From Hyaloraphidium curvatum (taxonomy: Eukaryota; Monoblepharomycota; Hyaloraphidiomycetes; Hyaloraphidiales; Hyaloraphidiaceae), in the NCBI GenBank assembly GCA_025558095.1, contig JAIVFI010000001.1:882501-946500 (forward strand): 64,000 bases of DNA. The letters run 5' to 3'. Positions 1 through 64,000 of this stretch are shown here, piece after piece. The position numbers and the translations under genes were made by a program. A model generated the notes under the pieces. That model worked only from the letters and a program-made list of their open reading frames with translations. It had not been told where the DNA came from and searched no databases. How positions within the stretch are numbered: the first letter of the stretch is position 1; each line of letters opens with the position of its first letter.

Positions 1-1322
1 GCTGATACCGCCGCGCGTGATAAAGAAGCGGGATCCGTGGCTGGACCCGACAAGGAGCTTGAAAACGAGGAAAGCAAGCTTGGCGTCGAAGCGGAATCCG
101 GAGACAAGGCTGGCAGCGGCGAAGATAAGGACATGGCAGACGGCGATGCGGGGTCCAAAGCCCAGACCTCGTATTCTATGCCGGCGAAACCCGCCGATCA
201 GGCCACCACGGCGCTTGAGCCGTCAGAGGAAACCCCTGGCGGCACGTGGAAGGCTCCGCCACCTCGCGTCCCGTTTTCCGGGGCGATCGACGAATCGACG
301 AAGCTGCCGGACCACGATCTGCTCATCACGTTGCGCATCCTGCCCCAGCTGGTGCGCTACACCGGCTCCCTGCGTTGCGGCCTCGTTTCCCGCGGCTGGG
401 GCGCGGGCCACGACGGGAACTCGATAAGGGTCATCGAATGCGAGAAGATAGCGTGCGGGGATGCGGTGAAGATGGCCAAGCACAGCATGCGCAAGGCTGC
501 TCCCGTTTTGGGGGCAAGTCACGACGATTCGGACGGCTATTTGATGGTGATGGAACAGCGCGAAGCCTCTGGGGACCTGCAGACTTTGTGAGTCGCAGTC
601 GGCCCTCGCCATTTGCATACCACTGACTCCTCGTTCAGCATCAACTATTCCCCGGCGACACTCAACTTTTGGCCCCCGTTCCTCCTGCGGATCATGTACC
701 AGCAGGTCGACAACCAGAATCCCCCGTCACCCCCGGCGGACCCCTCACAGGCGGAGAGGTTGAAGAAGTGGGAGGCTGAGTGGAAGACGCTCGTGGGCGA
801 TTGGGAGGGTGTGAGGCTGGCCGACATGTGGCAACGTGATTGGCGCTGTTGGCGCGTTCGGATTTGCGGCAAGAACCAAACGAGTCTTTTGGAGTCTGTT
901 GCTTCTGCCGAACCTGGGATGGAAAAGCTGGAAGAGTGCGTGACCTTTCTTCCTCGAACGGTTCTCTTCGGCTAACTGGTGATTGCAGGCCCCGGACTGT
1001 CTATTATTCCTTGAGGCTAGTGAAGCCTGCCCCTAACGCAGTGACGTCCAACTCCGACCGCTACGTTTTGACCAACACCACTACCGGGGACGTTGTCGCA
1101 ACCAATCTCCGCCCGGACGAAGTTTTTTTTGACGAGGAGGGACTGGTGCTTCGGCGCAGGGCAGCAGGAGCGCCACTGCCTGACAATGGTCATCTTGATT
1201 CGTATACCACGGGTGATGATGCTCCGAACGGGGATGGCGCAGTTGGGAGGGCAAAGGCACCCGTGCTGGGACCTGTTGAGCTTCCCACGATGATACCTGT
1301 TGTGAGGGTTAGGTGGAGTTAG
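1..1322 (+). CDS. Unrecognised protein, 5'-truncated by window edge, three exons
   Basis: The reading frame is open from base 1, so the start lies upstream. Exons are 1-587, 639-935 and 989-1322. Both introns (588-638, GTGAGT...CAG, 51 nt; 936-988, GTGCGT...CAG, 53 nt) keep the frame when removed, which is strong evidence for a real gene. The N-terminal visible part is acidic and low-complexity (Glu/Lys/Gly rich, about residues 1-80). A folded-looking region follows, with hydrophobic stretches such as LLITLRILPQLVRY and a Trp-rich segment (WEAEWKTLVGDWEG). I recognise no family. The final 20 codons of exon 3 could be non-coding if another intron exists. The stop TAG at 1320-1322 borders the transposon island. 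Confidence 0.55.
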
Positions 1323-1944
1323 GGAGGGCCCGCGTTGTTGGGTTGACAATGTGGATATTGATGAGCAGAACATTTACTGGATGCTGAGAAGCACGCAAAG
1401 CCCCAACCCATGTAGTGCACCACACACAATCTACACAACATGGCCACCTAATCTGTAGCAATTAAAATCACCCTCCAAGAGACCCCCAATCGCGCTCCGG
1501 AAAACTGTAGATTCTGAGCCTTTGCACTCTATGGCCCTTGCACATGACTAGGCCATCCCCCAAGGCCTGTCCTGACACCCCGGCATTCCCAATGATCTTG
1601 AGCTTGAAGTGGCTGGAAGACAACCACCCAACTGGAAGAAGTGGCTGGAAGACAAGCATCCAACTGGAAGAAATGCTGTAAAATGCCACAAAAAGTGAAG
1701 GATGCAAAAGGAGCAGAGGAACTGCAGTTTGAATTATTTCCTGATGGAAAATGCTTGCTTGCACATGGAAGTGAAGCATGATGCGCCCCACAGAGTGAAA
1801 ATCCCTGAGAAGACAGGCAAAGGAAAGCCAGACAAGCCGGCAGAAGTGAACATGTGCGAGACAGTCTGGGATGAAAGACAGATCAGCTGAACCACGAGCT
1901 TTAGGCTTGCCTCACAGAGCTGACCCACCCACAACACCTCAGAG
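1323..1944. other. Intergenic stretch without recognisable gene
   Basis: About 620 bases of lower-GC sequence between the first gene and the first retrotransposon fragment. Only short open frames occur and none resembles a known family. The only structure I see is the direct duplication at 1609-1672, listed separately. Confidence 0.5.
1609..1672. repeat. Two tandem 32-bp units
   Basis: Two adjacent 32-bp units (1609-1640 and 1641-1672), each beginning GTGGCTGGAAGACAA and ending CCAACTGGAAGAA, with about three differences. They look like a small tandem duplication in non-coding sequence. Confidence 0.75.
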
Positions 1945-2365
1945 GTGATGGGATGGACCACAATGCGACCATCAATGCAGAAAGTAGTGTACGACGTGGT
2001 GGTAAAATCATCTTTGACCGGGTGTGACACAAGATTCTCCACAGTCTCCTTGGGCCATGAGAAAGTGTCCTTCTCCCACATCTCCCTCCCATCTTCGCCG
2101 CCAAGACCGGAACATGAAGCAGGCGATGTCTTGCAAACGGGCAAGAAAGCAGCGTGAGGGCAATAGGGAGAGGAGAGAGACAGGTGCAGATGAGGCAGGT
2201 GATGCTCCTGGTGTTTGTTGTGTTATTCTCCCCTGAGTGACCGCCTCCCTAGGTAATTGCTAGCCAGAAACCATCGTCCCATCCAAGTCCAGTTGCAATG
2301 CCAAGTTCAACTCCAACTCGTCCCGAGGTTCCAAACACATCCATGCATCCCTGTGAGGACTTGAC
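1945..2365. mobile_element. Mosaic of two LINE fragments in opposite orientation
   Basis: Bases about 2030-2105 are the antisense of the LINE ORF segment that reads WEKDTFSWPKETVENL in the other copies. From about 2160 to 2365 the sequence is instead in LINE sense orientation. It matches the reverse complement of 13880-14065 closely (shared GACAGGTGC, GTGTTTGTTGTGTTAT, CCTAGGTAATTGCTAG and ATCCAAGTCCAG blocks). The two pieces come from different parts of the same element family, so this is rearranged transposon debris. No intact frame survives. Confidence 0.65.
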
Positions 2366-2399
2366 TTAGGGTAGTTGGAGCACTAGCGGGCAGCCAAGA

Positions 2400-2803
2400 G
2401 GCCATGTGCAAAAACCCTTTATATCATCGATTCTCACTATAATTACCCTTCGCCACCTTCAGCCTTGCTTGGTCCTGCCACGCCCTCTGGCAGGGCCCTG
2501 CCAGGATCTGCCCCCGATCCTGACAATCCCCAGGAACATGAGCCGACGAAGTTCGTGCCTGAATAGTATCATGATTTTCTGGAGGTCTTGCATGCGTGGG
2601 ACTTGGAGAAGCTTCCCCCTCACCAGCCGGGAGTGGATTTGGGGATCAATTTGCAGACAGTTGATCTCTCTCAACTTGACAACAAGCTCTTCAGCTTTTG
2701 GCACCACTTTGTCCCTTGCTGCTTACACGTCAAACTTCGGATGAAAGCCGTAGTTTGCAAAGAATACGTCATTTTTGTTGATGCATGGACGGAATTGATG
2801 TAG
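2400..2803 (+). mobile_element. Ty3/gypsy pol fragment (start of reverse transcriptase region)
   Basis: One frame encodes FVPEYHDFLEVLHAWDL followed by KLPPHQPGVDLGIN. This is the hallmark linker just before the reverse transcriptase domain of Ty3/gypsy (chromovirus-type) elements, which usually reads like EYHDFLDVF...LPPHRPYDHKI. Only this short stretch is recognisable; the catalytic core is absent. No LTRs are evident. With the integrase fragment near 9207-9560 it shows that an LTR retrotransposon once occupied or invaded this region. Confidence 0.6.
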
Positions 2804-2836
2804 GTAATTCCGCTAGAGGCAAGAGCTCTCCAGCTT

Positions 2837-3112
2837 AGAATAGTGTTGGTGACCCGGACCTGCCCCTGGCTTGGCCGCTGTTACACCATGAGTTTGCTGC
2901 TAATTGCAAAGTTCATCGTCGTCGTGTGTCTTTTTCATTTTCCCAGTTTTCCTGTCCTTCATGGACTTTGAGATGAAGCTGGCAATGGAGTTGAAGGCCT
3001 TCTCCTTCTGCCGCCTCGCTTTGATCGTGGGCTCGAACTCCTTGATGCTAAGAGCCCAGAGCCAGGTCTCCATGTTCCACTCGCGGCCTAGTGCTTCCAA
3101 TCTCGTGTAGTC
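2837..3112 (-). mobile_element. LINE 3' end: C-terminal ORF fragment plus tail
   Basis: On the minus strand this encodes the last ~70 residues of the LINE ORF (REWNMETWLWALSIKEFEP, then a Lys-rich end and ELCN stop). The family's 3' untranslated tail follows (TGGTGTAACAGCGGCCAAGC, then GGTCCGGGTCACCAA). Homologous copies lie at 9561-10218 and 11335-12007 in the opposite orientation. The copy is 5' truncated, as is typical of LINE insertions, and its tail lies toward lower coordinates. Confidence 0.8.
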
Positions 3113-3783
3113 AAATTCCAAACACCCCTGCCCACCCCGCTGCTCGCGCGCGCTCTTTGGGCCGCGAGCAGCGGAGCAGCAGTGTCTGGGGTCGTCGTGC
3201 TTTAGGGCTCCTGCCCTCTAGCGCGGCGCCGGCGCGGTGTGCGGGTTGGGCACCCGGGGACGCGCAGACGGGACCGGCTGCAAAACCGGTGCCCCAAGCG
3301 TGGCATTCGACGCCGCAAAAGCGCTTGAGGAACCCATTGGCCTCAAGAGGCTTGCGCTGGCCCTGCAGGGCGGCTAGGCTCTTCTCCGGGGGGCGCCGCG
3401 TCTGTTAGTGGGCAAACAACGCGTCGCGTGCTGAAGACGCGACCGCGGGCCTACGACAGCGTGTGCCTCACGTGTGCCGCTTGAAAAACGTGCCGTAGGA
3501 CCGCGTGGCTCTCTGGCTCTGGGCGCGGAAACATGACACTTAACGGCGGCGCACGTCAAACATGGGACGCGTTGCTCGCGTGGACGCACCCCGCCAAACA
3601 ACAAGCGACCAACCGCGTGCGCTTTCTGGTGCGAAAGGGCGCGAATGGAGCAGGCAGCTGCGCGGCGCATTGGCTCTAAACGCTGCTGACTGCCCGCCGG
3701 TGCGCCTCTTCAAGGAGGGGCCGCGGCGCAAACAACGACATATCCGTGGATTCCGGTCTCTGGACACGTAAGCGGCCAACACA
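3113..3783. other. GC-rich segment without recognisable gene
   Basis: The base composition changes abruptly at about 3112: the segment is much richer in GC than the flanking LINE debris. Several Arg/Ala/Pro-rich short frames are open on both strands, as expected by chance at this composition. None resembles a known protein, and I see no tRNA or rRNA core. It immediately precedes the tandem array at 3784 and may share its origin. Confidence 0.45.
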
Positions 3784-4029
3784 GGGATGGAGGCAGGAGC
3801 CCTACGGCTTCTTTGCTCGCCTGCACGGCGACTCCAAAGCGCACGGGGATGGAGGCAGGAGTCCTACGGCTCTTTGCTCGCCTACACGGCGACTCCAAAA
3901 CACACGGGGATGGAGGCAGGAGTCCTACGGCTCTTTGCTCGCCTACACGGCGACTCCAAGACACACGGGGAATGGAGGCAGGAGCCCTACGGCTCTTTGC
4001 TCGCCTACACGGCGAATCCAGCACCTTTT
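3784..4029. repeat. Tandem repeat array, four copies of a 61-62-bp unit
   Basis: Units start at 3784, 3846, 3907 and 3968. Each contains ATGGAGGCAGGAGYCCTACG, then CTTTGCTCGCCTRCACGGCG, then ACTCCAA. Copies 2 and 3 are almost identical; copies 1 and 4 are more diverged, as expected at array edges. The period is 61 bp (62 in copy 1, from one extra base), so it is not a multiple of three. The frames running through it are therefore not conserved protein repeats. The array looks like a minisatellite. Confidence 0.9.
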
Positions 4030-4277
4030 GACCAGAACCAACACTGAACTTTTCAGGATCTAGATGAAGCTGCATGCCTGACATTGTACCCGCTGGATGA
4101 GAAGGTCCCAAAACCCAAACCGAAACCAAACTGCTCATTCTTTCTGGAAGGTTTTTCACCTTCGTGGGAAGGTTTTCCTGCCAGCAAACAACACCGGGAC
4201 TGGAGCATACTGTGGATTCAAGGGAAGGAGGAGGCAGATAGGTCGTCGACACAGCTAAACAAACCAATGGTGGTGTA

Positions 4278-4320
4278 ATAGCGGCCAAGCCAGGGGCAGG
4301 TCCGGGTCACCAATACCATA
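4278..4320 (+). mobile_element. Isolated LINE 3' tail, plus orientation
   Basis: GTGTAATAGCGGCCAAGCC, then AGGGGCAGGTCCGGGTCACC, then AATACCATACCCATACCCAT: the same 3' untranslated tail found at 10160-10218 and 11955-12007. Here it abuts, head to tail inverted, a minus-strand LINE ORF fragment at 4321. The terminal microsatellite differs (CCATA units rather than ATTCT). Confidence 0.75.
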
Positions 4321-4730
4321 CCCATACCCATTTCCGTGAATCTAGTCTGCAGCTTCTGGCGCCGCTCCGCATTTGCTGAACAGTGAAACAGAAAGTGTTG
4401 TTCGTCTCCAATGTGCTCAGGGTCATGCTTGCACGTTCTCTGCTGCACCTCAAGTCCTTGGTGCCTGCCTGTCTCCACCTCCAGGTCGTGGGTAGAGCAC
4501 AGCAACTTTTGGACATTGACATCCCTCCGGTGCTTCTCCACCCGGATCAGGGATGGTCCGATGTGGCCAAAGGTCATGTCACACATCCTCCAAAAGTGCA
4601 GTTTGTCGTTGTCCTTGAGCCTCTGGGCATTGATCTCCCTGAACTTGCCCTTCACAAGATTCTCCACAGTCTCCTTGGGCCATGAGAAAGTGTCCTTCTC
4701 CCACATGTCTCGGAGTCCCGACAACTTTGG
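4321..4730 (-). mobile_element. LINE ORF C-terminal fragment with CCHC-like zinc motif
   Basis: The minus strand encodes the C-terminal module of the LINE family: WEKDTFSWPKETVENLVK, RMCDMTFGHIGPSLIRV, then CKHDPEHIGDEQHFLFHC. The last block is a C-x(n)-H-x(n)-C motif of the kind found after the reverse transcriptase in many non-LTR elements. The frame breaks just after the motif, where the sequence switches to the plus-orientation tail at 4278-4320. It probably belongs to the same insertion as the reverse transcriptase at 5191-6330. Confidence 0.8.
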
Positions 4731-5190
4731 CGTTTCCATTCCTCCCGAAACCATGGCGATAGGCAATGGGCCGCGGGTGTCGTTACCCCGGTCGAACGGG
4801 GGATGCGCGCCACCGCTCGCAGGATCATCCGCCGGCATCCTCGCCCCCCCCACCACCCCACACGGCGGCAGCCGCTCCAAAAGAAGACGAGGTACGCACC
4901 GCGTCACAGTGGGAAGCGGCAGCGGTGAAGGTGGCAAGGGGCACGAGCAGAAGAACTAGGCAAACCCTGGCCAACATCGAAGAACCTTCCGGCACGACAC
5001 CGGGGCGCTCCGGAATCAGGCCTGTGTCGTGCTCCCGAATCACGCGTGCGGAAAGGACGGCAATTCCAGAACGGAAACAACGATCCCGGTCTCGCGTGTG
5101 GGGGAACGGGGGGGTGCAGAAATCCCTTTGCGGACGCCATGACGGTTTGGCTCTGCCCCCCACCCACTTGCCACACGCTTTTTCCCCAAC
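4731..5190. other. Unexplained segment inside the LINE
   Basis: This piece lies between the reverse transcriptase/thumb part (5191-6330, minus) and the C-terminal module (4321-4730, minus) of one LINE. In the other copies the sequence just upstream of the C-terminal module reads YYGGEDGRE; here it is replaced by GC-rich, Pro/Arg-rich sequence with no family resemblance. It may be an insertion or the product of a rearrangement. No gene is evident. Confidence 0.4.
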
Positions 5191-6330
5191 CTTTTGACTC
5201 GATTTTGTACCAAAATCTATAGTCAAAAGGCATGAACGGGTTCCCATATTGGCCCACTGCCTTGACCTTTGTGTTGTAGAGCTTGAGCTGGAGGTCAGGA
5301 CTCATCCCAGGCTGCTCCCTGATGTCACGGAGCCAGAGCCCATAAGCATCGCAGCGTTCATCTTGGCCTCTCTGCCATGCACATGGTCCTTGCTCCGGCC
5401 GGTTGAGGTCAGCTGATACCCCAGAAGCTTGAAGCTGTCAACCCTCTTCAGCTCCTGGTCCCTGTACATGAGCTTTACACGGTGAGGTATCTTCCTGGCC
5501 ATCCACTCTGTCTTGCTGACGTTGATCTCCAGCCCATTGGCACTGGCATATGCAGACAGAAGATCCAGCTGCATCTTGGCATCCTTCACCGTCTTCGAGA
5601 TCAAAGTGGTGTCGTCTGCAAAGAACAGAGCTAGCAAGCTGACCATCCTCTCCTGATCCTCTTCCTCCTCAGACACCATGCCCAGATCCATCCCTTTTGC
5701 ACCATTGGCCTCCATGAAAGCAGTGATGTCGTTGATGAACAAGATGAAGAACAGCGACGAGAGAGGGTCCCCCTGACTCCGGTCAGGAACTTGATGAAGT
5801 CTGACTTGGTCCCGTCTTCATCCCGGAGCCGTCCCCACACGCGCCCGAACGCCATCTCGAACATGTCAACAACCTGTTTGGGTACTCCCATCTCCTCCAG
5901 CTTCTGCCATAACCTGGGGCGCTCCACCGTGTCAAAAGCCTTTGTGAAATCTACAAACACCATGATCAGCTTCTCCTTGCGTGCCTTGGCCAGGGAGAAG
6001 AGTGCCTCGGCAAGGAGTACTGCATGAAGGGTCGATCTCCGTGCACGGAATCCAAACTGCGAGCCTTCCAGCAGCTTGTTGCACTCAGCCCAGGGAGCTA
6101 GCCGAGCGTTCCAGACCAGGGAGAAGACCTTCTCCAGCGTCCTCTCTATGCTGATGCCCCGGTAGTTGCCAGCCACGTTCTTGGGCCCCTTCTTGTGCAG
6201 CATCACCAGCAGTGTCTGGCCCCGCCAATCTTGCATGTCGACGCCATTGAGCACAACAGCTTGCTTCAGCACAGTGGTCCCGTACTTGACGAACTCGAGC
6301 CTGATCCCATCCTTATCCGCTGCCCTGCCG
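5191..6330 (-). mobile_element. LINE (non-LTR retrotransposon) reverse transcriptase, degraded
   Basis: The minus strand encodes reverse transcriptase landmarks in order: NVAGNYRGISI (fingers), SQFGFRARRSTLHA, FVDFTKAFDTV (first catalytic Asp), FADDTTLISKT (the xADD catalytic motif), NGLEINVSKTEWM, and a thumb-like LKLYNTKVKAVGQYGN. This order and the F-ADD box are typical of LINE-type enzymes. The frame shifts between about 5740 and 5640 and again near 5300, so the copy is dead unless the shifts are sequencing errors. The MetH-containing ORF at 6331-9252 lies immediately upstream in LINE sense. Confidence 0.88.
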
Positions 6331-8095
6331 TTAGGAGCCTTTGGGGTGCAGCAGGTTCCCAGGAGGCGTGATTGTGGCCTTGGGGAGCGGTGGGAACGTG
6401 AGCCTGGGGTCTTCCTCGATGTTGGTCACGTATTCGGCGCTGGCCACCATCTCCATGTGGCGTACCAGCTCCGCAAAGGGCACGGGGTTGCCCTTCCGCC
6501 TTGCATAAGTCTTCCCAAGCAGTTGGTAGTATTCGAGCTGCTGGCGCAGGAAGTGGAAGGTGTGGAGCACCTGCGTCCGGGATTCGTCGGCGTAGATTTC
6601 GACGGAGTCGCCGACGGAGTTGGCGGGCCAGAACGTGAGCACGGCCTGCGGTTGGAAACGGTTCTCGGCGATGATGCGCTCAAACAGCTTCTTCGCGTCG
6701 GCGAAGAGCTTGGTGGCCTCGGCGCTGACGACCTCGTCGGTGAGGATCTCGGGGTAGCGACCGTGGAGCTCCCACGCGCTGAAGAACGGGCCCCAGTCGA
6801 TGAACTCGCGGTCGAGCAACTCGCGCACGGACACGTCTCTGAAAATGCGCGTGCCCAAAAACTCGGGACGCGGGATGTCGACGGTGGTCCAGTCGGATTT
6901 GAATGCGCGGGCGCGGGCGTCGGCAAGCGGGAGCAGCGGGCGGGTGGAGCGACGGTTGGCGAAGTCGGCGCGGGATTTTTCCTGCTTTGCGCGGACGTCA
7001 GCGACGTAGGCGGGCTTGTTGTCCGTGCTGAGGAGCTGCGAGACGACGCCGATGACGCGCGAGGCGTCGAGCACGTGGATGACGGGCTCGGAGTAGTGTG
7101 GCGTGATCTTCACGGCGTTGTGCGCGGCGGAGGTGGTGGCGCCGCCGATGAGCAGAGGGATCTTGAAACCCTGGCGCTCCATCTCCTTCGCGACGTGGAC
7201 CATCTCGTCGAGGGACGGCGTGATCAGGCCGGAGAGGCCGATGACGTCGACGTTTCTCTCCTTGGCGGCGGCGAGGATTTTTTCGCACGGCACCATCACG
7301 CCGAGGTCGATGACCTCGTAGTTATTACAGGCGAGGACGACTCCGACGATGTTCTTGCCGATGTTGTGAACGTCGCCCTTGACGGTGGCCATGATGATCT
7401 TGCCCTGGGCCTTGGCGGTGCCGCCGGAGGCAATGAGGGCGGCTTTCTCGGCCTCCATGAAGGGCTGGAGGTAGGCGACGGCCTTCTTCATCACGCGGGC
7501 GGATTTCACGACCTGCGGAAGAAACATTTTGCCCGCGCCGAAGAGGTCGCCGACGACGCGCATGCCGTCCATGAGCGGGCCTTCGATGATGGCGAGCGGC
7601 TTGCCATATTTCTGGCGGGCTTCCTCGGTGTCGGTGTCGATCCAGGCGTCGATGCCTTTGACGAGGGCGTGCGAGAGGCGTTCCTCGACGGTGAGGCTTC
7701 GCCAAGCCTCAGCAGTTGAAGGTTGAGAGTTGAGAGTTGAGGGTTGGCCGGAGTGGGCGGCTTTGAGTTTTTCGCCGTGCTCGACGAGGCGCTCGGTGGC
7801 GTCGGGGCGGCGGTTGAGGAGGACGTCCTCGACGAGGACGAGCAGCTCCTTGTCCACCTCCTCGTAGACCTCGAGCATGGCGGGGTTGACGATGCCCATG
7901 TCCATGCCGGCGCGGATGGCGTGGTAGAGGAATGCGGCGTGCATGGCCTCGCGCACGGGGTTGTTGCCGCGGAAGCTGAAGGAGACGTTGGAGACGCCGC
8001 CGGAGACTTTGGCGTGCGGGAGGTTTTGTTTTATCCAGCACGTGGCCTCGATGAAATCGACGGCGTAGTTGTTGTGCTCCTCGATGCCGGTGCCG

Positions 8096-8136
<41 letters not shown>

Positions 8137-9252
8137 GAAGCCGACCTGGTCCACGAGGAGGCGGTAGGCGCGTTCGCAGATGCGGATTTTCTCGGCGTAG
8201 GAGGCGGCCTGGCCGTTTTCGTCGAAGGCCATGACGACGACGGCGGCGCCGTAGCGGAGGATGGTGCGGGGGCAGTCGACGAACGCCTCTTCGCCCTCCT
8301 TGAGCGAAATGGAGTTGACGATGCCCTTGCCCTGAAGGCATTTCAGGCCGGCCTCGATGACCTCCCACTTCGAGGAGTCCACCATGACGGGGACCTTGGC
8401 GATCTCGGGCTCGGAGGCGATGAGCTGGAGGAAGCGCGACATGGCAGCGACGCCGTCGATGAGGCCGTCGTCCATGCAGACGTCGATGACGTTGGAACCG
8501 TTGTCGACCTGCTGGCGGGCAACGGAGACGGCTTCCTCGTAGGCGCCCGCTTTGACGAGTTTGGCGAACTTGGGCGAGCCAGCGACGTTGGTGCGTTCGC
8601 CGACCATGAGGAAGCTGCCGAGCTGCTGGGTGAACGGCAGGCCCTTAGGCTCTCGCCTGAAGAATGGTTCCAGCAGCTCAGAGTTCTTGTGCTCCGTGAT
8701 CTTCCGCATCTTCTTCTCCAGCTTCTTCCTCTCCTTCTCCAGCTCTCGCGCCTTCCCTTGGTACTCCTTCTTCCACTCCTCCTTCTCCATGAGGGATCGC
8801 AGCTCAAGAAGGCTTGACAGCTTGCGGTCGATCTTGGTCCTCTCCGCCGAATCCGCAAAGCCTTTCAGGAACTTATCAGCCTCCTCATGTACGCTGACCT
8901 CGTCGTACTTCCTCTTTGCCACCTTGTTCACCGCCGCCATGATCTGTATCAGCTGATTGCACTTGTCCGAGCCAGCTTCCATCTGCTCGTACTCCTGCAT
9001 AGACTCTTTCACCCACGCCTTGTCCCAGAGATTTTGCATGATCACGAGGAAGTAGAAGTCGCAGGGCACGTGTTTGCCACGTGACTTGTTCTCCTTTGCG
9101 GTTGGTCGCTTGACGTTGACCTCGATGGTCATGCTCAGCGCCATATGAGCTGAGGTGACGACCCGCCAACCCTCCTTCACAAAGGCGAGCTCGGTCATCA
9201 ATCTCAATGAAATCCATTGTAGAACCACCTGAGTCTGCTGAGGGCCGAACAT
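6331..9252 (-). CDS. metH: 973-codon chimeric ORF with a bacterial-type cobalamin-dependent methionine synthase core
   Basis: Residues about 205-900 match the middle of MetH. First comes the methyltetrahydrofolate-binding domain ([27 protein letters not shown]). Next is the cobalamin domain with the axial-ligand motif GDVHNIG (DxHxxG) followed by [11 protein letters not shown] and LIGGATTS. Last is the start of the activation domain ([20 protein letters not shown]). The N-terminal zinc/homocysteine domain and the end of the activation domain with its AdoMet motif are absent, so it cannot be a working methionine synthase. Residues 1-200 are unrelated and include a Lys/Glu coiled coil (about 120-195). 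The last ~65 residues are also foreign. The core is richer in GC than its flanks, and a (GTTGAGA)-type microrepeat sits in the linker before the cobalamin domain. The ORF has no stop. It could be transfer, retrotransposon capture or assembly contamination. Confidence 0.8.
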
Positions 9253-9560
9253 GCATTCTCACAGTTGTAGACAGACTCTCCAAACAAGTGCACTTTCCGG
9301 ACTTCAAGAAGCTGCCAGATTCGGAACAAAGGGCAAAGAACTTCCTGAAGCACGTTTTCAAAGAGCATTCCCGGATGAGATCATTTCGGCAGAGGGACCC
9401 AGTTCTTGTCAAAGTTCTGGAACCGTCTCACGGAGCTGTGTGACGTGAAGGTGAAAATGTCAACATCTTTTCACCCACAAACAGATGGAATTGTCAACCA
9501 GACTCTAGAGCAGTACCTCAGAGCGTTTGTGAATCGCGATCAGGACAGCTGTATACTATG
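9207..9560 (+). mobile_element. Ty3/gypsy integrase fragment, frameshifted
   Basis: Three plus frames together show the integrase core landmarks: [14 protein letters not shown] (first catalytic Asp region), a degraded DRDP-type block, FWNRLTELCDVKVKMSTSFH, then PQTDGIVNQTLEQYLRAFV (third catalytic Glu region). At least two frameshifts separate them, so the copy is inactive. It overlaps the 5' end of the MetH-containing ORF on the other strand and stops where a LINE copy begins at about 9560. Confidence 0.8.
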
Positions 9561-10218
9561 GCGGCGAAGATGGGAGGGAGATGTGGGAGAAGGACACTTT
9601 CTCATGGCCTAAGGAGACTGTGGAGAATCTTGTGAAGGGCAAGTTCAGGGAGATCAATGCCCAGAGGCTCAAGGACAACGACAAACTGCACTATTGGAGG
9701 ATGTGTGACATGACCTTTGGCCACATCGGACCATCCCTGATCCGGGTGGAGAAGCACCGGAGGGATGTCCAAAAGTTGCTGTGCTCTACCCACGACCTGG
9801 AGGTGGAGACAGGCAGGCACCAAGGACTTGCTATTGAGGTGCAGCAGAGAACGTGCAAGCATGACCCTGAGCACATTGGAGACGAACAACACTTTCTGTT
9901 TCACTGTTCAGCAAATGCGGAGCGGCGCCAGAAGCTGCAGACTAGATTGGAAGCACTAGGCCGCGAGTGGAACATGGAGACCTGGCTCTGGGCTCTCAGC
10001 ATCAAGGAGTTCGAGCCCACAATCAAAGCGAGGCGGCAGAAGGAGAAGGCCCTCAACTCCATTGCCAGCTTCATCTCAAAGTCCATGAAGGACAGGAAAA
10101 CTGGGAAAATGAAAAAGACACACGACGACGATGAACTTTGCAATTAGCAGCAAACTCATGGTGTAACAGCGGCCAAGCCAGGGGCAGGTCCGGGTCACCA
10201 ATACTATTCTATTCTATT
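9561..10218 (+). mobile_element. 5'-truncated LINE copy with C-terminal ORF and (ATTCT)n tail
   Basis: The frame is open from about 9560 to the stop at 10147. It contains WEKDTFSWPKETVENLVKGK, RMCDMTFGHIGPSLIRV, the zinc-like motif CKHDPEHIGDEQHFLFHC, and a basic C-terminus (KARRQKEKALNSI, KDRKTGKMKK). The 3' UTR follows: GTGTAACAGCGGCCAAGCC, then GGTCCGGGTCACCAATA. It ends in a short microsatellite, CTATTCTATTCTATTCTA. This is the best preserved C-terminal copy in the window. The reverse transcriptase is missing, so it is a 5'-truncated insertion. Confidence 0.85.
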
Positions 10219-10860
10219 CTAAGCCAGGCCTAGCGCTTTAACCCGCTGCACAAGTGGTTCAATCTCACAGGACTCGGAAGGCCCGAAGTAGAGTTAGTTG
10301 TAGCCGGGGTTTGACCTGGAGATTCGCTTGAGGGAGACTGTCTCCCGAAGGGGGACATCTCAGAAGGATCAGACTTGATGGATTCAGACCCCGCCGAAGA
10401 CAAATTCCGCACGGCAAGGACGAATGTAAACACTGACGAACTGTGGTGATTGATGACTACTTGGCAGTACATTTGGTGGCCTTTTCTATCATGGGAAACC
10501 TGATCCGGATCAGGCCCCTGCGGTTACGATGAACGACTATTTCCCCACCAAATGCAAAACGTAAATACAGAAAGATGACCCGGACCTCTGCATGCATGCC
10601 CCCACCCAAAGAACCACTGCCCCTGCGCATCATTTCCTTGTCATCAGCTTCCGGACCTACTTCTGCATGTAACAGACTGCCACTTGTAGAAGTTGACTGC
10701 ATCTGATACTGACCACTATTGCATCTTTGCCCAAACCTGCTCGGCTGCTCATGGACTGCTGATGGTGTAACAGAGGCCAAGCCAGGGGCAGTCATTGCCA
10801 GCCCTACACAGCATTCACCACGACATGGTGCATTGGGTAATGGCCGTACTCCAGGCTAGG
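10219..10860. other. Spacer without recognisable gene; stray LINE tail at about 10763-10792
   Basis: No coding region is supported. Bases 10763-10792 repeat the LINE 3' tail (GATGGTGTAACAGAGGCCAA, then GCCAGGGGCAG), a further solo fragment. The remainder shows no repeat or family resemblance that I can detect. Confidence 0.5.
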
Positions 10861-13517
10861 GCAGATTGACTCTGGGCCGCAGTTGGGTCCTGACCCTTCG
10901 GTGGAGGAGCTCATAGCCTACATCAACCATCCTTCAAGGATCCTGGACATTGATCTGGAGGAAAAATGCCTGAAGCTTCTAAAGGCCATGACAAAAAGGA
11001 AGAACTGCAACAAGGAGCAAGCACGATCCTGCTACCTTTGGGGCAAACGCATCCTGGCACTTCATCTGGCGGTTTTGCAGGGCAAACCAACCCCCGTGGG
11101 GACGGGTATGTGTGTGCTGGGCGGGGGGGGGGGGGGGGGCACTGGAAAGTCGTTTGTGGATGAGGTGACATTGATGCTTGCACAAGCATTGGGCAGAGGC
11201 GAATGAATGCGTGCAGCTGCCTACACTGGATCGGCCGCTTCTGGGTTGCAACAGCTGACCCTGCATTGTACCTGCTCTACAAGGAGCTCAAGATCGAGGC
11301 ACTGAAGGGTGCTGGAACTGGGCTGCCTTCCTGAGGGAACTACTTGTGTACTATGGTGGAGAGGAGGGGAGGGAGATGTGGGAGAAGGACACTTTTTCAT
11401 GGGCCAAGGAGACTGTGGAGAATCTTGTGAAGAACAAGTCTAGGGAGATCAATGCATGCCCAGAAGCTCAAGGACAACGACAAGCTGCACATCTGGAGGA
11501 TGTGTGACATGACCTTTGGTCACATTGCACCGTCGCTGATCCGGGTGATGGAGAAGCACCGGAGGGACGTCCAGAAGCTGCTCTGCTCTACCCACGATCT
11601 GGAGGTGGAAACAGGCAGGCACCAAGGACTTGCTATTGAGGTGCAGCAGAGAACGTGCAAGCATGACCCTGAGCACATTGGAGATGAACAACATTTTCTG
11701 TTCCACTGTTCAGAAAATGCAGAGCGGCGCCAGAAGCTGCAGACCAGACTGGAAGCACTGGGCCACGAGTGGAACATGGAGACCTGGCTCTGGGCTCTCA
11801 GCATCAAGGAGTTCGAGCCCACGATCAAAGTGAGGCGGCAAAAGGAGACGGCCCTCAACTCCATTGCCAGCTTCATCTCAAAGTCCATGAAGGACAGAAA
11901 ACGGGGAAAATGAAAAAGATGCACGACGACAAAATTCAAATTAGCAGCAAACTGATGGTGTAACAGCAGCCAAGCCAGGGGCAGGTCCGGGTCACCAATA
12001 CTATTCTACTCATGGCAAGAAAAGCACCCTGCATGGTTTCCTTATGCTGTTGGTCCTGGAGAACAATGACAAAACAACGGAGCAATTCAAAAAGAGCTTG
12101 CGGCACCTCGAGGAGCACAAGGATGCTCTGCGTGCAGAGCTGTGCGACGTGTGGTTCCTGAGCCTTGATGAGATGGGAATGTGCGGACTGCGCATGATGG
12201 TGCTGCTGGACCACGGTCTGAAGGTTGCCAAACACCCTTAATATCCCGAGGCGGCAACCCTTGATGATGTTCCTGGATTTCGGTGGCATTGACATCAAGT
12301 TCTCTGGGTTCTTTTTCCAGCTTGCTCCGGTCCAGGACAGTGGGCTCTATTGCCGCACCAAACTTTCGGATGACTTGCTTGCTGTGCGCACGGTTTGGGA
12401 ACACTATGTTACCAAGGCGGTCGAGCTGGTCATCAATCACCGCACCATTGGCCGGCTTGCGGAAATTCTTCTTGCCATCCGCAGTGGCCAAGCAACCATG
12501 CGCAATATTCTGGACTTGCAGGCACGGTGCATTGGGCTGGCAACGTGCCCGATGGGGCATCCCCGTGCCAGCCATGCCATCAAACTGACTGACCCCGAGT
12601 GGATGAATGCCGTGGTGATTACCCTGAGCAACCTGGCCAAGGAGGCGTTCAACATGGATGCTGCCGTTGCTTACGCTTTGCGTACCGGCAAAACCCTCCA
12701 CCTAATCCAGGCGGTTGACAGCCCCACCAAGCCAAGGAAATCCAAAACAAAACCCAATCCACAGCCGAGCCGTGCTATGAGCGCTCTGACATCTGCAGAC
12801 AAGAAGCAGCTGCTTGCCTTGCCGGACAGCAGCTTCAAGTACAGGTCCGGTTACCTTCCCTGGCTTGAGGGCATGCCGGCCTTCTTCCGGTCGAACCTTG
12901 CCGTCAGTGCTGGAATATCCAATGGGACACTGGGAAAGGCGGGCCCCATCCACTATGCAGTGCCTTTGGACGCCAGCCGCTGGGTATACGACACTCGGTA
13001 TCCCGATTTGGATGTACGGGTGGTGCCGCCTCCAGATGTGGCCATGGTGTCCATCCCCAACCCTCCCAGGCCTTTCAAGTTGTCGAGCAACATTGGGTGG
13101 AATGAGGTGCCTGTTTATCCGACGACGCAAAGCAAACGGGTTGCGCTGCCCCATGAAGGAAGCCAACGGAAGAAGCACCGGGCCATCTCGAGGCCCCAGT
13201 TGCACGTGAGCCCGGGATGGGCCATGACTGCGCACTTTGCCCAAGGACACACACTGGATAAAGTGTGCCTAGACTTTTCCTTGGACGGTACCTGTGGGAC
13301 ATGGTCCATCCTGCAATTCCTGTACGTCATGCTGTCCCGTGCACGGAGTCTGGATGACGTTGTCTTGACGGGGATGCTCAATGGCAAGGTTGTGGTGGCC
13401 AAGCTGTTGGGCGGATTCAGCGAGGACATACTGGCCGAGATGGAACGGCTGAGGAAACTGGGGAGGCAGACCCAGGTGGCACAATCGGTGTTTTTGGCAA
13501 GGATGGAGGGCATGTGA
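10861..13517 (+). pseudogene. PIF1-like helicase relic, split by a nested LINE
   Basis: The first segment (10883-11330) carries a Walker A motif, GGGGTGKSF, encoded partly by a 17-base G run at 11123-11139. After the LINE (11335-12007) the frame resumes with STLHGFLML, a Walker B-like WFLSLDEMGMCGLRMM, and a motif III region (FFFQLAPVQDSG). Near the end come AHFAQGHTLDKVCLDFS and FLYVMLSRARSLDDVVLTG, the classical motifs V/VI of PIF1/RecD2-type superfamily 1B helicases. Frameshifts occur (for example near 12240), so it is inactive. Such helicases occur both as host genes and as the C-terminal domain of Helitron transposases; no Rep domain is visible, so the origin is undecided. Confidence 0.75.
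11335..12007 (+). mobile_element. LINE copy nested in the PIF1-like relic
   Basis: It begins with the shared upstream motif TACTATGGTGGAGAGGAGG and encodes the same C-terminal module (RMCDMTFGHIAPSLIRV, CKHDPEHIGDEQHFLFHC). The frame has a small insertion (one extra codon and a frameshift near 11455) relative to the copy at 9561. It ends in the family's 3' tail and ACCAATACTATTCTA. Helicase sequence resumes directly at about 12008. The LINE therefore inserted after the helicase was already present, splitting it between motif I and the TLHGFL block. Confidence 0.82.
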
Positions 13518-13589
13518 TTGGTACAATATTTGTGCATCGGGGTAAATTGTGGTGCCATGCATAGAATCAATCCACTTCTCCATTGATGC

Positions 13590-14065
13590 AACGCATTGCG
13601 CCCATGGAGTTGTCAAAAGGGACCAGCGGGGGAAGCTTGCTTCCCTTGAGCTCTACGTCACCAGCAGTATCTGGCCCCATGCCAGTCTTCCATGTTGACG
13701 TCATTAGAACATTGCTGAGGAGATCGACAACAGCTTGCATCAACACAGCGGACCGTACTCGACGAACTTGAGCCGTATCCCATCTCTTGAAATTGCCCAA
13801 TCTCCATGGCCTTGGCCCACATCTCCCTGTCCTCTGAACGCATGGCTCCTGCGTCGTTCCGTGGTACACGCTCTTGTTGTTGGGGATGGATGGATGTGTT
13901 TGGAGCCTCAGGATCGAGTTGGAGTTGATCTTGGCATTGGAGCTGGACTTGGATGGGCGGATGGCCTCTGCCTAGCAATTACCTAGGGAAGCGGTGTCTT
14001 AGAGGTAAATAACACAACAAACACCAGGAACGCCACCTGCTTCATCCGCACCTGTCTCTGGGCGC
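13590..14065 (-). mobile_element. LINE fragment from just upstream of the reverse transcriptase
   Basis: On the minus strand, 13985-13590 encodes DREMWAKAMEIGQF followed by degraded sequence that aligns with KYGTTVLKQAVVLNG and DMQDWRGQTLL at the start of the reverse transcriptase copy at 6330-6200. The part at 13880-14065 is the inverted counterpart of 2160-2365. All frames are broken. It marks the right edge of the transposon island. Confidence 0.65.
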
Positions 14066-14366
14066 CTGTGACCAGGGGTCTTTGAGATTAAGAGTCTCAA
14101 CTGCTCTGACACGTACCTGCTACCCCTTCTGGAAGGCAATTCACGCCAAGTTCAAGGATGGCACGACACGCTTGGCTGAAGCTTCGCAAGCCCGCGCAAA
14201 CAATTGAGCTCTCCAGTGCTTGCAGCAAAGACTCCAAAATGGGGCAAGGACAAATGCTTCACTCCAGTTCATTATGAGACGAATTACAATACATTCATTC
14301 AGTTAGTGCATCACAAGAGACAATGTAGCACATGCTTGAGGTGCTAGATACATCTCCCACCACCAA
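14066..14366. other. Spacer at island boundary
   Basis: About 300 bases between the last LINE fragment and the stop codon of the TRAPPC10-like gene. I see nothing in it beyond ordinary non-coding sequence. Confidence 0.4.
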
Positions 14367-17300
14367 TCACGGTATCATCACCTCGATCTGCTGTCGCAAA
14401 GCAGGATATTTCTTGACCAAGTCCTCACATGACACAGACAAAAGAACCTCCTCCAGCCATGCAATCAAAAGAGACACTTCCTCCTCAGTCAAAGCCATAT
14501 TCCTCAGATGATCCCAAAAGCTTGGGAACATCTTGGGGTAGCCACACTGCACAAGACTCGGGTAATCCAATGCACTTTGCAACTGTTCAAAGACAAATGT
14601 GCGCAAGTGAGATTTGATGTTATCTGTGGCTTTGTGATGCTCAAGCTGTGCCAAAATGTGCAGAGCAATGGCTGAAGCGCAAGTAAATCATCAGATCACA
14701 TTCAGTTGGTGCACAATTACCTTCTGGAATAGACGTGAACTCAAAAACCAGCTTGGCTGCCAAGGAGGGAGATGGATGATCAATGCATAACACTCCCAAC
14801 TTTTCCTTCTTTCCTTCCTACCTTCAGTTTCTACATCACCACGCACCAGGGTAACTTCATAACAATCACCCGGGCACAAAAAGGCCTGGCAGCAAGAGCA
14901 ACGTCGCTTTCCAGTGCAAGGAGAGCAATTGTCACTAATACCTGAAGTCCTCCGCGAGGCATTGCCATCCCATGTGATGCGACAGAGTTGACATAGAGGC
15001 CCACATGAGGGCTTCCACACGTGAGCACCACACTTGTAATTCTACGACGTTTTGGAACTCAAGGGCAAAATCCATGCATTTTGAGTGACCTACTGGTTCT
15101 CTTCCAGGACCTGGCACGAAACCCCCACGAGCAAGGGCAAGTCTTGATCCCAATCCTGGTAGCGGTGCTCTGATTCAGCCAGCCAAGTCAGCGCAAGGGG
15201 CAGCTGCAAATGTTTGGTCAGAAACAGCAGGCATGTAAAGCATCAACCAACGCACTGCTTCTGAAAGTTCTCTGCCCCGTGCTTGCATTGTCAGCTCAAT
15301 GGCACATTGGGGCCTGACGTCAGGCAGAATGACCTCGTCCAGAGATCCAACATCTTGAGTTGGAGACGCAACACCTTGTGCTGGTGCTGGGTGAGATTCA
15401 ACGTCTCAAAGGATGGGAAGATATCCACCATCGATGATTGCCAAATGGACCGATCCCCAACTTGTTGGATCCACCATCTTGCAACGGAGGCGACCATTGT
15501 GCAGAGAGGAATCCACGACATGCAGCCGAAGAACTGCCTTCACCTCCTCGTCTCCTGTCGCGTGTCAAGCAGAGCAGAAGCCCATCAATGGTGCGCCCCT
15601 CACTTTGCCGCAAACTCCATCCAAAACACGGAATACAGATCGGAGGCTTGTTGATTGTGAACGTGAACTTGATGTCAGCTTGCAAAAGATTGTAGACAAG
15701 GTGCAATCGACCCTTGACAAGGACTATCTTCTCAACAGTGTAGGAACCCGGTGGGAGAGGTTTCTGCGTTCCACATAAGATCCACAAGCACTGCTGTAGC
15801 AATGGAGCACCCACAAATGATCGCACAGCAAGCTCAGTGGCTCCTGGTTGAAGAACTAGAGCTGTTCCGGACCGCATGCTGGTTTCCCCCATCCCAGCAG
15901 CCAGGAGATGTAGATGTACGGCATCCACGATGAAACTCTGATGCCGCAGCCATCAGGAAAACAGTTGACTTCTGTACTGCAATACTTACCGCGACAAAGT
16001 GGTTGTGGACTCGGAGATTGATTGCAGTGTTCTCGGAAAAACCAGGCGGCGAAGCCAGCCCTAGTACTTCAACATGGAAGACGAATTCCGACTCCCTAAC
16101 AAGATCTTCGTCCACGATAAGGTCGAGGGCGGGTTTCGGTGCCAGGGTGCCTACCTCTAGCCAATGCTCCTGCAGCGGAGCCCAGCTGATCCTCATAGTG
16201 CATTCGGCGGTCCAGCGGCTCGCGAGGTAGAATCTCGAGCAGTCGCAGGACCGATACCGTGTACTGTTCCAGGTCCCCTAGCATCTTCTGGCAAGTTGCA
16301 AGCTTCTCCAATAAGTCGTAGTCGGATGCATCCCAGCCGCTTTGAGCGTATCGATTGCACATGTCCTCCAGAATCTCAGCCGCAGCCACGTAATCTTTCC
16401 TGTCACTGTAGAACCGTTAGCTCTAGCACGCCACGGGGCGTGAACAAGTCATACAATGACAAGGAAGCGATATCGCCTTTCAAAAGCCACATCGATCGAA
16501 ACCTTCCGCTTCTTTGGAAGCTAGCGATGGTACGATCCGATAAGTCCTGAAGCAATGTGAAGTAAGCTCGCGCGCATGCGGATTGCTGGGTGGGCCCGAC
16601 CTTGTACAGGCGATCGAACTCCGCCTCAGATTCGCAAGCTTGCCGGAGGTCGGGCCGGGTGATCTTATCGCAAGCAGAGTCTTCGTCATCTCCAGGTGGC
16701 GTCAGGGGCCCAGTGACACCTGAGGCGATCTCGGAGGGCTGAGATAGGAAGCCCCTCAAGCTTCCGATCTTGTCGAGCTAAGGCCAATGTGAGCCAGAAT
16801 GCTGCTGTTCGCTAGCGCAGCCTTGCCTGTAAGCGAGCCAGGTGAAGCAGTTCCGCCTTGATCGACTCATACGCAACCACGGTGGAAGCCGGAAATCGCA
16901 GGCTGGCAGCAAGAGCGTCACATCTCTCCACGACATTAAGACACGAGGAGAAGACCCATGTCATGCCAAAGCAAGGCACTAGAGCCACCTGGTCGGGAAT
17001 GTGAGCGCACCGATGCTGCACAGTCCTTGCAGCCGCGGGCATACTTCGTACGACGTTAGCGTTCTCGAGAACGCTGTAATGAAGGCCTTTGCCTTCAGGC
17101 AAATGTTGACCAGCAGCTTCAGATGAAAAAGCAGCTGCATCTGTCGAGCGAAAAGGTAGATCCGGAGGTCGAAGATGGAGGTCCTGTTCTGTGCAATCAT
17201 GTCGCGATAAGGCTTCCGGCTGACGTCCAGGATGTCGGCACTGTCATCGCCCATATCCGTCCCGCCGAAGGTTCTGAACCAGGGGGCACCTTGCTCTGGC

Positions 17301-18253
17301 GAATGCTATGAGTAGCTGCGACTGCCGACCAAACACCAGGAAAGAACCGACCTGCTAGAGTTTGGTAAAACGACAGCTCAAGCTCGTCGCATTGCAGCAG
17401 CGCATCATCGTACAAACCGACCATCTCGTAGGTGCTTGCGAGTCCTTCCTAGCGAGGGATCCACGTCAGCGACACCTCGGACAAGGAGACGTCCGGCTAA
17501 CCTTGATAACGAAAAACTGGCAGTAATTCCAGCCTGGCATCAAGCGCTGGGCCTCTAGACGCTTGATAGTCTCGTCGTATTGCGAAACAACGTTGCTCAG
17601 CGTTGCCAGGACACCGCCGGTCAGCTTTGTCAATGCGTCCCTCCAGCCCTCAGCGTCGAAGAAGTCTCCCGCAGCATTCGCTTGCAAGCACGTCACGCTG
17701 TCGGGCTTCAATTGCAAAAGAGGTCACAAGTCACAGGCGACGCACGAACCGATCGCGCTTCGACGTGTTGAAGTCTGATCGGAGTTTGTCCAGGACCGTG
17801 CTGCTCCGCAGGAAGCTGGACCCTGCCTTGGCTTCTTGCTTTGTCACGAAGACAATCAGCCACTCCTGGTTACGTTTCGAATTCATGAGCGCAATCCAGT
17901 CCTGTATGGCCTTCCTGCTCTGCTTCCGGTACACATCCACCTCCTGACCCGGAACTCAGCGTTCGTCGGCGGGCACCAGCCGTCCAGCGGCCACCGACCT
18001 CGCATTCAAGGAAATAGAGGTGAAGAAAAGGCCCTTCGTGAAGATTCATGCCGGGCACATTCTTCGGGAACACCTCCGGGGTGAACCGCACGAGCTCCAG
18101 GGCAAGACTGGGCAGAGTTCGCGGACCGCGGTGGCTTTCCGTCGGATTCGTCCACTCCACGTTGACGAGGGGCAACTTGGATCGCAGGACAGGAGCAACC
18201 TTCTCCCAGGAACCATCGTGGTCCAGGTACGTGACCAGGAGCTTCGACCCCAT
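14367..18253 (-). CDS. TRAPPC10: TRAPP complex subunit TRAPPC10 / Trs130-like, multi-exon
   Basis: TRAPPC10 belongs to TRAPPII, which activates Rab GTPases for late Golgi and endosomal transport. The N-terminus starts GSKLLVTYLDHDGSWEKVAP and continues LPSLALELVRFTPEVFP and PFLHLYFLECE. The next exon has KAIQDWIALMNSKRNQEWLI. Further exons carry PGWNYCQFFVIK, MVGLYDDALLQCDELE and a C-terminal beta-rich part with LVLQPGATELAVR and PGSYTVEKIVLVKG. These are classical TRAPPC10 landmarks. I chose ATG 18253; an in-frame ATG at 18304 is possible. The last exons (14367-15100) encode a Cys-rich patch and FVFEQLQSALDY with phase-consistent introns (GDVETE/AKLVFEF, SIPE/AIALHIL). They do not resemble known TRAPPC10 C-termini and might be a separate gene. 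Confidence 0.8.
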
Positions 18254-18324
18254 TTGGCGGTCGGCGTCGATCGCGGCCGCGCCGATCGAACTTGTCCGGT
18301 TCAATTTCGACTTACAACAGCACT
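18254..18324. promoter_or_regulatory. Shared divergent promoter space TRAPPC10/DPH2
   Basis: Only 71 bp separate the inferred start codons of the minus-strand TRAPPC10 gene and the plus-strand DPH2 gene. Both 5' UTRs and core promoters must lie here or overlap the coding starts. No TATA-like box is obvious. Inferred from position only. Confidence 0.35.
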
Positions 18325-20098
18325 ATGCTCGACCTGGACGACGTTGCAGGAGTGATTTCCGAGCGGGACGGCATCCGTAGCGTTCGCATCGCGTCTCTAG
18401 CTCCACCGGGCGAGCTCTTAGCCGGTGCTCCAGGTTGCTCTCCAGTTGCCGGACGAACTCCTGCATTGCGCTACGGCGCTCGCGGGAGAGCTTCAAAAGA
18501 GGACGGGCCGCTCCGTTCACGTTTTGGGGGACACGTCTTACGGGAGGTTCGTGAGATCTGCAGCACTTGAGCTGTTCGTGGGCCGACTTGGACACACAGC
18601 TGCTGCGTGGATGACGTTGCCGCCGAACACGCCTCGTGCGACATCATAGTCCACTGCGGCCGGTGCTGTCTGTCTTCGTAAGCCTCTCCTGTGCTCTGCC
18701 CTTGCTGGTCCCGACGCCTTCCGAGTGCACCAAAGGTTCCTGTCGCTTACGCCCTGCCTCGCGAAGACCTGGACCGTGGCAACCTGATCGACGCCGTTCT
18801 TGCCTTTTTGGACGGGCGGCCCAGCCATCTTTTCGTTGCGTTCGATGTTCCTTTCGTACACCACGGCGGTGGGTGTCCCCCGGAGCGACTGCACCGCCTC
18901 CGATCCCAACCGCCGTTGTGCAGCGCAATTGATATCTGAGTTGCGCCTGCGCGGCATCAATGCCGTCGCGCTACAGCTACTGTTTCCGACATCTACGTTG
19001 GGCAGCTTTGCGCGGCTGCCGGCGGGGGCAACGGTCCTGGCTGGGTGCGGGCGGTGGCACGAGGGAACCGAGGGTTCGGGGGACCGAAAGGTTCTCTTTG
19101 TGGGGAACCATGGTCCCGCTCTCGTCCGCGTTGCTTTGGAGTTCCACGGGGAACAGGTGCGTTTGCAGTCGCAAGACGTCCCATCGGCTATGAACCTGGG
19201 GCTTGCGCAGGTCTTTCAGTACGACCCGTCGGACGGTGCTGTGAGATCAGTTGCGGCTTCGAAAAACAGGCTGCTTGCACGACGGTGGTGCTCGAAAGGC
19301 ATCTGGGGTGGCGTTTCTGACTCCCGACGTGTAGCTATGCCTTCATGGACAAGATCAGGGATGCAAATTCGGTGGGGATTGTTATCGCCGCGCTAAGCCT
19401 CGGTGAGTTTCGGGGCGTGGAACGATGGCCCACACTGGGGGATGAGTCAGAGCAGAGAAACGTGATAGGAATTGCCGTCCGAGAGCTTACACTCGGCGAC
19501 GAGAACTGCCCGACTGACAGACGACTCTGCGGACTGCGATGCGTGCCACCCTTCTCTGGCTAACGCGGAGTTTCGTTCATCGACAGATGGTCTCAAGCCA
19601 TTACTGGGCGAGCTGAAACGTGCTTTAGAATCGGCCGGAAAGCGAACGTACGAGCTAGTGGTGGGCAAGATCAACGTGGCGAAACTCGCCAACTTCCCGG
19701 ACATGGACGCTTTTGTCTTGGTGGGGTGCCCAGAAACGACCATCGTGGATTCCAAGGACTTCTTGAGGCCCATAGTCACACCGTTTGAAGCTCTCCGTGC
19801 TCTGAGCCCGCCCGACGCTCCTTGGAACGGCGAATATCTCTTGAACCCTGGAGGCCTGGTCGGACTGGCCAAGGAGGCAAGAAAGCTGGATGACGACGAG
19901 GATGGCATCACCCTGAGTCCCACTGAGGTGATCCAGAAGGCCGGGTCGAATGCCCTGACTCGCGTCCTTGACGGAGCTGCGGTTCACCTTTCGGCAAGGT
20001 CCTTCCGAGGATTGGATGTGGACGATTCGCAGCCTCCTGCCATCGTTCGTGCCGGCAAGATGGGCATAGCCACCTCGTACGATGCTGCTGCATTGTAA
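18325..20098 (+). CDS. DPH2: Diphthamide biosynthesis protein 2 (DPH2), multi-exon
   Basis: DPH2 pairs with DPH1 in the first step of diphthamide formation on translation elongation factor 2. The DPH family core is clear: VALQLPDELLHCATALAGEL, then HVLGDTSYG joined by splicing to SCCVDDVAAEHASCD (intron 18549-18598) and HCGRCCLSS. It continues with VLFVGNHGPAL, FQYDPSDGAVR, then ARR joined to YAFMDKIRDANSVGIVIAA (50-nt intron about 19281-19331). The C-terminal half has SYELVVGKINVAKLANFP-like sequence (TYELVVGKINVAKLANFP), FVLVGCPETTIVDSKDF, and PIVTPFEALRAL. The 5' exon is the least certain: ATG 18325 gives LDLDDVAGVISERD but I could not fit its splice to VALQLPD. The stop is 22 nt from the convergent SEC31 stop. 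Confidence 0.88.
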
Positions 20099-20120
20099 CG
20101 TGAACGCAACAGAACGGGTA

Positions 20121-23100
20121 TTAGAGCTGCCCCACTGCCTGTAGCTGCCCAAGAATGTCGAGCAGCCTTTTCACTCCCACAATCCATTGCCCAGTCAAAT
20201 CGAACTTCGTGGTCAGAAGCTCGACTCTGATCTTATCTGCGACATCCAGCTGCTTCGAATCCATTGCTGCAATTGGAAATGAATGAGTGGCGATCCATTC
20301 AGGGCAGGATTCCTACCGACCTGCGGTCAGCTCCAACGCCTTTGCAATGACGAGGCCGTCCGATATCTCGCGATTGTTGAGCTGGTCAAAGAAAGCAGCG
20401 AAACGCTTCTCAGTGTCATCCAGAACCCTCTTGTTCTGCGGCTGCGCGGAGACTGGCGTTGGAGGGCAGCGAGAAGCATAGCCACGAACCACTCACTGGT
20501 CCTTGGGTGCGAGCGAGCTGCAACCAGCGCTGCAGAGAGCTGACGATCGGCATCTCCGAGGCAGGGATGCCACTGAGATCGCCCGGTGCTGCGTCCACAG
20601 TATTCAGATCACAAGCGATACGAAAACGAGGGCGATGGCAACTTACGCAGCCTTTTCTTCGCAGGCGGAGCAGCCTCCGCCACTGGAGGCGGGGCGCTCT
20701 GAACCGGTCCAGCGGAAGGGGCGCGGCCTCCCATACCCAGAGGCGGAGTTCGAGGGGTCACGGAACTTGGCATCTGCGGACCCGGGGTTGGCACACCAAC
20801 GCCGCCCTGCGGCCTGGGGGGTGCCGGTGTGGCAAACACGCCGGGAATCTGTTGCGCGCTACCAGCCGCCCCTGGCTGCGGAGCGTGGCTGAAATTGGAC
20901 GCCGGCGGTGGTGCCACGGCTGCCGGGGTCCACGTGTTTTGGGGCGGAGGTGCGATTGCGGTGCTGGCAGCTGCCGGAGGCGGAGGAAAACCGAAGGTGG
21001 GGGCCTTCGGCATTGCTGGCGGAGGCTGCACAGATGCCGGCTGCGAGCTTGGCATGGGTGCGACAATAGGCGCCACTCGGGGGTTTGCGGCTGGCATGAA
21101 ACGCTGGGGAGATGAGACCATTGGCGGATCGTTGAACGCGGGAGGAGGCAGGCTCGATGTCTGAGGGGGCGGCGGGGTGGGCCTCGCTGGCGCCAGTGGG
21201 AAAACCCCGGGCTGCACTGCAGGCACGGCGGGTCCTAACGGAGCATAGCTCTGCGGGGCCACGGTTTGAGGTTGTCCGTAGTACGACGGCATCGCAGCAG
21301 GCTGTTGTACGTAGGTGTACGAAGCTGGGCCTGGCTGCTGAGTGTACGGGGCGGGCGGTTGCGGCTGCGGGGGTCCGGGAGGCACGATCTGGTACGAGCC
21401 GGCAGACAATCCTTCGCCCGACCAGGGCACGGGCGCCTGAGCAAGATGCGATGGTGCGGCAAGATCCTGTCCGTGCGTCTCCACGGGCACAAGGCCCATC
21501 TCGTTGATTTCGAATGCAGCTTCCGGAACGTTGCCGACGGACGCCTGGGTGGTTTCCGAGAGAGCTTGGAAGACGCGGTCACGAAGAACCGCAACCATGT
21601 GCTGTTCATGTTCGTCCTCGAATGAGTGAGCCGGGATTCGTTCCAAAGACCGCCAAGCCCAATCCAAGTTGCCCTCGTTTGCAACGCACTCAGCGAACTG
21701 GGCATAGCGAAACAGGAGAGCTCTGATTCCCGGTGTGAATCCGCTGGTTTCAAGCGCTCCTTCAATGTCCAGGCACTGTCGCAGGACGAGGAGCTTCTCA
21801 GCCAGATCCTGCAGCAACGCCAATCGCTCCCGCAACACCGTCGGCGGGCCCTTCGCCGACATGCCGTTGACTACCCAGCGCTCAAGAACGTTGGCAGCGT
21901 CGCCAGCCGCGACCTGCACCAAAAGAGCGGCGAGATCAAGCGAGGGCTTTTCGTCTGCAGCGGCCGATTTCGCCCTCTCTCCGATCTTGCCGGCCAGCAG
22001 CTCGCAGGCCGGGGGGAAATCGGCTTCCGCAGCATAGGTGCATATCAAGACAAGCAGATCCTTCCAATCCTTCCACCGCTTCCCGGTCAGATCGGCGCCG
22101 CGGACCACATCCACGACTCTGCCGTCGAGGCAAGCCCCAAGAACGCGCGCATAGGGCTTCTCCTTCATCATCTTCTGCAGTACTGCCGCACGCGTCCTGG
22201 AAAGAAGATCCGGGCCACCGCACACAGCCAGCAAAAGGGCATCCGTGAACTGCTCCGCCGCGAGACACTTTTCGACGCAAGCCCCCAAGTCCCCGGCGAC
22301 CAAGCTTTTCGTCAACTCGTTGCTCAAGTCCACGGGCAAGGGCCTGGCCGCACCCTGGGGATCAGCAGTGGCGATGACGTCAGGGTAGAGGGCGAAGGGC
22401 GCGGTCCCCTCCGTCGGATGGATTGGCCTTTCCAAGCTCGCCACGGAGCGGGAGACCGGGTGGTAACCGTCGGCAGAAACGGAAGGAGCGTTAAATCCGA
22501 GGTGCTTGACGATCTCGGCCCTCGGAGTGTCGGAGAAAAGCTTCGACAAAAACAGCCACACATCTCGGTCCTCGCTCGATGCTGGCACAGATTGTGCCAA
22601 CGACTGGCACAACGCTGCGAAGCTCTGGGAAGTGCCCGAAAGCGCGGCATCCTCAGCCGCCGCTACGCGCCTATCGAACGTGGGCTCTGTTGCTACGACA
22701 AGCGACACAACGCTTGGTACGGCCGCATTGCCTTCCGGCTTGGTGCTGTTGCGGAAGCAGAGCAGCTTCCCGCCGAACGAGAAGGACGCTCCGCAAGGGC
22801 GGCGCATCCACTTCGGCGGCCTTTGGAGGGAGATCGCAGGCTTGGAATCGTTCCCTTGGGCGCCAAAAGCGAAGGGATCGTCCGTCACTCCCACTGCTAC
22901 GCCCGCGTGGTCTGCCTCGCCTGTTCCGTGCCGCTGCAGCGAGTGTACCGCGATGATACCGTCGAAGCCGCCGATCGCCAACAGATCTGGGTTCCGCGGG
23001 CACCACTGAACTTCGAACGCCCAATTGCCCGTGACGTCGACGGTTCCCAGGTTCTCCGTGGTCGATGGATTCCACAGCAGGGTACGATTGTCTTTTCCGC

Positions 23101-24194
23101 AGCTCAGCATCAAATCGGAGTCCTTGGGACACCATGCCACAGAGAGGACGCCTTTTGTGTGGCCGACGAGTGACTTGCAACGAAACAGAGTGTGAGCAAC
23201 CCAGTCGATGTTTCTGCACAACACCAACCTTCTCGGGAGCTCTTGCATTCTTCAGGTCCCAGACCAGCAATGCCGGGCTGTTGTCGTCGTCAGATGCAGT
23301 AACGATTTGCGTCGGCTGACGCGTAACCCAGTTAGCCCCCGGTGGCTGGCGGAGCGCATGCACACCAACCGTGTCGGGATTCCAAGAAATGGCAGTGATC
23401 CCTTTGCGGCCGCCGGGATGGGCGAGTTGGATGAGTTCCCTCCGATTCCTCAGGTCCCATATGACGGTGTAGCCATTTGTGCTGGCGCTAGCAAGGATGT
23501 GGGCAACCTGCCGATTCCAAGCCACGCAGGTCACGTCTTCGAGCTTCGTGGACTTTGTTGCCGGAGCGTAGGGCTTGGTCGGGTTTGCGAGGTCCCAGAT
23601 GAAGATCTGCCGCGGCAACCGAACGTCGATGTTGGTTGGGACACGCGAGCCACTTCCCATCGTCACCCACCTCGCCGTCGTTGGAGCCGGTCGACAGAAG
23701 GTTTGGCTGCAGCGGATTAAAGTCCAGCCCGCGCACGGGGCCGCTGTGCGCGCCGGTCTTCGTGAGGAGCGATTCCCCGCCATTGATGATGGCAGCCGGG
23801 TTCCACAGGCCCAGTTCCCCGTTCTCCAGGCCTCCGGCCAGAATTCCGTGCTCCTTGGAGCCATGAGGTCCACCTGCCATGCTCCATGCCAGCCGATTGA
23901 ACCTGCGGGACGCGCTCAGACGCGGCCTGACCGGGCAAGGGCAAACGCTACCTCGCCGGCGCCTTCGTCTGGCCCAGGGTGCGCACGACGGACTCTGCGC
24001 CGTTTAGGTGCGGCGAAGCCCCGTCATCGGCATCGAGGCCGAGGTCAACAATCTCGAGCTCCGTCGCGGTGCTGAACGACGCATCCAGCGCGCCGGCGAC
24101 GGTGCCGACCGCGAGAAGCGGCAGCTGCGGGCCGGGCGACCATGCGAACGTTGCGGTGCGGTTCAGCTGCCGCAGTCGGCCGCCGCCGCCGGCC
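20121..24194 (-). CDS. SEC31: COPII coat outer-shell protein SEC31, multi-exon
   Basis: SEC31 forms the outer cage of COPII vesicles with SEC13 and stimulates Sar1 GTP hydrolysis at ER exit sites. It starts at ATG 24194 (MAGGGGRLRQLNRTATFAWS), matching the family's RTATFAWS opening, then LLAVGTVAGALDASFST. A WD40 propeller follows: GLDFNPLQPNLLSTGSNDGE, FIWDLANPTKPY, VTCVAWNRQVAHILASAS, VWDLKNARAP, GHTKGVLSVAWCPKDSD and WNPSTTENLG. A helical middle comes next, then a long Pro/Gln/Ala-rich linker (about 21600-20660, with many PPP and PQ runs) that recruits SEC23 in known family members. The last exons carry DLSGIPASEMPIVSSLQRW and LDDTEKRFAAFFDQLNN, the conserved C-terminal domain, ending GQLQAVGQL. 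Introns are short. Confidence 0.93.
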
Positions 24195-24282
24195 ATGGCG
24201 CGACGGTTTGTGGACGCGTTGTGGGCACTGGACATACGTGGCCAAGCTGTAGGCGCGAGGCCTTTTCGCAAAACATTCACTT

Positions 24283-24640
24283 CTAGGTCACTTTGGGCTT
24301 GCTCCGCCGCTTACTCCGGAGCATAACCAGGGCAACGAAGCTCGAAACTCCGGTCAGTCCGACGAGGAGCAGCGCCACGGGGACGCGGATCGCCCATTCC
24401 GGGGGCGGGAAGTACGCTCGCGCCGGGTGGTCCGAGTCCACGAACGGCTGGGCCGCGCAGAGAAGGGGAGACAATTAGGCGCAGTCTTGAACAAAGAACG
24501 GATCTGCTCACTAGCACGAGGGCCCACAGGGTGTAGTAGGCGAAGACCGCGAAACCGACCGCTATAAGGCCCGCCCCGGCGATTCGGTCCTCGAGCGCCT
24601 GTGTGCCAATGCAGAGGGGTCCATATGCTGCTGCAAAAAG
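24283..24640 (-). CDS. DPM2: Dolichol-phosphate mannose synthase subunit DPM2
   Basis: DPM2 is a small ER membrane protein that stabilises dolichol-phosphate-mannose synthase and is also part of the GPI-GlcNAc transferase. Exon 1 encodes GAGLIAVGFAVFAYYTLWAL (first membrane segment). Exon 2 encodes PFVDSDHPARAYFPPPEWAI followed by a second membrane helix (VALLLVGLTGVSSFVALVML) and a basic tail (RSKRRSKPKV). The FVDSDH...YF core and two-helix layout are diagnostic. The intron 24448-24511 (64 nt, GTGAGC...CAG) is phase 0. The first coding bases are uncertain: no in-frame ATG precedes EDRIAG directly, so a tiny first exon is likely upstream of about 24640. The SEC31 start lies 88 bp downstream on the same strand. 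Confidence 0.82.
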
Positions 24641-24962
24641 CCTGCTGCGCGCGAGCAGCCCACCATTCGAAGAACACGGAAAGGGTGTGGTGACGAGTCG
24701 CGGCGCCTGCTGCGTTCTGCCCCGCGATCCAGTGGACGCCGATGCCATATGGCCGATCGCGGCAACCGCGGAGGTAATGCATCGAGAGATCCGCGCCGAC
24801 ATCGCGCCTCGGACGCGCCTCGCCGGTCGGAGACGCGTCCGCGACGGCGAGACGCGCGCCCCGCGGGTCCAAGCTCCGGTGGTGCCGGCGGCATGGCATG
24901 GACGCGTCCCTTCGCTGCTGGACGAGGGACGCGCCTTCATCTCTTCCTGCCGGATCCTGGAC

Positions 24963-27900
24963 ATGGGCGCGATGTTCGCGGCTGCCAGACAGAGCTTCCT
25001 GACGCTCGTTTCGTTCCCGTGTCTTGCAGGCTTCCGCGGTAACTTTCCACCCAAGCCCCGCGTGGTGCAATCGGCCTCTGCGCCGAAGCCTTTGGATCTA
25101 CCTAGTTGGGTCCTTGCGTCGTCGGACGGAGCTGGGAGCTGACCTCTGTCTCCACCTCCTAGGCTTGCGGAAAGGCAATGTCCTGGGCCTGGATCCCACT
25201 GTGAACATCGTACCGTCCGGGATAGGCGCAGTCTGGGGATCTTCGCCGGGCGATGCACCGAAGCCGAAGGAGGCCGCTCCCAATGGCCCCGCTGCCGGAC
25301 CGGGAGATCGAGCAAAGCCCGCGAGCCCAACAGTACGTCCTTTTGGGCTACACAGGCCGTTCCGGATGCTAAAATCGACTGTAGGCACCCAAGGAAGTCC
25401 CGAAACAGGGCATTGAAGGCGCCCGCCCGGCAAACGTATGGCAGCAACGTGCTGCCTCAAACCGCCCGGCGCCTCGAGACCCGTGGGTGCTGGCCTTCTT
25501 CTTGCGGGGTCGGGCCTTACAGTGCGCGTTCTGCAGCCTGGGCATTCTTGGAAAGCCTCCGAGCGGGGGCGATACAACATGGGTCGACGATACCGAGATG
25601 GATTTCTCGAAAGTGCCGGTGTTTGAGGAGGAAGGGGAGGAGGGCGGACGGTCTGGCACTCCTCCGAGCTCCGGTCAAGCTGTGGGCCAATCAGGCAGGG
25701 AGCTCGACCGCGTTTACGACAGGCGAAACGGGCCTTTCGACCGGGAGCTGCCGAGGGAAGCTCCTCATTCTGCGTGGCGACGGGAAGACCCCGGCCGGGA
25801 GGATTACATGCATCACCCCTCGGCGTGGCGGAGGGATGAGGAGCAGATGCATCTGAGATACGGCGGCCCCGACAGGGATCGGATTGAAGCGCACGGCTAC
25901 CGCGTCGATCGCTTTCCTCCGCACGACCATCACCATCCCGCTTGGGAAGGCCGACGACCACCCGGCAGCGGCTTCGAGGCAGAGAATGACCATCGATTCC
26001 GCCGCTATGAGCGCAACTCATTCTTCAGCTCCCATCCGCCGCAGTTGTTGCAACGTGGGCCCGACCACGGCACTGACCCGAGGCGTCATGCCGTCGGAGA
26101 TCCGGCGAACATCACCGCAGCCAGGCGAGGGAGCTTGGATGCCGAAGCAGTTGGCCGCAGCGTTGAGGCGCGCCGCCTCCCCTCATCCGACAGACTTCCC
26201 GGCGCCGAAGCTCGACCCCCCCGGGAAACCTCTCCAGCTGCCGCGACGAGGGACGGGCCGCGTGACGCGGTGCCGAGCCGCAGCCTGTCGCAAGATGCCT
26301 CCCACGTTGCTCCCTCGGACGGTTCAATGCCGGATCGACGCCGGATTGTTTCAGACGATCTGCCCCGCCAGGCTACCGCCGAGCACGCGCCGGATTTGCA
26401 GCTTCCTGCCCCATCCGCCGCCGCGGAGATGGTGCTGGACGCCGCGCAGATCCTTGCTCTGCAAAAGGAGTCTATGGCCGCCATCCTGGAACGCGCAAAG
26501 AAAAGGAAGGAGGAAGAGGAGCGTTTGGAGCGCGAAGAGTCGGAGCGGCGGCGTCAGGCCAAGCTTCGAGAGCTGGAAGAGAAATTGGGCAAGCGGAAAC
26601 CCGACGGAACTGCGCCCATTGCCTCTCCTAAGCCCAGCGCGGAGCTGAAAGCGAAAGCTGTTTCCGGTCGGCCCGTGGACGGTGTAGCACCGCAGGCGGA
26701 AGGCGCGGATGCCCGAAATCTCGTCCCGGCAGACTCTTCCGCAAGGAACGCAGTTTCTGTTGCGCCGCTACATACTGCGGCTGCCGTGCTTCCCGGAACC
26801 GCTTCACCGGTCCCGGACGTCGGTACAGCTCATATTGACGCCTTGGTGGCACAGACATCGAGGCCGCGCGACGCCGTGCGGGGCCAGCTCTGGATGCCGC
26901 CAAATTCGCAGGTCAAACCTTCTTCCGAACCGACAAAGGGCAAGCGTCCCACGGTTGCCGGCACTCTCGACGCGACCAAGGTCAAGGGCACCACGGGCTC
27001 CGGCCCGTCATCGAGCCAGGCCCTGGAATCAACCCCACCTGTCCCACCCCGGCATCAAAATGCTCCAAACGAGCTCCCGACTAGGCCTTCCCCCGCGCGG
27101 CGCCAAGCTCCCCGGGTGGAAAATTTGGTGGCATCGACGCCTCCCCGTCGCCAGCCTGCTGCTTCTACAAGCTCGCATTCGGACAACATCACGAAGGTTA
27201 TGGAGAAGATCACCAACCTCCGGCTTTCGCTGAGCGAGCCAAAAGAGAAGCGAGAAGAGCCCGGTGATGCGGGAGGAAACGGGCCCGAATCGGATCGCAA
27301 AGGCGCTGGCTTGGAGGAAGGCCAACGATCCATGGAGTCGGGCAAAGCGTCGGAACCAGTGCTGCAGCCTGGAAAGGCTTCTGCGGGGGCCGAAGTTGCC
27401 TCTTTGGACAAGGGCCCCAACCATCTCGAATCGGGCAAGGATGCCTCGGACGCGGCGAGCCCGAAAGGCCCACGGTCAAGTCGGAAACCCAAATCAGAGT
27501 CAAACACGCCACCCCGCCTGGATAAGGCGAGACAGCGGGAACAGCAGGAGGGATCGGCGGAATTCGCGCGCGCTCGACGATCGGACGGCACCGTCGGGGG
27601 TACACCCGGGACCAAGAGCTCAGGTAACGTGCGAGGATGGACGAGCGATGGCAGTAGGCTCACGTCAAGAGCTAGATCCGGAAGCCGCGAGCCGCAGGTC
27701 TGGAAGAGCCAAAGGCGAGAAGGAGCAGTACAAGAAGCACTCGGATCCGTGGGCAATCAGCTTGCCGCAATCCGTGTCGGAGGCTGTCCGTGCAAAAGGT
27801 GTAACGGTCAAGTTCGTCGCTCCTCCAGGCAAGTGTTGGGTTCGAAACCGTTCCGCTTGTTTTCCTGACTCGCGATGTCCGCAGAATCCGACGAAGGCGG

Positions 27901-29278
27901 GAAGCTTCCCGCGGGCGCGAAGCCAGCGTCGAGCACCTCGAATGCCCGGATGGCGCAGGACGCAAAAGCTGCGGCCCAACTCAGGGACACGGGCATACCT
28001 CACCTGCTGCAACCTTCGGGCGTGTTTCCTGGTGGATCGACAGAGGGCACGCCGCCTTCAACGCTCGGACTGGAGCCGATATGGGAAACCATCCCGGGCG
28101 GGCATCCCGGCCACCAGCACACTCTACCAAACAGCCTTTCGGCCCTGGAGGACGAAATGCACGATTCTCCGCTGGACGAACTGGGTCGTCAGCTTCGAGA
28201 AGTCGACGCGGCAAGGGGCAACCTCGCGGTTCCATTTCCCGCGCCGCGAATCGAGTTGGACGGGCCCGTTCGCCCGGTCCAGGCCGTCGTCTACGATTCC
28301 AGGGGCAATCCCGTGCCGCTTGTGCCGTTCCAACACCAAAGCAGCATTCTTTCTGGTGGTGGCCCCTTGGTACCGTGGGCGCTGGGCCCGGAGGTCAGCA
28401 CAAAGAAGCTGCCGTCTGGTGCTTCGCCGCCCGCGGCTGGCGGATTGCCTTCGCGAGAGGCCCCATCTGGGAGCCAAAGCACTCGGATGTCTCCTCATGG
28501 TGCAATTGCACCACTCCCGCCGATCGGAACGCCTCTAACGGGCCGCGATCGCGTCGGTGGGCCGAACGGAGCGAGGCGCAACGCCCCAGCCAAGGAACCC
28601 GAAAGGTCCAACTGGAATGCGATGGACGGCGGCGGAATCGTTTTGAACATTGCACACGCTCGTGTTCCCAAATCCAACGTCGGGAAGGAAGGCGACGGTA
28701 TCAGGAGGGCACCGGGGCCAGCCGAGCGCCGCGGAGACTCCGGCGCACCGCTGCAGAGCGAGTCGCTCTTCTCGACCGGCGTCGCGCAAGAGCTTCAAGG
28801 CGCAAAAGGATCCCCAGCGGCCACAGGTCGGCCGGCGCGGCGCCGTGCGCGGGGCAAGGGCAACCCTGCTGGAGAAAACCAGCCGCGCGGGGAGCTTCCG
28901 GAAGGAGCGCGGAACTCTGCGGTGGCTACTTCAGGAGTTGCACCTGTCCCAGATCGTGGAGACGAGGCCGCCGGGTCGACGATCGCGGGAGAGGGCCCCG
29001 ACGGCGGTGGTGATGGCGGCACCCCCCGATCGCGCAGAGGGCGCGGCCAACGGAAGAAGGGGACTGGCAACGCGGGCACGGAGGTCCCAAACGGCCCCAC
29101 CGTTGACCATCCTGCTGGTGCGGAGCAGCCCGCGGAAGACGGTTCCCAGGCGGCAGGGCAGCCATCCAAGGGTGGGCCCGGCGGGCGGAGAAACCGCCGT
29201 TCGCGCGGGCGCGGTGGGAAAGGCGGCGAGGCAGCATCTGGCGTGACAAGACGAGATGTACAGGCTGATCAGCCGTAG
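24963..29278 (+). CDS. Large disordered protein with BAT2 N-terminal domain (PRRC2/MOS1-like)
   Basis: The start region reads KPRVVQSASAPKPLDLPS, and splicing (intron 25105-25162, 58 nt) gives LPSLRKGNVLGLDPTVNIV followed by PSGIGAVWGSS. This is the BAT2 N-terminal signature (plant MOS1 has KPINLPS...LDPNVEIVPKG). PRRC2/BAT2 proteins bind RNA or translation factors; the function here is inferred only from the domain. A WVDDTEMDFSKVPVFEEE block follows, also typical of this family. The next ~1100 residues are low-complexity: Arg/Asp/His-rich, a charged coiled segment (RKEEEERLEREESERRR, about 26500-26570), Pro/Ser/Ala-rich, then Gly/Arg-rich RGG-like clusters at the C-terminus. An intron near 27800-27870 joins two long frames. 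ATG 24963 is the earliest good start, but another intron may lie between it and the domain. Confidence 0.72.
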
Positions 29279-29520
29279 TGAGGCAAAGAATCTGCCATAA
29301 GTAGCGAGGGGGGATTGGAGGGCGTCATCAACACCACCTCGCAACCTCCGGCCCCGCCACTTCCGAGTCCAGCGTTCATCGCGGGTCCGGCCTCAAGAAT
29401 TGCCTGAAAGGCACCGAGGAAGATCGATTACAACGGAATCGGAAGTGTTCCGAGCCGAACGAACACGGCGGGCAGGCGCTGGTTGCGGAATCTCCCGGAG
29501 ACGCCGGAACGTCTGCCGAC

Positions 29521-31087
29521 ATGTCTGCGGGGGCCAAGAAGCCTGCACAAGCCCCCTGGTGGACGGGGGGCGCGGCGTCCTGCATGGCTGCGTCAAGTGC
29601 GTTGTTGGGAGACGGCCGATGGAGTCACGGTGGTGCTGACTTCCCGGACCTGCCACGCCCCGGCGCTGGACATCGCAGTCACACACCCCATCGGTACGTT
29701 GCTCCGACTGTCGACCTTGAGCTCAATGGCTAGAGCTTCTCGTCGATCCCAGACCTTCTGAAGGTCCGTATGCAGACCTCGACGACCGGAAAACCGACCT
29801 ACACCGGGACCGTCAAGAGCATCATTGCTCAAAGCGGGCCACGCGGCCTTTTTGCCGGGCTCTCGGCAAGGTTTGTATTTGAGGGCATGGCGGTCGTCAC
29901 TGGAGGCACTAGCGATCGGTTCGCAGTCTCCTCCGACAGATCACCTACTCGACCACCCGTTTTGCCGTTTACGACGGGCTAAAAGATTGGCTCAGCAAGT
30001 CGGGCAATCTCAATTTCGGGACGCAGCTGATGGCGTCAATTGTGGGCGGTGCGGCCGGAGGCATCGTCGGTGAGGTGTGATCGCAGAGGAGAGATGTCGA
30101 TGCCTGACCTTCGATCCTGGCCAGGGCAACCGGCGGACATAACGGTCGGCGCTCCATTTGCGCTCAAACACGTCCCGAAGATGCTGATGCTTGTTGTCGT
30201 GGCAGAACGTGCGGATGCAGAACGACGGGAAGCTGCCCAAGGAGCTTCGGAGGAACTACCGGAATGTGTTTGACGGAATCTTCCGGATCACACGAGAGGT
30301 GCGGATCCGCGGCCCGAACGATTCGCGCCGGTTCATGACCCCCTGCTGTCTCCAGGAAGGGATCTCCAGTCTTTTCCGGGGCCTCTCTGCCAATGTGTCT
30401 CGGGCAATCATCATGACCGCGTCCCAGCTTGTGTCTTGTGAGTCTGTCGTGCTCTCCACGAAGTGTGCGTCTCAAAGGGGAGCCATAGACGATGTGATCA
30501 AGGCCAAGCTGCTTGCTTCGGGCTACTTTGGTGATAACATGGTCACGCACTTCTCGTCGAGCCTCCTTGCGGTGGGCGACCGCGGAGCCCTCCCCGTGGC
30601 TAGGCGCTGAAGCAAACGCCACCAGGGCTTGATTGCGACGACCTGCAGCAGTCCAGTCGATGTCGCCAAGACAAGACTGATGTCTGCGGTGACGGTCGAG
30701 TACAAGGCACGCACGTTCCCGGACGCGTGCCGTGGTTCCTACTGACTATTTGCTCAGGGCATGACGGACGCGCTCGTAAAGATCGTCGCCAAAGAGGGAC
30801 CCCAAGGGCTTTTCAAGGGTGAAGCATCCGATGTTTGGCCATTTTGAGCTGAGGTTCACCCGGTACCTCCTGACAGGCTGGGTTTCGTCCTTCTCTCGGC
30901 TAGGACCGCATACTATCTTGGTGAGTTGTTGCCCTCATGTGCTCGCAAAAGCAAAGCTGACCGCAACCCGCCGCTCCAAGACCTTCGTAAGTGCACGCTT
31001 CATTGAGAGGCGGTGCGGTCTGGCTGACCCGATGGTGCTCGCAAGATGTTCTACGAGCAGCTCAAGCGGCTTACAACGTCTGCCTAA
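29521..31087 (+). CDS. Mitochondrial carrier (SLC25), dicarboxylate/oxoglutarate type
   Basis: An inner-membrane exchanger with three carrier repeats. The PX(D/E)XX(K/R) signatures are HPIDLLKVRMQT, QPADITxVRMQND (Gln in place of Asn) and SSPVDVAKTRLMSA. Also visible are GLFAGLSA joined to SLLRQITYSTTRFAVYDGLK, FGTQLMASIVGGAAGG, GISSLFRGLSANVSRAI, and a C-terminal FYEQLKRLTTSA. The R-Q-x-T-Y-(S/G)-T-T-R-F segment is characteristic of the dicarboxylate/oxoglutarate/UCP branch. At least eight short exons are needed. Exon 2 is only 15 nt (29679-29693), between introns ending CAG at 29678 and starting GTACGT at 29694. The N-terminus MSAGAKKPAQAPWWTGGAAS lacks a cleavable presequence, as usual for carriers. 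The stop is 9 nt from the convergent ZNHIT3 stop. Confidence 0.87.
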
Positions 31088-31096
31088 TGCGCCCGT

Positions 31097-31603
31097 TCAC
31101 ATGCTACTACGATACCGATCCAGGATGGCATGGCATTTCTCGGCAAAGAACGTGAAGGGTTCGGCGTCCGACTGCCATAGAGCATCCAGTGTCGGTGCCT
31201 TGCTCGGAACGTCTGTCCGCACAACTTCCTCGAGAATCGCCCGGAGCCTAGGGTCGTTTTCCAGGGAGATGCGGAGGTCCCTATCGAGGAGCAGCTGGCG
31301 GAGGGCATCCTCGGCCAGCCGGTTGTCCTCGTCGATGTCTTCGTTGCTCGGGAACGCGGGCTCCGGCATATCTACGGCGAGCATAGTGCTTTGATTCTGC
31401 GTGCGTACCGGAGCGCATGTCTTTCCCGGATTTGCAGGATCTTCCACGGCCAGGTCGGTGTCCGCGGCAGCCGGGCTCGCCGGGGAATCCGCCTTTTGGC
31501 ACACTTGGCGGTGCTCTTTGAAGCAGGCAACGGAGCAATAGGCCACCAGACACGAAGGGCACTTGTACCGGCGCGGCACCGTTGCGCAGACTTGGCAGAG
31601 CAT
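31097..31603 (-). CDS. ZNHIT3: HIT-type zinc finger protein, ZNHIT3/Hit1-like
   Basis: The N-terminal zf-HIT module is complete: CQVCATVPRRYKCPSC, then AYCSVACFKEHRQVC, with seven Cys and one His spaced as in box C/D snoRNP assembly factor ZNHIT3/Hit1. A helical C-terminal part (LAEDALRQLLLDRDLRISLE, DPRLRAILEEVV) resembles the C-terminal domain of the same family, which binds NUFIP1/Rsa1. I place the start at ATG 31603 (MLCQVC); upstream in-frame sequence lacks an earlier ATG of better fit. A single exon of about 168 codons, close to the usual length. Its stop (31097-31099) is 9 nt from the carrier stop on the other strand. Confidence 0.85.
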   Translation of the reverse strand: MLCQVCATVPRRYKCPSCLVAYCSVACFKEHRQVCQKADSPASPAAADTDLAVEDPANPGKTCAPVRTQNQSTMLAVDMPEPAFPSNEDIDEDNRLAEDALRQLLLDRDLRISLENDPRLRAILEEVVRTDVPSKAPTLDALWQSDAEPFTFFAEKCHAILDRYRSSM

Positions 31604-31845
31604 CGTCCCGCGAACCTTCCGCCGGCGTGAAACGCGCACGTAAACAATGGTGATGGCCTGGCGCGTCGTTCGAATCCTTCCCGCAAACCCCTGGCTCGAC
31701 ACCCGTCGCGACCAAAGAAAAGCTTCGCAAGCTCTGAAGATTCACTCCAGGATCGAGGATCGTCTATCTGTAACGCCAGACATTCGGTAATCGCGCCGTC
31801 AAGCACGCATTGCGTCGATCTCGACGACAGCGATCCCGACTTCGC

Positions 31846-32494
31846 ATGGAAGAGAAGCGAATCATCGCCAGGCTGCACAAAGAGACGGTTCTGCTCACGC
31901 GGGAGCTCGAACGGCTCGGACGCGTCGCGCAGCGGCACAAGGAGCTCGACGTCGGCCTCGTCCGGCAGCTCGGGGGGCAGCGCCGCCGTCCGGACAGGGC
32001 CGTATCTATACCGGACTGCAAGCCCATGCCCCCAACGAGTCGGCCCAAGCCGAGTGCAGCAGCCGGCTGCGCATGTGCGGCCCGGGCGGTGGACTCCGAT
32101 TCCGCCCGACGGGTCCGCGAGCTGACGGCAAAGCTGGAGAACGAACAACGACGAAATCGCAAGCTCCTCGAGGTAAAGAGATCGCAACTATTGGCTATGC
32201 TTCGGGCACTAAAACATCCATGCTCTCAAGGCGCTGGAACAGACCACCGCGGAGAACCAGACCTTGCGAGAGGAGCTGGCGGCGCCCGCACCACACGCCC
32301 ACCAGCCGGCATCCACATTCGATCCCTGGGCCGAAATCTTGGAAGAGGTCAGGAAGGTGGGTGACGTGGGGCAAGATCTGGTCCAGCCAGGAGCTGACGC
32401 CGGTGAACACGCCCAGGCCCAAAGGCGACATGCTTCATTCCTCGCCTCGCCCTACTCCTCCACCACGTCTTCCTCCGCACCGTCGGAGAGATAG
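31846..32494 (+). CDS. Small coiled-coil protein, unknown
   Basis: ATG 31846 opens MEEKRIIARLHKETVLLTRE, a helical, charged segment. A Pro/Arg-rich linker and a second helical stretch (VRELTAKLENEQRRNRKLLE) follow. The intron 32173-32230 (58 nt, GTAAAG...AAG) is phase 0 and continues the heptad pattern as ALEQTTAENQTLREEL, which supports the splice. The tail (DPWAEILEEVRKVGDVGQDL) is acidic. The resulting ~195-residue protein resembles no family I can name. With the stop at 32492-32494 its coding end overlaps the convergent RBBP5 coding end by 43 bp; an alternative 3' splice could shorten it. Confidence 0.5.
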
Positions 32495-34034
32495 TCGTCC
32501 AGCGGGGCCAGGTTGGGCGCGAGCGACGAGGTCTTCCGCCGCTTGCGGGGGCTTTGGAGCTTCTCCGCCGGCTCCTCCCCGTCCGCGGAATCCGCGAGCT
32601 CGGAGCCGCTGTCTTCCAGGGCCGCGACGGGAGCGATGGTCGTGATGTCGGGAAACTCCTCGGGCGGCTCGACCAAGCCGTGGATCTTTTGCCGGGTGAG
32701 GGCGTCGTCGGCGACCTGCGGTGCGGCAACGGTCAGAGGTGCGAGAAGCTGGGTTCTTTGTTGGACACACAATGTCGAACTCGTCCTCCATTTCCCTGTA
32801 GTCCGTGTTCTCCTCGACCTCCCGAAAGTCCGGGGCAAAGGCGCTCCAGTTCTCCTCCGTGCTGTTTGCCCAGATGTAGACGCGGTCTTCCTGCGAGACG
32901 GTCGCGATGATCGGCCGGAACGGGTGCCACTGGGAGCGCGGCAAGGCGCGCCAATGAGGTCGAGGTTTCGTCGTCGGTCAGTCGATTTCGCTGGAAGGGC
33001 GTTTGACGCGCGACACCCACGGCCAGATCCCTCAGAGTCCCGCCCTCGGGCGGCCCGTTTAGCTTCCGGACCAGGTTGCCCATGGCCCTGTCCCAGATGT
33101 ACAGCTCGTGCGACCCGCGCGACTGCGACGCGCCGACGACGTAGTCCTCCCCCGGGCTGAAGCAGCACGTCGTCCACTGGCAGCCCTCGACGTTGTCCCT
33201 GTACTTGACTGTCGCGGCCACCTCCGGGATGCCGGTCTTTGCGTCCAGCGGCATGGCGCGGATGACCTTGTCGGTCGCGTTGACGAGCAGGTGGCGGCCG
33301 CGGCGGCCCACGGCGATGCCCTTGACGCCGACGCGGTTCTCGAGGCGCGTCTGGAAGACGACCTTGCGGTCGGCGGTCGAGACGACCGCCAGCAGGCCCT
33401 TTGAGTTGCCGACGTAGATCCAGACCCCGCTGCGCGAGAAGCACGCGACGTAGGTGGTCATGTCGGGCGCGCCGTGCTCGCTGGACGCGGTCAGCAGCCA
33501 CGCGACGTGCCAGCAGGCGGGCACCTACTCGCCGAGGCCGCCGACCGGGCCGCCTGCGCCCTCCGGCGGCTCGCCCTCGACAAAGATCGGCAGCAAGCGC
33601 GGGGCGTCGCCCTGGCCGCCGAGCTCGACCAGACACGGCACGTAGGTGGCCGCGCACACCAGCAGCGAGGAGGCGTCGCGCGGGTGGAAGCATGCGGCGG
33701 CCACGGGAGCCGGGAAGCGCAGCGTGCGGGTTCTTGCGCCCCGTGCGAGGTCCCACACGCACACGCGGTGGTCGCCGGCCGACAGCAGCGCGGCGCCGCC
33801 GGGCGCCCACGCGAGCGCGACGACTTTGCCGGCGTGCGGCGGGCCGAGCACGCGGGCGGGCGCGCGCGCGGCCTCGACGTCCCACACGGCGAGCTGCCCC
33901 TCGCCGCCGCCCAGCGCGAGGTAGTTGCCGCGGCGGCTGAACGCGCACAGCGCAGGCGAGTGGCGCGGCAGCACGAGCGTCGCCGTCACCGCCGCGGGCA
34001 GGTCGCCGCCCTCGGGCAGGAGTTCCAGGTTCAT
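32452..34034 (-). CDS. RBBP5: COMPASS/MLL complex subunit RBBP5 (Swd1)
   Basis: RBBP5 is a WD40 scaffold that, with ASH2L, WDR5 and DPY30, activates histone H3K4 methyltransferases. Exon 1 (MNLELLPEG..., ALCAFSRRGNYLALGGGEGQ) ends just before an intron of 50 nt (33480-33529, GTAGGT...CAG). The next exon has FSRSGVWIYVGNSKGLLAVV and YRDNVEGCQWTTCCFSPGED. A further intron joins LRDLA to WHPFRPIIATVSQEDRVYIW and ENWSAFAPDFREVEEN, the RBBP5 signature, then DYREMEDEFDI. The acidic/basic C-terminal tail (PRKRRKTSSLAPNLAPLDDY) ends at TAG 32452. Exon 1 is extremely GC-rich. The gene is divergent from WDR4 with 27 bp between start codons. Confidence 0.92.
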
Positions 34035-34061
34035 TCTACCTCCCCTACTTAATTAAACGTG
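34035..34061. promoter_or_regulatory. 27-bp divergent intergenic space RBBP5/WDR4
   Basis: Start codons of RBBP5 (34034, minus) and WDR4 (34062, plus) are 27 bp apart; the sequence is AT-rich (TACTTAATTAAACG) inside a very GC-rich context. It is a candidate bidirectional initiation element. If an alternative WDR4 start at 34107 is used, the space grows to 72 bp. Confidence 0.4.
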
Positions 34062-35730
34062 ATGGTCCTTGTGTCCCAAACAACCATTACTCGCAGTAAA
34101 CAACCGATGGGGAGAGCGCAGCGGCTGGCGGCGCACCCGCAGCGGCGCTCGCTGCTCGCCGCCGCGTGCGGCCGCGGCTTTGCCGTCGTCGACCTCGCCG
34201 TCCCCGCAATCGTCGCCGTCCCGTCGCCCGCAGACCTCCACGGCGCCGCCGTGCGCGCACTTGCCTTCGTGCCCGGCCCCGGCGGCGACGGGCTACTCGT
34301 GACCGTCGGCGACGACAAGGAGGCGCGGCTGTGGCGGGCAAACGGGGGCGCCGCGCAGCTGCTGGGGTCCAAGCGGCTCGTCAAGCGCGCAAACGCCCTG
34401 GCCGTGGTCGCCGCCGCGGACCCGGCGTGGGCGGACACGCCGGCCGACGCCGAGAACGATGCCTCGCCGGTCGTGCTCATCGCGGACAAGTTCGGCGACG
34501 TGTACAGGCTCTCGCTCAACGACATTCGCCGGCCTTCGCACGTGCTGCCCCAGACCAGGGTCAAGGTCCTCGCCGGCGACGAGGAGGGCGCCGCCAACCT
34601 CGCCATGGGCCACGTGTCCATGCTGACCGACATCGTGGGATTACTTCGGCTCCGGCCCGCCGGCACCATCTAACAGCCAACCTGAACAGGCCCTGGACCC
34701 CGCCCGCGGCCTCGTCTTCACGGCCGACCGGGACGAGCACATCCGGATTACGAGCTATCCCAAGATGTACAACATCCACGGCTACCTGCTGGGCCACGAG
34801 CAGTGCGTAGATTGCCGCAAACGGCGCGCCAATCCGTCTCACCTGCCGAAACAACCATCCAGATTCGTCTCCAACATCCAGATCGTCCCGCACTCCCCCC
34901 GCCACCTCGTGTCCGGCGGAGGGGACCCCTTCTTGATCCTCTGGGACACTGAACGCCAGCGTCCGGTGGCGAAGCTGGACCTGTCGGACATAGTCGAGGC
35001 GCGGGGCGGGCTCGTGTCGGCGGCCGAGGCCACGGCAAAAGCCGCGGGCCTCGAAAAAGCTCAACTGCGGCCCGCCTTTCACAACAGAAGGCATCAGAAG
35101 AAGGGGCCTGCGGGAGCTGGTGGTCCGGAAGAACCGACAGAAGGCGACGCCGCCGCGGAGGCCCCAGCGGAGGACCTCGCCGCGGACGGTCGGGACAAAC
35201 TCTCCGTCGCCCGCATTGCCGTGTCGGGAGACGGCCATGCAGCCGTCCTCCTCGAAAAGTGGGTTTCCGTGTCCCAACTGCACTACACGTGGCTGAGCGT
35301 TTGTCCGTGCAGTTTCCCCCACGCCCTCGTCTACCCTCCGCTGCCCGCCGGTGCGGGCCTCCCTCTTGGCGAGCCTGCCGTCATCGATCTCGGCGGCATC
35401 CAGCCCGTGGATGCGGCTTTCGACGGAGACTTGCGCCTGTGGATTGCCATGCTGGAAGGTCCGCCTTTGACGCTGTGGAAGCTTGGCGCCGCGGGGAACG
35501 CGTGGGAGCCGGTGTTGGCGGATCCCGTGCTGGACCTCGCCAGCAAGGCGGTTGCAGACGTTCCCGACGCACCAGCAAACGGTGCGAAAGCGACGCCGGA
35601 AACCGCGGTGGACTTTTTCCCTTTCGGCAAGATCCGGAAGACGATGGGGGAAGAGAGCGGCGACGAAGGGGGTGAAGACTTCGGGGAACCGCAGCAGGGC
35701 GGAGGGCGGAAGAAGCGGGCCAAGCGATAG
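34062..35730 (+). CDS. WDR4: tRNA (guanine-N7)-methyltransferase non-catalytic subunit WDR4/TRM82
   Basis: A WD40 protein that partners METTL1/Trm8 to make m7G46 in tRNA. Landmarks: ALAFVPGPGGDGLLVTVGDD followed by KEARLWRANG, ADKFGDVYRLSLND, and GHVSMLTDI. The last joins by a phase-0 intron (about 34636-34690, GTGGGA...CAG) to LDPARGLVFTADRDEHIRI. Then come GYLLGHEQCV, IQIVPHSPRHLVSGGGDPFL and WDTERQRPVAKL. The GHVSML...TADRDEHIR pair is the family hallmark. The C-terminal part holds a charged insertion (about 35080-35210) and ends in a Lys/Arg-rich tail (GGGRKKRAKR). The stop at 35728-35730 is 9 nt from the convergent SEC6 stop. Confidence 0.9.
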
Positions 35731-35739
35731 CCGTTGGGT

Positions 35740-38173
35740 TCAGCGTCCCAGTCGTCCAAAGTACGAAGGGTCGCCCAGATTTACCCTCTGGCCCGACATT
35801 TTGGATCGCAGGTCGCTCATGACCTGTGTGGGCGTGGGCGTGGGCGGCTGAGCCAAATCGCCCGGCGAGTCGCCCGCCTTCACCCACCTCGGCAACCTGG
35901 TTCTTGTCCAAATCGTCGCGCTTGGAAAGCACGTCTTCGAGGTACGCGCCGGGCATGTCCGGGTAGGCTTTCCACGCGGCATACGCGTCGAGGAACAAGA
36001 GTCCGGGCTGGCTCAGGAGCACCGACACGATCTTGTCCACGGCCTCGAAGGCGCCCTTGACCCGCTTCTCGTTCCGGTACTTGGTGAAGAACGCTTCGGC
36101 ATCGGCGAGGTCCCGCTTCAGCCGGTCCGCGCAGAGCCCGGCCTTGTAGCGCGCCGACTTGTTCCGGAAAGCATCGAGGTACATGATGACGAAGCGGTCA
36201 AGCAGCTCCGCAAAGAGCTTCGTGAACAGGTACTCCTGCATGTGCGCCTGGAAGTCGTTGCAGTAGTCCTCCAGCGTCCCCAGCACGAGCCTCATGAGGT
36301 CCTCGCTGTACCACTGCTGGCAGTGGAGCTGTCCCACGGCCGGCTTCGTGTCGTTGAGCGCCACTTCGACCAGCACGGTGTAGGCCCGCTTGGCGACGCG
36401 CATGAAGCCGTCCTGCGTGCTCCCCAGCGATTGGTTCATCTCGGCCCGGTACTCCTCCCCCGCGAAAGGATCCAGCTTCTTCACGATGACCTCGGTAAAC
36501 TCGGTCGCGCGGTAGCAGTCGTTGGCGAGGGCCATGACGTACTCGGGAAAGCCTTTCGGGGACTCGGCCGGCTTCGTGAGCAGCTTCTGGAACTCGGCGT
36601 CCAACACGCCGAGCCACTTTGTCTGGAACTCCTCGAGGGATCTGCAGCACTCCGAAACGACGTCGTACAGGAGGCGGTCCCTCCCCGTCGCCGCGGCAAT
36701 GTCGATCTGCTGGTTCACCATCTGGAACATAATGACCGGGCTCGCCGTGCCGTAGATGCCGTTGTTCTCCTCCGGGGGCTCCTCGCGCGCGCAGAACTGG
36801 CGCATCTCCGTCACAAACAGGTTGCCCATCCACTCGTCCAGCTTCGTCCTGATGAGCTTCAGGTAGTCGTTGACCAGCTGCTGCTCCTTGCCGTCCAAAA
36901 GCTCCGGCATGAGCACCTCCTCCGAGACGCCGAGCCGAACCCGCATGTCGTCGTAGTAGTCCCTGACCCATTTCAGAAGCCGCAGGATCGACCCTGCATC
37001 CAAGTAGTTGGCCACAATCCTGTTCAGCAGGTCGTAAACGTGGATGTGGTACCGGAGGACAAAGAAGGGGAAGATGCCCCATCGCCTCGGGAACAGCGGG
37101 GCGACGTCGTCGTACACCACCGTCAGATCGTCGACGACAAAGTCCATGTGGTCCAAAGTGCCGAGCAGATCGCGCGAAAAGGGGGCGATGGCCTCCTGGA
37201 ACCTGGCCGCCACCGTTTCCTGGAGGATCTCCTTGAACCGGCTCAGGTACCCCTTGGGCGTCCGCCCGACCGTAGACACGTGGTCCGGACTCGGCAGCAC
37301 GGCCGGGTCCGACGGCTGAGCGTGCCCAATCATCTCGTCCAGGCGCTCCTCCGCCTCGATGATCTTTGCCAGGCGAACCACCACGGAAGGCTGCTTCGCC
37401 TGCACGAGGTCCAACACGTGGTGCGCAAGATCCCAGAGGTAATCCGCAAACTCCGCGACGACGTAATCCAGTCTCCGAAAGTATTGCTGGCAATGGGTTC
37501 AGCCGTTTCAGGGATGCCGAATCTTCGCGCGGGAAAGGCCCACCTGCAAGGTCAGAATCACGTCCGCCGAGGACCTCTTCGAGCGCTCCATGGTCGAGTT
37601 TCTAAAAGCCTCCAGGTGCACAATCTCGTAGTGGATCGGCAGCAGATGTTCCGCGGGGCCCAGAAGGTCGCGCCGCTGCTCGGTGAGGAGGGCCGAGACG
37701 CGTGCCACCCGTTCGTTCAGGCTCTGGAACTGCTCCATGTGCTCCTTCGTTGACAGGAAGTTGCGGTGTGTCCTCGATATCTTTTTGATCTTCGGGTAGT
37801 TCTGCACCATGGTCTGCGCGTCATTGGACAGCCGGTCCACGGTCTCGAGGTTCCGTCCGATCGCGTCCATGTCGTCGCGCGTGGTCGACAGCAGGGCCAG
37901 GGCGCGAACGGCGTCGTCCACCTGCGTCTGGACCGCAGTTTTGAGCTGCGCGTCGATGCTGGCCTTCTCCGCGACCAGCTTGCGCTTGAACGCCAGGAGA
38001 CGGTCAAAGTCTCCGTGCTTGAAACGCTCGCTAATCTGCTGCGCGGCCGCTTCGTGTGCATCTGCCACCGTCTGGGACTCGAGCTGCAGCTGGAATGCAG
38101 CCGCAGGATCCCGCGCGGACCCGTTCATGGTTGGAGACGGCGCCGCGGTCCGGCGGAGCTTGGAGCTGATCAT
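35740..38173 (-). CDS. SEC6: Exocyst subunit SEC6 (EXOC3)
   Basis: SEC6 is a core subunit of the exocyst, which tethers secretory vesicles to the plasma membrane. Exon 1 (MISSKLRRTAAPSPTMNGSA) has long helices: FDRLLAFKRKLVAEKASIDA, then NYPKIKKISRTHRNFLSTKE and the family-typical HYEIVHLEAFRNSTM. The second exon continues YFRRLDYVVAEFADYLWDLA, RWGIFPFFVLRYH, LLKWVRDYYDDM, LYDVVSECCRSLEEFQTKW, YLFTKLFAELLDRFVIMYLD, then KYRNEKRVKGAFEAVDKIV. A short last exon ends MSGQRVNLGDPSYFGRLGR. Total about 750 residues, the expected length. I chose ATG 38173; ATG 38128 (MNGSARD) is an alternative. TFIIIC90 ends 13 bp upstream on the same strand. Confidence 0.9.
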
Positions 38174-38186
38174 CACCCCCCGCCGC

Positions 38187-41100
38187 TCACGACTCCTTCA
38201 TTGCTATAGCAAGCCGTTCGCCGCAATACAAGCACTGATCGTAGGCACGCAAAACACCCTCGAGCACAGTGCCGGCAAAGTGCCGGGGCAGCAGCGTCCG
38301 CTTGCGGCAACCAGTGCAGATCCGCACGTACGGGGTGCTGATGACCGTCATCGTGACGGAGCAACGTTCCCACGCGTGTCCTTTCGCGCACGTTGCCTTC
38401 CACGGCGAGTCCAACGGCAGAAACTCCTGGCACGCCGGACAGCGTTCCCTCAGAGGGAGTCCGGTTGGGGCGCTTTTGGAAAGCATTGCGTTGACGGCGG
38501 CCAGCTCGGGCGCGACGTCGATCGACGGAGATGCAAGCCCCCCGTCGCCGACGAGCAGCTCGCACAGATCCTTGACCGTCGGGAGGAGGTCCGGAAAGGC
38601 ATCCGGGTTCAGCAGCACGTAGTCGCACAGAGTCATGAGCGAATGAGAGATCGCGTCTGGCTCGGTAAACTGTTAGCTCCGGCAAGCCGCAGGGCGGGAG
38701 GACGTCTACCATTTGCACCCTCTGCAACGGAAAGCCGCAAGACGCGCTCCAGCCACCTCATCAGGCCGTCCGTATGGTGCAGATGGATCATGTCAAAGTT
38801 CCGCGCCAAGGCCATGGAGGACCCCAGATCGAACACCTGCACGAAGAGCCTCTGACGGTTAGGCCGACGAAGTGCACGGGGAACGAAAGCAAACCTTCAT
38901 GCTCGCCAAGACCGTGTTGAGAACCCGCAGCTTGTTGAGCTGCACGCTGTGGAACCAGTAAGACCGGAGCACGTCGAGGTGGTTCGACAACTTGGCGGTA
39001 GGACTTGCATCTGGCTCGACCGAGCTCGGGGTGGCAAGATTCCCAAACACCGACGATCCGTCGGTCATGTGATCGACGGAAGGTGGCGAAAGGAGAGCGA
39101 CCGTTCGAGCGACCAAGGTGCTTTCGGGCGCGACTTGCTCTTCCTCCGGAGCAACCCGCTGTGCAGACATCTCGTTGACGACGTCGATCGCAAAGGCCGT
39201 AGATGAACATCGGTCCACTGGGAAAAGAAGAGGCGTCAGGATTGTGCAGTACTTGGAACCGAAAAACACCGACGGATTCGAGGATCCGCGAGCTCATGCT
39301 GCAGCCAATCCAAGAGACCGAGCTTGCCTTCGCTCGACACCGTCCTGAACAGGACGTACGAGACCGCCTTGATGGCAATCTTGAACTCGACGTCGGCGAC
39401 GGACTGCAGGCTGCGGAGCAGGCTGTCAATCGCACTCTCGAGAACGTGTGGCAGAAGAACCTAAAGTGGACCGCCTGTATCGAGCCGAACTTCGACGGTG
39501 ACAATCCGAGCAACCGAGCCTGGGTGGGATACGGTCGAAGTACCGTGCTCTTGCTGGCATCTCGTGCGTCGCGCTGGACGGTGATGGGGTTCTCCAATGG
39601 CCCAGGTATGGCAGCATTCCCCTCCTGGTCGCCATCGCCCTCGTCATCGTCAGCCGACGCCTCGAAAACTCGATGACGCAGAAGAGCCCCATAGAATTCG
39701 GAGGTCTTGTTGTCTGCAACATCCAGTGCCGCGGTGGAGGCATCGATCACATAGACGGCCCCATCGAGAGTGATGAGCTCCAGCGCTGTCCCGGTGGTGT
39801 TCCATGCGACCCCTGGAGATGGAGTCAGTGGGCGAAGCCCGAACATCCACCGCAAACACCGCTGCGCACCGACGATGGGGGTAAAGGAGTCCAGCATCGT
39901 CCTCCACAGCTCCCAACCGTTTGACCTTTTCGATGCAACATGCAGCTGGTTGCCCTTGATCGCAGCAAACCTCCGGCCTTCACGCTGAAAAATGGGTTAG
40001 TATTGGGATGCAGCGCCCGAAAGACTGCGCCCACGCCGCTCTTGGTCCACCGGATCGCCGTGGGAAGTCTGTCATCGCATTCCCACACCCGCTGCCGCGC
40101 CGACTCGACCAGTTGCGGGCCCCTTGAGCCGGTCTCGTCGACTCGGGTTTCCAAGACGTCGAGAGATCCGCTCGAGCCAGCCACAACGAGATTGCTCGCA
40201 CCTGTTGGGGCGATGGACTTTCGGTGGAGCTCCCTCGGATCGACACGCCACGCACCGGTGTCGTCCCACAAAGGCAACCAGCACTGGCGTGTAATCCACG
40301 AGCTAGGTTGCACCTCAAAGGAACCTGTAAAGGCAAACTCTTGGTCGCAGAAGCTGTTGCGGGGGTTCGTTCAAGTGTTGACGCGGCAACAGCGAAGAGA
40401 ATCACCGCCAAACCAATACTGATCCTGCTCTCGTGCCCAGCGTGACAAACGTGTAGCTGCTGCTCGTAGACTCCGCTGTACACGAAGCGGACCACGCGCA
40501 AGCTGAGGTGATCGTTAGTGAAACGCCCATTTCGCGGGCTTCCAATACTTGCATGTGACCTCGGCTGCCTCGAACTCCGCCCTGGTTTCAATGGCTTTCT
40601 TTCCAACGACGTTCTGGAGGATGTCCTTGGAGAAATCAAACATCTGCCGGATTGTCAGTGACTGAGCGAACGCCCGAGTGCGATTGGTAAACGCACGACC
40701 GACCAAGTCCCTCCCAAGGGATCTTCATCGGGCGCGTAGACCACCGCACGTCCGCGAGATGTCACTGCAAGAACCAGTGTCCTGTTCCGAGTGCGCTTTG
40801 CCTTCAGGCGTGATTGCAGACGAGCCGATCGCTTCCGCTCACCCGCCAAGCGGGCTGCAGCCCATGGGAGACCAGCAGGCGGCCACAAACGATTCGGAGG
40901 CGCTCATGTCGGGACGGAATTCGACCTCTTCGTACGCCGGCCGCGGCGCGTCGGTAAGACCAGTGACGTGTCGAACAGACCGATTACTGACCATCGACGA
41001 ACTCGTAGCGGGGCCTGGCACTCGTCCGGGGCAGCTCAATGTCCGCACGGTGGAATGCATTGGTCGTGCTGCCCAGCCGAGGGGTCTGGAGGCGGTGGAG

Positions 41101-41255
41101 ACGTTGGGACGCGGGAATCCAAGCTGCCCGTCGACGCGTTTCCGCACCAGGACGTGCAGGTTACGCGTGGTGATGACCAGCAGGCTGCCAGCATCGCTCC
41201 AGGACAGCGTATCGAGGTTTGCCGCCTGTGTAGGGAACTTTAGGAGGAGGTCCAT
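38187..41255 (-). CDS. TFIIIC subunit with WD40 N-terminus and C-terminal zinc finger (GTF3C4/TFIIIC90-like)
   Basis: TFIIIC recruits TFIIIB and RNA polymerase III to tRNA genes. The C-terminal exon has the TFIIIC zinc-finger domain: CPACQEFLPLDSPWKATCAK, then GHAWERCSVTMTVI and YVRICTGCRKRTLL, then CLYCGERLA. The GH-x-W-x-RC-S-x-T core is diagnostic. The N-terminal exon (start ATG 41255) has LSWSDAGSLLVITTRNLHVL, matching the start of the GTF3C4 propeller, followed by LVLAVTSRGRAVVYAPDEDP. Middle exons encode RALHPNTNPFFS, WNTTGTALELITLDGAVYVI and helical sequence (ADVEFKIAIKAVSYVLFRTV). Many short introns are required and I did not resolve all of them, so the span is reliable but the internal structure is not. 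Confidence 0.78.
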
Positions 41256-41448
41256 CCCCGTTGCCGGCGCGAGTTGGTTGTGGTCCGACCGACCAACACA
41301 ACCCCGTCCGAATCACGGGCTACACCTGCCCATTCCGGACTTTCCAGGCCACGGTGAGATTCATGCCTTTGTTTGCCCCACTTTCGCGTGCCTGACGCGC
41401 GGTCTTCTAGAGTCGTCTCTTCGCCCCGAGTGACATACCAATACTGCG

Positions 41449-41943
41449 ATGGACCGGCTCAAGCGCACCGAGCGGCCCGCCGACTTCGATGGCAATGTCG
41501 CAAACCTTTCCGCCGCCAAGGTTCCTGCCTCGACCAAGGAGACCGGGCCCGGGGGTGTGGATGCGTCCTCTGTTTCGACTTCCGCGTTCGGTGTCAAGCT
41601 GAAGAAGACTCAGCGCCCCGCTGACTGTGAGCGATTCGAACTAGCTACGCCGCCTTGCTCGGCCTGATTTCGCGCGGCAGACGACGGGACACTTCCAAAC
41701 CTGAGCAAGCCGAGCTCGACGGAGACCGAGCCCGAAGCTTCGTTCGCAGGGGTGCAGCTCAAGTCGGTGAGCCAGGTCAAGGACTCCGACGTCTCCACCA
41801 AATCCACCGAGCTCGAGGTGCCGGTTCTTCCGCACAAGGCGCTGAAGAAGGTGGAAGACGGTCCCGCGGCGAAGGAGCTCTCTCTGGCCACCGAAACGCA
41901 AGCCCTGGACCACGGCAAATCCGGTGGCTTGGCCATCGCGTGA
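41449..41943 (+). CDS. Beta-thymosin/WH2-like actin-binding repeat protein
   Basis: Exons 41449-41626 and 41681-41943 join across a 54-nt intron (GTGAGC...CAG) in phase 1. The ~146-residue protein has internal repeats. RLKRTERPADFDGNVANLS recurs as KLKKTQRPADYDGTLPNLS, and weaker LK motifs follow (VQLKSVSQVKD, KALKKVEDG). The LKKT-type core after a short helix is the actin-contacting motif of beta-thymosin and WH2 proteins such as actobindin. The second repeat is split by the intron, and splicing perfectly restores RPADYDG; that is good evidence for both the intron and the repeat. The actin-monomer binding role is inferred from the motif. It is divergent from TFIIIC90 with 193 bp between starts. 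Confidence 0.68.
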
Positions 41944-42531
41944 CATTGAATTGTTGGCGGTTTTGCTGCCATACGGACGTTCGGGGCTCGGACAGATTCA
42001 CAGGTGCGGGGGGAGGGGACAGATGAGGGGAGAACCGCTATGATGGCTATGTTTGATTCCGTTGTCAATGCTACTCTGTTTCGCCATTTCTGCATTGATC
42101 TATGCCAGTCCAGGTAGCTTCTCTTGCGTCCAAGGGTGGGAGTCTACTCTTGAAAACCAATCCGTACGACCTGACGGCGAAACACCGTCTGGGGATCTCC
42201 GACATATTTCGAAGTGCCAAATAATGCCTTATATAGCCTTCCGGTGGTGCTTGAGCTCTGAAACGGTTTGAGGTGTGGGGGAGGGGACCGGCCGCAGCGG
42301 GCAGCCTTCGCGTGGAGGTCGCGCACCTTTCACTTCACTAACCGTTTTTCCTGCCCTGCCCGCGCGGCTCCCCGGGAGCTCCCTCGCCCCGGACTCCGCG
42401 CCGCCGAGCCCGAGGCTGCTCACCCCGCTCGCGCGCGGCCGTCGGGCGGAGGTCGGGGCTCTCCGTTTCGCGCTGCAGACGCGGTTCCACGGGACTGAGA
42501 GACCCGCGACCGCGAGCGCTGTTCGGGCGCC
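41944..42531. other. Intergenic region upstream of the BET gene
   Basis: About 590 bases with no supported gene. The right half (42260-42530) is strongly GC-rich with CpG-like character and probably contains the BET gene promoter and 5' UTR. Nothing else is recognised. Confidence 0.4.
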
Positions 42532-45500
42532 ATGGACGCGGAGAGCGCGGAGGCCGCGGACGTTGGAGTGGAACACATGGAGCATAGTCCCGATGTGGCC
42601 GACGAGGCGGGCTCGGCGGTCAACGGCGAGCTGGATGCCGGCACGCCGGCGGACGGCGACGGCGACGCCTCCATGAAGCGGAGGCCGGCGGACGACGACG
42701 ATGCGCTGGACGCACAGTCACAGTGAGCGTCATTTGGCCACGACCGCGGGTGGTGGTTGATCTCTGGCGGCAGGGCGAAGAAGCTGCGGACCGACGATGG
42801 ACCTGCACAACCCGTCGCGGAGGCTGCTGCGCCAGCGCAGGCCTTTGTCGCGGAACATGCCGTGGCCAACGGGATTCCGCCACAGGTTAGCACTCTTGAC
42901 GCGGACGTTTGGCACGCGCCGGGCTTAAAATCCGGAATACGCTCCTTCCAGACGGCAGCGGCTCCGGAACCGGTGGCAGCCCCCGCACCAGTCAGCCATG
43001 CTCCCGCTCCGGCACACGTCCCCGCACCCGTCGCAGCGCCGGCTCCGGCGCCGACAGTGGCCACCCCGGCTCCCTACACCGGACCTCCCGGTCCGATGCT
43101 CCCTCCCGCACCCATCAAGCGCTCCTACCCGACTCCGATCGACACCAGCTTCGGTGGAAACTCCCGCAACGCCTCGAATCTTTCGAAGGACCAGTATCGC
43201 TACCTCCTCAGCGTAGTCAAGGAGCTGCGAAAGCTGCCTGCGGCCGGCCCCTTCAACAAGCCGGTGGATCACGTTGCGCTCAAGATTCCGGACTATTACC
43301 GGGTCATTACCGAGCCCATGGACCTTGGCACGGTGCAGGAACGGCTGGAAAAGAAGATGTACATGGACGTGCAGGAGTTTGAGCACGACGTCCAGCTCGT
43401 GTTCAACAACTGCTACAAGTACAACGGGCCGAGCCACGCGGTTTCCGGGTGGGCACGTGCGGTGCAGGACGAATTCCAGCTGCGGATGAAGAACTTCCCC
43501 GCGCAAGGCGACGAAACGCCGGGGAGCCCCAAGGTTCGTTGGCATGCTGGCCGGGAGCGAGCGGACGCAGCTTATCGTTTTGGCGCGCAGTTCCACGGCC
43601 GCAAGAATTCGTTCACTTCCGATTCGATCCGTCCAAGCGGGGGCGGCACGAAGACCAAGGGCCCGCGGGATCCTCGTCGGTACGAGGCCGAGATGAACTT
43701 TGCCCGGAAGATCATCGCCGAGATGAAGCGCCCGAAGTACAAGGACGACAACCAGTGGTTCCTGTACCCCGTCCCGGATTCGGTGCCAGGCTACAGGGAG
43801 GTCGTCAAGTTCCCCATGGACATGTCGACCATGGAAAAGAGGATCTCCAACAAGACCTACTCGTCGATCGACGAATTCCACGATGACATGAGGCTGATGT
43901 TTTCGAACTGCTACAGGTACGTATGGGCGATCCTGCAGCGCGCGGCCATCCGTTTGACTGCCATGGCCGCAGCTTCAATCTTGCGGGAGATGCCGTGTAC
44001 ATGGCCGGGAAGCGTCTCGAAGCGGTGTTCGACGCCGAATGGCGGCGCAAGCCCGATTTTTCGCAGCCGCGGCCGGTTTCGAAAAAGTCCGGTGGGAACA
44101 AGGGGGCAAAGAGCGGCTCTCCATCGCTGTCGTCGGACGACGATTCGTCCGATTCGGATTCCGATGCTTCGGAAGGGTCCAACTCGTCGGACGACGGTGG
44201 GACGGACGCCGGTTGGCCAGCGTGACCTGGGCTGACTCGTTCCCGCCGCCAGAGAAACAAATCAAGCTCTTGCAGAACCAGCTCCAGCTGGTGACGGCGC
44301 AGCTTACCGCGCTGGTGAACAAAAAGAGCATGAAGGACGGCAAGAAGCACCGGAAGGAGAAGTCGAAGGACAAGGAGCGGAGAAAGCGGGAGAAGCGCGA
44401 ACGCGAACGCGAGCGCGAGCGAGAGCGGGAACGCGAGCGCGAGCGGGAGCGGGAGCGGGAACGCGCCGCGGAGCGCGAACGGATGGAGTGGGAGAGGGCC
44501 TCCATCCCGGCCAAGACCAAGGCGTCGAAGATCGAGAAGAAGAGCAAGAAGGCGTCGAGCGGGGCGCCCAAACGGCCTTCGGATCCTTCCAAGAAGAAGT
44601 CCTCGGTCGCGCAGCGTGAGATCACGCTGGAGGACAAGCAGTTCCTCACGGAACAGATCAACAGCCTCAACCCGGAGTACCTGACCGAGGTTGTTCAGAT
44701 CATCCAGCAGAACATGCCCCACCTCGCCGTGAGTTTCATGCCGCCACGAGCAGACGTGCCATTGCTGATGCGTCGCCGCGTCGCTACAGAACACGGATTC
44801 TGGAGAGATCGAGCTGGACATCGAGACTCTGGATCAGAACACCTTGCGCAAGCTGTACCAGTTTGTCCTGGACAAGAGCAGGACGGCAGCACCAGGTGCG
44901 TTCCCCTGCAATATGGCCGATTGTGTCCGTGCCTAACTCTGGTTACCAGGTGGACGACCGCGGAACCTCGGCGGCTCCGACTCGGACTCCGATTCAGGTA
45001 GTGACGCTTAATGAAATACGGTCGTTTCGTCCGCCTCCGGTACCTCTGCAAGGATGGCGGCGAAGGCGGCCGAGAAAGCTGCTGGTGCGACATAGATGTA
45101 TCCCGCATAGCCCGCCGTCCTTGCAGCAGGGAGTGGGGCGGGCGAAATGTACCCATTGATTGCTTTGATTGGAATACACGTTCTGATGCCGCATTCCCCT
45201 TCGCAGACACGAGCTCCTCGGACAGCAGCACTTCGGAAGGCGACCGTTCGGTAAAGCCGAAGGAAGCGGACGCCGGTCGTCCGGTCGAATCCGAATCGGC
45301 GGCGAAGGAACCGGCGCCAAAAGCAGCGTCGGAAAGCGCTGGCAAGGACCCTAAGCAGCCGAAGGCTGATCTTCCAGCCCCGCGTGCGGATGCAGGCGCA
45401 GGATCGTCGTCCGGTCAACCCGACCCGGGCACAGCTTCGAAGCAGAAGCCCCCGTCAACGACGGCGGCTGCCAAGGGCGAGGATGCTCGTCCAGCCAAGA

Positions 45501-46083
45501 GCCAGAGCTTCCGAAAGAAGGTGATTCGCATGGTCTGCTCGCTCTTTTGCACCGCTGAACCCTGGTCTGCTTTCATAGGAACCAGGGCAGTCTGCCTCGA
45601 AGGATGATCTCGGACTGCTGAACGACATTTGGGACGACTACGAGGCGCAGGTATGCATCTCGTTGCTGTTCTACTTGTCCCGCGGCTCATGCTTCGCCTT
45701 CGATGCAGAAGAAGAAACGGGCTGAAGCCGAACAGCGAAAGCTCCAGCCGGTAGCCGCCCCGCCGCAGGCGGCGAACGTCGAGGATTCGAAGCGCCCAGC
45801 GGGCAAGCAATCGCCGCCGAGCGCCCGCGGATTGACCCCCGAGCCGCAACGGGAGCCGGAACGGGAACCGGTGCCCCGTGAATTGACTGCGGAGGAGATC
45901 GAGGCGATGAAGCTTGCCGCCCGGCGCAAGCGCGAGGATGAGACGCGCGACTACATCGACTTGCGGCGGAAAAACTGTGTCATGGCGGCGTTTGAGGAGA
46001 CCCTGAGTCGCGACATGAAAGACGGCACGCTCATGGAGATGCGAAATCGCTTTGGTTTGGAATGGCATCCGTCGTTCTCCTGA
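42532..46083 (+). CDS. BET-family double bromodomain protein (BDF1/BRD2-4-like)
   Basis: BET proteins bind acetylated histones and promote RNA polymerase II transcription. Exon 1 (ATG 42532) is acidic and joins via a 51-nt intron (42723-42773) to KKLRTDDG. Bromodomain 1: YLLSVVKELRKLPAAGPFNK, DYYRVITEPMDLGTVQERLE, NCYKYNGPSH with the acetyl-lysine-binding Asn. Bromodomain 2: FARKIIAEMKRPKYKDDNQW, GYREVVKFPMDMSTMEKRI, LMFSNCYRY. Then an acidic Ser-rich patch (LSSDDDSSDSDSDASEGS). An almost pure Arg-Glu tract (44396-44480) precedes the ET domain (LEDKQFLTEQINSLNPEYL, then spliced to ELDIETLDQNTLRKLYQFVL). The tail has Ser-rich and basic-acidic helical exons ending RFGLEWHPSFS. Two bromodomains plus ET is the opisthokont-style layout. 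The stop is 5 nt from the convergent neighbour. Confidence 0.92.
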
Positions 46084-46088
46084 ATGTA

Positions 46089-47403
46089 TCATGTTGACGT
46101 TGGCTGCTCGCCGCGAATGCACAGTCTTTGTAGCCGGCGCCTTTCCTGGAGCAATGCCAAGCTCTCTGGATCCGACGTGTCCAGATCCCGCCATCGATGG
46201 AGGTTCATTCCTTTCAGAGCACTTTCCAGATTCGTCGCCATCATCTTTTCGTGCAGGATCTGGTCGGTGATACGGCTCAGAAACTGCTCAAGGCGCTCCT
46301 CAGCCTCCAGTGTCGTGCGAGCTTCCACATCTGCTTCCATGCGGAGGTTCAGGCGCTTGAGAGCATCGCTGTTTGTGCGCTCCGTGTCGGCTGCTTGCAG
46401 CTGCAGTGCTGCGACATCCTGCAAGGCGAGCGCGTTCGAAGCTTCGTTAGTTTTGATTTGGTGTAGAACGGATCGGAGCTCGTCCTCTCTGACCCCGAGC
46501 TTGGACTCCTGGAACTGAAGAGCAGTCTGGTGGGCGTGGAGCTCCGCATCCAGCTCTGCAATTTTCTCCTTTGCAGCCTGGTGGCGCATGTTGCATTCGG
46601 CCACGGCACCCAAGAGGCTGGCAAGTTCCGATCGCGCTCCATCGCACTGCAGAGAGACGAATCTTGCTGAGTCGGAGAGCTTCGCGGCGGCAGACTGAAG
46701 GCTGCGGAGCTCATGCTTCTTGCCCTCGATGAAGGATTTGACCGAATCGTTCTCTCGGCTGTCGGCTTCAACCGTGTCCCGAACGGATGTTGTCGCATCC
46801 CGTGCGTCTCCCAGGACTCGTTCCCTCAACGAGGTTTCGTTCCTCACAGCGGTAACGAGACTCTTGGGAGGTACCGTAAGCTCGCCCCCCGGCCGATTTT
46901 CCGAACAGGGTGACGGCAATCACCTCTTGGTGCGAATGCTGCTTTTGGCAATCGGCGATCTCGTTCAGCAGCCGATGCTCCTCTTCTTCCATTTCGCGAA
47001 TTGCTTTCTCGTTTGCGGAGAACCTCGACTGCAGCCGGAGGAGGGCCGAGTCCAGCTTTCGCGATCTGCGCTCCTCTCCTTCGATCCGGCGCCCAAGGTC
47101 GGCGATTTCGTCCTCCAACCCTTCAATCTCCCCCAGCAAGAGACGCATTTCGTTGCTTTGGATTGGAAGCTCGGGACCTGTGCGATGGTCCGCGCGGTTG
47201 AGCCGCTCCAAGACGGCATTCTCGGTCCGCACGCTCTCGGCTATACTGCGGCGAACTTCTGCGCAATGCCGCCGCTTCCCAAAGATCAATCCCTCCAGGT
47301 CCACGAGTTTGTCGCGAGCACGTCGCCGTTTTAGCTCGAGCTCCGCCACTTGCTCGTGCAGCCTTTCGTTATCCGTCGGGATCCCAGGGCGCTCCAACGC
47401 CAT
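46089..47403 (-). CDS. Long coiled-coil protein, unknown
   Basis: Start ATG 47403 (MALERPGIPTDNERL). Almost the whole protein is predicted coiled coil by eye: ELKRRRARDKLVDLEGLIFG, EIEGLEDEIADLGRRIEGEE, LRLQSRFSANEKAIREMEEE. A short intron near 46870-46920 separates it from a second coiled frame (LRERVLGDARDATTSVRDTV, AKEKIAELDAELHAHQTALQ, LEAEERLEQFLSRITDQILH). About 420 residues, no globular domain, no membrane segment. Such proteins occur at centrosomes, flagellar bases and kinetochores, but nothing here identifies which. The stop (46089-46091) lies 5 nt from the BET stop. Confidence 0.7.
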
Positions 47404-47655
47404 TGCGCTTTCAGTGCCCGGCGACCCCGTCACGGCTGCCAGTTCGTCGTTGTTCTTTCTTTATTGTTTTGCGAGACGGGCTGGCGCCGAAGCGACTGGA
47501 ATTGACACCAGCTTCGTGAAAGCTGCCTGAGTGCGCAGCCGCGGTCAACTCAACGTGAACGTGAACACAACAACCGTTCACCCACCCCTCTGCTCGCTCT
47601 CCATCTTCGTTTCAGAGTCCGGAAGTGACCTTCTGTTGAGGAATATCACACAGTA

Positions 47656-48585
47656 ATGGCGGAGGTGGGTTTTCCGAGCGGGATCTGAGGCGAGAGAGCT
47701 CATGAAATCGCCGCGACACTCCAACGTGGACGTCGGTTCCCGGGACCTCCTGCGGCCATCGTGCCTTCCAGCATCTCGCTTCGATTTACGGCACCGAAAA
47801 GGACAAGGTCAACTGCAGGTGGGCCCTCTTCCGCGCTCGGGAACGGTTCGGGGCGCTCATTCACGCTCCGGCCCAGCTTCTACTTCAAAATCGGGGCATG
47901 CCGGCACGGCGACCGGTGCTCGCGGAAGCATGTCCGGCCCAACTTTTCGCAGACGGTCCTGTTGGCGAACCTGTTCCAGAACCCGGCGCACGACCCGTCT
48001 TGCACCATGTCGGAGGACGAGATCCAGGAGATGTTCGACAACTTCTTCGAGGACATCTTCATCGAGCTCGCCAAGTACGGCGAGATTGAGGAGATGAACG
48101 TGTGCGACAATGTCGGGGACCATCTCGGTGGGCGTCGTGCCTTCCGGCCGCCGTTGGTCTCTTTGCTTACCTTGTCGTCCAGTGGGCAACATCTACATCC
48201 GGTACAAGTTCGAGGAGGATGCGCAAAAGGCGGTCGATGCCCTTAACATGCGATTCTATGCCGGGCGGCCAATCTACGCCGAATTGTCGCCGGTCACGGA
48301 CTTCCGGGAAGGTTGGTTCTGCGCGCCGAGGTTGCGTCGATCTGAGAACTAACCGCCCTCCTTCCAGCATGCTGCCGACAGTACGAGAACGGAGAGTGCA
48401 CGCGTGGCGGGTTCTGCAACTTCATGCACCTCAAACCGGTCACGAAATCCGTGGTCCGGAACCTCTTTGCTTCCCAGCGGGCGTCGCTCAAGATGAAGTC
48501 GGGCGGCCAGTCCCCGCGGTCGCGCAGTCGGTCTCGGGATCGCGGGGACCGGGACCGGGAGAGGGAGCGGGAGTGGCGCGGGTGA
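47656..48585 (+). CDS. U2AF1: U2 snRNP auxiliary factor small subunit (U2AF35)
   Basis: U2AF1 recognises the AG at 3' splice sites. Exon 1 is only ATGGCGGAG (47656-47664, phase 0), joined to HLASIYGTEKDKVNC. After an intron follows FYFKIGACRHGDRCSRKH (zinc finger 1, CCCH), then SQTVLLANLFQNP, FIELAKYGEIEEMNVCDNVG (start of the UHM/RRM), VGNIYIRYKFEEDAQKAVDA, RPIYAELSPVTDFRE, and zinc finger 2 CCRQYENGECTRGGFCNFMH. The tail is Ser/Arg-rich (SPRSRSRSRDRGDRDRERER). All introns are GT-AG, and apart from intron 1 (about 107 nt) they are 50-75 nt. KHVRPNFSQT and IYIRYKFEEDAQKAVDALN resemble fungal more than plant or animal sequences. Confidence 0.95.
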
Positions 48586-48621
48586 TTGATGTCGATACCA
48601 ATTGATCCATCTCTGTCTCCC

Positions 48622-49325
48622 CTAGTATTTCCGCGTGTGTGCCCTGCGCCGCGTCAGCGTGTCCGCCACCTCCCAGATTTCCTTTTGGCGTGCCATCTTC
48701 TTTGGTTTTGCGGCCATCCCGGGCCGAAGAGGCGGCATCAGGCCCACCGGGAATCGTCCCCGCTCCAGGAGCAGCTCGTCATGCCGGACCCAGTCCGGCC
48801 ACTGCAGCTCGCTCTCCTGCAGCACATTCTCCTTGTCCGCCAGCCTTTCCCACAGGAGCGTGAATGGCTCGGAAGCCGACCGGTCCTCCTCGGCCGCCTC
48901 CTGGGCCGCGAGAAACACGTCCGAGTGCTCGTGCAGCAGCTCGCACAGGCGCTGCGAGAGCATCCTTGCCCTCGACTGCAGCACGTCCGTGTCCCCCGGC
49001 GGGCGATGGACGGGCAGCCTGACCTTTGCGCCGTGCCTCAGGTTGACGAGGCCGTGAGCCAGCTGGTGGTGGAACCGCTGCGGGGCCGTCAGCAGCATCG
49101 CGGCGCTGAGCCGCACGGGCCACCTGCCTCGACGTCCCACTTGTCCTCGCGGTCCCGCGGCCGCGGCAGGTTGGCTGCGACGAGGAACGGCACCCACTTG
49201 TCGTGGCGCAGCGGCGTGAGCGGGTTGCCGGTCTGCGCCATGTGCATCGCGCGCAGCACGAAGCTGCGGCTGACGATGCACTGGTCGAAGTGCACGTGGC
49301 GGAAGAGGTACACCGGCGAGGCCAT
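48622..49325 (-). CDS. MHR1/mL67-like mitochondrial protein (tentative)
   Basis: Start ATG 49325: MASPVYLFRHVHFDQCIVSR, then LTPLRHDKWVPFLVAANLP. An intron of about 66 nt (GTCGAG...CAG, phase 0, after DKWD) joins RFHHQLAHGLVNLRHGAKVR. The C-terminal part has ELQWPDWVRHDELLLERGRF and a basic end (KPKKMARQKEIWEVADTLTR). The pattern VY-x-FR-(N/H)-(L/V)-x-x-x-Q-x-x-x-S, followed by a short basic linker and D-x-W, is what I remember of the Mhr1 family. Members are a large-subunit mitochondrial ribosomal protein (mL67) also linked to mtDNA recombination. No catalytic residues can be checked, so this is a family-level guess. The stop is 36 nt from the U2AF1 stop (convergent). Confidence 0.42.
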
Positions 49326-49432
49326 CGTGCGGGGGGCGGGGGCGGATGATGAGGGAACCCGCGACGATCAACGATCAACAGTCGCACGAGCGACCGGCCT
49401 GGCCGGGTAGACCACACCCGCGGGCCGCCGCA

Positions 49433-52400
49433 ATGGACATCAGGAACTTCTTCTCCAAAGCGTCGGGCTCGTCGGCAAAGTCCAAGCGCGCCGACGCCGA
49501 CACCGCGGACCTCGATGCCGAAATCAGGGTACGCCGGTCCCCTCCGGCTGCCGCCTCGCCGGACGCGTTCTGACGCGGCCCCGCGTCGCACGCGCGCGCA
49601 ACTCGCAGAAATCGGCCAAGAAGGGGGACGTCGTGGTCCTGACCGGTGCGTGGGAGCGCCGGAGGTGACTGGGCGCGCATCTTACCTCCGTGCCAGACTC
49701 GGACAAGGAGGACGGGTAAGCGGCTGCGGAGCTACGGCGCGCGTTCCGTGCCTGCAAGCATCTTGCCGCAGGGACGCGCGGTCTCCGCCGGCCAAGGCGT
49801 CGAAGAAGCCCAAGAAGGCCGACAGCCCCAGGAAGGAACCCGAGCCGGTCGCCGCGTCGGACTTTTTCGGGGGCAAGAAGGTCCGCCAGATGCCGGCTCC
49901 GCCGCGGAAGGAACGGGACCCCGCATCGGCGCCGCCCGCTGCGGCCAAGGACGCGAAGAAGCGCAAGTCCAAGTCCCCGCAGAAGCCCGCCGAGGCGGTA
50001 GATCTGGACGACTTTGACGACGACTTCGACATCCCCGACGATCTCCTCGATGCGAACAAGTACACCCAGTCGCAGAGCGATTCCCAGGGCGGCGGGTCGC
50101 AGACGGCCCCGGCGCCGAGCAAGCCGCGGTCGGCGACCCCTGCCAAAACACCCAGCCCCGCCAAGGCGGCCGTGGCGAAGCCGTCGCCGGCCGCAACTCC
50201 GGTCAAGGAGACGCCCAAGCCTCCCAAAGCCGCCTCTCCGGCCAAGCGCCCCATAGAGGCGGCCCAGAGCGGAGTCATCGATCTCGACGAACTGGAAGAT
50301 GAGGCGCCGCCGGCAAAGAGGGCCAAGGTGGAGGCTGGACCCCCTGAGGACGGAGGCGGCTCGAAGGGGTCGCAACCTGTGGCCACCGCATCGCCTCAGA
50401 GCGAGTCACCGGGCTCCGCATCGGCGACACCTCAGACGTGGGTTTCTGCGCCTGTGCGGTCGCGTTGGCCCAACGCCAGGTCTCGTTTGTAGATTCTCCC
50501 TTTCCGCCGTTCGGGAACGCCACAAGAAGGGGAGGGACGTTCGGGGCGCCGAAGGGTGCCTCACGGACCTCACGTTCGTCTTCACGGGAGAGTTCGTCAA
50601 CTTCAGCCGGCAGGAGGCGGAGGACATTGTGAAGCGTCACAACGGGTTCGGACTGCTGCTTTCCTGCTTTCGAAGCGTCCTCATTGTGCCTGTTTTCGCA
50701 GGAAGGTGACCAACAACGTCAGCTCCCGGACCAGCTACCTTGTCGTCGGCCTCGAAGGGGGTGTCAAGAAGGTGCTGAAAGCGGACGAGATCCACACCAA
50801 CAAGATGTCGGAGGACGAGTTCATTCGCTTCATCGAAACCGCGCCGCCAAAGAAGGCGAAGCCCCCGACCCCGTCAAAGGGCAAGGGCAAGAAGGCCGCG
50901 CCGGTGCCCGCGGCAAAGAAGAACGACGGCTCCGGGATGCTTTGGACGGACAAGTACGCCCCCAAGTCGTTGGACGATCTCATCGGCAACCCGGGGATCA
51001 AGGAGAAGCTCCAGAAGTGGCTCCGCACGTGGTCGCCGTCGGGAGAGTTCCGGGCCGTCCTGCTGTCGGGTCCGCCGGGCATCGGCAAGACCACCATGGC
51101 GCATTTAGTGGCCAAGACGGAGGGGTTCAACGTGGTCGAGTTCAACGCCAGCGACGCCCGGAGCAAGAAGATTCTGCAGGTGGGTTGCAAATCTTTCGTT
51201 CGCGACAGCTTCGGTTCACACGACCGTGTTTGCTTGCAGACGGTCGTGAGCGGCTTGACGGCGAACCATTCCATGGCCGAGTACCTCGTGGGAAAGAGTG
51301 CGGAGCACGCGGTAGGTCCGTGGCCGCTCGTTCCGCGCCACATCTGATCCACGTGTCATGGCAGCGAGCCAGTGCAGTCACCATTCCTCACAAGACGGTC
51401 GTCATCATGGACGAGGTCGACGGAATGAGCGGCGGCGATCGCGGAGGAAATGGCGAGCTCATCATGATGATCAAGAAGACGCAGGTGCGTGTGTGCGCTG
51501 CAAACGATGGGCTAGTCGTTTGAGCAGCTTTGCAGGTTCCGATTATCTGCATCTGCAATGATCGCCAATCGACCAAGGTGCGCACCCTCAGCAAGTACTG
51601 CATGGACCTCAAGTTCCGCCGGTAAGTGCAGCGCGGTGCGCGTCGTGAAGATACCAGTCGATTAACTGCACCTCCAGGCCGGATGCGGGGCAAGTCATGA
51701 AGCGCCTGCTGCCAATCGCGATGGCGTGCGTCCACTGCCTCCGAAGTCCGGTATTGCCGCCTGATGCCCGAATCCTCCAGAGAGGGACTGGACATCCAGG
51801 GCAACACAATCGAGGAGATTGCCAAAATGAGCCAATCGGACATTCGGCAGGTTCTCAACATGCTCTCCATGTATCGCCTCTCCAAGAGCAAGATGACCTA
51901 CGATCAAGGCAAGGAGCTGTACGTCGTCCAAGTGCAGGGTGCTTTGCCGTTTGTCGCTCACGCAGTCAAACAGGGCCCGGGCAGCCGACAAGCAGCCGAC
52001 ATGGACAATTTGGGACCTGGTGCCCAAGCTGTTTCGGGCGCAAGAGTACGAGCACGCCACCCTGTCCGACAAGATGGAGCTCTACTTCTACGATTACAGC
52101 TTCCTGCCTCTCATGGTCCAGGTCTGTGGGTATAGAAGATTGTGCTTCACCGGTCTTAATCGCCATTTGGCCGCAGGAAAACTACCTGCGTTGCACCCAG
52201 CCTGCCTTGGCTCGTCCTCGACCGGGCCAGCAGGTAACGAACCGGCAAATGGAGGTCAGGTTGATGGAACTTCTAAGCCAGGCCGCGGATTCGATCTCGG
52301 ATGGTGATCTTGTGGACAACGTGATGAGATCGTGCGTTTCTGCCGGTTTGCCCGGATTCACCTTTGACCGTGGTTTCCAGGACCAACAACTGGACGGTCA

Positions 52401-53272
52401 TGCCCCTCCACGCGATCTCGTCTTGCGTGCGGCCTGCTTACTTCATGCACGGAATGATCGGACAGCCGGCATTCCCTTCGTGGGTTCCGCCGCCCCCAGT
52501 CCGCCGAATCGGATCGTTAAACCCCGCGCAGGACCCTGGGGAACATGTCGAAAACGAACAAGAACAAACGGCTCTTAAAGGATCTGCAGCTTCACATGCG
52601 CTTGCACATCTCCGGTGACAAGGACGATGTTCGCCAGTCGTACCTGCCTTCTTTGCTCCCACGGATCACTGTCCCGCTCATTGAACGAGGAAATGTAGGT
52701 TTCGGCGTCTGCTTCCGTTCCTCGCAAGTTGGTGCTCGGTGCTAACTCGATACGCAAAGGATGGGATCGGAGAGGTGATCGACACCATGGATGTGTACTG
52801 GCTGACGAAAGACGACTGGCAATCGGTTCATGATCTGAACCTCGGCGCGGATCAGGTTGCGAAGATTCCCGCCACGGTCAAGTCGGCTTTCACGCGCGAG
52901 TGAGCGTCGGTTTGGGCGGAGCACCTCGTTCGGCGCTTACGTTCTTTTGTCAGGTACAACAAAGCTTCTCATCCGATGCCGTTCATTACCGTTAGCGCGA
53001 CGAAGGTCTCAAACGCCGGGCCGAAGCCCGATCTCGAAGACGTCATTGACCTGGAGGAGGATCTGGCCGAGGAGGAGGGCGAGGACTCGCCGTCGTCCCC
53101 CGCGAGTGGCAGCGACGTGGACGACGCGGAGGCGGACCTGAAGAACGACAAGCTCATCATCGCCAAGAAGGGCGGCAAAGGCGGCGTCAAGCCCGCTGCG
53201 AAAGGCTCGGCGCGAGGGAAGGGGAGCGCTGCCGGCAGTTCGCGGGGCCGGGGTGGGAAGGCAAAGAAGTAG
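49433..53272 (+). CDS. RFC1: Replication factor C large subunit RFC1, about a dozen exons
   Basis: RFC1 is the large clamp-loader subunit that opens PCNA. The N-terminus MDIRNFFSKASGSSAKSKR is the conserved RFC1 opening. A long basic/acidic linker (PKKADSPRKEPEP, DDFDDDFDIPDDLLDANKY) leads to the BRCT domain (CLTDLTFVFTGEFVNFSRQE). The AAA+ core follows: LWTDKYAPKSLDDLIGN, Walker A GPPGIGKTTMAHL, EFNASDARSKK, Walker B VVIMDEVDGMSGGDRGG, and PIICICNDRQSTKVRTLSKY (sensor region). Then IAKMSQSDIRQVLNML, YFYDYSFLPLMVQ, and the RFC1 C-terminal domain (LPRITVPLIERG, YWLTKDDWQSVHDLN). The tail is Lys/Gly-rich. Introns average about 55 nt. The stop is 51 nt from the convergent membrane-protein gene. 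Confidence 0.94.
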
Positions 53273-53323
53273 GCACGAAACTCTCCGACACCAATACCCA
53301 CACCTCTTGTACACTGTCAGAAT

Positions 53324-55469
53324 CTACTGCTGCTGGTTGCTTCCATCCTCCCGAAAAGCGTTGTCGATCACCTGCAGGAAGGAGTCGAACCGACCGAGTG
53401 CGGGCACGGCCTCCTGCGCCACCTCCCCCTGCGATGCATCCACTTCCTTGAGAACGTTGGCCTCACTGCCGCCCATGACGATGCTCGCGAATCCGCTCTT
53501 GATGCCGTCTGCATCGGCAGCCTTCCTGGACCGAAAAGCAGTGACGTTCAGCTCGTGCACAGTTTTCGTCGTGCCCTTCCGTCCCAACTGCCTGTGGGTG
53601 GGTATGGGCGACTCTGGCTGCACGACTGGATATGCCGACGTTGGCGTCGAGGCGATGTTTTGCCAGAGAGCACCCTCGAGTTCTGCTTCCGACGCACGCC
53701 TCTCCTCGTCCGGCAAGTGTGCGTACAGCGAAAGGAGGTCAGAGAGTCCAGAGTTGGGTGAAGTGAGAATTTTTCTCGGCGCCAAAGTCCCGGTTGGTTC
53801 GATTGGGGCCAAGTATGCGGGCGCTTCGGCTGGGCCTGGGACCGACGGCGACGCTGCGTCGAGCGAAGTCTGCGACTGCTTGGACAGCACGTTGACCATT
53901 CTGGGCATCCGCTCGTCGTCGATGCGGTACTTCTTCGTCCGGCGAAGCTCGGGTCCGTTTGCTGGTGATTCATCCTCGACGTCCGACACACTAGTGAAAC
54001 CTTGATCGGCCTCGGAAGTGTGTGTTTCTTTCGTGCCCTGCAGCTGATCGTCCGGCGCAACCGCCTCTTCGACGGAGGATGCAAACGGGTCCGCAAAGCC
54101 TTCGGTCGCCGCCGAATCCGGGATCGGGCTGTTCTTTTTGAGCGAGTTCATCAGGGGCGCCAGAAGAAAGCCCGAGTCCATCCGAGGCACGTCCGCGATC
54201 GAAATCATGAGCTGGTCCTGGTTGACGGTGCGAGCCACGGCCGATGCAAACTCGTCTTCTTTGAGCTGGGCGTGGGAAAGAGTGCTGTTGACGATCGTGC
54301 CGGGGCTAGTCTCCCCATGCTCGGACTCGTCCACGGAGCTGGGGTTCGAACCAATGGAGAAGGCGGTCTGCAGCTTGACCATGGTCGGGACTTGGAGAGC
54401 AGAAGACGAGCCGTCGTCGTCGTCATCAAGCATTGTGATTTCCACGGCGTCGGAGGGCTCCGACGAACGCTCTCCGCGTGCACCGCCGCCGATGTCCTCT
54501 TGCTGATTGCCAAGAGAAGCCAAATGCGCACCTTCATGGAGGGACTTTCCATTGTTTCCGGAGTTCTCGACGTCGCGAGAAATGTCGTCCTTCGGAGATG
54601 GAGTCTCCAGCTGCTGGTAGTCTCCTGCCTTCACGATGACCGATGTCATTTGCTCGGTCCGGAATTCCTCGGGTGCCGGGCGGCGTGTCCGCTGCCACCG
54701 GCGCACGCAGATGACTACGCAGAACAGGATCATTGCCAGTGCGAAGACGCCGCCGATGATCTGAGGGGTACGGTTAACCTGGTGCCCTTTCCCTCGCATG
54801 TGCTGTACGTACGGCTCCGATCAAAACTCCAAGGTTTGTCCCGTTCGTTGCGGTCGTAGGAACTGCCGCAGCTGTTGCACTGTCGGTCGGTGATGAGGAC
54901 GTCCAAGGTTGGCCTGCTGTGGAAGTGCTTGTTGTGCCTTGGGGCAAGGCCGGAGCCGAGACCACCACGGTTGATGCGGTAGCGCGAGACGCATTGCTGA
55001 CTGGTACAGACTTGCTTGACTGCGAGAAGGCCAACGATGTGGCCGTTGGAAGAGCAGGGGCCGCAGGAGTCGACAATGGAGTCCAGAGAGACGTGAGAGC
55101 CGTAGCCGAGAGCATGGAGCTTTGAACCGCAAACAGCGTGCTTTGTACAATGGGCACATCACTTGAGAAGGTAGCGGTTGATACGGCGAGGTCCGTTGCC
55201 GTGGGAACGGCGTCTGTCCAAGAAGCTGCCGGCGCAGAAACGGTGGCGGGAGGAACTTCCGCGGACGACACCGTCAATGGCTCAGGGGTTGAGGCGGTGG
55301 CAGTGACAACTTCAGCGGATTGCGATGCGGAGGCTTGGCCCGAGGTGGGCTCGGACAGGTCGCTCTTCGTTGGCGAGCCCGGAGCAGGCTGTTGGGGTGC
55401 CGAGAACGAGGGCCCGAAAGACGGGTCGACCCATTCGGGAAGCAGGAACTGCCTCCGAACATGTGCCAT
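53324..55469 (-). CDS. Single-pass membrane protein with mucin-like Ser/Thr ectodomain
   Basis: Start ATG 55469 (MAHVRRQFLLPEW). Residues about 30-215 are Ser/Thr/Ala/Pro-rich (ATASTPEPLTVSSAEVPPAT, TSLWTPLSTPAAPALPTATS), as in heavily O-glycosylated ectodomains. A 52-nt intron near 54763-54814 (GTACGT...CAG) joins NLGVLIGA to IIGGVFALAMILFCVVICV and RRWQRTRR: one membrane helix followed by a basic stop-transfer. The cytoplasmic part is about 460 residues, acidic, disordered and Ser/Asp-rich, with no enzyme domain. The layout resembles fungal cell-wall sensors of the Wsc/Mid2 type, but I see no WSC Cys pattern and no signal peptide at this start; a leader exon may lie upstream. Function unknown. 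Confidence 0.7.
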
Positions 55470-55615
55470 TGCGGTCACGTGGGCGCTATGGCCGCAGAAT
55501 CAGAGCTCCGGCCCGTGTTCTTCCCAGATTCCGGTGTTTGTTTGGGATCATGCGCGGTCGTTCGCCAAGCCGCCCGCAGCGCCACTGTCGCCTCTAGTTA
55601 TGAGAAGCATCGCTT

Positions 55616-56057
55616 TCACAATCGACGTAAAACATTCAAAAGAAGAATGCGGAGGCCGACTCGGTTCCAGGCTTGCCGTAGACCTGGCCCTTGCGGACCG
55701 GCCGCTTGCGGCCACCCCTCCGCACGCGCACGCGGTAGATGACGTAGCCCTGCTTGGCCTTGTAGCCCAGCCGGCGCGCTTTGTCGGGCCGCGACGGCCG
55801 CGAGGCGCGGTGGATGACGTTCAGCTGCCTGAACTCCCAGCACCGCAGGCGCAGAAGGAAGCGCATGACGTCCGACTGCTTCTTCTTCGCCAGCTGCAGG
55901 TCCCGGTCAGAATCGCCCCGCACCCCGCATCGAGCAGAAAGTCCGCACTTCTTCCATGTATTTGTAGGCACCCATCGCTGCGAGCCGCTTGCCGGAACGG
56001 CCTCGAAGCTGCTGGCTGCGCAAGCGCACGGCACGGGAGGGCGGTCGCGGGCCAACG
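55616..56057 (-). pseudogene. Truncated duplicate of the eL15 gene (5' part only)
   Basis: Bases 55671-56057 match 58029-58415 with a constant offset of 2358 and only about five differences in 387 bp. The copied part includes about 80 bp of 5' flank, the first exon (MGAYKYMEE), intron 1 and exon 2 as far as GQVYGKPG. After that the match ends, and the frame runs into TESASAFFF and a stop at 55616. The last two thirds of eL15 are missing. The PUS4/TRUB1 gene separates the two copies, and both copies are on the minus strand. It is a recent partial segmental duplication or an assembly duplication; a functional product is unlikely. Confidence 0.88.
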
Positions 56058-56179
56058 GGGGTGCGATTTATGGTACACAGTACAACGTTTTACATCCTAG
56101 CTGGTCGTAGTGCCAGATCGCCGCCGTGTGCGCTCTAGATTTGGGGTGTGTTTACGAGGTTGATTCGCCTCACTTGTTC

Positions 56180-57412
56180 ATGCGCCGCTGGGCCGCGGCT
56201 CCCCACCTCCATCGCTCCATTGCATTTTCATCGGCTGCTTTGGGAGGACCGAAGATGACCGATTCTGCATCGGCTGACCCCGCACCTTCCTCGGGCGCGA
56301 GCGCACCTGTGGCGGGCCTAGCCGGCGAGGCGACGGAAGCTCCTCCGGCCAAAGCTAGCGTGGAAACGCAGCCCGGAAAGTCCGGCTCCGATGGCAGGGA
56401 CCTGATTGCTCGCTGCAACGGGGTGTTTGCAGTGAGGAAGCCGGTCGGCTTCACTTCCGCGGACGTCGTCGCGAGGGTGAAGGCCACGCTGGAGCGCCAG
56501 CTGGCCAAGTACCAAGCGCATGGAAGCCACGTGCCAGAGGACGCTCCGGAGGATGGCCAAGGGCGACCGGAGCCGAGGGCAAAGGATGGCAAGCAGAAGT
56601 TCAACCGGCGCCGCAAGGGGAACGACCGGAGCTTCACGCTCAAAGTCGGTCACGGCGGCACGCTGGATCCGCTGGCCTCGGGTTGCTTGGTGATCGGCGT
56701 CGGGACCGGCACCAAGCAGCTCGCGCACTTCCTCTCATGCACGAAGGAATACGTTGCGGACGGGCGGTTCGGCGCGGAGACTGACACCTACGACATCGAG
56801 GGGAAGGTCACTCGTCTGGCGAAGCCACAGCCCGGCGATCCTGTGATCTCCATGGCGAGCGTGGCCCAGTGCTTGGAAAAGTACAAGGGGGAGATCATGC
56901 AGATCCCTCCGCTGTACTCGGCCCTGAAAATGGACGGCAAACGGCTGTGAGGACATTGATGTTATGCGAGAGATCCTGGGCTTACACCCTCGCTTCGCAG
57001 ATACGAGTACGCCCGCGAAGGAAAGCCCCTCCCGGACGGACGGAAGGTCGAGGCCAGGAAGGTGACCGTGGACGAGCTAGAGCTGCTCGAGTTCAGGCCG
57101 TCGCCGGCCGAAGCTGCGAATCCAGGAACGGTACCGCTGGACGCCTTGCATCGAGGGGACGATGCGGACGGTCAGCCCGACATTGCCGCAAAGGACGTTG
57201 TCGGGGCGGAGTTCCAGTGCCGGATCGTCTCGAGCGGCGGCTTCTACGTCAGGTCGCTCATCCACGACGTCGGGCAGGATCTGGGTTCCGCAGCGTTCAT
57301 GACACAGCTGACGCGGACGAGGCAGGGGCGTCTCAAGCTCGAGGATGCTCTGGAAGTGGGCAAAATCGATCTCCAGGAGGTGGTGGACGCCATTGAGCGC
57401 CACAAGGCCTAG
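56180..57412 (+). CDS. PUS4: tRNA pseudouridine-55 synthase PUS4/TRUB1
   Basis: A TruB-family enzyme that makes pseudouridine 55 in the tRNA T-loop. The catalytic motif [19 protein letters not shown] contains the essential Asp, and [20 protein letters not shown] follows as in eukaryotic Pus4. [14 protein letters not shown] and [18 protein letters not shown] precede the intron at about 56948-57001 (GTGAGG...CAG), which joins RL to [31 protein letters not shown] and [10 protein letters not shown] are the conserved C-terminal motifs. ATG 56180 gives [20 protein letters not shown], which could be a mitochondrial targeting sequence. ATG 56255 (MTDSASAD) would give a cytosolic or nuclear form, so dual targeting from two starts is plausible. 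An Ala/Gly/Glu-rich linker follows. Confidence 0.93.
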
Positions 57413-57558
57413 GCGGCACCTAGCACGCAGATTCCAAGACGCGCAGAAGTACACGGCACACAGATGGCGAGATGCTCTGTATGGAATAGCAATACAGAGG
57501 CGCAAACTGTGTACATAGCCATCTTGCGGTGCTCTCCACAAAATGGCTCCAAGCGTGT

Positions 57559-58333
57559 TCATCGGTACCTGGAAACGGGCAGACGTGAGCGTTGCTCCGA
57601 ATGGGTGCCAACGATCCACCGACCTCCAGAGACTGAGGGTGTTCCGCCGCTTCCAGTTGGCGTGCCGGCCACCTCCAATCGTCTTGTTGTACCCGTGGCC
57701 CTTGCCAATCCCCCGGTTTTTCTTCCCGGCGGCCGTCAGACCGCGCATCTCGCGGTGCTTCATGACGGGCTTGCAGATCCAGTTGATGCGCGGGTCGCGG
57801 CGGATGGCCTTGTGGTTGGGGTCGACGAGGATGACCTCAAAGAACTTGTAGGTCGAGTCCTGGCTACGGTGTTGGCGCCGCTCGCCGTAAATGCCATACA
57901 AAGACCCACCTGGTTGACCCAGTACGAGTTGAGGACGCGGAGGTTGCCGCACTTGCGGCCCACGCGCTCCTCGGCCACCGACTGGAGCGAGCGCTGGAAC
58001 TTGAGCTGGTTGATACCCTGCGAGCCGGGCTTGCCGTAGACCTGGCCCTTGCGGACCGGTCGCTTGCGGCCACCCCTCCGCACGCGCACGCGGTAGATGA
58101 CGTAGCCCTGCTTGGCCTTGTAGCCCAGCCGGCGCGCTTTGTCGGGCCGCGACGGCCGCGAGGCGCGGTGGATGACGTTCAGCTGCCTGAACTCCCAGCA
58201 CCGCAGGCGCAGAAGGAAGCGCATGACGTCCGACTGCTTCTTCTTCGCCAGCTGCAGGTCCCGGTCAGAATCGTCCCGCACCCCGCATCGAGCAGAAAGT
58301 CCGCACTTCTTCCATGTATTTGTAGGCGCCCAT
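57559..58333 (-). CDS. RPL15: 60S ribosomal protein eL15
   Basis: Complete eL15 of the large cytosolic ribosomal subunit. Exon 1 MGAYKYMEE, joined to [20 protein letters not shown], then [60 protein letters not shown] and [11 protein letters not shown]. An intron (about 57860-57913) precedes [40 protein letters not shown] and [17 protein letters not shown]. The last intron leaves only G-TAC-CGA-TGA for the final exon, giving the canonical ending LWRYR. Reading through that intron would add a long spurious tail. INxICxPVxKHRE and LSLWRYR are fungal-type. A truncated copy lies at 55616-56057. Confidence 0.96.
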
Positions 58334-58649
58334 CGCTGCGAGCCGCTTGCCGGAACGGCCTCGAAGCTGCTGGCTGCTCAAGCGCACGGCACGGGAGGGC
58401 GGTCGCGGGCCGACGAGGTGGGACCAGTCGGTGGGCACAAATACCAGGTGTCCGGGAGTTGGCCGGGCGTGCGAATTCCGCAGGAGAACTAGTCAAACAT
58501 CCTCCTCTGCATCGCAACCAAACGCGAGCCCTACGTGAGAAAGGACGCCGCTGGGTGACAGCGACTGGAGAGTGGAGTTGGGAGGGGTGCGCGCCAACCG
58601 CCGGGTCATCATCGAATTCAACCCCACCAACCCTAACGGTCCTCTCAAC

Positions 58650-59342
58650 ATGGCCTCGTCGCTCCGAAGCCGGGTTATTCACACGTACCGAATACTGCTG
58701 AAGGCGCAAAGCGAGGTCTTTGCCGGGGACGCTGCGACGCTGGTGGCGGGACGGATAAAGACGCGGGAGGTCTGTGGCGCCGAGGACTAGTGCCGCGAGA
58801 GGACCGACATGTCTCGGGGCGCCGGCAGGCCTTTCTGAAGAACAGGGAGCTCAATGATGAGGCTCAAATATCTAAGGCATGTCTCGTTGGTCGATCTCGG
58901 ATGCTCTAGAGGCTCACCTGTTTGCCTGCGGACTGCGAACGGCCCCTTCCATTCTGACCCCTGCGGCATCTGGCGACCGCCGATCTCCTCCGATCCCAAA
59001 CGAACGACATCTTACGATGCTGATCTGACTGCATCGCGCGGCTCGGCTCACTTGGCGCCTCGGCACGTGGTTCGGCCGCGCAATCGCCATCCCACCCCCA
59101 TTCCGGCCCCTCAGCTCCTATCCGAGGCAGAGGAGATGGCATTTTTGCTACGGCGAAACGTCGTGCAGGCGGTCAAGGTGAACGAGGACACGTACCGCCT
59201 GAATTTGGACCCCAGCCGGCACGAACTGCGAAACAACGAGGACGACTGGTTGGATAAGGATGGGAAGCCGAAGAAGAAGTCGTGGGAGGACCCGAACTTC
59301 AGCAAACGGAGGCGCCAGCAACAGGCGGCAAAATGTAGCTAG
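58650..59342 (+). CDS. LYR-motif complex III assembly factor, LYRM7/MZM1-like
   Basis: MZM1/LYRM7 is a matrix chaperone that stabilises the Rieske protein before its insertion into complex III. Exon 1 (58650-58769) starts MASSLRSRVIHTYRILLKAQ, with the LYR-type helix (TYRILLK). Exon 2 (58829-58876) gives AFLKNRELNDEAQISK. Exon 3 (59115-59342) gives LLSEAEEMAFLLRRNVVQAV, then DTYRLNLDPSRHELRNN. FLRRNVVQ followed by YxLNxxxxxEL is the MZM1 hallmark. Intron 1 is 59 nt and GT-AG. The second intron would be 238 nt starting with GC (GCATGT...CAG), unusual here; there may be an unseen exon instead. A 76-codon last exon ends in KRRRQQQAAKCS. Confidence 0.75.
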
Positions 59343-59418
59343 TCGTTCGATCACTGGCCGTGGGCCGTTGGGCAGCGCCCCGGGTCATCAGTCATCGTTC
59401 GTGATCAAGCATGCAAAC

Positions 59419-60591
59419 ATGAGGCTCTCGCGCGTCCTGCGGCCTGGGGCCGATGCACGGCTCGTCCGAGCTGTCCCGCGAATAGCTGAAGCGCGATGCG
59501 GCACCAGATGCCCCGTTGCCCAGCCAATGGACTTTCTGTCGCGGCCTGCCACGCCGGCACAACGCGTCTGGGAACCCGCGTCGGCCGTCGCCGCGCGCCA
59601 ATACAGTTCCGCTCTGTCTAGGATCCGCAAGTTCTGGAAGAAGGCAGAGGTGAAGGAGACACCAGGTTGGCCGAATCAGTGTTGCCGGCGAGGCGGGGTG
59701 ATGCGAGCCGTGTTCAGAGGGGTACCTGGTCCAGCTTGATGGTCGCAACGTCAAGACCCCGGGCGGGAAGCCCCTTCTAGTCCCGAAAGACCGACGCTTG
59801 CTGGCGCACATGATTGCCGGGGAATGGGAGAGCGTGGAGAAGATGCGGTCGTATTCGATTCCTCTGGTGCTGTCACCCCCGAGTCGTGCCGTGTGCCCCC
59901 TTTGACCATGGTGGTGCAGACTTCGCTTGCGGCGCGAGCGGTCGAAGACTTCGAGGACCCTGCCATGCGGCAAAAGGCCATCCAGGACCTGCTGAAGTAC
60001 TTCCAGACCGACACGGTTTGGTGAGTGCCCACAACTGGATGGATCGGACTCCGCTGAAGGCGGAGTCTTTAGCTTCCGAGAGCCATACCCCATGACTCTG
60101 GTGGAGATGCAGAAGAACTTTTGGGACCCGTTGATTGCTTGGGTGGCGGTCGAGTTCGGCTGCGACGTCAAAGTGACCGACGGCATTGAAGCGATCACCC
60201 AAGATCCAAAGACCGTGGAGACTCTGCGAGCTGCGGTTGAGGCGCTCGATCCCTTCGAACTAGCTGGTCAGAATGTGCGACGATCCGGGGACGGAACAAG
60301 TTGCTGACCGTCGTTGCAGCTTTCGAAAGGATGGTGCTCAACACCAAGTCGTACATCATATCCCTCGCCGTCGTGAGGCGCTTCTTGAACGTGGAAGAAG
60401 CCACCGCAGCGGCCCGAGTGGAGCTTGAACATCAGATTAACCGGTGGGGCGAGGTGGAAGACAGTGAGTGTTGTTCGGTCGCGCTGGCCTGGGCGACAGC
60501 TAACAGGCTTCCGACAGCGCACGACGTCGACAGGGAGGAGATAAGGAGACAGATTGGTTCGGCAGTCATAGCCATTCTGAAAGAGCAATGA
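59419..60591 (+). CDS. ATP12: Mitochondrial F1-ATPase assembly factor ATP12 (ATPAF2)
   Basis: ATP12 chaperones the alpha subunit of F1-ATPase in the mitochondrial matrix. ATG 59419 opens a basic presequence (MRLSRVLRPGADARLVRAVP). An exon then carries YLVQLDGRNVKTPGGKPLLV, a classical ATP12 motif, then AHMIAGEWESVEK. Next come PPLTMVVQTSLAARAVEDF and LLKYFQTDTVW, FWDPLIAWVAVEFGCDVKVT, LTVVAAFERMVLNTKSYIIS and ATAAARVELEHQINRWGEVE, then a final exon with HDVDREEIRRQIGSAVI. Five or so short introns interrupt the frame. The order and length (about 330 residues) fit the family. It is convergent with RBM22, 216 bp apart. Confidence 0.92.
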
Positions 60592-60807
60592 TATCCGACA
60601 TACCGGAATACATCGGGCGCTCTTTGGGCACCCCACGCCTTTCGATGGCAGCGACAATCTGCCGGATGATGGGGTCCGTCACCGCTCCGCGGACCGCAGC
60701 AACACCGGCATGTCGGAAGGAGGAAAGCATGTCGCGCTTTGCCCCGGTCCGAGCCCCGTTGGCGCCTACTCCAGCGGCCCCCGGCAGGGGATTCGTCCGC
60801 ATCCGAA

Positions 60808-62084
60808 TCACTTGGCCTGTGAAGCATACTTCACATGTGAAGCCCCGGGGGGTGGCGGGAGCGGCGCGTCCGCAAGCTCGTCCAAAGTTGGTGCCGGCTT
60901 TTCGGGAATGACAGCTGTGGCAGTAGCCCAAAAGTTAGCAACCGCAAAACCAGCGGCTGCCGCTCGCTCACATCCAAACGAGACGTCGTCGATGTCTTTG
61001 CCCCCCGCCTGCTTCGGCTTTCCCCATCCGACCTTGAGGACATGGCCTGCAAATGAATGAGACAAAGATCACCCTGCGCAACACGCGAAGACAACCTTTG
61101 ATGTTGCAGTTCATGAACATCTGCTCCACGGCCCGTTGTGCCCCTTCGCGTGTCGCAAAGTTGATGAAAGCCGCTCGCGATTTTCGCAGCATCGCAATGG
61201 CACGGATTTCTCCGAAAGGCAAGAACGCGGCTCGCAGGTCCGCGTCGCTAATGGCACCATCCACGCTCTGAAGGAAGACCGACGTGATGGTCGGATCGTC
61301 GGGCGCTTTCGGGAGCCTCGATTTGTCGATGCGGTTCAGCATCTTCTTCGCCACCGGGTCGTTGTTTCCGTAATAGCGGTCCTTGATGTTCTGGTTCGCC
61401 AGCTCGCCATTGTCCGTGGGAAGCTCGTGCCGGTAGGGGCACTCGGCGCCGCGGTTACACGCCCCCTTGGCAAAGAACGTGCAAAGATGCGGGCGGTTGC
61501 GCTTGTAGTAGGGGTTCTTCCGCGCCAGCCCCTTGAGCATCTCCTTGCCGGCCGCGGGAGCCGCTCCGCGACCTGCGGGGTCCGGTCCCAGTCCGTCCAG
61601 GCTAATCAGTCCCGCCGTCCCCATCGAAGCGATGGTAGGAGCTTCCCCGCGCTCAAACATCGCCTCGGCTTCCCGGATAAAGAACTGCTTGTTGACGTCC
61701 GACCGCGGCATGTCCTCGCGGAGTCCGGCCAGCGTGTCGCGCACCTGCACGGGAAGGTCTGCGAAGACGACGTCCTGCTAGAGCAACGGCACGGACGGAG
61801 CACCACAGAGACCCACTGTACTCGAGGTCCAGCACGCAGGTCTGGCAGACGTTCTTGAGCTTCGCGCACGTCTGGCAGATCTCGGTCTTCTTCTGCCGCA
61901 TCCCGGCTCCGGGAACCCATCGGAAAACGGTAAAGGGCCGGCTACATATCTTGCATTCCTTGCCGTATTTCTCCTTGGACATGCGGACATACGGGTTCTC
62001 GCCCAGGCAGGTCTCGCAGACGATGGGGAACTCTGCGCAGCGGGGGGACGGCAAATGAGCCGGGCCGCAAAACTGCGGGAGCAT
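60808..62084 (-). CDS. RBM22: Pre-mRNA splicing factor RBM22 (Slt11/Ecm2-related)
   Basis: RBM22 contacts the U6 ISL and intron in the activated spliceosome. N-terminal zinc ribbon: [63 protein letters not shown]. After an intron come [40 protein letters not shown] then [11 protein letters not shown] (CCCH finger), and [20 protein letters not shown]. The RRM is [40 protein letters not shown]; a last exon has [16 protein letters not shown]. The RRM first strand reads VFLQSV where animals have LYVGGL. The C-terminus is Pro/Ala-rich; I end it at TGA 60808, but another exon down to about 60600 is possible. The start ATG 62084 is 112 bp from divergent NBP35. Confidence 0.9.
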
Positions 62085-62195
62085 GGCGTCCTACCCGAGT
62101 CCTCCCATCCCGCAAATTTGGTTGTCATGGTGGCGGAGAGCGGCCGTGGTTTGATTTCTCCCTCTGCGCCGCGATCAAGACGAGTTTCGGAAGCG

Positions 62196-63255
62196 ATGGT
62201 CACCCTGCCGAACAAGCCGGAGAACGCTCCGGAGCACTGTCCGGGCACGGAGAGCGAGCAGGCGGGAAAGGCCGCCAGCTGCGAGGGGTGTCCGAACCAG
62301 AATGTCTGCGCTACGACGCCCAAGGGGCCGGACCCGGACATCCCCTTCATCCGGGAGCGAATGCGCCGCGTGAAGCGCAAGGTGCTCGTCCTGTCGGGCA
62401 AGGGCGGCGTGGGAAAGAGCACTTTTACGTCCCAGCTGGGTTTCACGCTGTCTAGGGTGGAGGATCTGCAGGTGGGCCGCACGTCGCCGTTCCCGGTCAC
62501 CGGGTGCCAACCATCGCCGCAGATCGGGATCTGCGATATCGATGTCACGGGGCCCAGCCAACCGAAGATCATGGGGCTCGAGGGAGAACCCGTCCACCAG
62601 AGCAACTCGGGCTGGTCGCCGGTCTACGTCGAGGACAACCTGGCGGTCATGTCCATCGGCTTCATGCTCCAGACGACGGATGATGCCGTCATCTGGCGGG
62701 GCCCGAAGAAGAACGGGCTCATCAAGCAGTTCCTGAAGGACGTGGAATGGAGCGATTTGGACTACCTGCTCGTCGACACCCCGCCGGGGACGTCCGACGA
62801 GCACCTCTCGATCGTGCAGTACCTGAAGGACACGGGCATCGATGGCGCCGTTCTGGTCACCACGCCGCAGGAGGTGTCGCTGCAGGATGTCCGCAAGGAG
62901 ATATCGTTCTGCCGGAAAGTGGGCCTGCGGATCCTGGGTCTGGTGGAGAACATGAGCGGCTTCGTGTGCCCAAAGTGCACAAAGACCAGCGAAATCTTCC
63001 CGGCCACGACGGGCGGGGCGGCGAAAATGGCAAAGGACATGGGGCTGGAGTTCCTGGGAGCCATCCCCCTCGACCCGCGGATCGTCTACTGCTGCGACCG
63101 AGGCCTGTCGTTCGTCGACGAGTACTCTGACTCGCCGGCAGCGGCGGCCTACATTGACATCGTGAACAGTGGGTGTTCCTTGCTATGGCTAGCCGACGTG
63201 GCCCTGACGCGTTGCAGAAATTCGTTCCCTCGTGCCCGTGGATGCTGTGGTTTGA
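62196..63255 (+). CDS. NBP35: Cytosolic Fe-S cluster assembly scaffold NBP35 (NUBP1)
   Basis: NBP35 with CFD1 builds 4Fe-4S clusters for cytosolic and nuclear proteins. Start ATG 62196 ([17 protein letters not shown]). The N-terminal cluster ligands are present with NBP35 spacing: C-x13-C-x2-C-x5-C ending [11 protein letters not shown]. Deviant Walker A is [11 protein letters not shown] 54-nt intron (62472-62525, GTGGGC...CAG) joins LSRVEDLQ to [20 protein letters not shown]; it is 3n and stop-free, so retention would insert 18 residues next to the P-loop. Then [52 protein letters not shown] and the bridging-cluster CPKC (GFVCPKC). The last intron joins DIVNK to [11 protein letters not shown] and the stop at 63255. 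Confidence 0.95.
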
Positions 63256-63339
63256 TCATTTTTGGCGCGGTCTTCGGTTGACCCTTACCCAATTGGGTTG
63301 AGGTGATTGATGATGTTATCCAAGAACGATAAATGTACT

Positions 63340-64000
63340 CTACTCTTCCTCCTCATCCTCAGCACCGTCGCCGTCTTCCGCCCCGTCCTCGTCCGTTGCA
63401 CCACCGTCCTCTCCGAGATCCACCATCAAACCCTCTTCCTCCTCGAATGCTTCACTCTCCGGCACTTCCCCGAGGAACCAACGATATGCCGACTTGTAAA
63501 AGTCCAGCAGCATCTCCGCCAGCATCGTGTCCGAGGTGGAGACCCACGCGAAAAAGACCACGTCGGACGGCTGGTCCCGTTTGGAGCCCCCTTTGGGCTC
63601 CGAGGCGACCATTTCGAGCTCCGTCCGCTCCAGCACCTCGCCATCCTCCTTTCCCTCTTCGTCCTCGCCGAGCAGCACGGTCTTGGTGAGTTCCGTGTTC
63701 TGCTGGCGACGTGAGAACCACGTGATTGCGCGCGCAGTGCCCTATTCCTACCTTGAAAGGCCGCTGGCCGCCTTCCTCGAAGCGGAACTTGACCGTGACC
63801 TTGCGCGGGTCCTCCGCGTCGCGTCCGATGTGGACGTCCTTGAGGTCCTCGAGCGCGGCGTGGTCGCCGCTGTCCCAGAGGTCCTCTTGGGTCAGCTTGT
63901 TGGCCGCCCAGTGCTCGACCGCCTTCTTCCAAAAGTCCGGGAACCTCTGGATGGCAGAGCCCTGGTAGAACGAGCGAAGAACGTCCAGTTTTCGTTGCTC
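63340..64000 (-). CDS. SET/NAP1-family histone chaperone, N-terminus beyond window
   Basis: The minus strand encodes QRFPDFWKKAVEHWAANKLT, then HAALEDLKDVHIGRDAEDPR and KVTVKFRFEEGGQRPFK. A short intron near 63700-63750 (GTAGGA...CAG, phase 0) joins NTELTKTVLL. The family core continues with SDVVFFAWVSTSDTMLAEML and FYKSAYRWFLGEVPE, and a strongly acidic tail (EDGAEDGDGAEDEEEE) ends at TAG 63340. Pro-x-FW, the L-x-x-x-x-V-x-x strand pattern, FF-x-W and the acidic tail are those of SET/TAF-I and related NAP1-superfamily chaperones. Which subfamily cannot be told without the dimerisation helix, which is off the window. Confidence 0.78.

Follow-up and report, generated by a model that had tools for sequence, protein, structure and literature searches.

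Most reported transfers from bacteria to eukaryotes concern old, selected genes whose route of entry has been lost. The closest described systems for the locus presented here include nuclear insertions of mitochondrial DNA (numts) and other DNA taken up as filler by end joining. According to the available part of one study (PMC2567098), 30 of the 71 primate numts analysed on both sides are blunt on both (single common bases being counted as blunt), with deletions in 7 of these 30. In the same part of that source, AAV filler DNA comes mostly with deletions (24 of 26 spontaneous cases and 22 of 23 at I-SceI breaks).

We analysed a stretch of 64,000 nucleotides (hereafter the window) from the 31.9-Mb, 55-contig assembly of Hyaloraphidium curvatum, described in the accessible part of PMC8371127 as a non-flagellated fungus of the Monoblepharidomycota. 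According to the list of open reading frames, the minus strand has a frame of 973 codons without a stop (9252-6331), and a fragment of a bacterial methionine synthase gene (metH) lies inside it. The features of the locus are the following.

5232-6341, minus strand: remainder of the interrupted LINE copy, whose reverse transcriptase (RT) domain is divided between two frames (RVT_1 in 5631-6272 and 5302-5742).
6341/6342, minus strand: site of a 32-base gap in the LINE copy relative to the other copies aligned here, followed shortly by the end of the ORF at 6331.
6342-6532, minus strand: downstream half of LINE ORF2, 87-95% identical to other copies, in which it is contiguous with the upstream half.
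6533-8641, minus strand: bacterial metH fragment of 2109 bp or 703 codons, delimited by the ORF, Pfam, protein matches and the joints against LINE copies.
8642-9195, minus strand: upstream half of LINE ORF2, from between endonuclease and RT, 80-88% identical to the copies compared and 5'-truncated at about 9195.
9196-9252, minus strand: initial codons of the ORF, where the LINE match is absent; edge of a stretch (9193-9551) common to another locus (L138, 5199-5567).
9255-9545, plus strand: remnant of a gypsy-type integrase, recognised by eye and with approximate limits, adjoining the truncated LINE.

The metH fragment spans the end of the linker between the homocysteine and pterin domains, the pterin-binding domain, the cobalamin cap and Rossmann domains, and the first third of the activation domain. 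Pfam placed Pterin_bind at ORF residues 218-456 (2.5e-62), B12-binding_2 at 522-595 and B12-binding at 617-710, i.e. the pterin-binding and both cobalamin domains of a functional MetH are present. The activation domain is incomplete, Met_synt_B12 being matched at residues 815-907 over profile positions 6-98 of 273 only. Pfam detected no homocysteine-binding domain (S-methyl_trans) in the ORF, and elsewhere in the genome that region was matched by the native gene only. The NCBIfam MetH models TIGR02082 and NF007024 match residues 204-908 and 212-908, respectively, with scores below their curated cut-offs (984.7 < 1010.85 and 1156 < 1497). The first-pass annotation had described a bacterial MetH core at residues 205-900 of an open 973-codon ORF, with both catalytic ends missing and the frame nevertheless intact. 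These domains, together with the identity of about 90% to Opitutaceae-type MetH reported below, bear this description out, and the limits it gave were nearly exact: the whole-ORF search of the organism's own genome located the joints between residues 204 and 205 and between 907 and 908.

The fusion might have been kept as a functional chimeric gene for folate or cobalamin binding. Its 703 codons without a stop or frame break, the pterin and both B12 domains and a 799-aa prediction from the window's contig in the protein database (P0002) would fit such a gene, but the homocysteine domain is missing, as is most of the activation domain, the scores stay under the curated MetH cut-offs, the host has its own MetH, and otherwise invariant positions are changed, if anything, more often than in relatives (see below). 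We therefore regard this explanation as very improbable and the fragment as having no likely function. A tally of B12 enzymes by domain content would nevertheless enter the locus as one more fungal MetH.

Residues 200-910 are covered to 99% by the nearest other proteins, at about 90% identity (among the best 120 of 7999 scored; scoring was limited to candidates sharing most words, and the top row was the window's own prediction). The organism names among the matches listed are Rariglobus, Lacunisphaera, Opitutus and Didemnitutus, or Opitutaceae, Opitutia and Verrucomicrobia. The closest species genome is a Verrucomicrobia MAG from Lake Pavin (90%), followed by others at 70-71% (best 80 of 596 matches). 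Of 150 genomes drawn from the family of this MAG, 132 contain a match with an E value of 1e-100 or less; in the best of them, identity across the entire query is 86-90%. A tree built from 21 nucleotide sequences clusters the insert with five members of the family (L104-L108), and the next node out, which adds three more sequences, is labelled 100 (the tree was rerooted). A protein tree of 87 rows places it in a clade of 42 (support 1.0), within which it belongs to a clade of 39 (0.923) and pairs weakly with P0007 (0.678). Its GC3 (0.89) is bacterial-like, that of the relative L024 being 0.86. The insert also carries a linker repeat, TCAACTCTCAAC, found at the same metH position in the relative L105; elsewhere among 142 loci only L118 has it, copies of the insert aside. 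By these comparisons the donor was demonstrably a bacterium of the Opitutaceae type. When the repeat was used as a tracer of other Opitutaceae DNA in the host assembly, the insert alone matched; this negative is weak, because a relative's genome (G001) was likewise without a match. As a separate observation, four of the 120 listed MetH relatives (P0031, P0032, P0034 and P0035) are 1642-1685 aa long and have an extra PF06414 domain, which we take to be of the zeta-toxin family.

A native MetH is expected in Hyaloraphidium, because cobalamin use is general in non-Dikarya fungi (PMC8085122, available part, in which Hyaloraphidium does not appear by name). A full-length bacterial relative (P0003, 1326 aa), residues 431-1134 of which match the insert at 90%, otherwise matched only contig C17 in the genome search (residues 26-126, 147-402, 440-813 and 797-1306, at 42-61%). 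Its parts outside the insert match only this C17 gene, at 42-53%. The C17 gene consists of several exons and is, on sequence grounds, the host's own MetH. With the same query, no donor-like metH sequence was found in the assembly besides the insert. Likewise, the MetH part of the ORF occurs once at 100% and otherwise matches only the native gene, at 51-61%. Further genomic copies, for which the first-pass annotation had advised looking, were thus not found, nor was a second copy of the LINE-metH fusion.

What surrounds the insert is repetitive. The whole ORF gave at least 67 matches in its own genome, the repeated parts being residues 18-204 and 908-970; by their position in the better preserved copies, these parts are segments of LINE ORF2 between the endonuclease and RT. 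An empty site exists, because for 27 of the 30 downstream LINE pieces elsewhere the upstream counterpart is no more than 6 bp away (24 are directly adjacent; the exceptions are C36, C35:152695 and C25). In 17 of 18 loci (L007-L023 and L137) the LINE DNA runs uninterrupted through GAGAGCCTAAGGG, G or A, and TACTACC, with single-base variants in two of the loci (L019 and L021). The window version reads GAGAGCCTAAGGG, 2109 bases, (A)TACTACC; the comparison is one with paralogous LINE copies rather than with an allele. On each side the closest copy spanning both flanks is the same (L022 on C26; 87.5% left, 91% right), and therefore both flanks represent one kind of element. The C36 copy is closer on the right (94.7%), but only 34 bp are kept on its left. 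The idea that it marks another break at this site was rejected, since its LINE sequence goes on about 34 bp further.

These relationships modify the first-pass view of the surroundings. It had treated the N-terminal coiled coil and the C-terminal tail as unrelated to MetH, which is correct, but the two are adjacent pieces of a single LINE ORF2. The RT that it placed next door is present; because both flanks are LINE ORF2, it is the continuation of the interrupted element, not a separate one. The adjoining gypsy integrase survives as a remnant at about 9255-9545, on recognition by eye only. Elsewhere in the window (2028-3106, 4271-4709, 9550-10217 and 11250-12011) the 3' part of this LINE recurs as fragments in both orientations, forming a nest of truncated copies. 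Better preserved copies lie on other contigs: on C42, an ORF2 that is open for 1111 aa matches a reverse transcriptase at 106 bits and an endonuclease at 26.1, just below the cut-off of 27.4, and the C21 copy is preceded by a frame of 466 aa, its likely ORF1, with zero Pfam matches. On C42 two tail-to-tail copies (L135, 1667-8231) have ORF2 frames of 1111 and 1052 aa with nearly the same sequence, and the LINE family looks recently active because of these long open, nearly identical frames.

At the insertion point zero LINE bases are missing and zero are duplicated. Neither a target-site duplication nor a 3' tail or poly-A, as would mark a LINE retrocopy, was seen at the limits of the insert. 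Donor bases at the joints were judged from relatives, not from the actual donor. The left joint reads GGG|C, and no microhomology is seen there, because the leucine codon is preceded by TCC in four and by TCG in three of seven donor relatives. On the right, one A may be common to LINE and donor, because five of the seven relatives have GAA as the last codon; base 6532 (A) could thus come from either, as a 1-bp microhomology. Such a pattern is common for numt-type filler, given the 30 of 71 primate numts blunt on both sides.

The first-pass annotation had offered capture by a LINE as one option. Such capture could take the form of an RT template switch to bacterial RNA, or the gene could be carried along by the element. 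The sense orientation within ORF2 and the in-frame fusion would agree with it. However, the LINE resumes at the adjacent base without loss, target duplication and poly-A are unseen at the joints, and the fusion has no second copy in the genome. In addition, the copy itself was not competent: it starts inside ORF2 (at about 9195), so that ORF1 and the larger share of the endonuclease region are missing, and its RT is split. Being 5'-truncated and broken, it is not expected to have mobilised a gene, and we consider capture by the LINE extremely unlikely. As to the fusion, an in-frame sense junction has a chance of 1/2 x 1/3 x 1/3 = 1/18 by our own arithmetic; it is unusual, is no proof of selection and could be due to chance.

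Terminal repeats with a target duplication, of the LTR- or DNA-element type, are likewise absent from the joints, unlike those of a copia-like element in another LINE copy. That copy is the 18th locus mentioned above (L011, on C35), in which a copia-like element of 3.35 kb, having terminal repeats and a duplicated CTAAG, lies 2-3 bp from the point of the metH insertion (L134, 2385-5737; reverse-transcriptase and zinc-knuckle proteins recognised by eye). A copia integrase as the maker of the break was rejected, as the metH joint is 2 bp outside the CTAAG duplication. The site between endonuclease and RT might be a break-prone spot that repeatedly takes in unrelated DNA (metH on C1, the copia-like element on C35), with dead LINEs serving as a landing pad for environmental bacterial DNA, but we give this idea little credence. 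The filler explanation preferred below leaves the proximity of the two insertions unaccounted for, as a coincidence.

The insert could also be an artefact, a fragment from culture bacteria joined to fungal DNA during library making or assembly. It is almost unmutated and bacterial in composition, and the available part of PMC8085122 mentions contaminants in a fungal MetH tree and data set, where sequences of bacteria had been assigned to fungi by mistake. On the other hand, the sequence on either side of the insert belongs to a single LINE copy and is resumed at the neighbouring base, which would need two chimeric joins without base loss, and an assembly join through repeats would still require real LINE-metH molecules at each end. 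The assembly has no other donor-like metH, and the insert's contig is 1.6 Mb long. Searches of the assembly with TonB-barrel, prepilin N_methyl and COX1 gave zero matches, a light test of contamination elsewhere. The clean empty site in particular makes a chimeric assembly, another option of the first-pass annotation, unlikely, and we judge an artefact of any kind improbable, if less so than the alternatives above. The joined molecule probably exists in the fungal cell.

The age of the insertion was approached through invariant alignment columns. At 327 columns invariant in all 139 other sequences (119 proteins and 20 loci), the insert departs at four. Among the 139 others, three have more changes at such columns (12, 10 and 7) and three have an equal number. 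At a looser threshold of 97%, the insert has five changes versus 0-4 in 27 sequences of similar nearest-neighbour identity. Its four changes are high for so close a sequence, yet within the range of a few relatives, and they neither prove nor exclude time spent in the fungus. For neutral divergences of 1%, 1.5% and 2%, simulations (assumed mutation bias, 400 runs per point) gave probabilities of 0.155, 0.015 and 0/400, respectively, for at most four such changes and no stop. On this simple model, neutral divergence since bacterial selection ended would be below about 1-1.5%, which points to a short period of neutral evolution in the fungus. The first-pass option of an insertion that is decaying is supported as regards a plain insertion into a dead LINE, by virtue of the empty site, but not as regards decay, with no stop and no frame break seen.

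Other candidate signals of age were less useful. CpG-deamination or RIP-like decay was rejected as a dating signal, with 8 CpG transitions at 330 CpG sites in the insert versus 0-14 at 314-362 sites in five relatives. Non-CpG C>T/G>A changes at columns identical in 20 others number 8 in the insert and 0-14 in the others, mostly 0-3 at similar branch lengths, at most a weak hint. An excess of amino-acid change was also rejected: in a six-sequence set the insert has 22 nonsynonymous and 24 synonymous unique changes versus 31 and 118 pooled in five relatives, and its counts include stem changes of the others because it is the outgroup of that set.

Overall, the locus is best explained, and with considerable confidence, as a recent capture of Opitutaceae-type bacterial DNA as end-joining filler in a dead LINE copy. 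Bacterial DNA would have been taken up by the fungus, a dead and 5'-truncated copy of the LINE in the Hyaloraphidium nucleus would have suffered a double-strand break, and end joining would have sealed this break with a 2.1-kb piece of that DNA as filler, in the manner of a numt. After a few searches, only one such bacterial insert is known in the assembly. Among the openly licensed papers on Hyaloraphidium that were listed, no title concerned the insertion. Confirmation would make it a bacterial insertion of very recent date in a fungal chromosome, for which the two joints, the empty site and the donor group can all be read at base resolution. A recent fragment without apparent function bears on how bacterial DNA enters.

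Compared with MetH proper (TIGR02082 / PRK09490), the insert shares the pterin, B12 cap and B12 Rossmann domains and about 90% identity to Opitutaceae-type MetH; it differs in being without the homocysteine domain and in an activation domain that ends after about a third. With bacteria-to-eukaryote lateral gene transfer, as presented in the available parts of PMC3798261 and PMC9255765, it has in common bacterial coding DNA on a nuclear contig, whereas a functionless-looking fragment and an empty site visible in paralogous LINE copies set it apart. Unlike AAV filler in the part of PMC2567098 available, the metH insertion is without deletion. From the numts of that source it differs in its bacterial instead of mitochondrial donor, its fungal host and in being one case here. 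It resembles numts and other filler inserted by non-homologous end joining (NHEJ), as described there, in its single insertion point with a recognisable empty site, in joints that are blunt or have 0-1 bp of microhomology, without target duplication or deletion, and in fragment ends that ignore gene and domain limits.
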